Below are positions 1 through 64,000 of a stretch of 64,000 nucleotides of DNA, in pieces. Each line of letters starts with the position of its first letter. Position 1 is the stretch's first letter. Source of the stretch: Schizochytrium sp. TIO01 (Eukaryota > Sar > Bigyra > Thraustochytrida > Thraustochytriidae); the NCBI GenBank assembly GCA_004764695.1, contig SMSO01000034.1, positions 699,501 through 763,500 on the forward strand, given 5' to 3'. A model generated the notes under the pieces. It searched no databases. It saw only the letters and a list, made by a program, of their open reading frames with translations, and was not told the origin of the DNA. Both the position numbers and the translations under genes were made by a program.

Positions 1-286
1 GATTGTAGACATACATCTCGACAGAATTGGTTTTTATTTTACACGTTGGGCCATCAGCTTAAACTTTATCACACACTTTTGTTTTCTTAAGTTCTTAATT
101 TTACAATCACGCACTAATTGCCTAGTTTCAATGCTATGCAGAATCTATCTTAGAAGGACATATGGACAATATATTACAAGAGTTATGATAATGCAATTGC
201 AAGTATGTTCCACATGTTTCTTCATAATTTGTAAAATGAATGCCTCATTAGTGATCATCGAATACAACATGAATAAATCAATATAT

Positions 287-328
287 GTGACCATATAGTT
301 GTGATCATATAGTTGTGACCATATAGTT
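287..328. repeat. Three tandem 14-bp units
   Basis: The unit GTGACCATATAGTT occurs at 287-300, 301-314 (one C-to-T change) and 315-328 without gaps. Each unit contains the near-palindrome CATATAG. It is a local duplication with no gene nearby. Confidence 0.9.
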
Positions 329-2764
329 GTAACAAGACAATTTCAATTGGACAAACTGCACTTTAGAGCTCAAATGCGGATTTTGTTGCTCTATAAGTAA
401 TGAGGAAACTAGTTCCAAATGATATCACTGGCGAAGAAGATCTTCATTCTTTCTTGAACGAGAGAGATTATCCGTGGCTTTGCGGTTCCTTCGTCTATTG
501 CTGATACGGAATTAAATGTTATAGAGATAGAGAAGAGAAGAAAAAAACATTTAAAGCTTTGCACCAATTGATTTGGTAGAACCACCTCATAGTTACTCAA
601 TCCGTACTGTGATTTTCGATATTAAACCCAGAAATCCTCTCAGTAAGAGTAATGCTACTCCCTCTTTTTTCGTGTATCGTCTTTTTGGGCGATGCAATTA
701 AGGCACCTCGTCGAGGTTACATCACAAACAATGCATTCAGTGCCCGACTTAAATTTGCGGAGACAATTGATACCAAGATACACCGATGTGGTGCTTTTAG
801 AGTCAGCCCTAAACGCAACACCTGCACAACGACTTCCAAAGCGAGTCGTAACGACAAGGTTGTCAGCTTTTGAAGATACCATTTCGCTCCGAACAAGTAA
901 GACATTGTAGTTGATATGGATTTTGATTGCTTGTTTATTCTGAAAACGGAAAAGAAAGCACAAAGCAACTCTAGCTAGATATTTGTGAACGTGCTTGTTT
1001 TTGCATTCAGTGCTATGTCAGACTCATTAGTAGATACAGTCACCTACAGTCCCTACTTAGTACCTAATTAGTACCTAGAATTGGTAGGGTGTTTGCTTTG
1101 TATTGAATGCATGTAAATAGATGGTCGCATAGCGAGGCAAGTTATTCAGATGATGCTCTCCCGGTATCAAAATAAGTATACCTAGATCTGGTATGCACTG
1201 TTTTGCCATACGAGAACATACTATGTACGTTATCTAATGCTCGAGAGAGAGTCTGAGTTTTACGAATGAGCGAGGTGGTATCTGTATTTGAAAAGATATA
1301 CTAGTACGAGTAATTATACCTTCAAATCATTTTCGTCGTCTTGGCTATTTGATGAGGAGTACCTACACCTACCTACCTATGGCTTCTGTTAGTCAAAGAA
1401 ATAAGGCTCATTATTTGATTGAACCACTTTTGTACTTTATAGTGTAAAATTACCTACCTACTTACATAGAAAAAATCGTTGATATCCTTCTCGGTGAAGC
1501 AGTCGAGGTCGAGTAGGTTTGTGTTCTATTTTGGGGCGTTTATGGTCCAGCCGTTTCACAATAAGTAATTAAGCATAAGCTGGCCTGTGTAGATTCTTTC
1601 CGCAAGCATTCAGTATAGAGCGGGGCAATGGGAAATTGAGAATAGCTTGAATTCATTCAATGGAATTTTTTTAATGCGGATAATATAAAATGGCTGTCTG
1701 ACCATTCACCACCCATGGAAGTAAAGGGACAACAGATAGCGAGCTAGCTATCTGGCCAGGTAAATTGAACCTACCTGCCAAATTTTGAGCAAACTAAACG
1801 GCATTTAAAAAGAAGCATATATAAACAAACCTCTTGAATTGTGCTCGTGAAGACTTTTGGGAGCTTGTATGACTACTTCTAAACCGTGATAGGTTGACTA
1901 CTTTTTTCATATTTTGAACATCACTCCGGTCTCTATTCTCAATTCTCTGTAGCAAGTACTTAAAAATAAATAAAAATGCTTTGGTAAAAATGTGTTAGAA
2001 AAAAAAAAAACAAAAAAAAAAACATTGCAAGTATCCTTTTAAAAGTTCGTATAGTCTTTTCAAAAAAATTTACTTTAATTTAAAAATACGAAGTAAAGTT
2101 GTATATATAGAGTTATAAAATGTAGAAATACTTTGAGCTATAATTTTTTTGTGCAGAATAGAGAACAATAGGGGGTGGTGTGGGGGAAAAGAGTAGTGAA
2201 GTAATAACTAGGCTTTTAAAACTAACAAACATCCACCACCACTACCTTCACTATTAGTTATACTATCTATACAACATGTAACTTATATAACTATTGACTC
2301 TTTCTGGATCTAGCTAGAGGGAGTTTAAGAAAAATAAAAGTGCTGTTATTGGAGCAGTAGGTATGAAGGTACTATGTTTCTCTACTTTAAAAAAATAAAT
2401 ATATATATATATATATAATTTTTTTCAAAGTGTTTTAAATAAATCATGCTTGTGTGGCGGGAGAAAAAAGTCAGCCAATCTATAACCCCAAATTGCTGTG
2501 TTCTTGCGGAGATTTCCCACTCAAAGATGTCCCCAGTGGAGGGGCCGTTTTCTCACCTGCTACATAGAAGTTACAAATTCAGGCTGAAAGGTGTTTGAAA
2601 AAAACCCTACGGTCAGGCAGTTAGTAGGACGGGCAGGTACACGATGACATGTCTGATTCGTCGATAAAGCAGCAGCCAACCGCAACTTAAGTTTTGTAGT
2701 GCTAAGGAATTGAGCGCATTTAAAGCCTCCGTAGGTCCGTCTTTCAAACTCAACCGTGATATTG

Positions 2765-2875
<111 letters not shown>

Positions 2876-3255
2876 CACCAAATAAAAGTTTGTTTTTTCA
2901 ATCATCATTTTTATGAAAATAAAACTTTTAACTTTATAAGATGAAGTTGGTAGGTGATGGCTTGCTAGATGAGGCGGTAGAAAACTATTAATTAATATAT
3001 AGAGTCAGGGCGGTGAATACTACAGACTGACAATTTGACCTAAGGCTTCAATTCAAAGTCAAGCTACCTCTCTCTAGCTAGCAATCTGAGCAGTCTGATA
3101 AGAGGAGAGAGGCTGTCCGCGATGCTTGCTCCAGTTAACTGTCTAGCTAGCTAGCTAGCTTAATCTGCAAAAAGAAATCTTCTAAGAAGCAGCATCAGCT
3201 AGTACTTCAGTATTATTGGTAGATGTAGAAGTAGTAGCGGTAGTATTGAACATCC

Positions 3256-3259
3256 CTAG
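3256..3259. repeat. CTAG flank of the transposon, left
   Basis: CTAG sits immediately before CCCTGGATA and is matched by CTAG immediately after TATCCAGGG at the right end (7712-7715). It is the likely 4-bp target-site duplication. Because CTAG is a palindrome, it could also be the outermost part of the inverted repeat, or the duplication could be only TA with termini starting GCCC. Confidence 0.6.
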
Positions 3260-3276
3260 CCCTGGATATCGCAAAA

Positions 3277-3301
3277 ACGTAGACAAAAAATGTAGACAAA
3301 T
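3277..3301. repeat. Subterminal GTAGACAAA repeats, left end
   Basis: Two GTAGACAAA-type copies lie just inside the left terminus (CGTAGACAAA, then TGTAGACAAA). Related copies occur at 3504-3535 and, as TTGTCTACG and CGTAGACAA, at 7679-7700 near the right end. Such subterminal motifs are commonly contacted by transposases; the function here is inferred. Confidence 0.6.
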
Positions 3302-3503
3302 CAATACCACCAATTTCTGATGTTTAGGCGCAAATCCCTCAAAATTCTTTAAATTATGTGCCAGCTTGCTAGTTCTGGCCTTGAAGAAGAACATATTCGA
3401 GCTCTGAGCTCTAAAATGATGGTGCTAATGAATAATTGGAGTTTTCGATTTGGCTTTGAACGAAATCAACCGGTCTAAATCCGATTAAAAATGGCTCAAT
3501 TTT

Positions 3504-3535
3504 GTCTACATAAAACGTAGACGTAGACAAATATA
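3504..3535. repeat. Subterminal GTCTAC/GTAGAC cluster
   Basis: TTGTCTACAT is followed by AAAACGTAGACGTAGACAAA. The motif occurs in both orientations and as a close tandem pair, matching the motif at both transposon ends. It lies in the 3' non-coding part of the element. Confidence 0.55.
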
Positions 3536-3656
3536 CCATATTATCCTTAATTAATTTCAAACTGGTTTTGTAAAACCGTCGCATCGGGGATACTTGATCA
3601 AGCTTCGGGAAAATTGGACTCTACATAGATTTTACTATTTAACTCTGGGAGCACCT

Positions 3657-5402
3657 TTACAACTCCTTCAGAAATGAAAAATGTACGTTGGATATAGACT
3701 TAGCCCCTAATTCGTGAAATGTATCGAAGCACTTTTTGCATAATGCAGCATATTGACCTGGATGTATCTCACAGCCTTTGCACTCCTTGGTAGTAGATCT
3801 CCCACGTCGAGAGACGTGATCCTGACTTTTCTCGCACCTAACACAGCAGAGAATGCATGTCCTCCTTGCTGGAGGGGTACCATAAGGCTGATTGCGTGAT
3901 AAAGTGTGCTCATTGTTTGTATTATTTTTCAAACCTTGAAGCAGGTTAAGTAGGACTGATTTTGTTACGTATTTCGATGAGTCTTCATCGTTTTGGGGTG
4001 ATGATTCAATCGCAGAATTGGGATTCGCAGCAACAATATCACAATTCAGGGAAAGTGGGAATTGATTATTCTCATCAAATCGATAACACATTCCTCTGTG
4101 CAAATCTTCTAAGAACACTACAAATGATGTTGTGTTTTTCCTAGCTGTCTGCCATGCATCGAAAGATTTTGCATGAGGAGTAAAAGCTTCGAGACGCGCA
4201 AGTTGATATACACGGAATGCATTATATAGTGTGTAGTCGAGGTAAGTAAGCCAGACTAAAGCTGCAGGCTTCAGCCGACTGGTACGCCGCTTTCGACCTT
4301 CGACGGTCTTCCGAACAATATCAACATTTCCCATGTGGTGATTCCAAACACTACATAACTTCGGTAATATTTTTTTACAGGGTGGCGGTGTCCCATTTGA
4401 TAGTACATCATCATTGTGCCGCCGCCAGAGCTGCAAGTAAACATCAACTGTATGGTGTTCTCTAGCAAAACCATACGACGACGAGTAATCATTACCAAGA
4501 CGGGGAAATGTCCCGAGATGCTCTCCATAGGCAAACTTCATGTACTCATCTGCAAGAGCACCTAAATAGCCTCTCCATTGGTCCCGTTGAGCCTGTGCAA
4601 CTTCAACAAGAACTGCCTGAAGTTCACGCTCAGATGTCGAGTAGATGAGCAAAACTTCTGAAACATCTAACGCACACGCGTGATGAATGATCTGAGCCCT
4701 GTAAGAAGGTTCAGGGACCGCATGTTTGAAAAGTAGAGACCCTGCATGACATTCTACAAACTGGCCAAGCTCACCTACGCGTGCTGCTACTGCAGAAATT
4801 GTATCTGGCGACGTAACAGTCTTGAATTCTAAGGCTGTCGCATCTTGGATAACGTACTCGTCGCCTACTTTACGCGAAATGACCGCAACTCCATCAGGGG
4901 AATCTGCTATAAATGGTACATCTCGGTTAGCAAGAAGTCCGTATGGTCTAATCTCGTGAATTTTGATGTTCTTAGTCGAAACCTTGTAGATGTAGGTCTT
5001 TAATCCTGCAGTAATAACTCTTTCATTCTCTTTGCCTAAACGTAACGGACTTTTGTGAGGTGCAAGACCGTCTCTCCAAGGCGGTATGAACCATAACAAC
5101 ATCAAGGTCTGAAGAAAGCATTGCTGGCGCTGGTAAAAAGATATCTCCGAACTCGTGTCAGAACATCCCACTGGAGTATGCTGCAGATTTTCATGTTGAG
5201 ACAAATTCTGACTGTTGTTAAATTCTTGGGTGCTCTCGTTGATAGCATCTAAATGTAACATATCATTTGGTGTCTGGATTGACAAAGAGTCAGCAACGGA
5301 ACTTTGCGTAGACACTATTTTTAAAGCGGTCGCACTAGCAAGGCGTTCTGCGATATCACGGTTTTTCTCTTCAGGAAGAACCACCTCTCCAGTAAGTTCC
5401 AT
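3657..5402 (-). CDS. Transposon protein, C-terminal block: YqaJ nuclease core plus piggyBac-like C-terminal part
   Basis: This 581-residue block has two parts. Residues about 118-270 form a YqaJ/lambda-exonuclease-like PD-(D/E)xK nuclease: LGKENE (122-127), SPDG with D170, the E-x-K pair at E192/K194, and Y234-x-x-Q237 in the last helix. Residues about 341-405 are piggyBac-like: VWNHHMGNVD with D360, matching the family's GGVD block, then a hydrophobic helix ending in YNAF. The second Asp three residues after GGVD is Arg here. A Cys-rich tail (about 515-557; CxxC pairs, then ECKGC and LCKKC) resembles the piggyBac C-terminal zinc-binding domain. The block is in the same frame as 5493-6833; TGA (5493-5495) and a TAA lie between them. 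In-frame sequence just upstream of M1 remains protein-like, so this ATG is probably not the true start. The domain calls are by eye. Confidence 0.75.
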   Translation of the reverse strand: MELTGEVVLPEEKNRDIAERLASATALKIVSTQSSVADSLSIQTPNDMLHLDAINESTQEFNNSQNLSQHENLQHTPVGCSDTSSEISFYQRQQCFLQTLMLLWFIPPWRDGLAPHKSPLRLGKENERVITAGLKTYIYKVSTKNIKIHEIRPYGLLANRDVPFIADSPDGVAVISRKVGDEYVIQDATALEFKTVTSPDTISAVAARVGELGQFVECHAGSLLFKHAVPEPSYRAQIIHHACALDVSEVLLIYSTSERELQAVLVEVAQAQRDQWRGYLGALADEYMKFAYGEHLGTFPRLGNDYSSSYGFAREHHTVDVYLQLWRRHNDDVLSNGTPPPCKKILPKLCSVWNHHMGNVDIVRKTVEGRKRRTSRLKPAALVWLTYLDYTLYNAFRVYQLARLEAFTPHAKSFDAWQTARKNTTSFVVFLEDLHRGMCYRFDENNQFPLSLNCDIVAANPNSAIESSPQNDEDSSKYVTKSVLLNLLQGLKNNTNNEHTLSRNQPYGTPPARRTCILCCVRCEKSQDHVSRRGRSTTKECKGCEIHPGQYAALCKKCFDTFHELGAKSISNVHFSFLKEL

Positions 5403-5427
5403 TAATTCAGCCGCTAAGTTGACCCTT

Positions 5428-5501
5428 GTTTTACACTTGTTTAACCAGTATTGTGCTTATTGTCTTGTCGCCGTGACTGACTCGTCTGCGCTTCATTCTA
5501 C
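5428..5501 (-). other. Stop-containing gap between transposon blocks, possible 66-nt intron
   Basis: Two in-frame stops (TGA at 5493-5495, then TAA) interrupt an otherwise continuous minus-strand frame. A segment read on the minus strand from GTAGAATGA to GGTTAAACAAG is 66 nt, starts GT, ends AG, begins after a complete codon and would remove both stops while keeping frame. It lacks an obvious pyrimidine tract, so two point nonsense mutations are an equal alternative. The coordinates given bracket the candidate approximately. Confidence 0.35.
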
Positions 5502-6833
5502 TTTGTTGGAGCGAGCCAGGTAGATCTGGATCAACTCTCTCAGAAGCGTTTTCAACCGTAATGCGGCGGTTACGGGATTAAGCACTGCAATTTGCAAGAC
5601 ATGAGCATGCATTGTTAGAAGCTCTTCAGAAAATGGAGCAGAAACAAAATTCATACATTGAAATGAGGTTGTGCTCGTTGCGCGGAAAAGTCGTGCTAAA
5701 AACCAGTCTGCAGTCCCTTGTTTCTGTGTCAACCTGATAGTTCGGCTTTCGAGATTACGGAACGCTGCGCTTATTCGGGCTTCAGTGGAGGATTCAGCTG
5801 TCAGAGGTTCGTGGTCTGCAACTGCGTGCTCCAACCTCGAAACACCACCAGGATGAATCTTTTGAACTTGACCATACCCTACTTCAAAAACCCAGTTATG
5901 AACGCCTAATTTTGGATTGTTGGTGACCAACCGAGCAACCCTTGCCTTTCCTTGCCCGTGCCTAGAGATAAGTGCATAGAGATTCTCTCCATGGAATTTT
6001 GCAGTATGTGCGCTCCTTCGACCATTTACCCAAATTATCGCCGACTGTGTAGATGACTGCCGAGTCGTTTTTTCAAGTAGATCTTGGAATGGGAACATGC
6101 GCGTCTGTTTGCATGTCCCTAAAAATGATACGTTTAGATCCTGTAGAATTTGGATGATGTTGGTTCGTGTGTTTTCTTGTTGATACTTAGCAATTGCCAG
6201 GTATCCGCGGTCAATAAAGATAGTAAGATCTCGACTGCAACTTTCCTTGCCTAAATCGTCAGGATGCTCTAACATCAAGTTAACTGACTTCTTCACGATG
6301 TCAGAAACTTTTGTGCGGAGAAATTCCACCCAGCCTTGAAGAATCACACCAGCTCCAACAGAAGCTACGACATGAACAACTGGTTTTCTTTTCTGAGTTT
6401 TTGTTGGGATCAGCCGGATACCAGCTGATTCAAAGTCCGATGAAGAGTGTGGGAGTTTGTCATCATCAAGATCAACCCACATGACACCATTTACAAATAA
6501 CAGCCAATTCCAGTGTCTACTTGCAAGGTCCTGCATTCGTTTTAGATATTTGTCTGCTGTGAATGGAAGGTTTCGTGATGTCTTTTGATGATTGGTCTTT
6601 TCACGGTTATTTTTGCTTGCTTTCCGCATCGCGCTACGCACGCGTCTATATGCGTTGGACGCATCGTCAGGTACTCCTTTACAAACGAATGTACTAGAGC
6701 GGTTCGCCGTTCGACACAAAATCTCGACCTCGATAAACATATGAATGTCACGACGGGAGAATTTGGAGCTCGTGTCATTATTTAACCATTCTAAGAAGGT
6801 ATCGATATAGAGAGGTGGGATACAAACTTGCAT
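5493..6833 (-). CDS. Transposon protein, central block: piggyBac-like transposase core and start of YqaJ domain
   Basis: This 446-residue block reads as the catalytic half of a piggyBac-family transposase. The acidic string WVDLDDDK (119-126), followed by KRKPVVHVVASVGAG, corresponds to the first catalytic-Asp strand and the next strand. LTIFIDRGYLA, with D208, corresponds to the second Asp region (DNFYTS in the family), followed by a helix and FLGTCKQTRMFPF, equivalent to the family's GT-x-R-x-NR string. Residues 368-390 (TQKQGTADWFLARL then RATSTTSF) match the opening helix of YqaJ nucleases, whose core continues in the next block. The nuclease therefore begins before the transposase is finished. 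Upstream of M1 the same frame continues for at least ten sensible codons and overlaps the end of the 6853-7233 frame, which suggests the ATG at 6833 is not the native start. Assignments are by motif; an alignment is needed to fix D1. Confidence 0.72.
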   Translation of the reverse strand: MQVCIPPLYIDTFLEWLNNDTSSKFSRRDIHMFIEVEILCRTANRSSTFVCKGVPDDASNAYRRVRSAMRKASKNNREKTNHQKTSRNLPFTADKYLKRMQDLASRHWNWLLFVNGVMWVDLDDDKLPHSSSDFESAGIRLIPTKTQKRKPVVHVVASVGAGVILQGWVEFLRTKVSDIVKKSVNLMLEHPDDLGKESCSRDLTIFIDRGYLAIAKYQQENTRTNIIQILQDLNVSFLGTCKQTRMFPFQDLLEKTTRQSSTQSAIIWVNGRRSAHTAKFHGENLYALISRHGQGKARVARLVTNNPKLGVHNWVFEVGYGQVQKIHPGGVSRLEHAVADHEPLTAESSTEARISAAFRNLESRTIRLTQKQGTADWFLARLFRATSTTSFQCMNFVSAPFSEELLTMHAHVLQIAVLNPVTAALRLKTLLRELIQIYLARSNKVE

Positions 6834-6852
6834 GGCTTGAAAGGGGCTGATG

Positions 6853-7233
6853 CTATCCTCGCTGGATATATGAAGTTGCTTTCGCCATTCGTGCTAGAAT
6901 AACTTCGCTTTCCATTTGAGTTCTCGATAACAGATCTATGTTATGTGGGCTGTATTCAAGCTCGATTGTGTCCATACTTCGCATAGTTCCACGAAGACCT
7001 TCGTGATACTTGGAGCCATGGGCAGAGAAGGAATCAAATTCCCAGTTACCTTGGCCCTTAGCAACATCAGCTTGGACCGAAGGATCTACTGACATGGATT
7101 GTCCACACATTTCAATTTCAATGTAGCTTTCACTATTGTCACTATCGACACTGTCGTCACTTGACATTGAGGAGGCATCAGAAACTTCGCCACACTCTGA
7201 GACCAAGTCCTTAACCTGCGTACGTGTAGGCAT
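6853..7233 (-). CDS. Transposon protein, acidic N-terminal block
   Basis: About 126 residues from the ATG at 7231-7233; the frame stays open to 7245 but only with a TTG codon. It is Ser/Asp/Glu-rich in its first third, as in the disordered acidic N-termini of piggyBac transposases. Its C-terminus stops at TAG just where the +1 frame takes over in-frame with the block at 6833. A one-base deletion in this copy or +1 recoding at the stop would join the two. No domain is recognised in this part; assignment rests on position, strand and composition. Confidence 0.55.
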   Translation of the reverse strand: MPTRTQVKDLVSECGEVSDASSMSSDDSVDSDNSESYIEIEMCGQSMSVDPSVQADVAKGQGNWEFDSFSAHGSKYHEGLRGTMRSMDTIELEYSPHNIDLLSRTQMESEVILARMAKATSYIQRG

Positions 7234-7245
7234 ATTGACACTCAA

Positions 7246-7711
7246 AAGCTAAAAGATACCTGTATACTCGAAGCCCAAACTAGAATCGCAGCATTAAGGT
7301 GTGGAGGGCGACCGTGTCGAAGATACTACCAGCACTCGCGCAGGATCCCTGGCAGGATACGCAATTGCAAGCAGAAGAGCGCCTAGTAGCATAGTTCGCG
7401 CCCAAAACATATCAGGAGCACTTAACTACCAGGCTAACTACCAGGAGTCTAAAGGAGAAGCAGAGCAGAACCCCATCTTCTGACCCTTGCAAGTCTTCTC
7501 GTCTCGTAAAATTTTCATAGACCAATTGGTGCCATGGTGGGAGCATCCAAGGAAAGTTTGGGCCGTAAAGCTCGAATATTCATGACGAGTTGTAGGGTTG
7601 GCCTATTTCTCAAAAGGTTGTCCACTTTAAACGTGTACAAAAAAATAATCTAATTTCTCCGATCGATAAAACTTTTATTGTCTACGTATTTCGTAGACAA
7701 TTTATCCAGGG
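7246..7711. other. Transposon 5' non-coding region and right terminus
   Basis: This stretch lies upstream of the minus-strand transposon frame and should hold its promoter and leader. It ends with TTGTCTACG and CGTAGACAA (7679-7700), an inverted pair of the subterminal motif, and the terminal TATCCAGGG (7703-7711). I see no clear promoter element. Confidence 0.5.
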
Positions 7712-7715
7712 CTAG
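7712..7715. repeat. CTAG flank of the transposon, right
   Basis: CTAG follows TATCCAGGG directly and mirrors the left flank at 3256-3259. It is read as the target-site duplication. Confidence 0.6.
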
Positions 7716-8349
7716 CAAGGAAAGGAGAGAGGCAGGCTTCAGCGTTCAGTAGAGTAGCAACTAGGTAGGTAGGCTAGCTAGTGATGTATAACCGTATAAC
7801 CCTAGTAGCCTGCCCATCCACTAAATGGCTAACTAAAAGGGCTAGTCCCTGTTTATCTAGTAGCGGAGTCTACAGGAGAGCCTAGTCTCCTACGCAGCTA
7901 CTGCGTGGCGATATTGGAGTACAAGAGTCTCTTTCATCATTGCATAAGCATATACGTGGTAGCACTGTCGGTCAGGAGCACATAAAAGAAGGAAAGGAGG
8001 AATAGCTTGAAGCAAGCCATCCCTCCTTCCTCGAAGAGAATGGTCGCTTCCCTCTTCTCTTCTTCTCGGCCAATCTAAGGCACCTGGGCAGAAGCAGAAC
8101 CTAGCCAGGCGCCCTCTAGCTGCCAGATAGCAAACGACTAGGCAGGCAACGAGTACCTGTCTCCAACTTGAAAGAAGCAACCAATAGAGAGAGCAAGAAA
8201 GACAGAGTGCGAGAAAGAACTGAAGAAAGAACTTGAAAGAGTTTTCAAAGTCCAAGTTGGAAAGACTGAGCTCACACTGTCTAGTTCCCTCTCTGCCGTT
8301 GGGCATTCTGACAACCCTACACTCAGTCTACAAGCATTCGGAATCCAAA

Positions 8350-8397
8350 GCGCCAGCACGCTGAGGCCGCAAAGCGCCAGCACGCTGAGGCCGCAAA
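8350..8397. repeat. Exact tandem duplication of a 24-bp unit
   Basis: The unit starting GCGCCAGCACGCTGAGG and ending CCGCAAA is present twice head to tail, at 8350-8373 and 8374-8397. A further GCAAGCTAGCTAGG follows. No gene is recognised around it. Confidence 0.95.
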
Positions 8398-10812
8398 CGC
8401 AAGCTAGCTAGGGCTTTGCGAGGATGGTAGCGGCGGTCAAAGCAGCTAAGCGCCAGAGCCTCGAGCGAAAGAAAGAGAACGTGACGGGTTGGCGAGTCCA
8501 GGCGACTCTGTGTTACTTGGATTTCCACGGGACTTTGAACTGGAAAGAAAGCGTAAAGGAACGCAAGAACGCAGGCACTTGCCACGCACTGGCCTCCGAA
8601 AACCTTTACTCGGAGGGGTGCGTTCTTGTGACTCCTGTGATGTGAGGAGAGCGCTTGAGTACTTTATTTAAGTGCAACCCATATGTTTATTCCTATTGTT
8701 TACCATCATCACTATTATTACTATTATTATTAAATTACTAATTATATATATTAGTTTTAAATAGTAGCTAAAATTGGTTTTCTCTCTCTTGATTTCAGGC
8801 TTTATAAGGAGGTTCTGTTTTAAAATATAAACCTTCTTTTTGGAATCTTTTGATGCTTTGCTTTTTATTTAAAATAGCTATAATTATTACTATGATTTTT
8901 GTAGACTTGACCTTTCGGAGCTACCTACTACTACCATGTTCATATCTCATAGCTCTGGTGCAGTGATCAGTTTCCTGAGGCTAAAATCTTTAGTGTGTCA
9001 TTCTGAGTTTACGAGAGAGCGAGGTAAAGGCTTGAATCGTGGCAGTGCCCAGAGGCCACAGCAAACATAGTGCTCCCTCTAAGGATACTCCCTTGATCTA
9101 GTCTGACGAAATATCGGAGGTCACGCATATTGTCAGAATCAGAAGCGTGAAAAAAATAAATTAAAAATCCAGTAGTAGCTAGTACTTGACGGTAGTAGCT
9201 ACCTAGGTATTATCTGTGTCGAGGCAAAGCCCTCATAGGTTCTTTCGCTGGCTATGTATTTTCCTCATGTTTTGGATGATAAAAACTCAATGCATCAAAG
9301 CATATTTCTTGGTTGCAAGTGAGGAGACTCGGACTTCTTCTTGCTTTGGGCTAGAGTTGAGCTTGCGATTCGCTTATTTAGTCCTTGTCATGCTCAACGA
9401 GACCTCCTTCTGGCCGTAAAGTTGAGTAGATGGAGACTATATTTCATCTCCTGAGAAGGCTTATAGCCAGCTTTAGCCTGAGAGGAGAAGGTTTCCATGA
9501 AAACTTTTAAAAATAGAAATAGAAATAAAAACACGTTAAAAGTAATCTTGTCCAGGATGTTTTGATCTCTAATTTTGAAGCTGCTATATTTGTTCATTAG
9601 AGGAGAAAAAAAAACGAAAAAAAACGATAAACATATTATACATGGACAACATTAGATAAGATGAACTTGTTCTAATTTGAAAGTAGCAATAGTATTCTGA
9701 TTTTATTTTATTTTACTTTTTAATGTGTCTTATATTATCCTGTAACTTTTAATACAAGACCTGGAGTATTTACATGAGCCCCACTCTTCAGATAAAACCC
9801 AAAGTTCATGTGGCCAGGCTCGAGCTATGTAAATTGGTGCCACTAAGGGCTTTCAAGATCTCACTCCTTTCAGCTTAAAGGAGCGACATCGTCAGAGCAT
9901 GCTGTCGCAGGTCGTAGTGCAGGCAACAGGTCTGTTGTGGCACATCATGCTGGGAGGGTTGAGATTTTCCTCGTGTGCTTGTCCTTTCTTCTCTTTTCGG
10001 AAATGCGAAAATTTGTTTAATTTTCTACTTTATAGAGTAAATGATAATAATAATACATGGGTGAAAGAAAATGAGAAAGAGTAAGCTCATAGAACGAGCC
10101 GAGGAACATGAATAACTGCACTAGCAGGTCAATATACCACGAGATATACGGGAAATCTGATTTAAAGCAGTGTACCTAGTAGCATCACAGCAACCTCGTC
10201 TGGTTGACTTTCTTTTCTCGACATCGAACGTAGTAGGTATTGGGCATCAAGCCAAAAAATTATTACATTCCACAGTAGCGCGCTTGCCCTGTGTATAGTT
10301 CTTCCCACAGCATGAGAAAGTTTCTATAAAAGCAATAAGTTTAAGAGGAGAGTTGCCAATATGCAGAGATAAATTTCCCTACACGTCAGACTGTTCTGCT
10401 TTTTTTAAATCCAACAAACTCAGAAAGTAGTGGAAGTTAGGGATTCCTTCTTTCAAGCAATTTGGCAGCTACGTCCCTCTCTCCTAAACACTACCTACCC
10501 CCCTCCTAGATGCCAGAGTATGTATTTGCCCACCGCTGTGACTGCTTCTGCTCATCCATCCATTCAGAAGCTGCACTCGAACCACGCGAATGAATGCATG
10601 TCGCTCTTCAGATATGTCCTTCTGCGCGCTCTGGTTCACTCCAGTGGTTAGATATAGGTGTTCGCAGTTCTAGCAACAACGTCCGTAGCGGTAGCTCAGC
10701 TCTTTTCTTTCGTTGAAGCTTTCAGGTCTCATTCTCTTGCTAGAGATGTAGGTATCGAATGCATATACCCTCCCTGCTATCACTCTCACCAGTTTAAGTT
10801 ACAATATTTTAA

Positions 10813-10832
10813 CTTGGATAAAAACACTCAAG
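10813..10832. repeat. Dispersed hairpin motif, copy A
   Basis: CTTGGATAAAAACACTCAAG is a member, with an imperfect stem, of the family typified by CTTGAGTTTTTACCCAAG. The adjoining AGTCAAAACA matches the reverse complement of the TGTTTTGRCTTGAG context seen next to other copies. Confidence 0.5.
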
Positions 10833-11610
10833 TCAAAACAACCACTCGATACCCTTAGCTATTCAAGACTCTTTTAAAAAAAAATTAAAAAAAAAAATCT
10901 GGAAAATAAGAAGAAGAAAAATGCTCAGGCCATGAACAGGTAGCTAGCTAGTAGGCGCGTTCTAAGGTAGTCAGGCATCAAATGAGCAAGCTATAACTAC
11001 AACACAGAGAGAATAGCCGCCGCTACTATGGACTGTATGAGTGGGTATAGGCGGACACTCTTTTTGCCAATTAGCTCCGCGCTGCGAATAAACTTGAATG
11101 CAGAGGTAGCAGGTCCCGCAAAAGTTTATATACATGAATTTCAAGTAAAAGAAGACATTCTTTCTTCGTAAATTTTGTGTGAATGACTCGAATGAAGAAC
11201 TTTGAAACTAAAAGCTGCGCACCAAGTTTCTTGGTTTAGATGTGGGAGCCTAAAGTAGTAGCAATATTGTAGTGGATTTTTTATTATAATGAGGTCATAT
11301 CTTCTTTTAATTTTCCATTTCTCTTTTCTGTTTCTGTTTGTTCTTGTGTCTAGTCTATTCTTTGCCTAGAACACAAAGTAGGCATACCTTCCTGAGCCCA
11401 GACCAACCAGCAAAACTAGGTGCTGGTCAGCCTATAGCAATTATATATTCTGCCAAGTTTGAGAACTCAAGTTTATTTTGTCCTTCTCAAGTCTCAGTTG
11501 TGAAATTGCCGTGAGATGCTCTCCGTGCCTTTGCTACAGTACTTGCTGGGCTCAAGGACTTTATGTATGTGCTGAGATCACTTTCACTCTACTGAGTTTA
11601 AACCTTTTAT

Positions 11611-11628
11611 CTTGGGTTAAAACTCAAG
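11611..11628. repeat. Dispersed hairpin motif, copy B
   Basis: CTTGGGTTAAAACTCAAG pairs as CTTGGGT / ACTCAAG around a short A/T loop, with one G-T pair. It is the reverse-complement orientation of the 35431 copy and is followed by CTAAAACA. Confidence 0.55.
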
Positions 11629-12041
11629 CTAAAACAATATATGCAATACTTTGAAAACTGACCACGTATTCCTGCCAAAGGTACCTCGGGCTCCTGCAGT
11701 TTTATGTGAGAGCAAGTGTTTTAGAATAGATCGAAGCAATAGTGATGGCTTAAGGAGCGCTCGTCGCAGAATTAGGGGCCTCGGTACTGACTAATTAGAG
11801 AGGAACTTATTACTTCCTACATGTCTAACTATATTTATCGATGAAAAATGCAGCAGAGGAGATGGCATAAAAGAACGTTGCATGATGGTAGCTAGCATTA
11901 TATACTAGTCTCCCTCCATCCATCCATCCATGGTAATATCTGCCTAGATACCTTCACCTCAGTGCTGACGTGGATAGTAGAAATTATAAATAGCATTTAG
12001 ATAGTTGAAACCTTAATACAACAAATGGAAAGAAAGGCACA

Positions 12042-12063
12042 AAGAGAGAGAGAGAGAGAGAGA
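12042..12063. repeat. (GA)n microsatellite
   Basis: A run of about eleven GA dinucleotides in a non-coding, AT-rich setting. Confidence 0.9.
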
Positions 12064-12413
12064 AACAGCTCACAATAAAAGTCGATCATAATTTTTTGAG
12101 ATGACAGAATAATTCTTCGAGTTTCTTCAACTTTCTGTACTTTTATTTAAAACTTCTGCGGAAACAGCCCGGAACACAGGAAGGCCAAAGACAATGGTAC
12201 GTACGCTCTTGTTAGTTCATTCTTCTTTGATAACTGAGCCAACGATTGAAAGCTTTCAAGTTTACACCAGTGATGGTCAATAGCAAACCATGACTGGAGT
12301 ATTGTGAGTATTACCACTGTTGCTGGTGTTTTCTCCATCTCTGAAGGAGCGAGTTTGTCGCTGGATACGAACAACCCCACCATCGAAGAGGTAGCAAGTT
12401 AAAATATTTTAGG

Positions 12414-12429
12414 CTGGGTAAAAACCCAC
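12414..12429. repeat. Dispersed hairpin motif, copy C
   Basis: CTGGGTAAAAACCCACA keeps the GGGT / ACCC stem and the A-rich loop of the family but has lost the outer CTTG / CAAG pairs. It is the most degenerate of the stem-forming copies. Confidence 0.35.
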
Positions 12430-13155
12430 AACTTCAACATGTTATAAATGTTTTACTTCGGCATTTTTTATCCAGTTGAAGAGGTGTAGTGTTAGTAGCA
12501 TTATTAGCAAACAATATAAGCAAACTTGCTAACCTAGTACAGTCCGTAGATATGCACCTATTTCTTTAATAGCTTGTGAAGAGAGAGAGTATAGTATACC
12601 TACTCCGAACTCGTCAATACGCATATAACTATATATAGTAAAGATTTGTTTGCTTTACTTACAATACCTACCTACCTAGGTGCAATCTACTTTGCATTGA
12701 GGAAAGCGTTAATTATATAAAAACTATAGGGAGATAGATATTCACTTTGCTCAATTGACCTTCCAGTAAAAGCAAACAACAATAAAAGAGAAACCAAAGT
12801 AGCTAGTCTGGTAGTACCTAGCTAGCTCGCTAGCCTAATTGAGTCGGCAGCTACTAGTATAACTAACTACTCTTGCAGTTGGCTTCAGCCATTGCTATGG
12901 TGCTGGTTTGTGGAGTACTTGGAGTCCCTATCTACCCAGTACTTCAGGTAGATCTCTCTCCCACTCTCAGGCTTTATCTCCGTGCGCCCAAAGGCTTGAC
13001 TTGCCTCCCTACGTCCCATCATCTGCTTGTTTACAGCAAAGCCTGTTGCAGACTCCTCACTTCTCAGTTCTTTTACTGTTTTTAAAAGACCTCAAGACAA
13101 AGCTAACAAAACAGACAAAACTGCCCTCCTCAGTCCTTTTCAGGCAGCGAGCAAG

Positions 13156-13179
13156 GTCCCTCCCTCCCTCCCTGCCTGC

Positions 13180-13226
<47 letters not shown>
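13156..13226. repeat. (TCCC)n, (TGCC)n and (TC)n microsatellite cluster
   Basis: Runs of TCCC and TGCC pass into a run of about twenty TC dinucleotides. Overlapping frames here encode only Ser/Leu runs, which is the repeat read in three frames. Confidence 0.95.
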
Positions 13227-13229
<3 letters not shown>

Positions 13230-14080
13230 GAATGTCAACTTCTTCTTTCGCCTTCTAGTTTGTCTTATACAAAAGGCTGCTGAGGTGGTGCCTGTGTAGA
13301 TGGCCGGCTACACTTCTCTAGCATCAAGTGCGTGAGTGAGGTCTTGAATGGTTTTGGAGAATTTTTAGAATACCGAGGCTTCTTCCTCATTCACTCTCTC
13401 AGGCTATCTCTCAAACCCCTGGACATGCCAAGCTTTTCCTCCTTGTTGCCTCTGCCTGTGAAATCTACGGGTCCTACAATAGGCGCTTTGCCTCCATCTT
13501 TCCATCAGAATGGCCCAAGTCCTGAGTTCTTCCCCCTCTGCTCCACTCTATCGTAGGATTTCAAAAGTGAGATTTTCTTTGAATTTCTTCAGACAAATTG
13601 CCTCCTTCTTTTCTTTCCTTCGTTGTATGGTTTATTTTTATTATTCCTATTTAATTAATTAAATGATTAATTAATTAATTAAGGGTGATTATGAAAGTTA
13701 AACTAGTGAAAACTTCATAAATATACAAACAAAAAAGTCAGAGTTTTTTTTAACATCAAAAAATAAAACAGCATTCCTTTCAAGATAGATCGATTCAGGA
13801 TGAAAAAGGAGCAGTCCAGTCGTACTATATTCGACGATAGGGAAGATGTGCAAGAACGCAGTGAGCAAGCAACCAAATGACGCGTGTGACTTCTCTAGGT
13901 AGATCGGTCTGTCTGGTCTACTCATGCCCCCCTTCACCCCAACAAGGCGAGAGAAGTTTAAAGCTAGGCTAATAATAATAATATTATTATTATATAGACT
14001 CATATTTTAACTTTAAAAAAAATACATTCTAATTTGTTGGGGGCTTTCTTAGCTTTAGAAAAGAAAAAGAAAAAACTCTA

Positions 14081-14120
14081 TACCATACATACCATACATA
14101 CCATACATACCATACCATAT
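14081..14120. repeat. (ACCATACAT)-type short tandem repeat
   Basis: Four to five units of TACCATACA or shorter TACCA follow one another. Non-coding. Confidence 0.9.
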
Positions 14121-14906
14121 ATGATAGAGCAAGAGATACCTAGGTAGGCACAATATGATGGTCTCTGAGCCTGTCTAATGTATGAGCGTGTGGACGATTG
14201 ATTGATCGGTTAGCCGCATAGAAAGCAAAGCGCTAGCTAGAGAGGGAGTCAGGAGCTCCCTATTGCTCAAAGGAATCAAGAGAAACATGCATTAGTCTTT
14301 ACACCTGCACATGTGTTCAAGGCCATAAAGCTATTGGTACAGAAAGTCTTTGGGTCGGTCGCCCTTGTTCTACGATTCACTGGCATTTCTTTGTGGTCCG
14401 TGAATAACAAATCCCCCTCCCCTTTCTCCGCGCGCTTGTAGCTCAGAAGTAAAAAGAAATCGAAAGTTTTCCCTTCAAAGTTTTCCCTGCTTTTGTTATC
14501 AACCTACCTACCCCAATATATGACATTGCATCTTTCTTTCATCTCTCTCAACACATAGCAAATATTATATATTTATATATTCGTAAGATGGAAGTGCAGA
14601 AAGTAACAGTTGTTGTTTACTTTTGAATAATAATAAAAATCAGGATGTAAACATTTCAAATTTAGAGCATTGTCTTGGTTGTATACGAGTCTTGGTTTTG
14701 ATGAAACCTTTAGTACATTGTAAATTATACTTGAGCACTAATGGCATGACCTCTTGCATTTTTCCTGGCTGGCTTGGGTCGGTTTCCTCCACTTATTTCT
14801 GCCCACAGCCTCATCATTATTCAATATCCCTTCTTCCTAGTCTTGGCCTTGTCTCATTCAGTTGAGCCTCCTGTTCGTGTCTTTTTTGTCTGTCTATTTG
14901 CCTCCT

Positions 14907-14986
<80 letters not shown>

Positions 14987-14988
14987 TT
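14907..14988. repeat. (CTTT)n microsatellite, about 20 units
   Basis: An uninterrupted run of CTTT. Read through, it gives Phe-Leu-Ser runs on one strand and Lys-Glu-Arg runs on the other, which accounts for every long frame around 14774-15173. Confidence 0.97.
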
Positions 14989-15840
14989 TCGAAGAACTCA
15001 CCTTTCGGTCCTTTTCCCTCCCCCCGCCCTCGCTCAGACAAATTCAATCTCTCCCCTCTATGTCACTGTCTGGGCCTCCCATTTTGATCACTTTAGAGAT
15101 GCTTTGTGTGGTCCTTTCATGTCTCCGGTATGAGGTCTCTTTCCCCTTCCCTCCCCACGTTCAACTGAGCTAAAAGAGAACGACCCGCCTCCTTTTCGTA
15201 CTGTTACTAAGATACCCCCACTAAACCCTTTCTGATCTTTCTTTTCTACTTCACTTCCCCTCTCCCATTACACTCATAGAATCTCTCTCTCTTCCCTCTC
15301 ATTCGATTCCTCCAACAAGTAGTTAGATAAACGGTATTGAAAACTCTCGCAGCAATTTATTTTTACTGTTGTACACCATGTCAAAATCGCAGAACTTGCT
15401 AAATTTAAACTAATTATTAAAATAACAATAATAATTTTATATTGCTTAAATATTGCTTATTGCCTTTTAAATGATTCGTTTTCATTGACATGAAAATAGC
15501 AACAATTAAACTTTTTACATGTTTTTATTAAAACAGCTTAAGCACCTCATCAGGCTTTTAAAGTTGAGCTTTAAATGTGCCTTTCACCGTAGGCGTTGGG
15601 TACTACAAAGAAGACTGCTTGCCCTGCCTGCTGCAATTCGGCTTCAAAACTACACAAATCTGCAGGTTTCTTCTTTCCTTTTCTTTTTTCACAAAACTGT
15701 CAAAGCAATCTCCCTACCACTTGGCTCCTTCTTTCCCCATCTTAAAACAAAACTAGCAAATTTCCCTTCTCCCGACCTCTTCGGGGTTCTCTCTCCCACT
15801 CCCTTCCTTCTTTCTTCTTTTCTTTCTTTTTTTGTTAGGT

Positions 15841-15892
15841 TCTTTCTTTCTATTCTTTCTTTCTATTCTTTCTTTCTATTCTTTCTTTCTAT
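15841..15892. repeat. Four 13-bp TCTTTCTTTCTAT units
   Basis: Four exact head-to-tail copies of the 13-bp unit, a higher-order derivative of a CTTT repeat. It lies in pyrimidine-rich non-coding DNA. Confidence 0.9.
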
Positions 15893-16605
15893 TCTCTTTT
15901 ATTTCTACTCTATTCTTTCTTCCTTCCCTCTTCTCTCTGCAGCGACCGCCCTAAGTTCTTCTTGCTCACATGTTTATTTATACGTATATATATCAATAAA
16001 CATATATATATATTCAATATTCAAAACAATCTCCTTCGCAGTGCTTGGCACAGCGGCCAACACAAAGACGCTCCTGGCGGACCCCGACCGCTGAGGTGCA
16101 GAAGGGTCCAAGAAAGCTGCCGCGTCGCTCTTCTCTCATTGTTCTGCGTTTAGAGAAGCCCTCGCAGGCTGCGGACGTGGCCTTTACCTGCTTTGGGCTC
16201 TGCTGCGACTGTCTCATTCGAATCGATCGCTTGCTTGCTTGCCTGTCTGCCTGCCTGCTTGTTTGCTTTGTTTGATTTCTCTTTCTTTCTTCTTTTTTTT
16301 CTTTCTTTCTCTCTTCTTTGTGGTTTCGCTCTTCTGTTGTTTTCACTCTTCTTCGTTGTCGTCCTGCTGCAGCTTTCTTTCTTTATCCTCATCACTTCGA
16401 CGCTCTTCAATCTCCGACGGTAGTCCCGACTGCTCTCGGGCAGCCGACAGCCGTGTTTTCTGCCTCTTCCCTCCACTTGTGAGGGAGCGAGGTCTTCACC
16501 TCTTGCAGCTGCTGGCCGTCTGGCTGGCGGCCTCCCCCTTCCCTCCTCCTGCGTGCCGGCCGCCTTCGTGCCTACGTGCGAGTGGGCGTGCGTGCGAGCG
16601 AGCGG

Positions 16606-16631
16606 GCGGGCAAGCAAGCAAGCAAGCAAGC
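16606..16631. repeat. (GCAA)n short tandem repeat
   Basis: GGGCAAGCAAGCAAGCAAGCAAGC is a GCAA run in the GC-rich segment upstream of the AP2 gene. A complementary-looking GCTTGCTTGCCTG run lies at about 16230-16262, so the two could pair as a large stem. Confidence 0.8.
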
Positions 16632-16980
16632 TTTGGCTCTTATCCTTATTTTGGTCTCTGTGCCTATTCTGGGCAAGCGTCTTACTCAGTAGCACGTAGC
16701 TGTGCTTGCTGTCTGTGCACAGGACCTGTCATAGTCTTGCCCAACAACAGAAGTCAAGGAGCAACCTGATAAGCTCAACGTAGAAATCGTGGACGCAAGA
16801 GCAATCAACCTTTGAGACAACAATCCTTTCGTAGCTGGTGTGCCTTCTGTTGTTCCAAGTTTTTCTTGGTGGCTTTATCAATCGATCGAGGAGAATTTCA
16901 ATTTTGGTCAGGGCTAATCGATTCATCGTACAACTTTTGAACGCCCTGCTGAGGACCGGTTTCCACGTAGGCCAAGAAAA

Positions 16981-17112
16981 GTGAGATTGGGTCAGTCCAA
17001 GAGCGAAAGTAGCTACTAAGGCTTTACTTACATTGAAGATTTTCTCGTGCTAAGCATACCGCCGGTAGGCTCTGGAGATCCTTCCGTCTGCCCTCACAGC
17101 TATTCTTTGCAG
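16981..17112 (+). other. Possible 5'-UTR intron of the AP2 gene
   Basis: GTGAGATTGG at 16981 follows AAGAAAA, and TATTCTTTGCAG ends at 17112. This gives a 132-nt segment with an acceptable donor and a good pyrimidine-rich acceptor between likely promoter DNA and the ATG at 17230. There is no transcript evidence. Confidence 0.3.
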
Positions 17113-17229
17113 CGCAACCTACTGACAAGAAACCTATAAACCATATACAAACGACCAACCGCAACAAAAGAAGCATCACGAGCCAGTTTGTCTTTACATA
17201 TTATTTCGTTTTAAATAGGACACAGCATC

Positions 17230-18732
17230 ATGATGGTTCCGGGATCGGGCCCGAACAACCAATCATCACCTCAACAACAACAACAACAACAACAACCTCC
17301 ATCATCGTCCTCATCTTCAGGTCTTATGCAGAATTCAGATAAACAACAGCAACCGCAGTTCATGTACCTCCCACCTGGAAATGGAGGAATGCAGATGCAG
17401 CAACCACAACAACAAATGCAGCAGTTCCAGGGCATGATGCCCGCAAACTTGCAAATGTACGGTCAAGGTCAATCTAATAACGGAGCCCCCCAAGTCCAAC
17501 AACAACAGCATCAACAAATGAACTCGCAGCAGTTCATGGCTCCACAACAGTTCGGGCAAAATCAAAACAACTCCCTCGTTTTACAGATGCCAATGGGCGG
17601 TTATTCAACCACCCCGGATGGCCACTTGATACAGCAACATCAATCTCAAGCACCACCACAAGGCAACCAGTTCTCTATGGTTCAAATGCCAACCTTTGAC
17701 CAATCTCAGCAACAGCAACAACAGTCTACCATGCAAGGGATGGGACAACCGCAGAACTCCCCAATGCGATTCGCAATGCCGATGGAGATGTTTCAAAACA
17801 TGAACCAATCCTCTAATTATCCACAGATTTACTTTCCTCCGCAGTACACTCAGCAACAGGCAATGAATATGGGCCAATTCGGCGATAAGCCCAACGAAAC
17901 TCTCTACGCGAATAAAAACATGGGTAAACTATCTGGGGTAGGGGCGTCCGCCCAAGCCTACTCCGATGCATCGAGTCTTGTCCCCGTCCAGGGTACGATG
18001 CACGACCCCCTCAGACATCGGCATATCGAGTCTAAATATAATGGTGTATATTGGCATCGCCGTACACGCTCCTGGACCTCAAAAATCTGGAATCGCACCG
18101 TCGGTCGCAGCGAACATCTTGGTACTTTTAGTTCCGAGCTACGGGCAGCTCTGAGCTATGACATCAAGGCTGTAGAGTACTACGGCCATGGCTACGTCGG
18201 ACTCAACATTCCTGACGAACGTGATCGCGCCCGCCTATTATGGGCCCTCTCGCAACCTCGTATTCGCGAGTCTGCTAGGCTCAATCATCTCTTGAATAAT
18301 CCTGATGCCGCTATTAAGATGCTTTCCACTCGAACTAGACGAAGGGGGCAGAGTGATCGCTCCTCTGTTATGAGCAAGACCCGCTACCGAGGAAGTGAAA
18401 CACAGAGCAAAAGCAGTTCGAACAGCGGAAATAGCACAAATGGAAGCTCAGGCGAGGTCTCGGGAACACCGTCTGGATCCTCGGGCTCTATTGGAGAAGT
18501 TGCGACTGCTAAGGCTGCGTCGCAAAGTGCGTCAACTTCATCTACCAAACGTCAGCGCAAGGATGATGACAGTGTTGGTGTACGAGGCGAAGAACGTGTT
18601 TCTTCCTCCAGTTCAAATGACAACGCATCCACAACATCTACTCTTGTCCAAGCTGTTGACATAGGCAACAAAGCTGGCTCCAACCGTCGAGAGAAGACTG
18701 TTACTGGTACGCGCAATTCTTCTGCAGCATGA
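17230..18732 (+). CDS. AP2-domain transcription factor, Gln-rich
   Basis: A 500-residue protein. Residues 1-230 are a low-complexity activation-type region dominated by Gln, Met, Pro and Asn, with uninterrupted poly-Gln from mixed CAA/CAG codons. Residues 267-328 form one AP2 DNA-binding domain: SKYNGVYWHRRTRSW (strands 1-2 with the usual YRGV-like start), SKIWN, then HLGTFSSELRAALSYDIKA (the LGTF-x-x-E-x-AA-x-x-YD helix signature), ending GLNIP. Residues 385-500 are Ser/Thr/Gly-rich with basic patches such as KRQRK that could serve nuclear import. AP2 domains bind GC-rich or GCC-type elements in plants and algae and also occur in stramenopiles and apicomplexans. The target is unknown. The first of two adjacent ATGs is used; either works. 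Intronless coding region. The domain call is firm. Confidence 0.93.
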   Translation: MMVPGSGPNNQSSPQQQQQQQQPPSSSSSSGLMQNSDKQQQPQFMYLPPGNGGMQMQQPQQQMQQFQGMMPANLQMYGQGQSNNGAPQVQQQQHQQMNSQQFMAPQQFGQNQNNSLVLQMPMGGYSTTPDGHLIQQHQSQAPPQGNQFSMVQMPTFDQSQQQQQQSTMQGMGQPQNSPMRFAMPMEMFQNMNQSSNYPQIYFPPQYTQQQAMNMGQFGDKPNETLYANKNMGKLSGVGASAQAYSDASSLVPVQGTMHDPLRHRHIESKYNGVYWHRRTRSWTSKIWNRTVGRSEHLGTFSSELRAALSYDIKAVEYYGHGYVGLNIPDERDRARLLWALSQPRIRESARLNHLLNNPDAAIKMLSTRTRRRGQSDRSSVMSKTRYRGSETQSKSSSNSGNSTNGSSGEVSGTPSGSSGSIGEVATAKAASQSASTSSTKRQRKDDDSVGVRGEERVSSSSSNDNASTTSTLVQAVDIGNKAGSNRREKTVTGTRNSSAA

Positions 18733-20249
18733 CCTCCTTTCCTCCTATTGACTTGACTTTGACTTGTTCATCTCTCTGCATTTGTTTATCACACAAGGGC
18801 CATAATTTACTTCTTTCCTATCTGCTTTCTTTAGATAGGCCAAACGTTTTGTCACAAAATAATCTTCATTTCCTCATATATATGGTATATATCCATAACT
18901 TCCTTCTTATTTGGGTATAATGCCAGAACACACATGGAACTACCCTCTACCCCTCCTTCCCGATTCACTCTCATTCATCACTCAAAGCCATCTTCCAGTG
19001 CTTAATTTGCTGTTTTAAATATGCAATAGATTACTAATATCAGACTCTTGATGGTTAATCAAGGAAAAAGAAAAACTCGGCTTGATTTCTAAATTTTGAT
19101 TGAAATTCACAATGTTGTCCTTCTTCCCGCATATATCTTAAGTTTTCTTCCTATCTATCACGCCTACTTTTGATAAACATCGGCATCTGTTAGATTCCAT
19201 GTTCAAACTTGACTTGACTTCAGTACTTATCTTCAGCTTTTCGACTGTGTTGTCCCCCTATCCTATTCATTCCAAGACACTTTCAAGACAAATTTGAAGA
19301 TAACTGCTTTGACGTAGTACGAGTATCGAAAATCATTTGAAGACTTTCATTAATCATGATAGAACAAATGGAAAGGTTTGAGTTTACGTATATTGATCGT
19401 TAGACCTGTCTTCGTAAATTCCCTTACCAGGACCCTTTGTTTTGAAAGATAGGAAAGCACAGGATATATATGATTTCCAATCGCGAAGACCAAGAGTAAT
19501 GCTATATTCGTATTACGCAACTTGACCCCTAGTTCATTCACCACCTAAACAATAGTAAGCAATATACCTTGATATGAGAATAAAGGAATATGTGAGTTTC
19601 ACAGCCCGGTTAAGAAACTTGAAAAGTGATGTTGTTATGGATTATTCTACTCTCATCGTGTCTACAGTTGTAGCCTTACGATGATAACATACCGTTCTGA
19701 AATGAAACAGTAGTTGCTGGCCTTACATTAAGGTACTCTATTTATAGCCAATAAATTAAATTTAAAAAAGTCAACTAGTTGGCTATTGAGAACCATTCTA
19801 AGATACTGCCGCGCCCTGATTGTCGTGAAGACAAGAAGCTTATTTTCACAACATCATATTTTGATCGAAAATTCTTCCATTCTGCTTGGATAGCGGAAAA
19901 GTTATCGTGAATCATTAAAGTACTTTACTCACTTGATATTGCGATGAGTCAATCACTTTAAGGACTCTGTTTCGTATATAGTTAACTCTACATGAGTGGC
20001 TCTTTTGACTTGAGCTTTTGTGCTTTATCCGCGTCAAAGGTAAATAGGCGGAGCCTCTATTAGCAACGCCATGTAGGTAGGTACCTAGCAGGTATTACAC
20101 TATGAGGAAACGGGGAGAGTCGTGCAACTACATATACTCTAGAGTTCTAGGTGAGTGAGTATAGGTACCTGAAGGAACAAGCGTAGATATTATCCTTTAC
20201 ATAAACATAAACTGCGCTTGCAACTCATCTGCGTGGCCCCGGAGGGACA
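18733..20249. other. Intergenic between AP2 and Beclin genes
   Basis: About 1.5 kb of AT-rich, mostly unique-looking DNA. The first few hundred bases should be the AP2 3' UTR. A short GTAGGTAGGTACC run sits near 20072-20083. The last 200 bases should contain the Beclin promoter, but I see no clear element. No gene seen. Confidence 0.6.
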
Positions 20250-21440
20250 ATGCCAGAGGTTCTATCTAGTACAAACACAGTGAAGGAAAGCGGTCAAGAC
20301 GGAGAATCTGTTAGCCCTGGCTCTCCTCCGTTCGTAGACAAAGAAACCTCCCAAACCAACCCATCCAGCGACCTGGTCACCAAATTAAGAGAGGCTCAAG
20401 GCGAGACTGAGGCAAACGGAGAGACTGAGACTACAAGCAAAGGAGGCAGTACATATGAGTGCACTGTTGATGACTCCTCTGCATATAAAACCCTTGTTCA
20501 TATCCTCTCTAGCTTTGCTGTAGCCAATGGAAGCGTAGATATCGACGTTGTGCAGCAGGAGCTTCAGGATAGCTTGAATGCTCTTCAAGAACGTTATGCG
20601 CGGCACGCTGCATTTGCTGCCTCAATCGAGGACGTGTTGACATCGGAATTTCAATCACTCCGCCCAGCTGATGACAATGACGAGGAGCAACAGCTCATTA
20701 AAGAGCTTCGAAACCTTCAGACGAATCGCAACAAGCTTTTATCTGAACAGACAGAGCTTGAACTTCTCGAAGCAAGGGCCTCTGAATTTGAAGAGAGTTG
20801 CTGGCGTACCCATGCCACGGGTCAAGAACGCCATCAAGAGTCGGCAGAGATTTTAGATTCTCTGTATACGCGGACTAAAATGGTCAAGGGCCGGCGTCTT
20901 GCATTAATGCAAACTAATGTCCTAAATGACGCATTCTGCATATGGTATGACGGTGACTTTGGGGTGATCAGTGGGCTTCGTCTCGGACGGCTCCCAGAGA
21001 TCCCAGTGGCGTGGTCGGAAATCAATGCAGCGTGGGGACAAGTTGCCTTGCTCCTTGCTACCTTGGCTTGTGAAGTCCACTTCTCCTTTAGCAAATATCG
21101 GGTCATCCCGATGGGTTCCACCAGTAAACTCGCCAAAGTAGGCAACGAAAGGACAAGTTATGAGTTATTTTGCAATGGGGGCTTTTTCAGAGGATCATTT
21201 AACAATGCTATGGTATGTATACTTTCTTGTGTCCAAGAATTAGGAGAATATGCAGAGAAAACAGACAGAACTATGTGCCTCCCTTACACTATCCAAGGGG
21301 ATAAAGTTGGCGGACTTAGTATCCGTACGAGTAGCTCAGAGGATCTATGGACACGAGCACTGAAGAACTTTTTAGCTAATTTAAAATGGCTCTTGGCATG
21401 GAGCTCAAAACGTGTACGCGCACCTCATCGTTCCCAATAA
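20250..21440 (+). CDS. ATG6: Beclin 1 / Atg6, class III PI3-kinase subunit
   Basis: A 396-residue protein. Residues 1-70 are disordered. About 75-215 is helical and acidic, the coiled coil that pairs Beclin with Atg14 or UVRAG. Residues 221-385 form the BARA (APG6) domain: TNVLNDAFCIWYDGDFG, then RLGRLPEIPVAWSEINAAWGQ, YELFCNGGFF, an AMVCILSC helix, and near the end LKNFLANLKWLLAW, the aromatic membrane-contact helix. These are the most conserved strings of the family. Beclin is part of the Vps34-Vps15 PI3-kinase complex that makes PI3P for autophagosome formation and endosomal sorting. The length is slightly below the usual 430-520 because the N-terminal region is short; no clear BH3 motif is seen. 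The downstream gene is convergent. The coding region is intronless. Confidence 0.95.
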   Translation: MPEVLSSTNTVKESGQDGESVSPGSPPFVDKETSQTNPSSDLVTKLREAQGETEANGETETTSKGGSTYECTVDDSSAYKTLVHILSSFAVANGSVDIDVVQQELQDSLNALQERYARHAAFAASIEDVLTSEFQSLRPADDNDEEQQLIKELRNLQTNRNKLLSEQTELELLEARASEFEESCWRTHATGQERHQESAEILDSLYTRTKMVKGRRLALMQTNVLNDAFCIWYDGDFGVISGLRLGRLPEIPVAWSEINAAWGQVALLLATLACEVHFSFSKYRVIPMGSTSKLAKVGNERTSYELFCNGGFFRGSFNNAMVCILSCVQELGEYAEKTDRTMCLPYTIQGDKVGGLSIRTSSSEDLWTRALKNFLANLKWLLAWSSKRVRAPHRSQ

Positions 21441-22462
21441 TTGTGTCTTCGCTTTGCCAAACTCCCATGACTCAAACTCATTATGTAACTACATATCACC
21501 TTAATAGACTAGTATGTCAGGAAATTGCACGATGTCGGGGTTGCAAATGATGCGAAGCCTTGGGTTCTCTCGTTGTCTGCAGCTCATTGTTCTCTTGCAA
21601 ACAACACAATGATACATTAATAAAAATATGCAATTCATGATAGACAATGATGTGGCTTGAATTGAATATAGTTGCTTTAAGAAATTTACGTCTTCTCATT
21701 TCTGACTTTGGAAGTATGCACAATAAGTCACTTATAAGATATCTGTATTTATATTGAATTATTGTCATTGTATTTGCTGCTGGGTTTTCACGCTCGCCAT
21801 GTTCAATGTAACCATGTTCCAGTAGATCAGCCACAAGAGATATTACAATGCAGGCAAAGACTACAAAAAAGTTCTATGGCAAAATATCTTTTCTCATTCC
21901 GTTTCAATTTCAAGGAATGGTCCTATTCCAGAAAGCACACCAGTGACAATTAGATTTTTAGATTCTTGAAATATGTCGACAATCATTGTTCAGTAGATAA
22001 CATCAGTATATTGACGTATCAAGGTTAATTATTATCTGATTCATGTAACTAAAAGTAACGTGATTGTTCCTTTGGGATTCTTAAATTTGCTCATGCGAGA
22101 AGCTGATTATATAGTAGGATTCCGAAGTTAGTTTTGAATGGCAAGGGGATACAAACTGTGCAGCCCAATTCGCCACACTCGATGTTTAGATCAAGTTGAG
22201 ATGTATCAAAGATAAATCAATTGTCCTTTTCTTTAATGATTACAAATCAGTGAGTAATAAATTAACTTTCAAGATTTCAAATTTGAGAGACACTTGGGTA
22301 TAACACTTTACCGTCCAAGTTAAATATCACAGCCACGGCTGCAAAGTGCATAGTTCTCGAAAATAGGAACCTGGCTGGGTTCATAGGAGTCTGGACGCTA
22401 CTTCTTTCTTCTTTGTTTTCCACACAACATTGCAAGTGTACATTGCAGTCTTTATCAAAGAC
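21441..22462. other. Intergenic between convergent genes
   Basis: About 1 kb between the ends of the Beclin gene (+) and the metalloprotease gene (-). AT-rich with no recognised repeat or gene. It should contain both 3' UTRs. Confidence 0.6.
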
Positions 22463-25096
22463 CTATAGAATGTCGTCTTGATACTGCGTTGTGCAAATTT
22501 CAGAGTGCCCACCAACAACCCTTCTCGCAGATGCTTGCCCCTTACACTTCACTGACCCTAGTTCCCCTCCATGGTACGCTTGGACAAAGTCTATTGGCTC
22601 ATTTGCGCTTGAAGCTTGAGAGACCTGATGACGGTACCAGATGAGGAAAACACCCGAACTAAGAAACAAGAATGTTACACAACAAATGATGGCAATCAGG
22701 ATTAGACTTAAACGACTCGGTGGATTATCGTTCTTGGTACTTGATTGATTTGTTATTGCGCTTTCTGAATTCTCTGACTGCACAACAAGTGATAAAATAT
22801 GTGGAGGCGCAGCACCCAAGTATCCAAAAACACTTGAATTCGATGTTCGAATGGACATACTTATACGACGAGCATCAAAATGGGAAATATATGCCATTTT
22901 AATTGGCAGATACACCAAGTCTCCGTACATCTCTAACAGCTCCTCTGCTCCTCCGCTTGTTGTTGACGTCATACTGTCATCTCCTAAGGAACTTAATGTC
23001 ACGTTGCTATCAAATACAACCAAACCACCTGTGCCAATTGCTGCCATAACACTGGCTTTTACGTCAAACGAACAACCACCACGTTGGACAAGAACCAAAT
23101 CAGATTGATTATATTGAACGCCCTCCAAGTCTGCCTCTGAACAAGCCGTGCCATTTAATTCATGCCACTTCATAATTTCAGGGTTGCCATAGCCTGAAAG
23201 TCCCAAACCAATACGCGTTTCTGTAAAGTTAAGCGGTTCTTCGCGGAATGTTAGCACAGGAGGAGGGGGGCGGCATGGACCAGGACTTCCATCTGATTTT
23301 GTTGGACAGAAACCACCTGCGCAATAGTATCCGCGCGAGAGGTTGGCCCCTAGCTGTGAGTTATCATACGGAGCAATTTCAAAACAATTCGCGGAACTTG
23401 GAGCAAAAAGTGTGGGGCATTCGTCAAGACTTTTCATGAGGGAAAGCTCTTCACAAAGTTCCTCACGGCGATAAAGCTCATTAAATTGAATCCGCTCATC
23501 ATATTTGGGATTACCATAGTCCATGATACCTCCAGTCAGGCCTTGCCCTTCTTCGAAACTATGTGATAACCCAAAAGAATGTCCAACTTCATGGGCGAAT
23601 GTCTGCCAGGTTGTTGCACTTCGAGAAGTTACTGCTGCATTGAGGCCAAACGAGTTGCAAATGGTTCCACGTCGCGGCTGATCATCATCAGGAGTTAAAG
23701 TCCAAGCAATGCCTACAACCCCAGGCGGAGAAAAACAATCGGTAAGAAGATGCCAGTGAGCTTGTGGAGAGAGGCCTGCTGAGCTAAGCGCGCTTGCAAG
23801 GTGGGACGTGCTACTTCTTGAATTAGTTGTGGTGTTTGTTGTTGGGAAAATCACGGAGGAGGAGGAGGAAGCAGAAGAAGAAGGAGATGTAAAGGTTGTG
23901 CTTTGTGAAGATAACGTATAACTTAGAGAAGTCATAGCCTGGAGTGGCTGTACGATGCCACAAATCATACTGTTATCAGTGCAAGAAGTTAGGTTTCCAT
24001 CAAGCAAAGAGCACACGCAGTCTGATGCAGAGACACAAGATGTTCCCAAGCTTAAACTCGGGGATGCCTCCAGATAAGATAGAAACGAACTGTTGCTGGG
24101 TCCTTTGGGAAGTTTATCAGTCACTAGTAGAATTTGTGTAATTTCAAGCTGTATATGCACTTGAAAGTGATACACCATATTAGTTGCAGCTACAATCGCT
24201 TCAATAGCTCGTAGCGTTATATCCTCGGACCCTTGAAAAGCATCTACAAACCCTGCATCAGCTACAATTCCCACTTTAGCAAAATGAACGTCTTCCATTC
24301 CTGGATAACATCCAGACCAATACTTTGGGGGGTTTTGATAAATGTCATGACTATAGGCTAATGAGCGACGCCCTCTGCTACTGTCAGTAGTAGGCCTAAT
24401 CTTGAAGTTATGCAAAGGTGCATTTGAAGTATTGGCCATCTTCTGAGCGTGTTGCATAGCTTCAGGCATAGCGGAGGCGTTTAACACAGCGAACCGCATC
24501 GCCTGTTGACCCTGAGTGTCAAGCCGCAATGCACCGCATGTGGCCCCTTCAGGGTTGTTGTTTTCGTGATTCTTTTCGGTCTCCAAAAGTGATCTTCGAT
24601 GCAAGACATGATCATTGGGGAGCATTTCGCCAAGCTCTTGAGCTTGTGAGCTGTTCAAGAATGATTCTGCCATTATAAAAGGTTGAATATGGATGTGTTC
24701 AGACGGTTTGTGGACAACACGAAGTATATGATAAGATCCTGGCTCTAGCTGAGTTACAAGAACCCAGCCATCTGCGAGTACCTGTGAGAAAGTTGCTGCG
24801 GAGTAGGTTTCCTCTCTCTTCAAAATGCCATGTTTCTGATGAGACTGAAAGATTTCAACACCTTCCATACCTACGCTGTTACGCTGAAGGTTGTTGTAAC
24901 GATGTTTGTGCCCACGATCATCACTGAACCAAAGGTCTGCGGTTGAGTTATTTGGAGAAATGTGCAATCCGAGATGCTCTGCACGAGCAAAACCGCGGAT
25001 ATACGTATCGTCGTTGTACAAACTCCCCAGACTTATTCCCTCAAGATATAAAGGGAGGATGAAGAGAACCAGTGCGCATAGATGTATGGATTGCAT
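22463..25096 (-). CDS. ADAM-like (M12B-type) membrane metalloprotease with PA domain
   Basis: An 877-residue type I membrane protein. Residues 1-20 are a signal peptide (hydrophobic core ALVLFILPLYLEG). About 25-250 is a propeptide-like region. The catalytic domain spans about 265-565 with the zinc site HEVGHSFGLSH (about 497-507; three His ligands and the catalytic Glu) and a Met-turn GGIMDYG shortly after, typical of metzincins. A Thr/Ser-rich linker of about 45 residues lies inside the catalytic region before the active site. About 640-745 is a protease-associated (PA) domain (DLVLVQRGGCSFDVKA, then GTGGLVVFDSN). A transmembrane helix (about 793-820) precedes a cytosolic tail of about 55 residues. 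The spacing fits reprolysin/ADAM-like M12B. Gametolysin (M11) was considered and is less likely. Likely a cell-surface or secretory sheddase; substrate unknown. No frame damage is visible. Confidence 0.85.
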   Translation of the reverse strand: MQSIHLCALVLFILPLYLEGISLGSLYNDDTYIRGFARAEHLGLHISPNNSTADLWFSDDRGHKHRYNNLQRNSVGMEGVEIFQSHQKHGILKREETYSAATFSQVLADGWVLVTQLEPGSYHILRVVHKPSEHIHIQPFIMAESFLNSSQAQELGEMLPNDHVLHRRSLLETEKNHENNNPEGATCGALRLDTQGQQAMRFAVLNASAMPEAMQHAQKMANTSNAPLHNFKIRPTTDSSRGRRSLAYSHDIYQNPPKYWSGCYPGMEDVHFAKVGIVADAGFVDAFQGSEDITLRAIEAIVAATNMVYHFQVHIQLEITQILLVTDKLPKGPSNSSFLSYLEASPSLSLGTSCVSASDCVCSLLDGNLTSCTDNSMICGIVQPLQAMTSLSYTLSSQSTTFTSPSSSASSSSSVIFPTTNTTTNSRSSTSHLASALSSAGLSPQAHWHLLTDCFSPPGVVGIAWTLTPDDDQPRRGTICNSFGLNAAVTSRSATTWQTFAHEVGHSFGLSHSFEEGQGLTGGIMDYGNPKYDERIQFNELYRREELCEELSLMKSLDECPTLFAPSSANCFEIAPYDNSQLGANLSRGYYCAGGFCPTKSDGSPGPCRPPPPVLTFREEPLNFTETRIGLGLSGYGNPEIMKWHELNGTACSEADLEGVQYNQSDLVLVQRGGCSFDVKASVMAAIGTGGLVVFDSNVTLSSLGDDSMTSTTSGGAEELLEMYGDLVYLPIKMAYISHFDARRISMSIRTSNSSVFGYLGAAPPHILSLVVQSENSESAITNQSSTKNDNPPSRLSLILIAIICCVTFLFLSSGVFLIWYRHQVSQASSANEPIDFVQAYHGGELGSVKCKGQASARRVVGGHSEICTTQYQDDIL

Positions 25097-27168
25097 GCTA
25101 TTCTAATTCAAAGGCAATAGTAAATTCGTCAGCAGATTAGAATGCCCTTTCCGCTGGTTTCTGCCCAGTCTATTTCCAGTCCAGAAGAATAAAAGGATAT
25201 GCAGGTTAACTCTTCGTGTGATTGTCTGCTCCTACCTTGATCAAGTGGAGTTTTTACAGCAACTGGGTCGACAAAAAGGGACCGGTATGCTCAAAAACTA
25301 TGACTCAATGAGAAACACTCCGCATCCGAGTCTGTCTCAGGAACAAGTCTCACTGAAACCACTTAACCAACAAGCAGAGCAAGTTTACTTTGAGATTGAA
25401 GGACAATCCAGTCTGGATATGGTAAGAAACTGTGTCGATCTATCTTCTAGACGCTCAAAGCCCAAACTCAAGAGCTGAGTCTTCATCAAAAATTGCAAGT
25501 CCCAGAGTGAAAACACAATAATTCCTTTCCTTTCAAAGGTAAATTGAAAGGAGTGAAGTACTACTAAGCATTCACCACTAACTAGTTTCTACATAAGTAC
25601 TACCAAAAACTGGCGCGATGGCATGAAGGTGTGCACTGTTTGTTTTGTATAGAAAATGAAAGAAAAAAACAGTGTGGTTGGCGTGACTGTTAAGGTTTGA
25701 ATCAGTCCTGCTAATTTGCCTCAACGATGCATTGGCCATTAGCTAGTTTATGACGTCGATAACTTTGCTAGATACACATGGTCAGCGTTAACTTATCAAA
25801 GGATAATGAGAGTACATGGACCCGTACCCAAGATAGAAAACTAGACTTCAGCTTTAGAAGGTACTAGTTTTCGAAGTGATCAATTTTAACGGACGCAAAC
25901 AATGTACATATTAGATTTCCTTTCATTTTGTTAATCTGACCCATATTTTAAACTCAACTTTTGAAGTTTAGTAGATGTCATGCCATATACTAGCGCCTCA
26001 TTTTACCTGAAAAGGCAGGCCAGGTTTTTTTGTAAAATATCATACCTTGAGGTGTGGGCATCCATTTTCCAAACTTATCTTGATTCTGCTTGCCATGAAC
26101 ATCAAACTTTGCAAACAATTCTAAAACATGGTAAGGGCGACATGGTAAGGGTAACCACTTCAAGTTCCCAAATAAGTACGTGGGCTCACAAGTTAAGACT
26201 TACAATTTGTGGCAATTCTCGAGTGTTGGGTATTTTGCAAGTTCTATCAAGATACAATTCAAGTATTATAACAGTGATCAAGGTGCGATAATACAGTTAG
26301 ATATATTTTTAATTTAGAAATGGAAAAACAGAAAGCAAGAATAGTACTAAGGAACAAAAACAACAAACAAACTAAATGATCGAATATGTATTAGGCCCAT
26401 GAGCAATTATAAATGGTCAGGATCAAGTATAATGGTCGTTTGTCCAGTTTGAGAGGGCATACGCGAAATCTTTGAACTGTTCTTGAGAAATATGAGTCAA
26501 CCTTGAAGGGAAACCCGAGAACCATCGTACGAACTAAAGCAAGATCTAGCAGCTAGTAAGTAGGGTAGTTAGTTGCTTAGTACTAGGCGATTAATCGGTT
26601 AGATGAGTTTCCTAGTAGAAAGGCTAGCACAGGAACCAGTATTGGTAGAAGGAATTAGAGACTCAGGTAGAACGAGCCATAGATAAATTTTGGCAGTTGC
26701 GTTAGTATTTCGTAGAACAGTTTCGTAGAATGTTTGATAACCTCTATTCTAATTAAAACAATGACCAGGTTTGCAGCATACCATAATTTTTTTAATCACA
26801 TCTGAGACTGCCTACTAAGATTTGTTAAACCCGCCCAATAATATCGTGATGAGCATTAACTTCTGTATTTGCAAGAGTAGGTTTCTACAGTGCGCTATTT
26901 ATTTATTTTATTTTATTTTTTTTTATTTTTTAAAGGAATGAGGGGCCTATTATAATACCCAGTTACCGGAATCGCAGATGTCAGAATATTTTAAAAATTG
27001 AAAATAGAAAATAACGTGCGTGTGGTTGAGCAGGGCATCGTGTCTCAGAACAAACTCACTTATTGAATGACGACAGCCAGAGGGCTGTTCGTCAAGTCGG
27101 GTTCTGCTTCAAAGGAAGTAAACGCTTGTTAAGAAGAACTTTAAAGTCAGGGAGAGGCGGCAGACACT
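25097..27168. other. Intergenic between divergent genes
   Basis: About 2 kb separating the metalloprotease (-) and the J-protein (+). It should contain both promoters. AT-rich, with A/T runs near 26900-26935 and short ambiguous frames only. No gene or clear regulatory element seen. Confidence 0.55.
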
Positions 27169-30108
27169 ATGAGTCGTTCTACTGCGGAGCGCCTTCGCGC
27201 ACTTGCTTCTGAGGTTGAAAGCACACATCGACAACACATGGGGCGCATCAGCTCTTTGGAAACTCAACTCTCAAACAGTCGCATCGCTGAAGGCACGCTC
27301 GAAGATAGGGTAGAAGAGCTAGATGATGCTAACACAAAACTTGAAAGTGAGATTTCTGCGCTCAAATCAGAGCTCAAAGAAGCTCGTGATAATGCTTCAT
27401 CACGAGAGGAAGCCCAACTAAGAGAGATTGCTGCACTACGCTTTGATCTTGCACAAACGAAAAAAGACTTGCGAACGGCCAAGAGAGAAGCTGCATGGAA
27501 CCAGAATAGTACCCAAGCTGGAGTGACTGGGTCTGGACTTGATCTGAGTGGCCTAATTGATGCTGAAGATCACGACCTTGTGCTCCCTGAGGATTTTGTG
27601 AGTGCTGCACGACGAGGTCTCACAGGCATTATACGCGACGTATTGAAGCCGAGTGTAAACGAATGGCGAGAATCTAAGCTTAAGGAGATTCTTGGAAAAG
27701 CTCTAATCGAGGTTGCCGCCCAAGGTCCCTCGCATGTAGAAGCACTCAAGCTCCTGCTCGAGCAAGGTGCAGATGTCAACGCTACGCGACCTTTCACTGA
27801 AGATGGTCGCTCCGCATTGCATGTTGCAGCTGCCAAGGGCCACAAGGAAATCCTTAGTTTGCTTTTATCACAACCCTCAATTCGCCTTGACCCACTTGAC
27901 TCTCGAGGCCGGACCCCACTCCACCTGGCGTCCCGTCTGCGCAAGGTAGAGGCAGCACGTGTGCTGCTTCGCAAGGGTGCTGATCCTGATGCTTTAACTC
28001 GCGAAGGACAAAATGCAAAGGATCTCGCAAAACTCGCAACAGAGCAGGGTGACCAATGGTTTTCATTGTCTTTCTCCCCCATGAGTATCACACAAGTTTT
28101 TGAGAACCCGTCAGTGATGTTTTGGAATGCGTCAGCTCTTGGTCTTCGCCACTACAAAGATGAAAACTGGACCGAGTCCCACAAGTATTTTACTCGTGCT
28201 GTTGATGTGATATCATCCTCACCGCAAGTTGCGAATTCACGTGACCTGTCAAGGTTATATTACAACCGGGCAAAGGTTGGTATACACCTAGGTGAGGTGC
28301 TTCAAGCACTTCGGGACAGCGAAGAAGCTATTTCGCGAAACGCAAACTATCTAAATGCAATCGAAATTCGCGCAGACTGTTATTTGAAGCTCTTTGACTT
28401 TGAGCGAGCTGAAAATGATTATGACCGGCTGTGTGACATGACTCTAGCTTCGGATGATCCGTCCGTCATGAGCAAGTATAGCACTTTTAAGGTGCAGAGG
28501 GAGAAGGCCCGCAAGTCCCGTCGTGCAACTCATTACCAAATTTTGGGTGTCTCCAAGCGCTCAACGCCTGCTCAAATTAAGCGTGCCTTTCGAACTTCAT
28601 CAATCATGTGGCATCCTGATAAGCACAGTAAATCTGAAGAGGACCGCCACCGCGCCCAATTACACTTTCAGCGCATTAACGAAGCTCGTGAGATTCTGTT
28701 GGACTCAAATCGCCGCATCATCTATGATAGCGAACAGCGTCGCTCTCATTTTTGGGCTTACGATGACGATGACGACGAAGATGATGAAGATGAAGAAGAC
28801 GATTACTATGACGCATATAATGATGACAAAGACCAGAATTCAAGTTATAATAAATCTGGTAGTGTTTCAAATGCTACAAAACATAGCTACCCATGGCTTC
28901 ACGCAACTGGTTGCAAGCCACTCGCAGATGACAAGGTTTCATTCCAGACTATGTTAAAGGAACGTGCTCGTGAACAGGCTGAACGAGAGGCAGCTGAAGA
29001 GGCAGCAAGAGCTGCCAAGCGAGCTGCAGATGCAGCGGCAACATTGGCTGCTCAACGCGACAAGCAACTAGCTGAGACGATTGAAGTTTCTCCTCCGAAT
29101 AAACCACAACAGTCCACTACAAAGTCTCGAGAGGAAATTCCCTCATTTAGGCCTGAGCCTGTCGAAGACGAAGATGAATATGAGGATTGTGCAACAGAAA
29201 TTACTCAAGACGGCTTAGAACAAGAAGGACACCAACAGAAAGAAGATGTGAGCTCTACTACTGTACCTGAAGTTTCTGCACCGCTTACGAGCAAGCGGAG
29301 TGCCGAAGTTGCAGGCGACTTCAAGAAGGAGAGCCCTCAAAACGAAGCTGTCCAAAACGATGCTGTCCAAAGCGAAGAGGAAAACAGCCCTAACAAAATT
29401 AGAAGCGATGACAACAACCCAAGATATGGTGCATTTGCCGCTGTTGAAAAGTGTGATGCTGAGAGTGATAAGGAATACTCTAGTGAGGATGACAATAATA
29501 ATTGTGAGGGTGACGAAGATGAAGACGAAGACGAAGATGAAGACGGACACTTTGCAGGATTTCAACAACATTATCAGGGCTTGTTTGGTCACCCATTCAC
29601 AACCCCGCTGACTCACATCCGTGGTGATAATCTTGAGGAAAACTCTGATTATTCTGATGGTGCAGAAGAAGAATCACTGAATAGTGAGATGTATGAATTT
29701 TCACAAACTAATTTCCCTTCTATCTATGAGATAGCAATGAGACACGCAATGAAATATAATGCTACTGATGATACTGTTGTGAATGAGGAGAATTCGTTTT
29801 CTGATGCAAACGAGGAGAATGCGTTTTCTGAGATAGATGAGGATTCCAGAGTCGATAGTGACGGAATTCTCGATAATGCATCCGAAATTGATGAAGGGCC
29901 GACTGCCCAAGCTTCAAGTAGTATTGGTTTATGTAGCAAGGAGGCTAGTTTTGCTGACAACATCACCCCTGCTTTGAATGCCAACGAAAGCGATCCCCAG
30001 AGTTTCAAGGCGCAGTTCTCTCCAGGAGGGCATGCTAAGCCTAAGCCTACAACGAAATCTGCTATGCGCAGAAATCGTCGACAGACTGCAAAAAAGCAAA
30101 ATGTATAA
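27169..30108 (+). CDS. Ankyrin-TPR-J-domain co-chaperone
   Basis: A 979-residue protein with an unusual domain order. Residues 1-105 are a coiled coil. About 175-290 are three to four ankyrin repeats (EQGADVNA, GRSALHVAAAKGHKEILSLLL, GRTPLHLASRLRKVEAARVLL). About 318-445 are TPR-type helix pairs (GLRHYKDENWTESHKYFTRAV, YYNRAKVGIHLGEVLQALRDSEEAI). About 454-523 is a J domain with HPD at about 482-484, the motif that stimulates Hsp70 ATPase. The last 440 residues are highly acidic and low-complexity, with Asp/Glu runs near 540 and 785, and end in a basic patch (about 960-979). TPR-J architecture is known from DNAJC3 and DNAJC7; an added ankyrin block is not usual there. Probably a cytosolic Hsp70 (and perhaps Hsp90) client-delivery factor. 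AATAAA lies 185 bases past the stop. Confidence 0.9.
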   Translation: MSRSTAERLRALASEVESTHRQHMGRISSLETQLSNSRIAEGTLEDRVEELDDANTKLESEISALKSELKEARDNASSREEAQLREIAALRFDLAQTKKDLRTAKREAAWNQNSTQAGVTGSGLDLSGLIDAEDHDLVLPEDFVSAARRGLTGIIRDVLKPSVNEWRESKLKEILGKALIEVAAQGPSHVEALKLLLEQGADVNATRPFTEDGRSALHVAAAKGHKEILSLLLSQPSIRLDPLDSRGRTPLHLASRLRKVEAARVLLRKGADPDALTREGQNAKDLAKLATEQGDQWFSLSFSPMSITQVFENPSVMFWNASALGLRHYKDENWTESHKYFTRAVDVISSSPQVANSRDLSRLYYNRAKVGIHLGEVLQALRDSEEAISRNANYLNAIEIRADCYLKLFDFERAENDYDRLCDMTLASDDPSVMSKYSTFKVQREKARKSRRATHYQILGVSKRSTPAQIKRAFRTSSIMWHPDKHSKSEEDRHRAQLHFQRINEAREILLDSNRRIIYDSEQRRSHFWAYDDDDDEDDEDEEDDYYDAYNDDKDQNSSYNKSGSVSNATKHSYPWLHATGCKPLADDKVSFQTMLKERAREQAEREAAEEAARAAKRAADAAATLAAQRDKQLAETIEVSPPNKPQQSTTKSREEIPSFRPEPVEDEDEYEDCATEITQDGLEQEGHQQKEDVSSTTVPEVSAPLTSKRSAEVAGDFKKESPQNEAVQNDAVQSEEENSPNKIRSDDNNPRYGAFAAVEKCDAESDKEYSSEDDNNNCEGDEDEDEDEDEDGHFAGFQQHYQGLFGHPFTTPLTHIRGDNLEENSDYSDGAEEESLNSEMYEFSQTNFPSIYEIAMRHAMKYNATDDTVVNEENSFSDANEENAFSEIDEDSRVDSDGILDNASEIDEGPTAQASSSIGLCSKEASFADNITPALNANESDPQSFKAQFSPGGHAKPKPTTKSAMRRNRRQTAKKQNV

Positions 30109-31938
30109 CATTGCGCCCGTTTGATTGCTGATAAAATGAATGGATCATTCAGTAAGGCCAGAAAAGAAAGGAGTCCCTTTCAATTGAACGAATAGCTTCT
30201 TGTTTTGTTTTTTGTGTATGAGGATTTTTTTAATTTTAAAAAATAGAAATGAAGGCGGAATATTGCATCTTTGCTTTTCAATTATGCCTCTAAATAAAGT
30301 TTAAGGCTGGTATTATTTCATTTTCTGTGTTTTTGGAGGTGCGAATAAAGTTCTAACAGCATTTTATATGTCTTTGGGAGTTCAAGAAGCTGCATGATGT
30401 TAATTCCCGAATAAATTTCGTTTTCCTTTCTACGAGATACCTGATAAGAACAGTTTTTCAATATTCGTTTTGTTGCCCAAGGGGGTCCAAGCGCAAGTTT
30501 CTGCAAGCGAAGGGAATCAATTGCGGACGTTTAAGAATCGCCTAGAGATAGGCAGGCGAAAATAAATCTTCAAATTCAGCTAGGGCAAAGGAAGAGGAAG
30601 AGGTTTCAATGAAGCGCCATTGGTTTGCTTGGAGTTGCATGTAGATCAAAATGAGGATGGAAGACTCGCTTAGCTAGTACACATTGATTTTGATGTAACT
30701 ATCGTGATATACAGATAAGTGATTGTTGATATGCTCACATTAAAATGAAGAGAAGCCATAATTTGAGAATTGCTGCCGATCGTTGCTTGCAATAAAGTAT
30801 CATGGTACTTGTAAGACAAAATAAGAAAATGAGAACCAAGATAGAACTCTTTGTAGAGGAAAAACCGGAAGCGTTTTAATGCTAAGAATAGAAGTCCCTC
30901 ATTTTAGTTTGTTGTTTTAAGCAAGCAGACAAATTAAGTTGCAAACAAAGAGAGAATATCCAAAAATATCAGTTGGCTAGTGATTGATCATCGCGTACTA
31001 CATTTGCAGGTTTGCGCATCAAATCAACTGAACGACTGGTGATTTTTCGTTTGCTAGCGTGAAAAGGATCGTTGGCAGTCTTCAGAATACGGTTGTGCAT
31101 GTGGCATACCTATTTAACTAGAACATTTAGATTTTTTACGTCGTTGGTTGCCCTGTTCTGTCCAAAATATTTTCGCTTTATGAGGTTGAACCTTTTGAAC
31201 TGGTATTCAAGTATTTGTGAAGATGCTATTTTTATTTTTTTAAACTATCAGACTCAGACAAACAGAAAGCGTATTGATCAGAAGAGTTGTCATATTTACT
31301 TCTTCCGGCAGCAGGAAAAGAAACTAAGAATTCTACCAGTACAACAAAAGTACAGAGATAGCGTTCATTCCAATGTACCAGTGAGCGAAAATGGAAAGAA
31401 GTCTACTTCTTATTCTTTTCTTTTTAGAGTGATGGTGGATATGGGAGCAAGGGAAGGTGCATCTGTTAAATGGATGTACAATTGCTAACACAAGGGATGA
31501 CAAGCCTCAGGCAAGATGGGGAATATCAATCAGGAGTGAATGAATCACAGGTATAAAAAAGCAATGCGAAAAAAATCAAAGGAAATAGGGAGCAGAAGAA
31601 GTGTGTATAAGAGACAAACGTTAATTTGGGACTGTCGAAATTGGGATAGAATAGTAGTTGCCCATGAATGGAGTACAGGTGCTACTGGGGTTGAATCAAC
31701 AGAATGGAAAAGCAAAAAGAGCACTGCGAACAGGTAGATAGGTAAATGCGTAGCCATGCGCGCTGTGCGGTTGATATTTCTCTCTCATTTCTCAAGTTCT
31801 TTCTCTTTCCCTCGCGGAGATGAGCTGAGCACGGTCTGTCGTCTTCATCATCATGTGCTTTCTTCTTCTTCTTCTTCTTCTTCTTTTTCTTTTCTGTTCT
31901 TCTGTAGTCGGTTGGCTGGTTGGCTGATTGGCCTATCT
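30109..31938. other. Intergenic between convergent genes
   Basis: About 1.8 kb between the J-protein (+) and the SpoVS gene (-). AATAAA at 30293-30298 is a candidate poly(A) signal for the former. A TTC-repeat run at about 31861-31884 lies close to the end of the SpoVS gene and may be in its 3' UTR. No gene seen; the frame at 31072-31488 has no domain. Confidence 0.55.
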
Positions 31939-32997
31939 TTACTCGTTTCCGTCAGCAGCGGCAGCAGGGGACTGCGCCTGAGCGGGGGCAGGCTGCTGAG
32001 CAGGAGGCTGCTGCTGGGCAGCGGAGGAAGCTCCGCGCATGTGGGGGCGAACAACAAACTGCATGGCGTTGGCCTCCGTACCGTTGGTGAATTGAACGTG
32101 GGTGAACTCGGGCTGAAAGTCAAGGTCGATGCCGTCGTTCTCGAGGAAACGACGTCCGTAGCAGATACCATCGACCGCACGGAAGACGGGGTTCTGGCCA
32201 ACGGCAGTGATCTTGACGTTAACACTCTCGCGCACGTTGTTAGCAATGGCACCTGCGAGCTGGCTGGTGCTTGAGGTACCGGCAGACTTGAGGTTCTGAA
32301 AGGAGTCCGCAGGAGGCTTGGCTCCACGGGGCGTCTTCTTGAGGTTGAGGAGGATCAGGTCCTTGATCTCGCCGCCGGTATTGCCGCGCGAGACCTCCAC
32401 CACCAGGTCCATGCCATCTGCCTCCAAGTATGAGCGTGCAATGGCCACGGCCTTGACGGCCTGGTTCACGGATGCAGGTCCAACTGCAGAAAGCACTGGG
32501 GGTTCTCCCTCGCGCGAGGTATGCGCGATGGACCCGGCAACCTGCTTGACGGGACTTGAGGCTGCCACGGCCAGCACCTTCCGCCCCTGAGTGAATTCGG
32601 GAAGAGCCTGTGCGACTGCACCAGAGCCTGCTGCGCCAGATGATCCTGAGTTGTTGTTGCCGCGGCCGTTCGCGTTGCCGCCGTTCACGTTGCCGCTGTT
32701 GCCGGGACCTCCGTTGGTGCCATTGTCATTGCGCCTGCGAGAGCCAGCAGCGCCGCCACGGCCCCTGCCGCGACCACGGCCTCCACGAGCACCGCCGGGA
32801 GCGCCGCGCCTTCGACCGTTCGCAGAGGCGCCGTTGTTGTTGGAGTTGTTGTTGGCGCTGTTGTTGGTGTTGGCGGAGGAAGAGGAGGCTGGCTGCGAAG
32901 AGGACGGAGCCGAGGGAGGGGAAGACGAGGAAGGGGCAGGGACAGAGGGAGGGGCAGAAGAAAGGTCCGCCGAAGCGGCGTCGAGACCGTCCGCCAT
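31939..32997 (-). CDS. Tandem SpoVS-domain protein with RGG-type N-terminus
   Basis: A 352-residue protein. Residues 1-135 are disordered: Ser/Pro/Ala-rich, then Asn-rich, then an RGG-like basic block (about 61-89; GRGRGRGRGG). Residues about 138-223 and 236-318 are two SpoVS domains. The first carries the family's core almost intact (SSPVKQVAGSIAHTSREGE, then SAVGPASVNQAVKAVAIAR). The second keeps the N-terminal part (LAGAIANNVRE), the AVDGICYGRRFLENDGIDL region and the end (FTHVQFTNGTEANAMQFVV). The tail is Gln/Pro/Ala-rich. SpoVS is a small Alba-like bacterial protein linked to sporulation in Bacillus; here it is doubled and fused to RNA-binding-type low complexity. An RNA- or DNA-binding role is inference. 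The coding sequence is visibly GC-richer than its neighbours, consistent with high expression or a different history. Confidence 0.88.
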   Translation of the reverse strand: MADGLDAASADLSSAPPSVPAPSSSSPPSAPSSSQPASSSSANTNNSANNNSNNNGASANGRRRGAPGGARGGRGRGRGRGGAAGSRRRNDNGTNGGPGNSGNVNGGNANGRGNNNSGSSGAAGSGAVAQALPEFTQGRKVLAVAASSPVKQVAGSIAHTSREGEPPVLSAVGPASVNQAVKAVAIARSYLEADGMDLVVEVSRGNTGGEIKDLILLNLKKTPRGAKPPADSFQNLKSAGTSSTSQLAGAIANNVRESVNVKITAVGQNPVFRAVDGICYGRRFLENDGIDLDFQPEFTHVQFTNGTEANAMQFVVRPHMRGASSAAQQQPPAQQPAPAQAQSPAAAADGNE

Positions 32998-33080
32998 CTC
33001 GTCACGAACGAAGGCGTGAAGAGGTGAGGTCGGGAGGAGGAGGAGACAAGGATAGGGACTGAAGAGAGAGAGAGAGACAG

Positions 33081-33140
33081 AGAGAGAAGTAGAGAGAAGT
33101 AGAGAGAAGTAGAGAGAAGTAGAGAGAAGTAGAGAGAAGT
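33081..33140. repeat. Six exact AGAGAGAAGT units
   Basis: Six head-to-tail 10-bp units lie 83-143 bases upstream of the SpoVS start codon, so they are probably in its leader or core promoter. Read on the gene strand they are CT-rich (ACTTCTCTCT), as in pyrimidine-rich initiator regions. Confidence 0.92.
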
Positions 33141-33198
33141 AGCACTAGTAGAACAAGCGTCGAAGAAGTACTAAGATACTTACTTGACTATTAACACT

Positions 33199-33288
33199 AC
33201 CTATCTATGGATCTATCTATCTATGGATCTATCTATGGATCTATCTATGGATCTATCTATCAATCGATCTATCAATCGATCTATCTAA
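33199..33288. repeat. CTATCTATGGAT / CTATCAATCGAT tandem repeats
   Basis: A diverged array of 8- to 12-bp units built from CTAT plus GGAT or CGAT. Non-coding, upstream of the SpoVS gene. Confidence 0.85.
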
Positions 33289-33537
33289 TTTAGCTACTCC
33301 TATCTTATGTATCTTATGTAGTATGTGAACACATAGGAGTTAATTAGCAAGTGAGGGAGTTAGTTAGCTAGCTAGTTAGTTAGTTGGTTAGTTAGTTCGT
33401 GGATAGCTCGTTAGTAATTAAATACGAAAGTGTCATTCTTGATGCTGTTGCCTTAATAAGTATCAGCTAGATGAATAAAAGACAGAGAGGTAGTATTGCA
33501 TTTACTTAGTCGGTGACATTAGGTACCTACCTACCTA

Positions 33538-33654
<117 letters not shown>

Positions 33655-34560
33655 CGAAAAAAGAAAAGAAAAGAGAAAGAAGTTGATCACTTGCAGAAAA
33701 CTAGATAACAGTATGAAGCTAGCCCACTGCTACAGACATCTGGCAAGAGCATGACAACTTGAAGATGATAGGGATCAATTGAGCATAATGCATGAGAGGC
33801 TAGCTAAGAACTGAAAGTAGGCTTAGATGTCTTCGCATTCTTTCTTTCAAGTTCTTTCCTTCTTTCCTTTCAAAGTTCCTTTTCTCATTCTTTCTTTCCT
33901 TGAAATCCAACCTACCTGCCTACCTACCTACCTTCTAGTGCTAGTCACAGCATGAGTAATACCAGATACACTAAGGAGAGAGAGAATAAGAGTGACGACG
34001 TCGCAAAAAGAGGAAAAGAGATAGGGAGATCCAGATGACACTATGGATGTGTTATGGAATAGGCATAGTATTACTGCGGGGATGCGGTAGAGGGAATAGT
34101 CAGGAGCCTAAAGCGGACTAAACATTAAATTATCAGTGAGGAAGCAAACAACAAATGCACAGAGAGAGAGAGGGAGAAAGAAATGAAAAGTAAGAATATT
34201 TAGATACATCGTGAGGGAAAGACTCTCAGTGGCAGTGTATGATTGAGGATCAATGAGAGGGAGTAGTGACCTAGAAAGAGACAGTGTGCAGGAGGTAGTG
34301 GAAGACGTCTGAGGTTCACCAACAGTAGTAGGTCATGAAGATCAAGAACTCTATCTATACTAAGTACTCAAGAGGGCAGGCACAAAGAGGGGAGAGATGT
34401 AGTACCTCTAGCTAGAGCTAGGGAGAGAAAGAGCCTGAGAGTATGGGAGAGAGACTTGCTTCAATTCAATTTGAAAGATACACTGGAACTTGACGAGAGA
34501 ACAGGAAAAGAACTTCATCACCTTCATTTCATCGTGATTCCGAAGGCAAGAGAGCCATAA

Positions 34561-34705
34561 TAGAAGAAGAAGCAGAAGCAGAAGAAGCAGAAGAAGCAGA
34601 AGCAGAAGCAGAAGCAGAAGCAGAAGCAGAAGCAGAAGCAGAAGCAGAAGAAGAAGCAGAAGAAGATGAAGAAGATGAAGGAAGAAGATGAAGAAGAAGA
34701 AGCGA
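34561..34705. repeat. (GCAGAA)n / (GAAGAA)n array
   Basis: About 145 bases of GCAGAA units mixed with GAAGAA and GATGAA. On the minus strand it reads as a poly-Leu frame (34408-34758), which is repeat translation and not a credible protein. Confidence 0.93.
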
Positions 34706-35430
34706 GGTACGAAGACCTCTTTCTTTATCTTTTTTATTAAGTTCTTCCTTTCCACCACTTCAATGAAGACCTGGCTAGCTAGTAGTGAGGTAGGCTAGCC
34801 GAAGAGCTACTGTAAGACTCCTGTGCATAATAGATCTTCGGTACTAAGTCCTACTTCTCAACAATGAGCGAAATTTGAGATAGAAAAAGGAAGGAAAAGG
34901 AAGGAAGATCTATCATCATCAGAATTTACACTCGCACGATAAAGACTTCAATTGTAGAAAACAGTTGTGATGAAATTCGAACTAAAGTATCAACTTTACA
35001 TTAATGTAAGAGAGATCCAGGTAACTAACTACCCACCTAACTACCTACCCAGTTTTACATTTCTACGGAAGTACCTACCTAAATAGCACTATTACTAGTA
35101 GTAGTCAGTCAGTCACTGGTTCTCTTCGTGAACCATGATCACCATAGGTATTTAGTAGAGGGCTCCTACCTACCTACCTACTTCTGTAACAACTTTTACT
35201 ATCATCATCATATCAGTCAGTAACTCAACTACCTAGTACTGTACATACATAAATACCTTTTCTAGACCTCTATAATCTAGGAATGTACCTGTCTTCAATG
35301 TGATTGTTATGCTCAAGTTTGTACTCAACTTTGAAAGAGATTGATATCATTGACTTGCCTCTAACTAGTTAGAGTGCCTACCAAGGTAGAGGTACTTACC
35401 ATTTATAAATTATGCACCGATATGTGTTGA

Positions 35431-35448
35431 CTTGAGTTTTTACCCAAG
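35431..35448. repeat. Dispersed hairpin motif, copy D
   Basis: CTTGAGTTTTTACCCAAG, best representative of the family: arms CTTGAGT and ACCCAAG around TTTT with one mismatch. It is preceded by TGTTGA and followed by AGGATTTACATGA; a similar GTATTTACATGA string occurs at 9766-9777. Confidence 0.6.
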
Positions 35449-35613
35449 CCAGAGGATTTACATGAATAGCCTTTAAGTACTAGTGCCAGTGTGATCATCG
35501 TGATGATGATTGTTGTGGAATAACCGATTCGTAGATAGAACTCTGAGAAAGTAAAAGCCCCGTACCCCTACAGTCAATGTCAACAATTTGTCAATGAGTT
35601 GTTTTGGCTGCAA

Positions 35614-35631
35614 ATTGAGTTTTTACCCAAG
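35614..35631. repeat. Dispersed hairpin motif, copy E
   Basis: ATTGAGTTTTTACCCAAG, 16 of 18 bases identical to copy D and only 180 bases away, same orientation. It is preceded nearby by GTTTTGGCTG and followed by TGAAAAGATTTT. Confidence 0.6.
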
Positions 35632-36910
35632 TGAAAAGATTTTATTTTTGGATTACTTTTTTAATTGAAAAGAAACGTTAAAAACAAATTAAAATACATT
35701 TTAAAATTATAAGAAAAGGACTTGCCTTTTATGATGATAGGATAATTAAGTTCTTTGAGTAGGAACTACCATCTATCCATCTATCTACCTATCTACACTG
35801 GCTTAGTACCCTGTGACAGCAGAAGACTCGGAACCCAAAAGTGAATGATTATTTTGCAACTGCTGCCAAAATGAAAATGTCTAGCTACATTGATAAAAAT
35901 AATTAGTAAGTAGAAGATTCTTAGAGATGGGTTGCAAAATTGAGAATGTAATATCTTATGCGCCTCAGTACATACCATTCCAATGTCTGCTATACATGAT
36001 AGATCATGCAATGAATTCCTTTCGGAAGGAAGCCAAAATATCCAAATACAAAAATCCTCCACTTACTCTAAGATTATGGGTCTTTCTCAAGCCAACCAAC
36101 GCTCTGGTAAGCAGTCTTGACTAGAATGAACCATCAATGTATTAGCGTACCGCTGCACGATAACCCGAGAAGTCTATTGACCATCTGCAATAGCCCAAAT
36201 GACAATATCAGAATCATCACCGTTGTTTAGACAAAACCCAACTCATTGTGAGTGATCTGCAATCCCTTCTGCTTCTCCAAGAAAGACAATGAAATAGAAA
36301 TGATCGAAATTGTTGTTATTTACACGGTCTTAAGTCTGGTCAGAAGACTCGGAAAACAGTGTTTACTAGTATCTTCAAAAAGCTATGGGTTGCTTTTTAG
36401 TAATAGTGAGAAATCTGAGTTGAGTTGGAGAAACCATTTTTGTCTCGGCACATAATAGTGCTTGTAGCACTCACCCTCTACAACTGAACCGTGACCCAAA
36501 TGTGCTTTAAGAGGTATCGAAACTAAAAAGGAGTTTAATCTTCACAACGATATGGCTGCTAATAAGGTAAATTCAGTTGTGCTCTCTTTCAAATGTGCTG
36601 CTTTTTTTTTTTCACTTGGTGAGCGGTGTGAATGTAAATCTCTATTTTTTTTTTAATACATATAACGTCCACTCATTTAATTTCATCATTCACGTTATAC
36701 AACATGCCAGGTCGTCTCAGAGCTGTAGAACTGCGAACTCGAAGCAGAGACCAAAGAAAAGAAAAAGATGCAGACCGCAGCAAAAATAGACCAGTTCCAA
36801 CCTTTTATAATCCAGCTAGATATGTTGGTTCACAGGTACTACGAGAGTTCACTTCATCAAGAACACACTCACACTAGCTGAAAGTAACTCCTATCGATTC
36901 TTTCTAAAAC

Positions 36911-36930
36911 CTGATAAAACTCAAGCCAAA
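36911..36930. repeat. Dispersed hairpin motif, copy F (half)
   Basis: CTGATAAAACTCAAGCCAAAACA keeps the ACTCAAG arm and the flanking GCCAAAACA of the family in reverse orientation but has lost the opposite arm. Confidence 0.35.
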
Positions 36931-37309
36931 ACAATTAATCACTCATGGCAAAAATAAAACATACCTGCCAGGTACTATCTACTTATTATGATGAGTAATA
37001 CTACCTAGGTAGTACTCGCCTTAAACAGCTTAACAGTCCTTTCGTGCACTAGGTATTAGTACCTACTAAGTCCATGAAGGTATTTTTGGTGGGTGGCAGG
37101 CAGAGCAAATGCAGAACCAGGCTACACATGTCTCTGCCTGTGCCGACCACAAACGCTGAAGGATTTTTTCACTCCGAAACTTATATTTGAACATCATCAC
37201 ACTCTAGATACAGCTCCCGCGTTTGCATCTCCCTCTTACTTGCTGTTCTTAGACTTGGAAAGAGGTACGAGACTGAGGTTGTCACGAGAACCAAGACGTC
37301 AACAGGGAG

Positions 37310-38413
37310 ATGGCAACTCCAACAAAAGCGCTCAAGCGCTCAAAAGAAGATGACACCCATAAGGAGACTACCAGCACAAGCAGTAGCAGTAATAAGCAAT
37401 TTTTAGGTTCAAAGACCGATCTTGAGAACGAGAAGGCCACTACGTCAGAACGGCCAACTAAGAAGAAATATACGGTACGTGAACCTTTACAACATTTCTC
37501 AACACCAGATGATGTGATCCGCACCCTTCAAGAGGCTAAGCATATATTGGTCCTTGCTGGAGCAGGCATTTCTCAGTCGTGTGGAATACCAGACTTTCGC
37601 TCCCCGGCAGGGATATACACGCTTGTTGAAGAAATGGACCTTGGATTACCCCAAGCAGAGTGTTTGTTTGATTTATCGTATTTTGAGGACGATCCTGAGC
37701 CTTTTTATAAATTTGCCCACATTCTTTATCCAGACAAGAATCCTTTGCCATCTCGAACCCATCAATTCTTACGCCAACTGGAGGTTTCTGGCAAGCTAGG
37801 CAGGGTCTATACACAAAACATTGATGGTTTGGAGGCAGCAGCAGGCGTGCGTCGAGCCATTCAATGTCATGGATCTCTCTCCAAAGGTCGATGCCTACAA
37901 TGCCGCCGTGTATATAAGGCTGAGGTCTTCGCACCCGCTATTCGTGCAAAACAGGTTGCATATTGTCCTCGTCCCAAGTGTGAGGGCGTCCTTAAACCTA
38001 CTGTCACTTTTTTTGGAGAAGCAATTGATAACAAAGTTGAAGTTCAACTTGCTACGGATGCTGCGAAGGCAGATCTCTTACTAGTTATGGGGACATCGTT
38101 ACAGGTCGCCCCAATGTCAGGTGTCCCTGGTCTCGTTCCGCCATCAGTGCCTCAAGTTCTAATTAATCGCGAGTCTGTAAAACTTCGTGCAAATGTTTCT
38201 GCAGGTTTTGATGTTGAATTGTTGGGAAGCTGTGATGACATAATTGCTGAACTTCAAAGCCATCTTGTCATGGAAAACAAGTCTCGCTCTCGTACCACAG
38301 AAACGGCTCATGTTAAGCTTCAAAGCGTACAGCATAAATTTTTGTCTAATGATAGCAGGGCTCGTGCCTTCACTTTGCAAGACGTATCAGACGCAGTTGC
38401 CTCTCAAACTTAA
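37310..38413 (+). CDS. Sirtuin, class I-like NAD-dependent deacylase
   Basis: A 367-residue protein. Residues 1-60 are a basic, Ser/Lys-rich extension with KRSK and KKK patches. The sirtuin fold spans about 66-318: GAGIS (84-88) and GIPDFRS (92-98) for NAD binding, TQNIDGLE (168-175), the catalytic H187 in CHGSL, a zinc site made by C195/C198 and C219/C224 (the second pair has four residues between the Cys), KPTVTFFGE, and GTSLQV (261-266) with NRE (286-288). Strings such as TQNIDGLE and KPTVTFFGE fit class I (Sir2/SIRT1-3). It removes acyl groups from Lys, consuming NAD, in the nucleus or cytosol; there is no obvious mitochondrial presequence. The C-terminal 45 residues are not conserved. 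The protein is complete, intronless and convergent with the next gene. Confidence 0.95.
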   Translation: MATPTKALKRSKEDDTHKETTSTSSSSNKQFLGSKTDLENEKATTSERPTKKKYTVREPLQHFSTPDDVIRTLQEAKHILVLAGAGISQSCGIPDFRSPAGIYTLVEEMDLGLPQAECLFDLSYFEDDPEPFYKFAHILYPDKNPLPSRTHQFLRQLEVSGKLGRVYTQNIDGLEAAAGVRRAIQCHGSLSKGRCLQCRRVYKAEVFAPAIRAKQVAYCPRPKCEGVLKPTVTFFGEAIDNKVEVQLATDAAKADLLLVMGTSLQVAPMSGVPGLVPPSVPQVLINRESVKLRANVSAGFDVELLGSCDDIIAELQSHLVMENKSRSRTTETAHVKLQSVQHKFLSNDSRARAFTLQDVSDAVASQT

Positions 38414-38748
38414 CTTGGAGCATACTAAGGGAACTTGATATGCTACAATTACCACAGCTTACCTTCCTTTGTTAAAAGGAGGGACAGGGTGATATTATTT
38501 CGTATGATAACGAGATCATTGATCCAGCATGAAAATGAAAACATGCTCTTCTTTAAATTTCTTTTACTTTTCACATCACAGTTTTCAATATCAAGAGCTT
38601 CTCTGCGTTTCTTCATCGCCCCTCCTTCTCTCAAACGGCCATTCACTACAAAGGTACAAATATCTATTAAGGGTTATTTGATTAGGTTGGTCTTTCTCTC
38701 TCACCTCTAAAGTCTTTAGTGCCCAGTTGAGTTACGAAAATCCGAGGC
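38414..38748. other. Short convergent intergenic spacer
   Basis: About 335 bases shared by the 3' ends of the sirtuin (+) and the 753-residue gene (-). The transcripts probably overlap or end close together. No feature recognised. Confidence 0.6.
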
Positions 38749-41010
38749 TTAATGCGATAAAAGACACTTTTGGCAAGCAACAACCCATTCATCATTTCGT
38801 TTAGTGTCGTTGAAGATCAAGTGCAGGACGAGACTTGCGCAGGCCAACCCTTGATTATCCAAGGCATTAAAAGCAGATTCCAAGCGAGTGATTGCCTTGA
38901 TAGGTGGCAGATCGCTCGCACGTGCGCTCATTCTGATATTCACATGAGCTGCAACCCACTCTTCGTCTGATTGATCGAGATGATTTTCTGAGCATGAATC
39001 CCTCGTCCATTGCAAAATTAGCGTCGACATTCTTTCCAACTCTTCAATGCTTTCTGCAGTCCGTTGTTGTTGGTCTTCTTCAGCTGCAGCAACCCAACCC
39101 TCAGGGAATGGTCTCATTTGCCCATCAACTGCGCACTCTGGCATTGCATAATTCTCATCGAAAAGTAGTTGTGGGACTTGATCATCCCCGCTATGGCCAT
39201 TTTGCAATAAGGAATCGAGATCAGTAGCCTCCAAGGTATGAAACAAAAACCTTTCTACTTCTGGCTGGATTGCTCGCGCTTGTACCAATGCATTGTTCAA
39301 CTCCCCAGCAAACAATGCCTCAAGCTTCTGAGTGGCAGACGTAGCAATATGGGAATTGAAAAGGCGACTGTCACCTAGAGGCCAACGACCGCTTTCATCA
39401 GGACCTGAAAATACTGTTTGTGGCTCATTTAATACAAGGCCGGACTCCTCACTCCGTGTCCAGGCATGCACATCAACTCCTACTGGCTGAATGCTTGGTA
39501 CGAACCAATCAGTATGAAAGAGTGCTCCACTGTGCAATGCCCCGATTGGACGCATGAAGTATTCATGACACCATTCATGAATATGTTGATCGGTATCTCT
39601 TTCTGCTTCGTTCCTTACCCCGCTAATTTTTGCCTTTTCATTTTCACGATTTACGTTGAGTTCATCAGCTTGATTATTCACCCATTCGACAGATCCGGCC
39701 TCGTTTGAAGAATTCCCTGCATCTCTGCCTCTTCTGAAGATTTCTTTGGCAGTCCCACTTTTTTCATCCAATCGCGAAAGATCCTTCCTTATCATCATCC
39801 TTTTCGCCCGTTCTCTTCTTATTAAGTCCCTTCCGCTGGTGGCGATGTCTTCTTCTGAGGCTTCATTGGAATCACAGTTTGTGTACATGGTCTGTAAAAG
39901 CGCTCGATCTGTAGATTTCAAGAGGTCTCCACCGAGCCTTAACGCTTCTTCTTTCCAATGACGCAAATCGATTTCCTGCTTGGGAAGAGTGACCTGGGGG
40001 ATAGAAGCAAACGTATGTTCATCCCACACTGCCTTGCGGTCATGAATCTGCGATTGTGCAAGCTCTGCGTTCGCTTCATCAGCTTTGGATTGGTCATCAG
40101 CTCGGTTCTCTAGGGAATCTTCTTGGGCTTGGGCCCACACACTCGCGGCCTGAAGCTGCGAACCAACTTCTGTGTCAAGACGACGAGAAAGTCTTTGTAA
40201 CATACTCTCTGTTGCTGTTGGTTGCCTCTGACGTCTGGTATTCAGAAGTACAAGTCGGTGAGGGCTTGTTGCGAGTCTAATTTTACCTTTGGCCTCAGCA
40301 CCAACTCCAAAGGTGCTTCCGTTTGAACCTTGTGCTTGCCCACTCACCCCATCCCCAGGTTGAATTTTCACGTCTGCGAATGAACCTCCCCGCGCTACCT
40401 GTGTGTTTGCACCTACTCCGTCAGGGGTTGGGACTCCATCGTATTTGCTAAGCTCGCCTTCGAAGAGTTTCTCGAAACATGCCTCATCCTGGCGGACATG
40501 CTGGGTAATTGAGTTATGTCCAATGTCACGAAATGCAGCAACTCGCATAGCTGCAAGAGCGCGCACAGTGTTGTCTTCTCTGCTGAAAACGCCGTTTTGT
40601 TGACAGCGATTGAAATATGGGTCTCGAATATCTTCTTCCAAAGTCTCGAGTCTGCGATGAATCTCTTGATCCACTATAACCCCTATGTGTCGCGTTGGAC
40701 TTGGTCCATTGTCAGGTCCGCTTGATGACAGTGCGCTGGAATTCGTATGTAAAGGATTAGACTGCTTTTCTCTTGAGGTTGATGTGTATGGGCTCAAGGT
40801 CATCGTAACACCTGCTGAATTTGAAGGTCCCTCCTGATGGAAATTACCTTGCTGGACGACCCTATGTGCAATATGCGCTCGTGAATTAAGCCACGGCATA
40901 GCCTTTACACTCACAGGCGCTAGATCATGAGTACTTCGTGAATCATGACGTTTCCTGCTCGGAGGCTCACCGGCATCTCCAGCGCCACGTGGCTTTATGG
41001 ACCGAGACAT
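38749..41010 (-). CDS. Unrecognised 753-residue protein
   Basis: A long intact frame with good protein-like composition, no signal peptide and no membrane segment. Residues 1-110 are basic and disordered (KPRGAGDAG, SRKRH). About 115-190 is a helical segment rich in Arg/Glu (HRRLETLEEDIRDPYF, then a run of alanine-rich helix ARALAAMR-like). The middle is helical and charged (about 260-470). The last 90 residues form a compact helical region ending DEWVVACQKCLLSH. I recognise no domain. The basic N-terminus suggests a nuclear protein, which is inference only. It is divergent from the next unrecognised gene, with the tRNA-like gene in the 1-kb space between them. Confidence 0.75.
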   Translation of the reverse strand: MSRSIKPRGAGDAGEPPSRKRHDSRSTHDLAPVSVKAMPWLNSRAHIAHRVVQQGNFHQEGPSNSAGVTMTLSPYTSTSREKQSNPLHTNSSALSSSGPDNGPSPTRHIGVIVDQEIHRRLETLEEDIRDPYFNRCQQNGVFSREDNTVRALAAMRVAAFRDIGHNSITQHVRQDEACFEKLFEGELSKYDGVPTPDGVGANTQVARGGSFADVKIQPGDGVSGQAQGSNGSTFGVGAEAKGKIRLATSPHRLVLLNTRRQRQPTATESMLQRLSRRLDTEVGSQLQAASVWAQAQEDSLENRADDQSKADEANAELAQSQIHDRKAVWDEHTFASIPQVTLPKQEIDLRHWKEEALRLGGDLLKSTDRALLQTMYTNCDSNEASEEDIATSGRDLIRRERAKRMMIRKDLSRLDEKSGTAKEIFRRGRDAGNSSNEAGSVEWVNNQADELNVNRENEKAKISGVRNEAERDTDQHIHEWCHEYFMRPIGALHSGALFHTDWFVPSIQPVGVDVHAWTRSEESGLVLNEPQTVFSGPDESGRWPLGDSRLFNSHIATSATQKLEALFAGELNNALVQARAIQPEVERFLFHTLEATDLDSLLQNGHSGDDQVPQLLFDENYAMPECAVDGQMRPFPEGWVAAAEEDQQQRTAESIEELERMSTLILQWTRDSCSENHLDQSDEEWVAAHVNIRMSARASDLPPIKAITRLESAFNALDNQGLACASLVLHLIFNDTKRNDEWVVACQKCLLSH

Positions 41011-41457
41011 GTCAAGCTTATTGAATACATACGGATTAGTTGACGTATTCCAGGTGTATGAGCTTTTTGGTTTTATAGATTCCTTTTGTCCAAAACAACG
41101 TAGAGCAACTTGATAATTTGTTACTTTCCTTGTGATGTGTTGGATAGCAAGTTCTCAAATAGGTGCAGATTATTTTGTGGTGTCTTAGCCCTTTGCGTTT
41201 GTTCTGTATGTTCCTAGCAGGCCTTCAATCTCTTCAAGCTTCTAAAGGATAAGTAGCGACATATTAGTTCATTCTGTTATTGTATAGTACTCCTAGCACA
41301 ATTCGTAGGATTTTTGGTATCCGTTAGGTAGAAACAGATGTTTATATACCTTTGTTCGGTTTTCCGCGCAGACGACGCTCCTGTAAGTTCGCACCACACC
41401 TCTGTCCTCGTCCAATTCGACATTGTACTCACAGATTACTCTTAACGACATTATAAT

Positions 41458-41531
41458 TCACAGGTAGCTCAGTTGGTTAGAGCGTTTGGCTTATGACCAT
41501 AAGGTCCGGAGTTCGACCCTCCGCTGGAGCA
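41458..41531 (+). tRNA. tRNA-like gene, anticodon TAT (Ile) as drawn, defective acceptor stem
   Basis: The D arm (GCTC at 41467-41470 pairing GAGC), A-box TAGCTCAGTTGG, T arm (CGGAG-TTCGACC-CTCCG, 41507-41523), a B-box-like AGTTCGACCCT and a T6 run just downstream are all canonical for a Pol III tRNA gene. The anticodon arm pairs TTTGG with CCATA (one T-T mismatch) around CTTATGA, giving anticodon TAT. The 3' acceptor strand is CTGGAGC plus discriminator A, but the expected partner GCTCCAG is absent: the 5' bases are TCACAGG, with three mismatches and one wobble. It is either a tRNA pseudogene or a tRNA that needs 5' editing. Identity is uncertain. Confidence 0.55.
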
Positions 41532-41544
41532 TTCCATCCAATAC

Positions 41545-41550
41545 TTTTTT
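41545..41550 (+). terminator. Pol III-type T6 terminator
   Basis: Six T residues begin 14 bases after the discriminator base of the tRNA-like gene, and a second T6 follows within ten bases. This placement is typical for Pol III termination and argues that the tRNA-like sequence was at least once transcribed. Confidence 0.6.
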
Positions 41551-42024
41551 ATCTTTTTTAATTTTATTTTTTTTAATTTAATAATATTAAAACGAAGTCT
41601 TTCCTTTTTGACCACGGGTGCGGCTCTTCGGGTTTCATTCCGCACTCCCTACTTGTCGAAAGTACAGCAGACTGTCTACTGCCAAAGTAATCGTGTCGTG
41701 TCAGTAGAAGGTGGTAAGTATCCTTTGTGTACTCTCTCCCCAAATAGTATCAGCTCCTAACTAAAATTATACCTACGTACCTCTACTCTAGCTAGATAAA
41801 GAAACGATGAACGTTTATTTCGATTTTGTTCTCTTGAGTTGAGCGAAGTTGCTGCAATTCAGGTGTCGTAACAGCTGATGGTAGGAAAGCAATCAAGTCG
41901 TCCTCCTGCCAGCCTCGTTTTACTTCACAGGGTCTGAAAGAGGGAACAGATCTTGTCTTGCGTTTACTTTCTTTGCTTACAATAAAGAGTAGAAAGGAAC
42001 ACGGGAAGTAGTTGGTTACTCACT

Positions 42025-43234
42025 ATGGCCCATCCTTCAAACGATGTTTTGGAGCTCGCAGTGCCTTTCCAACCGCTCACTTATACCCAAACACAAGATA
42101 CAGCACAGCAGCCTCTCGACATTGTCCAGACCTGCAACGTGCACATTTATATAAGCGAAGCTTTGTCTCCGATATTATGTAATTCGCATAGCAAAGGAAG
42201 TGAAGCAACATCGGCAAAGCAAACTACTACTTTGGTGAATCAAACAACAAAACATGGAGCACGTTCAAAATTATTCAGACCAAAGTCTGCACTCCGAACG
42301 AACAAAGCTAGTTCAAACCATTCTCGCAACCGTGCTACGAAACTAAGTCGTACTAGCTTACAGCGCTCTCGGAGGTCGCGCAAAGCTCAAGACACAACGG
42401 AAGATGATGGTGAGGATGCAGATGGTGATCCTGAGAGTGATCAGTCATCAACTGACGAAGGTTTTCGTGACCATGCTGAAAATGCAGAGGACGAATCTCA
42501 AAGTAATAGTGTAAACTGTGAGTTTGACAGCAGCGAAGAAGAAGACGAGTCTAACAGTCTATCAACGCGAGACAGTATATCATCAGAGCGCGGGAAAGGC
42601 AAAGGTACTTCTTGTGCTACAGCAAGTCTTAATTCCATCGAACGTCAGATTTCTGACCCTATCCGCTTGATTCAGAAATACTTGAACTCTGTACGAGCTG
42701 GAACTCATTTGTACCAGAGTAATTCCCTACATTTTGACTTCATCCTAGCAACTATCTGGAATCGAGCTTGCTTTGCCAAAATGCTTCTGAGCAGATTTCA
42801 GCTCGCAGATCAAAACAAACTTATCGATTTCGGAGAGTATCTGCAGCTATTGCGACTTCTATGTGAAGATTTTGCAGTTGACTTCCTTCGTGTTTCTTGG
42901 ACCTTAGCAGGTACACAAAATGGTCTTGGGGAATTTCAAGGTGGGCACAGTAGGCACTTCTAGCACAATGCTTCCTTCCCGCCTACCTTTGGGCTTGCTT
43001 AACCACGTCACAGCTGCGTGGGTGAAACACGAAGCCTTGTGTGTGAGAATTAGCGAGAGTATATGCCCATTAGAACCGAGGCTTGATGCTCCCGTCTCTC
43101 AAAACGACGTTCTTCAAGCATTACATGAGTTGAATCACTGTCCTTCTCGAGTCATTCTTGAAGCTCAAAATTTTTCGGGTGGCACTGTTGCAAACTTCAT
43201 AACCCTTATTCTGCTTGCCCTCGAGTCCAAATAA
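42025..43234 (+). CDS. Unrecognised protein, probably two exons with a 40- or 43-nt intron
   Basis: The first frame (42025-42963) gives 312 residues and a second overlapping frame carries on from about 42950 to 43234. Removing 43 nt from GTACAC at 42911 to ...CAGTAG at 42953, or 40 nt ending at ...CACAG (42950), joins both frames without a stop and yields about 389 residues. A one-base indel or recoding is the alternative. Residues about 85-120 are strongly basic (RSRRSRK) and 122-180 strongly acidic and Ser-rich. From about 210 a compact, hydrophobic helical region spans the junction (QKYLNSVRAGTHLY, FDFILATIWNRACFAKMLL, LLRLLCEDFAVDFL, then LGLLNHVTAAW and LHELNHCPSRVIL). The continuity of the helical pattern supports joining. 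I do not recognise the domain. The basic/acidic N-terminus suggests a nuclear role, as inference. Confidence 0.6.
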
Positions 43235-44247
43235 TGAACGAACCTGGTACCAAGCACTGTACTGTAGTATGTATATTCCCAGACATTTTCAGTCAGCATG
43301 CACCTGTGCTTTGTTTGCATCTCCTTGCATAGTACTGTAGCATGAATAGCCTATGCCATTTCAATCAAAGAAAAATAGAAAGAAACATTATGCACTATGC
43401 TTTCTAAATATTGCCTAGGTGGTCCGTGCTCGTTGCTTACTTTGTATTCAAGCTTTCTGATCTAATTGACTTGCTTAAATTCAGAATTCTTACTTTCACG
43501 ATCAAAATATGGTGTTTGACAAGTAAATCTCCTTTTTGAACAATCGATTTTTAGTAGTCTGAGATAAGAATAGCGAATAATGAACTGATGTTGACTTAGG
43601 GTCGTGCTCTTGACACCGATTAAAAGAGCAGAATTCATTTGACTTAAACGGTATTAATGACTTGTCTACTTGTAGAATTTTGATTTTGCTTAGGAATATT
43701 CGCGCGATTGCTACGTTTAAATGTAAGTTCTGTCTCTGACCAGACAAAATATCTAAAGGAATTTCCGCTTACGGAACTGTAAAAGATGTTTTCTGTCTGT
43801 CTTTTTTAAAAAATAAAACTTATCCGATTCAGCAGAAGTCCCAATTGTTCTAATAGTCATAATAGTCATAGTAGTCATAGTCGTTCTAGTAGTTACAGTA
43901 GTCATAGTAGTCATATGACTACTGTAGTCACAGTAGTAGAAGCGGGCTGACTAATTACGAGTTTATCTATTACAGTCTGCCAACTGAGTTTTGCAAAAAG
44001 CAATTTTGCATATGGATACGCAAGGGGCTATTGCCACGTGCATGGGCTGTGCATGACCTTACCCGTAATTTCGTAAAAAGTTAGCTGCTAAGTCTTTTCT
44101 TGCAGGGAACTCTACTGGAGCAGCGAGTGCGGCAACAGCTGCCATCACAGCAAAAGGAGGAGAGGTCTAGCTTGCTAACTAACTCTTTTCTCTGAGTTCA
44201 CCATAGATCAAGCACACAAAATCACAATTTAAGCTACAGAGGGCAAC
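43235..44247. other. Intergenic, with minisatellite and a splice-acceptor-like string
   Basis: About 1 kb between two genes on the same strand. It contains the 9-bp minisatellite and palindrome (43852-43923). CTAAGTCTTTTCTTGCAG ends at 44105, a strong branch-point plus pyrimidine plus AG acceptor pattern 142 bases before the next ATG, so the downstream gene may have a 5'-UTR intron. An in-frame TAA just before that ATG rules out an extended coding exon directly upstream. Confidence 0.5.
43852..43923. repeat. 9-bp minisatellite ending in an 18-bp perfect palindrome
   Basis: Seven 9-bp units of the AGTAGTCAT type (43852-43914) run head to tail and are followed directly by an inverted unit ATGACTACT. 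This makes the perfect palindrome AGTAGTCATATGACTACT at 43906-43923. Non-coding, about 325 bases upstream of the HCCA-isomerase-like gene. Confidence 0.9.
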
Positions 44248-45771
44248 ATGGACCTGACCAATGACTTAAGTGGTCGTCTCAAGAGGTTGATCAAGGCGTA
44301 TCTCATTTGGTGGATAACTTCTCCTGGAACACTACGTTTTCTGCGCACTCTTGCCAGTCTCGTCGGCAAGGGCAATGAACTCATTACCTTTTATCATTGC
44401 ATGTCTGATCCCCATTCATTCGTTACCCTACAGGCTGTTGCTGTACTCTTACGGAAATACCATACTGCCGTCGTTGTGAGTATCGTTCCTGAGCAGGCTA
44501 ACATTGACTTAGTACCATATGCTACAACACGCGAGCAGCAGTTTGCAAGGCGGATTCATGATGCACAGATACTTATGAATGTCTACGCGGACCTTATGAC
44601 ATGCATTCCTAAATGGAACACCTATCCCAATGAAGCAACTATTTGTTTGGGTGAAAGGTGGGCAATCCAAAATCTAAACAATATTGTCCTAACTCCCGGT
44701 GCGGCTTCTCAAGAACTACTTGATAGGGCCATTCAAGTATCGTCCTTTGTACTCTCAAATGATAAAGCTTCTCTCGAGAAATTTTGCGAGATGGAGGGAG
44801 TCTCAGCAATTGTGGAGGAAGGTTTGGGTGACTACACCGTCTCTCGTAACTCCGATATATTTCGTTTCCATAGTGGCCATTTAGCTGGAATGCTGTACTA
44901 CAGTTTTGAATGGTTCTGGGGTATCGATCGATTACACCATCTTGAAGCGCTACTCCTATCAGAAGAGCGGCTTCGACGACGTTCTAGACGATCGCGATGT
45001 GATTCTCTAGTTGCAAGGGAGTCTCGGCGAGCCAGCGCCCCGGCTGCATTGGTTGGGCTTGACCTAAACTCGTCAATGACGACCTTTAGCAGGACTTGCA
45101 ATCTTCTCTATCGAGACAAACCTCGTGAAGTTGCACAATATTGTGCAGCGAAATCAAGCAAGCCAATAGACCTTCCGCCGATTGAGGTTTACTACTCATT
45201 TCGTTCGCCTTATTCACAGATCGTTATCCGCCCACTGCTTGAGATGGCAGACTTTTATGGAGTCAAAGTTCGTTTTAAGCCTGTACTGACAACAGGGATG
45301 TGTTATGCGAATGCCCCCCTACAGAAACAGCTGTACATTGCTCGAGATGCAAGGAGAGAGTCCTTACGCCTGGAGTGGCTATCATATGGATTTTTTAATT
45401 ATCCTAGTGTGGAGTCCGTTCACCATGCTTTTGCATTGTATATGGAAGCTCAAGCACAAGGTCGAGAACACGATTTTTTGATTGCTTGGTCAAAACATGT
45501 GTGGTCCAGGGCAGACGACCCTCACACGTATGAAGGTTTGAAAAATGTATGTCGCTCAACTGGCATCAGATGGGATCCGGCTATTCTGAAGAACAATCAG
45601 TGGAGAAGTCTTGCTGACCAAAACCTGCAAGGGTTACGAAATCACGGCTCATGGGGTGTCCCAATGCTCGTTTTTCTTGACACTGCTGTTTGGGGTCAAG
45701 ATAGACTTTTTTTGATTGAACAGCAAATTATTATCTCGCTCGCACAAAGGCAGAAGAACTCAAACTTGTGA
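44248..45771 (+). CDS. Tandem HCCA isomerase / DsbA-fold (GST kappa-like) protein
   Basis: A 507-residue protein with two copies of the 2-hydroxychromene-2-carboxylate isomerase/GST-kappa thioredoxin fold. Residues about 44-236: FYHCMSDPHSF (DPHS at the active-site position), VSIVPEQ, and at the end GHLAGMLYYSFEWFWGIDRLHHLEALL. Residues about 311-495: VYYSFRSPYSQIVI (SPYS, S320, the catalytic-type motif), RFKPVLTTG, a helical insert, then GSWGVPMLVF and VWGQDRLFLIE (the closing WG-x-DRL motif). The linker (240-310) is Arg/Ser-rich. Such doubled proteins occur in bacteria, where single domains isomerise chromene carboxylates in naphthalene breakdown or act as GST kappa. Substrate here is unknown; glutathione dependence is plausible. 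Intronless coding region; AATAAA at 45828-45833. Confidence 0.88.
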   Translation: MDLTNDLSGRLKRLIKAYLIWWITSPGTLRFLRTLASLVGKGNELITFYHCMSDPHSFVTLQAVAVLLRKYHTAVVVSIVPEQANIDLVPYATTREQQFARRIHDAQILMNVYADLMTCIPKWNTYPNEATICLGERWAIQNLNNIVLTPGAASQELLDRAIQVSSFVLSNDKASLEKFCEMEGVSAIVEEGLGDYTVSRNSDIFRFHSGHLAGMLYYSFEWFWGIDRLHHLEALLLSEERLRRRSRRSRCDSLVARESRRASAPAALVGLDLNSSMTTFSRTCNLLYRDKPREVAQYCAAKSSKPIDLPPIEVYYSFRSPYSQIVIRPLLEMADFYGVKVRFKPVLTTGMCYANAPLQKQLYIARDARRESLRLEWLSYGFFNYPSVESVHHAFALYMEAQAQGREHDFLIAWSKHVWSRADDPHTYEGLKNVCRSTGIRWDPAILKNNQWRSLADQNLQGLRNHGSWGVPMLVFLDTAVWGQDRLFLIEQQIIISLAQRQKNSNL

Positions 45772-48700
45772 TAAACTTTGTGAAGTGAAGTTGATGTGTG
45801 AGGTGCCGTTTCTTTTCAAAATTCAAAAATAAAACAATTCATTTCTTAGCTCCTTTAGTGTGTCTATTATCAAACTCCGTGCCTGCAATATTACCCCGTC
45901 ATCCCATCCTTCTCTTTGCCCTTATCCTGCAATTGCATAGCGTAATCACCGAAAACATTTAATCCATAACCCCATCAGTAAACATCACTTTTTGTAATAG
46001 TAAATAGAATTGGAAACCCTTTTGAAACTCCACCAGTTATCATATAGTCTTGCAGCTCTCTTAAAACAGTTGTTTATTCTTGAAAGCACTTGAATAAAAA
46101 TGTCCAAAATCGCCATAGTTTTAACACAATGTTTAACGCTAATTGGAATTTTACAAGTAAATAATAGAACTTGATGGGTGGCACAAGATATTGAATGCAA
46201 GATATTCATATATTGTTTTGATGTCTCCAGCACTTCTAACAAGGTCTGATGTTAGTAACATAATCGTAGCTGAGAACTAACAGTACTCTGTACTAAGATG
46301 TGAAATGTGATTTTATATTATTATTGTGTTCTCTTCCCGCGGCCAGACGTAGTTGGATTTCCAGTGCAACTCGACTTCTGAACGTTTTTTGAAAGATAAA
46401 TATTATAGTGCCTTCTTCAACATTCTAAAACATCTAAACATGGCACCTTCCATATGAATATCGAACGTCCTACATAATAAAGATAGAACGAAGGCCTGGG
46501 AACACTGAGTTGAAGAAATGGTGTTAAGTCCACCCCTAGTAAGATTGTTCTCTATGAAATGCAAAGTTCCACGACAACCAAAGCAAAAAGAGACCATCCT
46601 CACTGCTGATATTTCCAATTGAAAGAACGAGTGGGCGAGGCGTCACCATAGCTCTACGCATTCGATTGCAAGACCTCAAGGAGTTAAGACTTACATAGAA
46701 CAGAACCGGAGAACCAGACTTACATGGGTATGAATCAAAGTGTGCATACTCAATCAATAGAGTCAAATATGGTTGAGTCTCAGTTGATGGTTGAAAAGAT
46801 GAGCAATCTAACCTCTGCAACTATGTCTAGTACGGAGCAAAGGTGCATTCGTCTCCCAATTACAATACGAAGCAGTCTGCCTTGGAATCTCGAAGATCGC
46901 TACTCTTATAACCAAAATCCATGAAGCCTTCTCAAGCCTTCATCTTCATAGTTAATTTCTAGTTGATCAGATGCATCTTTCACCATTACTGATAGAGAGA
47001 CTAACCCGCATAACTGCTCGATATTCCAAATGACATTTGGATAAATATTGATCAGATTCAAGAATCAAGATAACAATTCTCCCAATGATAGTTTTAAAAT
47101 AAAGAAACGCATATACTTTTGTTCGCGAAAGTGTGTAAGCAACCAGATTCAACAGCAACATCTATTTACCTCCGCTTTCGAAAATCCAGAACAGGTTCAC
47201 CTTTAGAAAACGTGATGTCTAACAACTTATTACCAAGGTCGAACATGAATGAGGTCGCACTTGCTCTAAAGACAAGAACCCTCTATTAAATATTATTCAA
47301 GTTTCGGAAAATTCACAACGATGCTTATGATCGATTTGTGTGAAGCAAAGCCATGTACTAATTGCGTTATAATCATCCTGAGCGACAATTATACCACCTT
47401 CGTTATTGAAGCAAATAAAACTTGTTTAAGTTTTAGTCACAATACACCACCATACAGGACATACGTGCATGAAGCATTGAAAACACAAAAGACATCGCAT
47501 AAATTTGATTCTGTAGTATATTTCATTTTTGCAATTTTAAATGAAACACCTTATTCAGAAAGGTACCTTCTGAAAGTCGATTACATACAGCTTCCTTTAT
47601 GAAATATTGCGAATTTGCTTTAATCCTTTTTGTCAGCATCAGGAATAAAAAAGAGTATGTACATATACAAATTCAAGAAACAGAGCAAAAGAACAACAAT
47701 AGTTAAGAATAGATTTTCGGGGTTAGCCAAGTCCCTGAACACAAATCGGTCCCCAACAAATAGCTAGCCAGCTAGCTACCTCTTTGATTCAAATTTGCTT
47801 TTTCTATTAAACTATAAAAATGTTGGTCTTCGATTGAGGCTCCTCTTCTCTGTTGGAACGTAATTAATACCGCTACACGAGAACCATGGCAATCTTGACT
47901 AAACCTTTTGTTACATAGGAGCGCTATAGACAACGCTTATAGGGTCATTAGCGTTTGGTATATTTATTGTAGATGTATGGGTATCTCAATATGTCAACTT
48001 AGGATAGATAGTGATTTGAACTCAAGGTCAATTCCATGAGCTCAACGTTTTGTGTTTGTTATAGGGTCAATTAACCAAAGCAGGACATCAAGGCTTATTG
48101 ATGGTTGTCTAGACCAAAGCTTACGTTACGATAAGAGGCCAGATGTCTTTTAATTAGATAACTAAGTTTCATATGCATATCAAACTTCACGACTGATAAT
48201 CATAGTATTTAGGTGCTCCAGTAGCAATCCTCAACTTGATCCATAGCTCAAAGATAAAGTTCAAAGAGCTTTTTTGATTTCTTTATTTATTCAAAGACGG
48301 TTCTGTATAATACAAACATAAAGTAGTAGGATAGGACAGTACTCACGGCAGAGGACTGGCAGCAGTAAGCATTATAGAAAGGACTTATTAAAATTAGAAT
48401 AAATTCGTACCACTGAGGATATATATACTCAGTCTCCCCATGAAGTTTTATTGTATAATTTTCCCCAAATATCATTAAAGTTTGAGAGATATTAATCAAC
48501 AAAAAGATAAAATGAATATATATAATACAAAATAATATAGAATATATAAAATTGAAAATTTTAAAACAATTAAATTTAAATTTTAAACTTATTTAATATA
48601 TTTAATATATTTTGTATATTTTGTATATTATTTGTTATATTCTGTCTTAAATCATATTAAATAACTCAGAAAATTAATGGAATAAAATATCCAGCCCAGA

Positions 48701-51700
48701 ATAATTAAAGGCAATTTAGATGACTCCATGCGATGCAAAAGAAAAAAGAAGCATATCACAGGTGGGAATCTACTTACTCTTAGTTTTTGCTTGTTTTTTT
48801 TTTTAAATCAACTTATTACTACCCCTTCATATTATATGTATATTATATTGTATATAAATAATGTAGCAACTTTGGTATATCTATTTCTATAATCGATTGG
48901 CCTATAGCTTTTTTCTTTTCTCCTTTTTCTATCAAGGTTTCTATTCTACAGATATGTTGGTTGATATATATATGTATGATAAAGATAGTCCATATTGTGG
49001 TTCTGCCTGAATCAGAATTGTATCGAGGATCATGAGTTTCGTTCGAGCTTACTTATTTATTTAATAATGTTTGTTACATTATGTATGTATATGGTTTACG
49101 GCTACAATCTTCGGCTTTACGAATTCGTAGATCTCTTAAACGTATGTATAGCTAGCTAGCTTGGTAACTACACTCGAACGTGATGTTTTGAAATAGAAAA
49201 ATAAATTACCGTGTAGAGTAAATAAACTTTAGAACGGCAAGAATGGATCTCAGTAAATATTCAAATCGAAACTAGTCACGTGAATTATTTAAAAGTAAAG
49301 TAGGTAAGCTGTACGTATCAGATCTTAGCTAGTGAGCTGGCAAGATAGAAAAGTTGAAACAAACAACAGATTTTCAGTTTGCGCTTCTCAGAAATAAATA
49401 TAAGGTTCGATGTACTTAATTTAATGGTTTTACGAAACATTAAATAAAAATACCAAACACCAGTAATTACAAAAAATGCTTGGGAAAATAATTGTTGATT
49501 TAGAGAAGGTGCCAACTCAAGCACTTGATTAGAGAGTATAATATAATTTCATAGAGTATGTTTGCTTCTGTGAATGAATGTCCTTTGGAAAACAGTAAAC
49601 ATACTACATTACTTTGGAATTCCGGTAGAATGATCATATAAATCAAGGTCTATACTATAAATATAAACTAAACACAATAGAGTCAACCCCCTTGCCTCTC
49701 CCTAAAAATACAAAAACGAAATACAAAACAATAAAATTTTGAATATCTAACTCATACATTTCATTTTGCTTTCTTATTTTCATGCATATTCTTATTGCAC
49801 ATCACCTTCCAAGTTCATATGAATAAGGTTTGCCAGGTAGGTAATTTAATGATTTTTTATTCTTTAATGTCACGAAACAAGCTATTGTTTTAGCATGAGT
49901 GTGAGCTGTTGCTGACGTACAAAATAAAACAAATGTATAATATCGAACTTATTGTAATAAAGCCACTTGTATAAGTATAATGAATCAGTCGTTCTTCTCT
50001 CAATACCATCCTTTATGCATTCGCCCTTGGCTTCTACTCACAAATGATGCTAATATTATTCTCAACTGACCAGGAGTACTACATGAAGCAGAACTTACTA
50101 AAATAAAATATCTAAGGAGGGTGCTAAAGTAGGTAGCACAACAAGAGTCCTTCTGGCATTGCTTTAGGATGGGGTAAAATGTCAAATGCTTGGGTAATCT
50201 GAATGATGGTTTGCTGAGGTTTTCAATCGAAGGGTTTGGATAAAATATTTCAATTTAAAGAAGCTGAAGAAGCTAGAGAAGCTGCTAATGAAGTTCTAAA
50301 GTATTAGAAATCATACAGGCAGTACATATAGTACATACAATAATGACATAGATGCTGAGTTTTTCTATAAATAGATTACAAGCGAAGTTAAGTATCCCCA
50401 TTGCTTATTAATGTGGCTTGGAAGGCATTAAATTGTGAAACCTCATAGATTTGTTGACCTTAGAATCAATTTTTCACTTAGACTATCTAATATTCCTGTT
50501 CACAAGTTATGATAGGCTTTAAGCAGCCTCGCATTGGTGAGAAGAGTGAGGGATTGCATTTCTTTCCATGTAGATATGCAGCTAATAGCTATGGTTTGGG
50601 CGATTGACTGGGTACTATCCAATGTCAATCTAGAATTGAACTCCTATACTCTGCCGTGCATGCAACCCCAGCTTCATAGCCTTTCTCCTCAATATGCCGC
50701 AGAATTTAAAACCCTGCAATAAAGAACAAGTTTGCGTCGTAGAACAAGAGCAAGACCAAGAAAGAATACAGCGAATCTGAGATACTAAAACATAAACACT
50801 TCATTGGTGGGCGGTCTCGAGATCTTCGCAACCAAGAAAGGTTTCAATCGAGTTCAAAATTTAATCATAGAATGAGTACTTCTATGTATGATGGGCGATA
50901 TGCTGAAGAAGATCAAGCAAAACTTACTGACACAGTGAGTTTGTCACCGCTGAAACTGCTCAGAACCACCACCATGCCCAGCATAATGCTTAGCAAAAAA
51001 CGCAAATCAAAAGTCAAGGTTTGGGTGTGCATCAAATAATAGGGATCTGAGACCACATTACATGAATATGAGTGCTTGTAGCTCACCATACTCTGTGCAT
51101 AAGCGAAGTGGAGCAAAGTTCAAACTTTGCAGTTAATGGGATCGAACGATATCTCTTTCCATATGCTAATCACACTTCCATACTTTTTGTTTTTTTACGC
51201 CTTGTTAGTTCATCCCGCAGGTATTGAGCTATTCTCAGAGAAAGCCATCACCTGTCAACTAGAAAATTTTAAAATTAAAAAACTAGAGTCATATCGATTT
51301 GCACATAAATGATTTGCTTTTCTTGGTTTTAAGGGTTCTCTGGAAAATTGGTTTAATCGCTTCTGTTGCATCCCCATCCCAAGTTTCCACCCAATCGATT
51401 AATTTGTCCTGAGCAAACTGGAGTGCTCTGTATTAGACACTCGCGTTGTTACTAGTTTTGGACATTTGCACTCACAAAAGCCAGAGGCTGCTATTATCGA
51501 TCATGTGCATTATCAATACTCAACTGAAGCATTTTGCTAGTGTTTTGTCTCGTGAGACTACATTAAGAAATTGCTTGCAATATAGTTGTGATATGGTAGG
51601 CAGGTACCTCCCTACTTACCTGCTAAAGATGCAAGTCACCCAAGAATACCTACTCAATATTTAAATTAATAATATCTTCTTCCGTGCCTAAATTTTTCAA

Positions 51701-52133
51701 TTTTCTCTCTTTAAAAAAATATTTAAGGAAGATAATGAACCCTAAGAACTGTGCTTTGGAACGCAATCATTTGCTAAGTCATTTGCTCCACCAGAAAGCG
51801 CGTGCACGAGGGCCCTACCCATATCAGACATAACTAGGACAGTATCTGGTACGTACTTACTCTTCAAGTGCCACTCTGTCTAGGCTGGAAATGGACATTG
51901 GTCTTGCCGGTGAGTATTTTGCTTCCATGCATTCATCCATATTTCGTACTGACCCAGCTTCCTTCTTTCTGTCTTTTCATTAGCCAGACCTAGAGAAGTA
52001 AGAGAAGTAAATCGTTGCAACGTCTGCAAAGGCGTCACCAAATTTGCAATCGTCTTGTTGGATTCGAAACACCAAAAAGAACCAAGGAAGAATCAAGTCT
52101 TTTTGACTGTGCTGATAGAGAGAGTAGTGATCG
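45772..52133. other. Long AT-rich desert, no convincing gene
   Basis: About 6.4 kb of low-GC DNA with many short frames and no recognisable domain. 48500-48660 is extremely AT-rich, built from TTTAATATATT-type strings. GCTAGCTAG strings occur near 47760 and 49150. Stretches around 46400-46900, 47300-47600 and 50800-51120 have semi-open frames that may be decayed coding or retroelement DNA, but I cannot assign any. The last 100-150 bases should hold the tetraspanin-like gene's leader. Confidence 0.5.
48500..48660. other. Extreme AT-rich island
   Basis: Nearly all bases are A or T, with repeated TTTAATATATTTT and TATATT strings and few G or C. It could be an easily melted origin- or scaffold-attachment-type element, or simply degenerate sequence. 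No direct evidence for function. Confidence 0.4.
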
Positions 52134-53501
52134 ATGGTGCGTTATGATACGCCTCGATCAAGGGTTGAAACACCGCGGACCAACAATGTCAGGTCGCGCG
52201 TTGATGAGGATCTAGTTCGAGACGGAACGGTTCTTCGGATTCTCTTGACAGGAATCATTTTCTGCGGCGTTGCTCTTATGTCTCTGAGTATATATTCAAA
52301 TACTTTTGACAAAACATTTGTGAATTTTGCTGCAACATTCCTACGATCACTTAACGAAGGATACGAGGCCGCGTTTTCCTTCTTCTTGTTTGGGCCACTA
52401 ATTGCAGGTGTTTTTTCAATTGTCTTGGCTTTAGTTGCAATGTTTTCATCATCTCTAGATCGCCAAGGCTCTGAAACTTTAGATGAAATGCTGGATCAAA
52501 TGACTTGCAAGACATCACATCGTTTTTGCCACCGGCATTGCGGCTCGACGGCGCGTGGGTCATTTCGCATTATTATTGTTTTTCTTATAATAGTATTTGT
52601 CTTACAAATCGTGTTTGGTGGGCTATACTTATATTTCCTGAAGACAATGCTGCAGAGTATTGAAAATGTTGCAGACTCAACAGGTACAACAACCGGTTTG
52701 CAAGCTCAAGTTTCAAGTTTGCAGATCGCAATGTATAACTTATGTTGCGATAGTCAAGGTTGGAGCGCACAAGATACAATTCCGCCATGCGACAGTGATG
52801 ACCAATCGCCTAAAGACTCATGTGGCTTGACGGGCAATGCCGCAGACTACGCTGATGTGCTTTGCATATGCTACCCACTCCAAGATCACTACAATTCCTA
52901 CTTTGATAGTCTAGAGATGTCCGGAGAAATTTGCAAGACTCTTTCAAATGCGATTGTGGATATTTCATCAACACAGAAAATTCCATCTACAAGCATCCCT
53001 CTACACGTCTTTGTCAAAACTCAACGCGCTCGGATTGTTGGTTACAACGGCGCGCCTTCACAGGACAATACTACAGCAGCTGACCCAAAGGGCTACGGAT
53101 GTGGCTTCGGAGGTTACGCTGTAGCATTTCAGTACCAGCAGTTTTTGTACATCAATCAAAGCTCCAAATATATTGCTGTAGCCGTTGTAATTCTATCAAT
53201 CTGTGAGCTGATTGTGATTGTAGGAATCGTGTGTCAGCAGGTTTCATCAAACGATGACCGTTTCTTTGATAAGGTCATGATGGGTATGGAAAAGTATCCG
53301 CCTAGAAATGATGACTTTCAACTTATGGTGAGTGCAAGCAAAGAGAATACTCATGGTAGCGTAGAACATATTGCCTTGAGTTCGCAATCAAGTAAAAAGA
53401 ATGGTATCATAACTCCCCTTGGTACCCCAGTGGCGAATGATGTGCCAGGACACTCAAATGTACTTCTCGTCAGTAGTTTTGATATTAATCATAAGCTATA
53501 G
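52134..53501 (+). CDS. Tetraspanin-like four-pass membrane protein
   Basis: A 455-residue protein with four predicted membrane helices at about 33-54, 79-104, 145-168 and 346-368. That gives the tetraspanin layout: short loop between helices 1 and 2, long loop (169-345) between 3 and 4. The large loop carries CCD at 204-206, where tetraspanins have CCG, plus several more Cys (219, 230, 244, 246, 267, 323) that could form the conserved disulfides. A Cys/His-rich string lies in the inner loop (CKTSHRFCHRHC, 125-136), possibly palmitoylated or metal-binding. The C-terminal tail of about 85 residues is cytosolic and Ser-rich. Tetraspanins organise membrane microdomains. The missing Gly of CCG makes the family call tentative. 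The start has good context and no competing upstream frame. Confidence 0.72.
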   Translation: MVRYDTPRSRVETPRTNNVRSRVDEDLVRDGTVLRILLTGIIFCGVALMSLSIYSNTFDKTFVNFAATFLRSLNEGYEAAFSFFLFGPLIAGVFSIVLALVAMFSSSLDRQGSETLDEMLDQMTCKTSHRFCHRHCGSTARGSFRIIIVFLIIVFVLQIVFGGLYLYFLKTMLQSIENVADSTGTTTGLQAQVSSLQIAMYNLCCDSQGWSAQDTIPPCDSDDQSPKDSCGLTGNAADYADVLCICYPLQDHYNSYFDSLEMSGEICKTLSNAIVDISSTQKIPSTSIPLHVFVKTQRARIVGYNGAPSQDNTTAADPKGYGCGFGGYAVAFQYQQFLYINQSSKYIAVAVVILSICELIVIVGIVCQQVSSNDDRFFDKVMMGMEKYPPRNDDFQLMVSASKENTHGSVEHIALSSQSSKKNGIITPLGTPVANDVPGHSNVLLVSSFDINHKL

Positions 53502-54002
53502 AAATTCTAGGAGGTGTCAAGCTCCCAAGGTTAATCGGGTGCAGGATGGATCTTGCTTTTGTTTTCCTTTTTGTCTTGGATACCACTGACCCAGAGGGTT
53601 CACTTTTTGGTTTTAAATCTTTCGGGTTCATTTTTCCATGTTTAAAGAAAATTTCAAAATTTCAAATCAATTAGATTATGATTATTTTACTTCAAAATAT
53701 TCACATGCACAAACATACAGTAGAACAACAATTGGCAACACGGATAGTAAGATTCTCACCAAATGATGATAGGATAAACGAACTTGACCGAATTGAGGCA
53801 AATTTTGTTGGAAACCGCACGAATAGTGCTGTATTTGATGTTGAACAAGTGATATTGATAAACATATAAGAGAACGGGAGGTCGAACAATAACGCTACCT
53901 GCTAACTATGCTAAGTGACACTTGACAATCAATGTTTAAGTCCACAATTTTGGCATGCTAGTTAGTGTCGAAAAGAAATAAATCATTTTGCGTTAAGTTG
54001 AG

Positions 54003-54150
54003 GTCAATATAGCTAAAGGAGAGTCATTTATTGCAACTCATCGGTACATGAAGATCAAAGTCACTACCGAAAGTTACAAAATGCGCTATCTAAAGGTTCA
54101 AAATGCTCTTTTTGTACCGGAACTTGCTTTTGCTCTCTGAGACGGGGTGT
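54003..54150 (+). pseudogene. Possible copia-type retrotransposon remnant (protease region)
   Basis: A stop-bounded plus-strand reading resembles the segment after the active site of Ty1/copia proteases: V-x-V-x-IAKGESFIATHRYMKIKV, then MRYLKVQNALFVPELAFALS, the family's NVLYVP-x-L-x-x-NLLS pattern. It runs into stops soon after and no active-site DSG, integrase or RT could be traced. It would be a short dead fragment. Assignment is by eye and moderate at best. Confidence 0.4.
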
Positions 54151-54686
54151 TCTAGAAGCCAAAGGTATCTCTATTGAGTTTAGAAGTAATAAATTTTGGA
54201 CACGTGACTACCGAGACAGACCTTCTGATGGGCAAATATGCTTATCTTTAAAAGTCACATAGGTGCCTACGCACAATTGTTTTGAGAGAGGTAGAAACAC
54301 GAATCTGCCCTCCCCCCCCCGCCTCGGTGATCTCTCTATACCATGCACATCTTTCAAATTAGACAAGAGTACTGGTTTTGAGGAGAGCTTCGTTTTATTC
54401 ATTTATTCTGCTATAAATGTGAGGTCGTGGAAGGCTCTTGAAAAATATAGGCCTAGTTGTTTTCAACAGTGTACCCTGGGAGCTCTAATTTATAATCACA
54501 ATGATTTGTAGATACTTGGCAAGAAGAACTATTCTAGCTGCTAATCAAGCAACCTCAGATGCATATTGCCTGCCTCCAAGGCGTTAGGTTTTAAAGTTGT
54601 TACTCTGATTCAAAGGTTGAAGCACTATACACACGATAGCGCAAACAACAGCCGAAGATGGGACCTTTTCCACATACATTTCTTGA

Positions 54687-54703
54687 CTTGGGCTTTTACC
54701 CAA
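54687..54703. repeat. Dispersed hairpin motif, copy G
   Basis: CTTGGGCTTTTACCCAA: here both arms carry the G-C version (TTGGG / CCCAA), so the A-to-G change that breaks pairing in copy D is absent and the inner stem is perfect. Preceded by TTGA, like copy D. Confidence 0.5.
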
Positions 54704-54756
54704 CCAGATTTTGATTGGTGCAGTACCTATTGTGACTATATTATGCTCACGATTGG

Positions 54757-54774
54757 CTTGAGTTTTTGGCCAAG
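54757..54774. repeat. Dispersed hairpin motif, copy H
   Basis: CTTGAGTTTTTGGCCAAG, 70 bases from copy G and in the same orientation, with the outer CTTG / CAAG arms kept and the inner arm changed. Followed by TTAATATAAAAAG. Confidence 0.5.
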
Positions 54775-55225
54775 TTAATATAAAAAGTTATTAAGAATTG
54801 CCTCTGAGAGTGATTAATTACTATTATAGGATTGTTATTTGGATTATTATTTGTAATTAAAAAAACAAAATCATTAAAAAATCAGATTATACCCTATTGT
54901 TGGCTTGTTATTATTATTATCACTATTATTATCGCTATAGCAAGTAGTAGGTAATGAGAGTGGCCTCCCCTAGCAGAACAGAAATTCTTGATACTACTCT
55001 CTTACTTAGGTACTATTCTAGGCATGTTTGTATGAAAAAACAAACTAGGTACTGCTAATACATAAAATAAATACCTTCTATTGAGACTGGTGTGCATAAA
55101 CGCTTCAAGCAAGCGTGGCTGTGAAGCTTCACGCGAACATTGCAACGCAGAAGGGAAATTGATCCCAACTGTCGATCGTTTCAAAGCTCAAGTTGTTCAC
55201 TTGCCCTTCCACTGCTTCCCAAAAG

Positions 55226-56086
55226 ATGGATGTGCCGCTCCTAATCGCACCACAAGCTCGTGAAGAAGTAGAGGAAGCAGCGAAAAGCTGGCTTGCGTCA
55301 AACGGCGTGCTGCCCCAAGGCTATGTAAAGTATCTTGGAGATGCTATCGTCACGGCTGGGTCTGATGATCCAGAATACAAAAAGAGGGCGGAGTTTGTTG
55401 CGAATGAGAGGAACGGCTTTCGTTGGCTTATTGACAATGTGAAGCCACCAGTAAATATCAATTTTGAGCGCCTTTCAGAGGCTGAGCTAAATCGGAGCTT
55501 TGATCTCGTAGCAGTGAAGAAGGGGAAACCTCCATCCATCAAAATTAAACGTGCGCCAAGTGTAAAAATTAACATCAAGATGCCGAGGGCACCACCAGAT
55601 CACGAAGATTCTATCGATCCTTCACCGGCTTCCAAACGAGCGCGTACGGAAGGGACTCCCTCAAAGGGAGGAAATACAGAAAAGAGGACGAAAGATAGTT
55701 ATGAGTCATCCAGACTTGCACATGTCCTACAAGAAACTTTGGATCGCCTTTTGCGGATCCGTTTTCACAAGTCACCCTTTAAGGGATCTGGATACCCATT
55801 CGACAATCCCTTCGCAGTTCGTCTCGAGAGCTCTGGTAATGTTGTTCCGAAAGAGTATTTTGAAATAATCAAAGAACCCATGGATTTGAGCAAAGTGAAA
55901 GACAAATATAAAGCAGGAATGTACAAAACTTTCAGCGAATTTAAGCGCGATATCAGTCTCATCATTCAAAACTCAAAGAAATACCACGATAAACCAAAGA
56001 CTGCAATGTCTCGCCTTACCCAGCATTTCGAGAAGGAGTCCAAAAAGCTTTTGGATGCTGCACAAAACAAGCTTTCAAGAGAATAA
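55226..56086 (+). CDS. Bromodomain protein with atypical acetyl-lysine pocket
   Basis: The ATG at 55226 gives 286 residues; the frame is open a little further upstream but only with TTG. Residues 1-75 are a small helical region of unknown type (EEVEEAAKSWLASNGVLPQGYVKYL). About 103-122 is a Lys/Ile repeat (PSIKIKR, then PSVKINIKMP), and 125-160 is a basic low-complexity stretch with KRAR, a possible nuclear signal. About 164-275 is a bromodomain: YPFDNPFAVRL, then VPKEYFEIIKEPMDLSKVKDKY (ZA loop and helix A), MYKTFSEFKRDISLIIQNSKKYH (helix B). The family's pocket Asn follows the helix-B Tyr (YN); here it is His (YH). This suggests weak or altered acetyl-lysine binding. Likely chromatin-associated; complex unknown. 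Complete and intronless. Confidence 0.87.
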   Translation: MDVPLLIAPQAREEVEEAAKSWLASNGVLPQGYVKYLGDAIVTAGSDDPEYKKRAEFVANERNGFRWLIDNVKPPVNINFERLSEAELNRSFDLVAVKKGKPPSIKIKRAPSVKINIKMPRAPPDHEDSIDPSPASKRARTEGTPSKGGNTEKRTKDSYESSRLAHVLQETLDRLLRIRFHKSPFKGSGYPFDNPFAVRLESSGNVVPKEYFEIIKEPMDLSKVKDKYKAGMYKTFSEFKRDISLIIQNSKKYHDKPKTAMSRLTQHFEKESKKLLDAAQNKLSRE

Positions 56087-56681
56087 AAATCCTAGGTATA
56101 CCGATTCAATACATTTTCACTGTTGCTGCTGGCTGTTTGTTGGTGTCTGTTGTCTTTACCAGGGTAGTTGACCCGACTGTAATTCGAATTGCCTGTTTCA
56201 ATTTAAGAGTTTGTATTTCTTGTTTTGAAGATTAAAATTTCGTATGTTTAAAATCAAATATAAGAGAGAAGAGCACGAGTGAGTATACAAAAATATGAAG
56301 TGTATGGGACTCATTGAGTTCAAAGAAACCTTGGTTTGCAACATCCATTCATAAAGTCTATAAAAAATCTCGAAACATGACAGAAGAAAGCGTATTTGAT
56401 ATATGTTCATATTCACATACCACCTTTGTGTTTTCAACAATCCTAAAGACATTATTTGCTTACTTAAAGGAACGCAATCTTTCTTTACATTGTAATAAAG
56501 AATCAGACATAAATGTTTTATTGAGATTTCTTTTGTTAAATTAAAAACAACACATACAAAATTGTCTTGAAAAGTTTTAGAGATTCACAAATCAAGCTAA
56601 AGGCCGGGATGGAATGTACTCGAGAACCCTTTTGCTATGCATGATTCCACGATACAATATACAATACGCAACAATCATAAC
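56087..56681. other. Convergent intergenic spacer
   Basis: About 600 bases of AT-rich DNA between the bromodomain gene (+) and the giant coiled-coil gene (-). It should contain both 3' UTRs. No gene or repeat recognised. Confidence 0.6.
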
Positions 56682-59600
56682 TTAAGTCGGAACATTACTA
56701 GCCAGTCGAATAACTTCTTTCATAAGATCGGGGGGAGTGCCCACAGATATAAGAAAAGTTGTCAAAACCAGCAAGATATGGGGGAGTAAGAAGTTATAAA
56801 CCCAAGCTGCAGTTCGCCGCACGCCAGAAGGCTTTGTGTAAACGACTGTAGCATTCTGCTGCTGCGCATGAAGAGGTGCTTTCCGTTTCGGTGTAGATGG
56901 TGCTCGTATTGCACCGCTCAAAATAGTAGACGGGGAGTTCAGAGACCTCGTGTATATGTCAAGCGCCAAGTTTTTGGTCACGTAATCAAAATCTTGTTCA
57001 CGCGACTTCAGCATGTCATTCAACTTCTTTAGGCTGAGTTCCATTTTATGAGTGCCACCACCCAATTGAGCTTTGAGACGACGAATTTCCTCTTGAGCGG
57101 ACTCCAGTTCCGCTTTACACTGCGCAAGTTCAGACTGCAAGTTCAGAACATCTGAACTCATTGTAACAGGTACAACACCAGAAGAAACCGTAGAATAGAA
57201 TCCACCGAGGTCAGGGGATTGAACACTGGGTGGTGGCTGAGATGCCCATGGCTGGACATCCGGAGGCGTATTCGACGAGGTCGATGGATCTGCATCAACC
57301 TGGCCATGTTGACTGGGGGACACACTTAAATCTTGCACTTCATGGCGCCAGGACCCAGTGTCCACAGACAAACTTGCACGATCGAATGCGGAGGCCGGAG
57401 GGATGGGAGACTCCGAGGTATTTTCTGTCACAGTTTCTTTTAATCCGGACACTTGGTTCAAAGAACTCGACATACCACTAGCTAGCTTCTGGCGAAGTTC
57501 TTCAATTTCTACGAGAGCCTTCTCTAGCTCAGCCTCTGCCACACATACTTGTCGCTCGCGCCATAAGCGCGCCTCACGTTCAGTACAAAGCTCGCTTTCA
57601 AATTCCTTCAGTCTTGCCTCAAGATCTGCCTTCATAGACTCGAGAGCTTGAACGTGCTCCAGTGTCACGCGAGACACATCAACTTCATCAGAACAGCTAT
57701 CCTTGCTTGCATCCTCAACGGAGCCAGCATTTTCACCGGCGTTCCCTCCTGCAAGCATGGATGCCCATTCTACTTCCGGAACAGGTGTCGAAGCAGTGCT
57801 ATCACGGGAAGCTAATATTTGTAAATCCTGTTTGTACGGCGAAGTGTACTGGTCCTGAAGGCCACCGTTATCATGTCCAACACGTAATGGCTGAGGCATA
57901 TTGTTTTGCCCATGGAAGTCATAACTAGAATTGGGTTCTTGTTGAAGGGGTATTCCCGATGAAGGAACGAGTGAAGAAATTGGCGGCATCTCAAAAAGGT
58001 CACTATTTTCACCGTTACCGGTAGCACCATTTAAGGATATTGCGGAGAGATTGGAGGTCGCCGAAATCACGTTCGGCTCTATCGGACTTAATGGAGGAGA
58101 GGACAACGCCCCAGCACTTGGTGGCTGCTGCATTGAAATAGAGTATGCAGATACAGGAGGTGCCATACTTGTAGGGAGTGCTGTTTCAGTACTAGTATAC
58201 TGGTTCTCAGATTCCGATCCAGAGATTATTCCAGTGGGCTCTTGTCTAACTTCAAATGTTGGATAGTTGCCATGGGAATGACCAAACCCATCCCGATTAA
58301 AGCTTCGAGCCGAGAGGTTGCTGAACGTACGCGAACGAGACCTCATTTCCCGCGCAGCCTTGAAAGGATCTGACATGTCGTTCTCAGGAGAGGCCTGAGC
58401 AAGTGCCTTGGCAGCATCCTCCGCCTCACCTTCGTCGAAATCAGAGTTATCGTCTTGCATACTAGCTTCGACAAGATCACGATGACGACCCAACCCGAAC
58501 ATTTGGCTTAGAAACCTTGGTTCGGTAACGTCCTTTCGCTTCTTATTAGCGTCCTGTTCGTCTTTCGATTGCTTACCTTCTGAAGGGGAGGAAGCACCAG
58601 GTGCAGTGCTAGGGCGGTGATGCTGCATCATAGAATCAGTATCAAATCGAACAGAGTTGGGCTGAGAGCTTGTTGTAGGCCACCCCTGAGGTTCGCGAGA
58701 AGCACCGGGTTTTTTATTCAGCAACGAGTCAGAACTGAAATCTTGGGGGGCAATGGGCTGGTCTTGTTCACGAACATCTCCGCTGGTGCTTGATTCAAAA
58801 TCAGGCATTGGAGGAGGTGAGGACAGAGAAGAAACACTAGTAGGCGGGCTGCCAAGACCAACGACTCCAGCACTACCAATACCTATTGAAGCGACAGAGC
58901 TAGAGTTGTAATCGTTGAGAGTTGATACAGCCGAATATCCAGTGTTAGGTGATGGCGCTGACGCAGGTGCGTCTGACCTTGTAGAGGCATCCTGATGCGA
59001 GTACATATCAAAGCCATCGATGTCTGGAGAATCCAGGTCAAGATCCTCAGGCTCGTTGTCCCACCACTTATCAGACCATGGGGCCACAAGAGAGGACTCA
59101 GGAATGGTCTTATTCTGAGAAGCCGAGTCAATCGAGCCGGGCCCTTCAGCACCTCCATTGAGCATTTGCTGAGTACGCGGGGGAAGTGCCGCCAAACCTC
59201 GCGTGGATTTGCCTAGACCCGAACCATTCAAAGTTTCATTAACACGGTTCGGAGAAGACAGTGGCGATGCACTTGGAGGGAAATCATCTCCCGGACTCAA
59301 AGGGCGTCCCTCCATCCCTAATTGCGAATTGCTAACCATAGCTGAGGGTTTTGCACCAAAAATAGACTTCCGCATCGCCAATTGTTTCTCTAAAACAGAA
59401 ACCCGCTGAAGAGCCGCGTCTCGTTCCCGTACAACCTCATGCCAAGAACTTTCGTTATCCTCATCCCCCCTTTCCTCCTGAGGCATAGCCATTTTACCAG
59501 TGCCAACTTTATGTTGCTTGATGTTCTCAACAGGAGGCTCTGATGGAATCTCTTCGTTGGTCTTTGACTCCACTTCACTCTCCAAAACAACCATAGGATG

Positions 59601-62600
59601 AAGCTGATTGCTTAACGAAACACAGCATGCCACCTCTGCAGAGATCTCCTGTAGCAAATCACTCGACTCGCGAACTTCGACCTGCGCTTGAGACTCATAT
59701 TGTGCACACAGCTGACGCAACCCCTCACATTCAGTTTCCATATCCGCAACCCGTTTAAGGGCAATCGCGAGTGATTCTGAAGCGTCATTCAACATAGCTG
59801 GCTCTACGACAGTTTCGGTCTCACTATTTTCAACAAAATGTTTCAGATTGGATTCCTCCTCTACAACAGTGCTTTCTTGGATGATATCACCGTCGAGATC
59901 AAGATCGTCGGCGTCATTCCAACCCTGATGGGCATGGTTTGAATCCACGTCTGTGCTATGCTCGCTATCCTGGGCAGTAGCCAAACTATGGTCAACGGTC
60001 GAGAGTCTCCTCTGAGATACAGGCTCACGCATATCACCATCCTCTGTCTGCTCCTGCTGTTGAATAAGCTGGGCCCTCATTAGCTCAGCATTTACATTTT
60101 CTTGCTCCTGTGCAGCTTCCTTAGCGACAGAAAGCTGCTCCAGTAAGCTTTCACGATCCAGCTGGAGGCTTGAAATCACCGCTGAGTTTCCATCTCGTTC
60201 ATCTTGTACGTACTGAAGTTGTAAAGTCATTGAATCTAACTGAGTTTGTAAAGCATGTACTTCCTGATGCGAAGCTCGAAGAGCTTCTTCAAGCTCCTCC
60301 GTTGCTGCTTCAGACTCCACCTGTAAGCGTCGCCGAGACAGCGCGTCATCTGCGAAAGAATTGCATTCGAGCACTTCTTGCATTACTTCCTGAACAAGAG
60401 CAGCATGTTCAATGCGCAAGTCGCGATCACGACTCTCGTTTGTCGCGAGATAAGCATTCAAACGTTCGTCAAGCTGATCATACAGCTCTCCAAAGTTACA
60501 ACTGCCATCAAGATCACTATTGTTTTGGTCACTGTCCGGGTTTTCGTTTATTTCCCTGTCATAATCTAGATCACTATTCACAAAGCTAGATGCAGAATTT
60601 AACACACCAGGTGCGCCAAATACCTCTTTGACAAGACCTTTGCCAGAATTCAAGGAGCGGAGAGGGCTCTGTGTCCTTGTACGCAGGCCACCACCTCGCT
60701 CCTCAAGTTCATTGTCTACACTTAGGTCGTACATGGCAGCTGCATCTTCTTGCGCACGGTCTCGTTCTTGCTCAAGGCGTTTGACAAGGCCGACCAGCTG
60801 TGTAGTACGCTGCGAAAGGCGTACCAGAGCACGATCGCGAGCTTCAATATCATCTCTGACACGCTCCAGATCTCTCGCTTGGTCAACTTTTGCTTCAAGG
60901 TCCGCGTTAGCCTCTTTCAGGTTCTTCAGTTGCTGATGCGCTTCCTCAAGACGAGCTTGCAAATCGAGCGAGTTTTGCTCAGCACTTGATTCAAGTGTTC
61001 GTTTCTCGTGTGCCCATTCAGTCTCAGCTTCCTCTAATGCTTCTGCCTTTTTGCGGAGAAGTTCCACTCTGCTGTTCGCATCCTCGAATTCTTGCTGAAC
61101 AGAGCGAAGCTGGGCAGCCAAATGCACTAGCTCATCCGCCTTAACTTGCAACTCCTCCTCGCTCTTCATCCGCACAGTGGCAACCTGATCTTGAAATTTC
61201 TCTTCACTCTCTCTTAAAAGCTTTTCAATTTCCGCCTTCTCCACTTCGAGGTCATACTGCAATTTCTTTACAGATTCAAGCTCATCAGATAAGACCTGAA
61301 CATGTTGCTCCGCTTCACTACTTGCTGATTGTGCAAGCTCAAGGCTGGACCGATAACCTTCAACAGAATCATTGAGTTTCTCAAGGCGAGCTCTTACTCC
61401 AACGAGATCTTCAAGTTCATGTTCAAGATCCTGAACACGATTTTTTTCTATTTTGATGCCATTTAAGGCTTGCTCGAGTTCTTCTCTCAGGGCCTCCAGG
61501 TCCTTATCTTGTTCCTCAGTCTTTGAAACTTCTGCTTCCAATGCATTCTGCAAATCTGTAGCACGAGATTCCGCAGCACGGCGTGCTTCACTCTCTCCAC
61601 GAAGCTGCTCCACTTGGCCTTGGAGGGCATTTCGTTCGGTCTGAAGAGATGCAACTTCTTCATTCAGATGAGTTACTTGGGTTTTCACGAGTTCAGCACT
61701 CATTGAGGTTTCCTGAGCATCGCTTTGAGCGCTGGAGAGATCGTCTTGCAGACTTTCAATGAGAGACGTCGCCCTCGCCACCTCTGATTCCAATTGCATA
61801 ACTTGCTCACGCAATGACGCAATGGTTTCATTAACTTCATCAGCCTTACTCTGTCTCAAAGCTTCAATCTCCTCCTCAAGCTCTTGAGACAGTGCCTGCG
61901 CTTGGTCGACTTGTTCACGGAGACTACCAATTGTTTCCTCTGCCTCAGCCAATTTTGCTTGTACCTCTAATAGCTCTGACCTAGACTCTTCAAGCCGACC
62001 CTGAAGCTGCTCGATTGTATCATGGGCTGATGCAAAACGGTCGCGACCAAATTCCTTAATTTCTTGCTGGAGATAATTTATCTGCTGTTCCAGCTCACTT
62101 TTTGTCTTGCTTTCTGCCTCAGTCAGCATGCGAATGTTCTCTTCCAACTCATTCACTCGCGCTTCAGAACTGGCAGCAATAATCTCTTTCTCTTGCTTCA
62201 CCTCATCAAGTTGCAACTCTAGTGAACGAATGCTGCTTGAGGAGTTTTCAGACCAGGTCTCTTTGGAGTGCACCAATTGATTCTCCAGCTCCAAGATACG
62301 AGTTTCAAGTTGTTCACGATCTGTATTAGCGATACTTTCCTTAGCCTGAATGTTTATAAGCTGATCCTTGAGTTCCTGGACACGCTCTTGCAATAAAGGC
62401 ATCTGCTGAAGCTTGGCTTCAGCATCATTAAGCTTTTCCTGGAGGACGCCATTCGCTTGAATGGCCTCAGCCAGGCGACCGTCCATGTTTGCTTTGCTGG
62501 GGCTCGGAACATTTACACCCCCAATACCTTCATCGAAGAGAGATGCTCCAATAGGTGACCTGGGGGGGTTAGCAAATAGGCTAGCTGCATGGTCTGATCC

Positions 62601-64000
62601 AGCTGCATGGTCGTTAAAGATATCCTCGCCTGATTTGTAAGAGCCAAAGGGATCACTACTTTCAACAATTTCTTCACTGAACACATTATCAGTCTCACTC
62701 GGGTCTTCATCAAAGAGACGGACAGCATCACTGCTACTATTATCATTGGGGGTTGCAAAACTCGGCGAAGCTGAAGCTGAAAACTGGGTAGAGGCGGGCT
62801 TTGGTTGTTGTTGGGGGGTGAGCATAGCAGAGGTAATATCTCCTACAACTACATTTTGTGCATTCTCAAGTTTCATCTGCAAAGTTTCAACCTTGGACCG
62901 TTCTACCTGAAGCTGCTCCATAGTATCCTCATAATTAGCTTCCATAGCATCGTAGTCATCCATCGCAGTCCGAAGCTCTTCCTGAGCCTGTTCAAGTTGT
63001 TGGTGAATGTTATCATTAGCAGACAACGCATCTTGCAATTCTGCCTCGAGCTCAGATCTACTGCGTTCCGTTTCTTGTAGCCGGGTCTCCAGGTCCTTTA
63101 TTTGCATGTCAAAAATATTTTCGCCTTGGTCGTGGTTCTCACATAACGGGCTGCGGGAAGATCCAAAAAGTTCACCTGGAGAATCTTCTCCTGATGAGCG
63201 AGGCGAATCATAACCAGTAGCATTCAGCCCATTCGTTGAGGTACCGAATGTGAATGAGTCATCTCCACCAGTAACCATATCATCCCAGTTGAGAGCTGCT
63301 ACAGGCGGACTCTTCTCATCACTGAGTTCCTCCTGACCAGCAACATTAGTTGGTTCTGTCATGACATGCATCGACGAAGCATCACTTTTGGGACCCATCA
63401 ATTGGGACGCCAATTCAACCTCTCGTGCTTCGAGCTGCTTGACACGTCCTTCAGAGTCGTCTAAAGCATCCCGAGTGTGTTGAAGCTCTTGTTCAAGGTC
63501 TTCGAATGCTCGCTTAGATGATTCAAGGTTTTCCTCAAGTTTATCAATCCGGCTGTGCAGAGAAGACTCAGCGATCTGTAATCTCGACAGCTCTTCCTGG
63601 GCAAACTCGAGCTCTTCATTGCTTTTACGAGCGGCACTTTCAGCAGCATTACTCCGGACATCCGCATCAAAGGAGGCAGAACGAGCTTCTTCGAGCTTTT
63701 CATGCAAGTCACTTAGCTTGCTCTCGTATTTGTCCTGAATCAATGCGACATCTCGTTCTGAGATCTCAGAAGTTGTATGTGACTCTCGAGCCTCTTCTAA
63801 AGCCTGTTTTACCTCTTCTAAATGCTCTTGGAGCGCGTCAGAGCGGCTCTTCAGGTTCTGAATCTCTGTCAATGCATCATTTAATTTAGCAGAGAGCCCC
63901 ACATTTTCAGCCTGGTAAGCGTTTGCTTCTTCATTGGATCTTTCATACTTAGCCAAAAGTTCATCGCGCTCGGATTCCAGTCGCTGGATTTCAGCGGCTT
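56682..64000 (-). CDS. Giant tail-anchored coiled-coil protein, golgin/giantin-like (5' end outside window)
   Basis: The frame is open to the window edge at 64000 with the same heptad-type sequence, so the 5' end is missing; the apparent start at 63956 is a TTG codon. At least 2,438 residues are visible. Two long coiled-coil blocks (Glu/Leu/Gln/Lys-rich, almost without Pro) alternate with Ser/Pro/Asn-rich disordered stretches. A further block near 57500-57640 is followed by a disordered stretch and a last coiled coil at about 57000-57130. The C-terminus has one hydrophobic segment (YNFLLPHILLVLTTFLIS) within the last 40 residues, preceded by basic residues and followed by only about 20, a classic tail anchor. 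Golgins such as giantin share this plan and tether vesicles at the Golgi; nuclear-envelope or ER tethers are alternatives. Coiled-coil similarity is not proof of homology. Confidence 0.8.
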   Translation of the reverse strand, partial: AAEIQRLESERDELLAKYERSNEEANAYQAENVGLSAKLNDALTEIQNLKSRSDALQEHLEEVKQALEEARESHTTSEISERDVALIQDKYESKLSDLHEKLEEARSASFDADVRSNAAESAARKSNEELEFAQEELSRLQIAESSLHSRIDKLEENLESSKRAFEDLEQELQHTRDALDDSEGRVKQLEAREVELASQLMGPKSDASSMHVMTEPTNVAGQEELSDEKSPPVAALNWDDMVTGGDDSFTFGTSTNGLNATGYDSPRSSGEDSPGELFGSSRSPLCENHDQGENIFDMQIKDLETRLQETERSRSELEAELQDALSANDNIHQQLEQAQEELRTAMDDYDAMEANYEDTMEQLQVERSKVETLQMKLENAQNVVVGDITSAMLTPQQQPKPASTQFSASASPSFATPNDNSSSDAVRLFDEDPSETDNVFSEEIVESSDPFGSYKSGEDIFNDHAAGSDHAASLFANPPRSPIGASLFDEGIGGVNVPSPSKANMDGRLAEAIQANGVLQEKLNDAEAKLQQMPLLQERVQELKDQLINIQAKESIANTDREQLETRILELENQLVHSKETWSENSSSSIRSLELQLDEVKQEKEIIAASSEARVNELEENIRMLTEAESKTKSELEQQINYLQQEIKEFGRDRFASAHDTIEQLQGRLEESRSELLEVQAKLAEAEETIGSLREQVDQAQALSQELEEEIEALRQSKADEVNETIASLREQVMQLESEVARATSLIESLQDDLSSAQSDAQETSMSAELVKTQVTHLNEEVASLQTERNALQGQVEQLRGESEARRAAESRATDLQNALEAEVSKTEEQDKDLEALREELEQALNGIKIEKNRVQDLEHELEDLVGVRARLEKLNDSVEGYRSSLELAQSASSEAEQHVQVLSDELESVKKLQYDLEVEKAEIEKLLRESEEKFQDQVATVRMKSEEELQVKADELVHLAAQLRSVQQEFEDANSRVELLRKKAEALEEAETEWAHEKRTLESSAEQNSLDLQARLEEAHQQLKNLKEANADLEAKVDQARDLERVRDDIEARDRALVRLSQRTTQLVGLVKRLEQERDRAQEDAAAMYDLSVDNELEERGGGLRTRTQSPLRSLNSGKGLVKEVFGAPGVLNSASSFVNSDLDYDREINENPDSDQNNSDLDGSCNFGELYDQLDERLNAYLATNESRDRDLRIEHAALVQEVMQEVLECNSFADDALSRRRLQVESEAATEELEEALRASHQEVHALQTQLDSMTLQLQYVQDERDGNSAVISSLQLDRESLLEQLSVAKEAAQEQENVNAELMRAQLIQQQEQTEDGDMREPVSQRRLSTVDHSLATAQDSEHSTDVDSNHAHQGWNDADDLDLDGDIIQESTVVEEESNLKHFVENSETETVVEPAMLNDASESLAIALKRVADMETECEGLRQLCAQYESQAQVEVRESSDLLQEISAEVACCVSLSNQLHPMVVLESEVESKTNEEIPSEPPVENIKQHKVGTGKMAMPQEERGDEDNESSWHEVVRERDAALQRVSVLEKQLAMRKSIFGAKPSAMVSNSQLGMEGRPLSPGDDFPPSASPLSSPNRVNETLNGSGLGKSTRGLAALPPRTQQMLNGGAEGPGSIDSASQNKTIPESSLVAPWSDKWWDNEPEDLDLDSPDIDGFDMYSHQDASTRSDAPASAPSPNTGYSAVSTLNDYNSSSVASIGIGSAGVVGLGSPPTSVSSLSSPPPMPDFESSTSGDVREQDQPIAPQDFSSDSLLNKKPGASREPQGWPTTSSQPNSVRFDTDSMMQHHRPSTAPGASSPSEGKQSKDEQDANKKRKDVTEPRFLSQMFGLGRHRDLVEASMQDDNSDFDEGEAEDAAKALAQASPENDMSDPFKAAREMRSRSRTFSNLSARSFNRDGFGHSHGNYPTFEVRQEPTGIISGSESENQYTSTETALPTSMAPPVSAYSISMQQPPSAGALSSPPLSPIEPNVISATSNLSAISLNGATGNGENSDLFEMPPISSLVPSSGIPLQQEPNSSYDFHGQNNMPQPLRVGHDNGGLQDQYTSPYKQDLQILASRDSTASTPVPEVEWASMLAGGNAGENAGSVEDASKDSCSDEVDVSRVTLEHVQALESMKADLEARLKEFESELCTEREARLWRERQVCVAEAELEKALVEIEELRQKLASGMSSSLNQVSGLKETVTENTSESPIPPASAFDRASLSVDTGSWRHEVQDLSVSPSQHGQVDADPSTSSNTPPDVQPWASQPPPSVQSPDLGGFYSTVSSGVVPVTMSSDVLNLQSELAQCKAELESAQEEIRRLKAQLGGGTHKMELSLKKLNDMLKSREQDFDYVTKNLALDIYTRSLNSPSTILSGAIRAPSTPKRKAPLHAQQQNATVVYTKPSGVRRTAAWVYNFLLPHILLVLTTFLISVGTPPDLMKEVIRLASNVPT

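Follow-up and report, generated by a model that had tools for sequence, protein, structure and literature searches.

Structure of the Element

The window, a stretch of 64,000 nucleotides from Schizochytrium sp. TIO01, contained a DNA transposon with a CTAG duplication on each side at positions 3256–7715. This span had been marked out by an earlier sequence-only reading, and it coincided exactly with the element plus both duplications. The element (3260–7711, minus strand) was 4,452 bp long, and both termini were present. Its features are listed in Table 1.

Table 1. Features of the transposon copy in the window.
Feature	Position	Strand	Remark
Target-site duplication CTAG, 3' side of element	3256–3259		
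3' terminal inverted repeat, reads CCCTGGATA on the plus strand	3260–3268	-	
ORF 3 of the frame-broken copy (599 aa), encoding the SAP-like segment, the YqaJ-like core, the D3 helix, and the Cys-rich tail	3657–5456	-	
Cys-rich tail, like the piggyBac zinc tail	3708–3857	-	L013, a relative, has a sub-threshold zf-Tnp_2 match (E 9.1e-4)
Transposase WNHHMGNVD (third Asp) through YNAF helix	4215–4346	-	
YqaJ-like nuclease core: GxxxE, SPDG, ExK, RxQ	4692–5042	-	sub-threshold Pfam YqaJ match (E 0.049)
SAP-like segment inside the nuclease, beginning (YWLNKC)	5433–5450	-	SAP E 0.068 in L010 counterpart, below cut-off
ORF 2 of the frame-broken copy (466 aa), encoding D1 and D2 of the transposase and the opening helix of the nuclease	5493–6893	-	
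Nuclease opening helix QGTADWFLARL	5688–5720	-	
Second-Asp block IDRGY	6201–6215	-	
First-Asp block LDDDK	6456–6470	-	
ORF 1 of the frame-broken copy, with an ATG at 7233	6853–7248	-	
25-nt palindrome adjoining the 5' end (element bp 11–35)	7677–7701	-	
5' terminal inverted repeat CCCTGGATA	7703–7711	-	
Target-site duplication CTAG, 5' side of element	7712–7715		

The palindrome had 10-nt arms; when the first 600 bp of the element were shuffled 100 times, arms reached 9 at most. In the related element L010, the arms were 15 nt (at most 9 in 100 shuffles). The coding sequence of the window copy was frame-broken and spread over three ORFs, along which the motif order was D1, D2, YqaJ opening helix, GxxxE, SPDG, ExK, YxxQ, GNVD, YNAF, and Cys tail. 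Since the ORFs were broken, the nesting of a nuclease within the transposase might have been a reading artefact.

Intact Copies and Relatives

The 599-aa ORF of the window copy was used as the query against the host genome (64.06 Mb, 37 contigs), and 27 matches were obtained. L009 on contig C36 was open over 1,175 codons in a single frame and was 98% identical to the window copy over the matched parts. L010 on contig C5 had one stop-free frame of 1,176 codons with 41% identity in this search, and it was present at six further identical places. Counted from the first Met, the proteins of L009 and L010 were 1,170 and 1,171 aa long. In both, a single frame encoded the whole protein: D1 and D2, a YqaJ-like nuclease with a SAP-like segment inside it, the D3 helix, and the Cys-rich tail. 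The subfamily of L009 and the window copy and that of L010 were about 40% identical. Because L009 and L010 carry the order in single open frames, the nesting is not a reading artefact but a real single-polypeptide architecture.

L011, a 97.6%-identical copy, had a decayed 3' terminus. The dN/dS between L010 and L011 was 0.30 in the nuclease region (7 synonymous and 8 nonsynonymous changes, and these 15 changes are too few to lean on) and 1.24 in the N-terminal part of the transposase (4 synonymous and 17 nonsynonymous, also too few to lean on). Long open frames were found in L012 and L013 and also in L014, which is more diverged. No CCC-type ends with a duplication were detected around these three within 3.5 kb upstream and 2.6 kb downstream, while both positive controls were detected. 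L012, L013, and L014 may be domesticated or old copies.

Relatives were also sought among 5.8 billion proteins. A single-sequence search returned the identical protein and nothing else. A four-sequence alignment returned six proteins: the same protein, one from a jgi source, one from Hondaea fermentalgiana (a thraustochytrid), two from an lgn source, and one from Thalassiosira exigua, which we take to be a diatom. The sequence-only reading had held that the nuclease was inserted into the transposase rather than merely adjacent to it, and it had proposed a search for other copies of the same order. The insertion was supported by the intact single ORFs of the two subfamilies and by the relatives from other organisms. 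The search returned the order in the single frames of L009 and of the seven identical L010-type copies, and in five related proteins from other sources, two of them incomplete. The nested order was kept across a nine-member alignment (L011, L014, and L018 left out), but P0003 was without the D3 region and P0006 ended within the Cys tail. The family tree had one supported fork of 7, which joined P0005 with P0006.

Mobility and Target Sites

The seven copies of the L010 element were 4,489 bp each, showed 0 differences, and lay on six contigs (C5, C17, C24 twice, C31, C32, and C34). Their target-site duplications were ATAT, TTAT, TTAA, CTAA, TTAT, ATAG, and TTAG; that of L009 was CTAA. Together with the window copy, a 4-bp duplication and CCCTGG ends were found in all nine copies with both ends read. 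The duplication count left out L011, with its decayed 3' terminus, and the remnants L015–L017, L019, L020, C33:399228, and C31:2011616. In the piggyBac superfamily, the ends begin with CCC or CCY. All nine targets were of the form NTAN, with a central TA in each and TTAA in one, so TTAA specificity was not observed.

The site of the C17 insertion was also found unoccupied on C30: TTAT occurs there once, exactly where the two flanks meet, and each flank matches over 1.6 kb at about 98% identity. The empty site on C30 is probably an alternative allele; a recent duplicate is less likely. For the insertion in the window, no empty counterpart was found in the genome, where just its own two flanks were matched. 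The identical copies at different places indicate recent movement, and the seven of them, together with the insertion whose empty site was found, suggest a source that was active recently.

The searches did not support a swarm of non-autonomous short copies: with 500 bp from the 5' end of both subfamilies and 170 bp from the 3' end of L010 as queries, they gave the long copies and a few remnants, and the counts are lower bounds. A virus source was not supported either: a scan of viral contigs with the family alignment gave 14 pattern matches, 0 of them confirmed.

Transposase

A piggyBac profile was built of 43 proteins, taken from the best 120 of 1,191 found. Comparison of segment 895–1171 with this profile by hhalign matched the D3 region with E 3.8e-7 and a score of 58 (8 column shuffles did not exceed 24.2). 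Residues 946–1049 aligned on piggyBac 435–522 (probability 92.9), residues 105–284 on piggyBac 130–312 (E 0.17, not significant alone), and residues 346–363 on piggyBac 360–378 (E 0.09), all in P0007 numbering, which is 3 ahead of Trichoplusia ni piggyBac. The three stretches were collinear with piggyBac, and the D3 region alone was significant.

The landmarks in L010 were LDDDK at 239, D2 at 326, GT at 357, and WNKMMGGVD at 953. Asp D242 and D2 were kept in all nine aligned members and D3 in seven (lost in L012; region missing in P0003). The Asn of the WNKMMGGVD block, equivalent to piggyBac N440, was kept in 7/9, and the last Gly of GG, equivalent to G445, in just 2/9. Eight Cys columns of the tail were common to the seven members reaching the end. 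In piggyBac, N440 contacts the hairpin and a CRD dimer binds a palindromic repeat, as passages of PMC7351741 describe.

The Pfam piggyBac model DDE_Tnp_1_7 matched none of the nine members, even at E 1. With a plain piggyBac HMM, the best score among the proteins (−0.5 bits) did not exceed that of shuffles (0.3 bits), and PDB profile searches with these proteins returned neither piggyBac nor an exonuclease. The genome-wide Pfam piggyBac search picked up three places elsewhere but missed all of these copies. In two of the three, almost the entire model was matched within a span of 1,200 bases, so these two are without such an insertion. The assignment as piggyBac-like in the sequence-only reading was supported by profile comparison of the D3 region, the 4-bp duplications, the CCC ends, and the 5' palindrome, but not by the Pfam model or by TTAA targets. 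On this resemblance, we regard the element as a putative piggyBac-like lineage that is divergent and new in its architecture.

Nuclease

The YqaJ profile had nine members: L034 and eight from the best 40 of 199 phage matches. L034 is an ordinary separate YqaJ gene, one of which the genome also has; a scan of viral contigs with it was without result. The middle segment minus the SAP-like stretch matched the profile with E 0.008 and a score of 24.5 (8 column shuffles did not exceed 15.2), at an hhalign probability of 4.8%. The untrimmed comparison gave E 0.16 with poor placement. With Pfam YqaJ (PF09588), no member was above the cut-off (best 17.2 bits against 22); the E value for P0004 was 0.0062, and it was below the cut-off like the window ORF. 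The genome-wide Pfam YqaJ search missed these copies. A plain YqaJ HMM gave 3.6 and 2.5 bits against 2.4 in shuffles, barely above chance. It set the opening helix at this block in 7/9, with scores hardly above shuffles.

The motifs GxxxE, xDG, ExK, and RxQ occurred all together in seven of the nine members, at 27–39% identity to L010. The conservation of E-x-K and D over several copies that the sequence-only reading had looked for was thereby found, and its identification of the domain as YqaJ-like was borne out by motifs though not by Pfam score. All nine members retained the Trp of the opening helix, the Asp of xDG, and RxQ; the Gly of GxxxE and both ExK residues were kept in 7/9, the exceptions being L012 and L013. 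P0004 had SVDG in place of SPDG. ExK was lost only in L012 and L013, near which no CCC-type ends were detected; L013 had lost the nuclease motif and kept all three transposase Asp. The opening helix preceded the YqaJ core as had been read, but about 200 residues intervened before GxxxE, holding the weak SAP match.

In our reading of the alignments, the nuclease would be placed between the piggyBac insertion-domain strands and the D3 helix. The piggyBac insertion domain (372–433) stands at the topological place of DDE/D insertion domains generally, according to a passage of PMC7351741. We infer both an RNase H-like core and a PD-(D/E)xK fold.

Proposed Mechanism and Alternatives

The element is a DNA transposon that probably belongs to a divergent piggyBac-like lineage and moves autonomously by cut-and-paste, with a YqaJ-type nuclease set in its transposase after the insertion-domain strands and ahead of the D3 helix. 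By analogy with piggyBac, the D1-D2-D3 core would nick the ends, form and open hairpins, and join the target with a 4-nt offset, and the Cys-rich tail would hold the 5' palindrome as the CRD does. The YqaJ/lambda-exonuclease-type PD-(D/E)xK domain, with the SAP-like segment within it, is predicted to be catalytically active. That the nuclease is part of the transposase suggests that both activities act in one complex. As a guess, to which we give somewhat less than an even chance, the nuclease may resect or trim the donor break from the same complex and channel its repair into copying of the sister or homologue, by which the donor site would be refilled. A seamlessly repairable break would thus be turned into one mended by copying. 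Slightly more tentative is the wider proposal of a transposase with built-in end resection at the insertion-domain position, in which excision would be coupled to recombinational refilling of the donor and the element would be effectively self-copying.

In the same architecture, the nuclease could work on the transposon ends, by 4-nt flap removal or hairpin opening, and not on the donor break. It adjoins the regions matching the insertion domain and the D3 helix, which make hairpin and target contacts in piggyBac in the account of PMC7351741, and the NTAN targets suggest altered hairpin and target recognition. This is nevertheless rather unlikely: piggyBac opens its own hairpins, as that paper also relates, the three Asp are kept in 7/9, and the 4-bp duplications are clean in all nine read copies. 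A 4-bp duplication yields complementary overhangs whatever the sequence, and the nuclease is therefore not needed for joinable ends. For this reason, a role in repair choice is preferred. Retention of the nuclease fold as a DNA-binding or spacer module, with catalysis irrelevant, is less probable still. It would fit the absence of ExK from L012 and L013 despite their long open frames, but it is opposed by the four motifs kept in the other seven members at such low identity, including both subfamilies with intact ends.

A smaller chance again is given to a middle segment that is not of YqaJ type, in which SPDG, ExK, and RxQ are coincidental within a lineage-specific insertion. The sub-threshold Pfam scores and the low hhalign probability speak for coincidence, and the canonical order of the opening-helix W, GxxxE, SPDG, ExK, and RxQ speaks against it, as does the placement of the opening helix by the YqaJ HMM, at scores hardly above shuffles. 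Two separate genes, fused by pseudogenisation or assembly error, could be supposed from the three frames of the window copy. This reading is refuted by the intact single ORFs of L009, of the L010-type copies on six contigs, and of the proteins from other sources, and it retains next to no probability.

Comparison with Known Systems

The YqaJ/lambda-exonuclease family (PF09588) shares the W, GxxxE, SPDG, ExK, and Q motifs in order, whereas the nuclease here lies within a transposase, is interrupted by a SAP-like segment, and scores below the Pfam cut-off. In the part of the open-access literature covered, the closest described system is ISL2EU of the PHIS superfamily, in which one transposon likewise encodes a DDE transposase and a YqaJ nuclease. 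In ISL2EU, YqaJ is a second ORF and the duplications are 2-bp AT, as stated in sections of PMC4482050; here, one polypeptide is encoded by a single ORF and the duplication is 4 bp. A statement in that 2015 survey calls the functions of such extra ORFs unknown. KolobokP also has an added nuclease in a transposon of a TTAA-duplicating superfamily. It combines a Kolobok transposase with a downstream His-Me finger nuclease, and Kolobok ends are 5'-RR (sections of PMC9587614), in contrast to the CCC ends found here. Judged from titles and abstract openings, no nested piggyBac/YqaJ arrangement is described among the matches listed from the open-access literature covered, which included work on diatom, thraustochytrid, and Phytophthora piggyBac elements and on piggyBac targets other than TTAA.

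The piggyBac transposase of T. ni (PDB 6x67/6x68) has the same order of D1, D2, GT block, and WN/YN-x(3)-GxVD, together with a 4-bp duplication, CCC ends, a palindrome near an end, and a Cys-rich tail. The present element differs in having roughly 400 nuclease residues before D3, NTAN targets, and no match to the Pfam piggyBac model. One protein carrying both domains is a single test object for the coupling of their activities, and NTAN targets beside piggyBac landmarks are a natural variant for studying the choice of TTAA by piggyBac.

Diverged relatives and remnant copies of the element

The nuclease motifs were gone in three diverged relatives of the element's transposase (L012, L013, and L014). 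CCC-type ends, such as the CCCTGG termini of the copies read at both ends, were not found around these frames in a scan of 3.5 kb upstream and 2.6 kb downstream. The three relatives are possibly domesticated genes. The locus L018 contained a pair of neighbouring long open reading frames (ORFs) with weak similarity to the transposase (27% identity), and it is apparently a very diverged relative.

Since the remnant copies L015 and L016 adjoined the same host ORF, contig C10 appears to represent a second haplotype relative to contig C24. Contig C17 matched C30 in a similar relation.

Coordinates and properties of related loci and host genes
Feature	Location	Strand	Description
L012	C6		single locus; transposase-related open frame, 1,243 aa
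L013	C30		single locus; transposase-related open frame, 1,296 aa
L014	C30		single locus; transposase-related open frame, 1,232 aa
L015	C24:5773000-5779500		broken element copy adjoining host ORF
L016	C10:81000-88000		broken element copy adjoining same host ORF
L018	C36:3999000-4007000		ORF pair
L034	L034:4550-5836 (C36)	minus	separate YqaJ-domain gene, ordinary type; Pfam E 4.4e-22
Host genes	window 17215-56086		reprolysin-type peptidase, ankyrin-DnaJ, Sir2, DSBA-like, bromodomain
AP2-like host gene	within window 17215-56086		weak match, below cut-off

End structure and outside occurrence of the intact element

The ends of the 4,489-bp element of the intact subfamily L010 are asymmetric. Two more strong palindromes, one of them nearly a copy of the 5' palindrome, were located near the 3' end, at distances of 242-268 bp and 514-543 bp from it. 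The L010 protein (P0001) also occurred in an outside sequence source, where its contig measured 3,685 bp; this is less than the full element length, as would be expected for a transcript.

Other piggyBac-type frames and the separate YqaJ gene

Three further piggyBac-type frames were recognised by Pfam: L031, L032, and L033, with 986, 846, and 1,060 codons, respectively, of which 244-545 preceded the Pfam match. The YqaJ gene L034, from the same genome as the element, matched solved exonucleases and protein R354.
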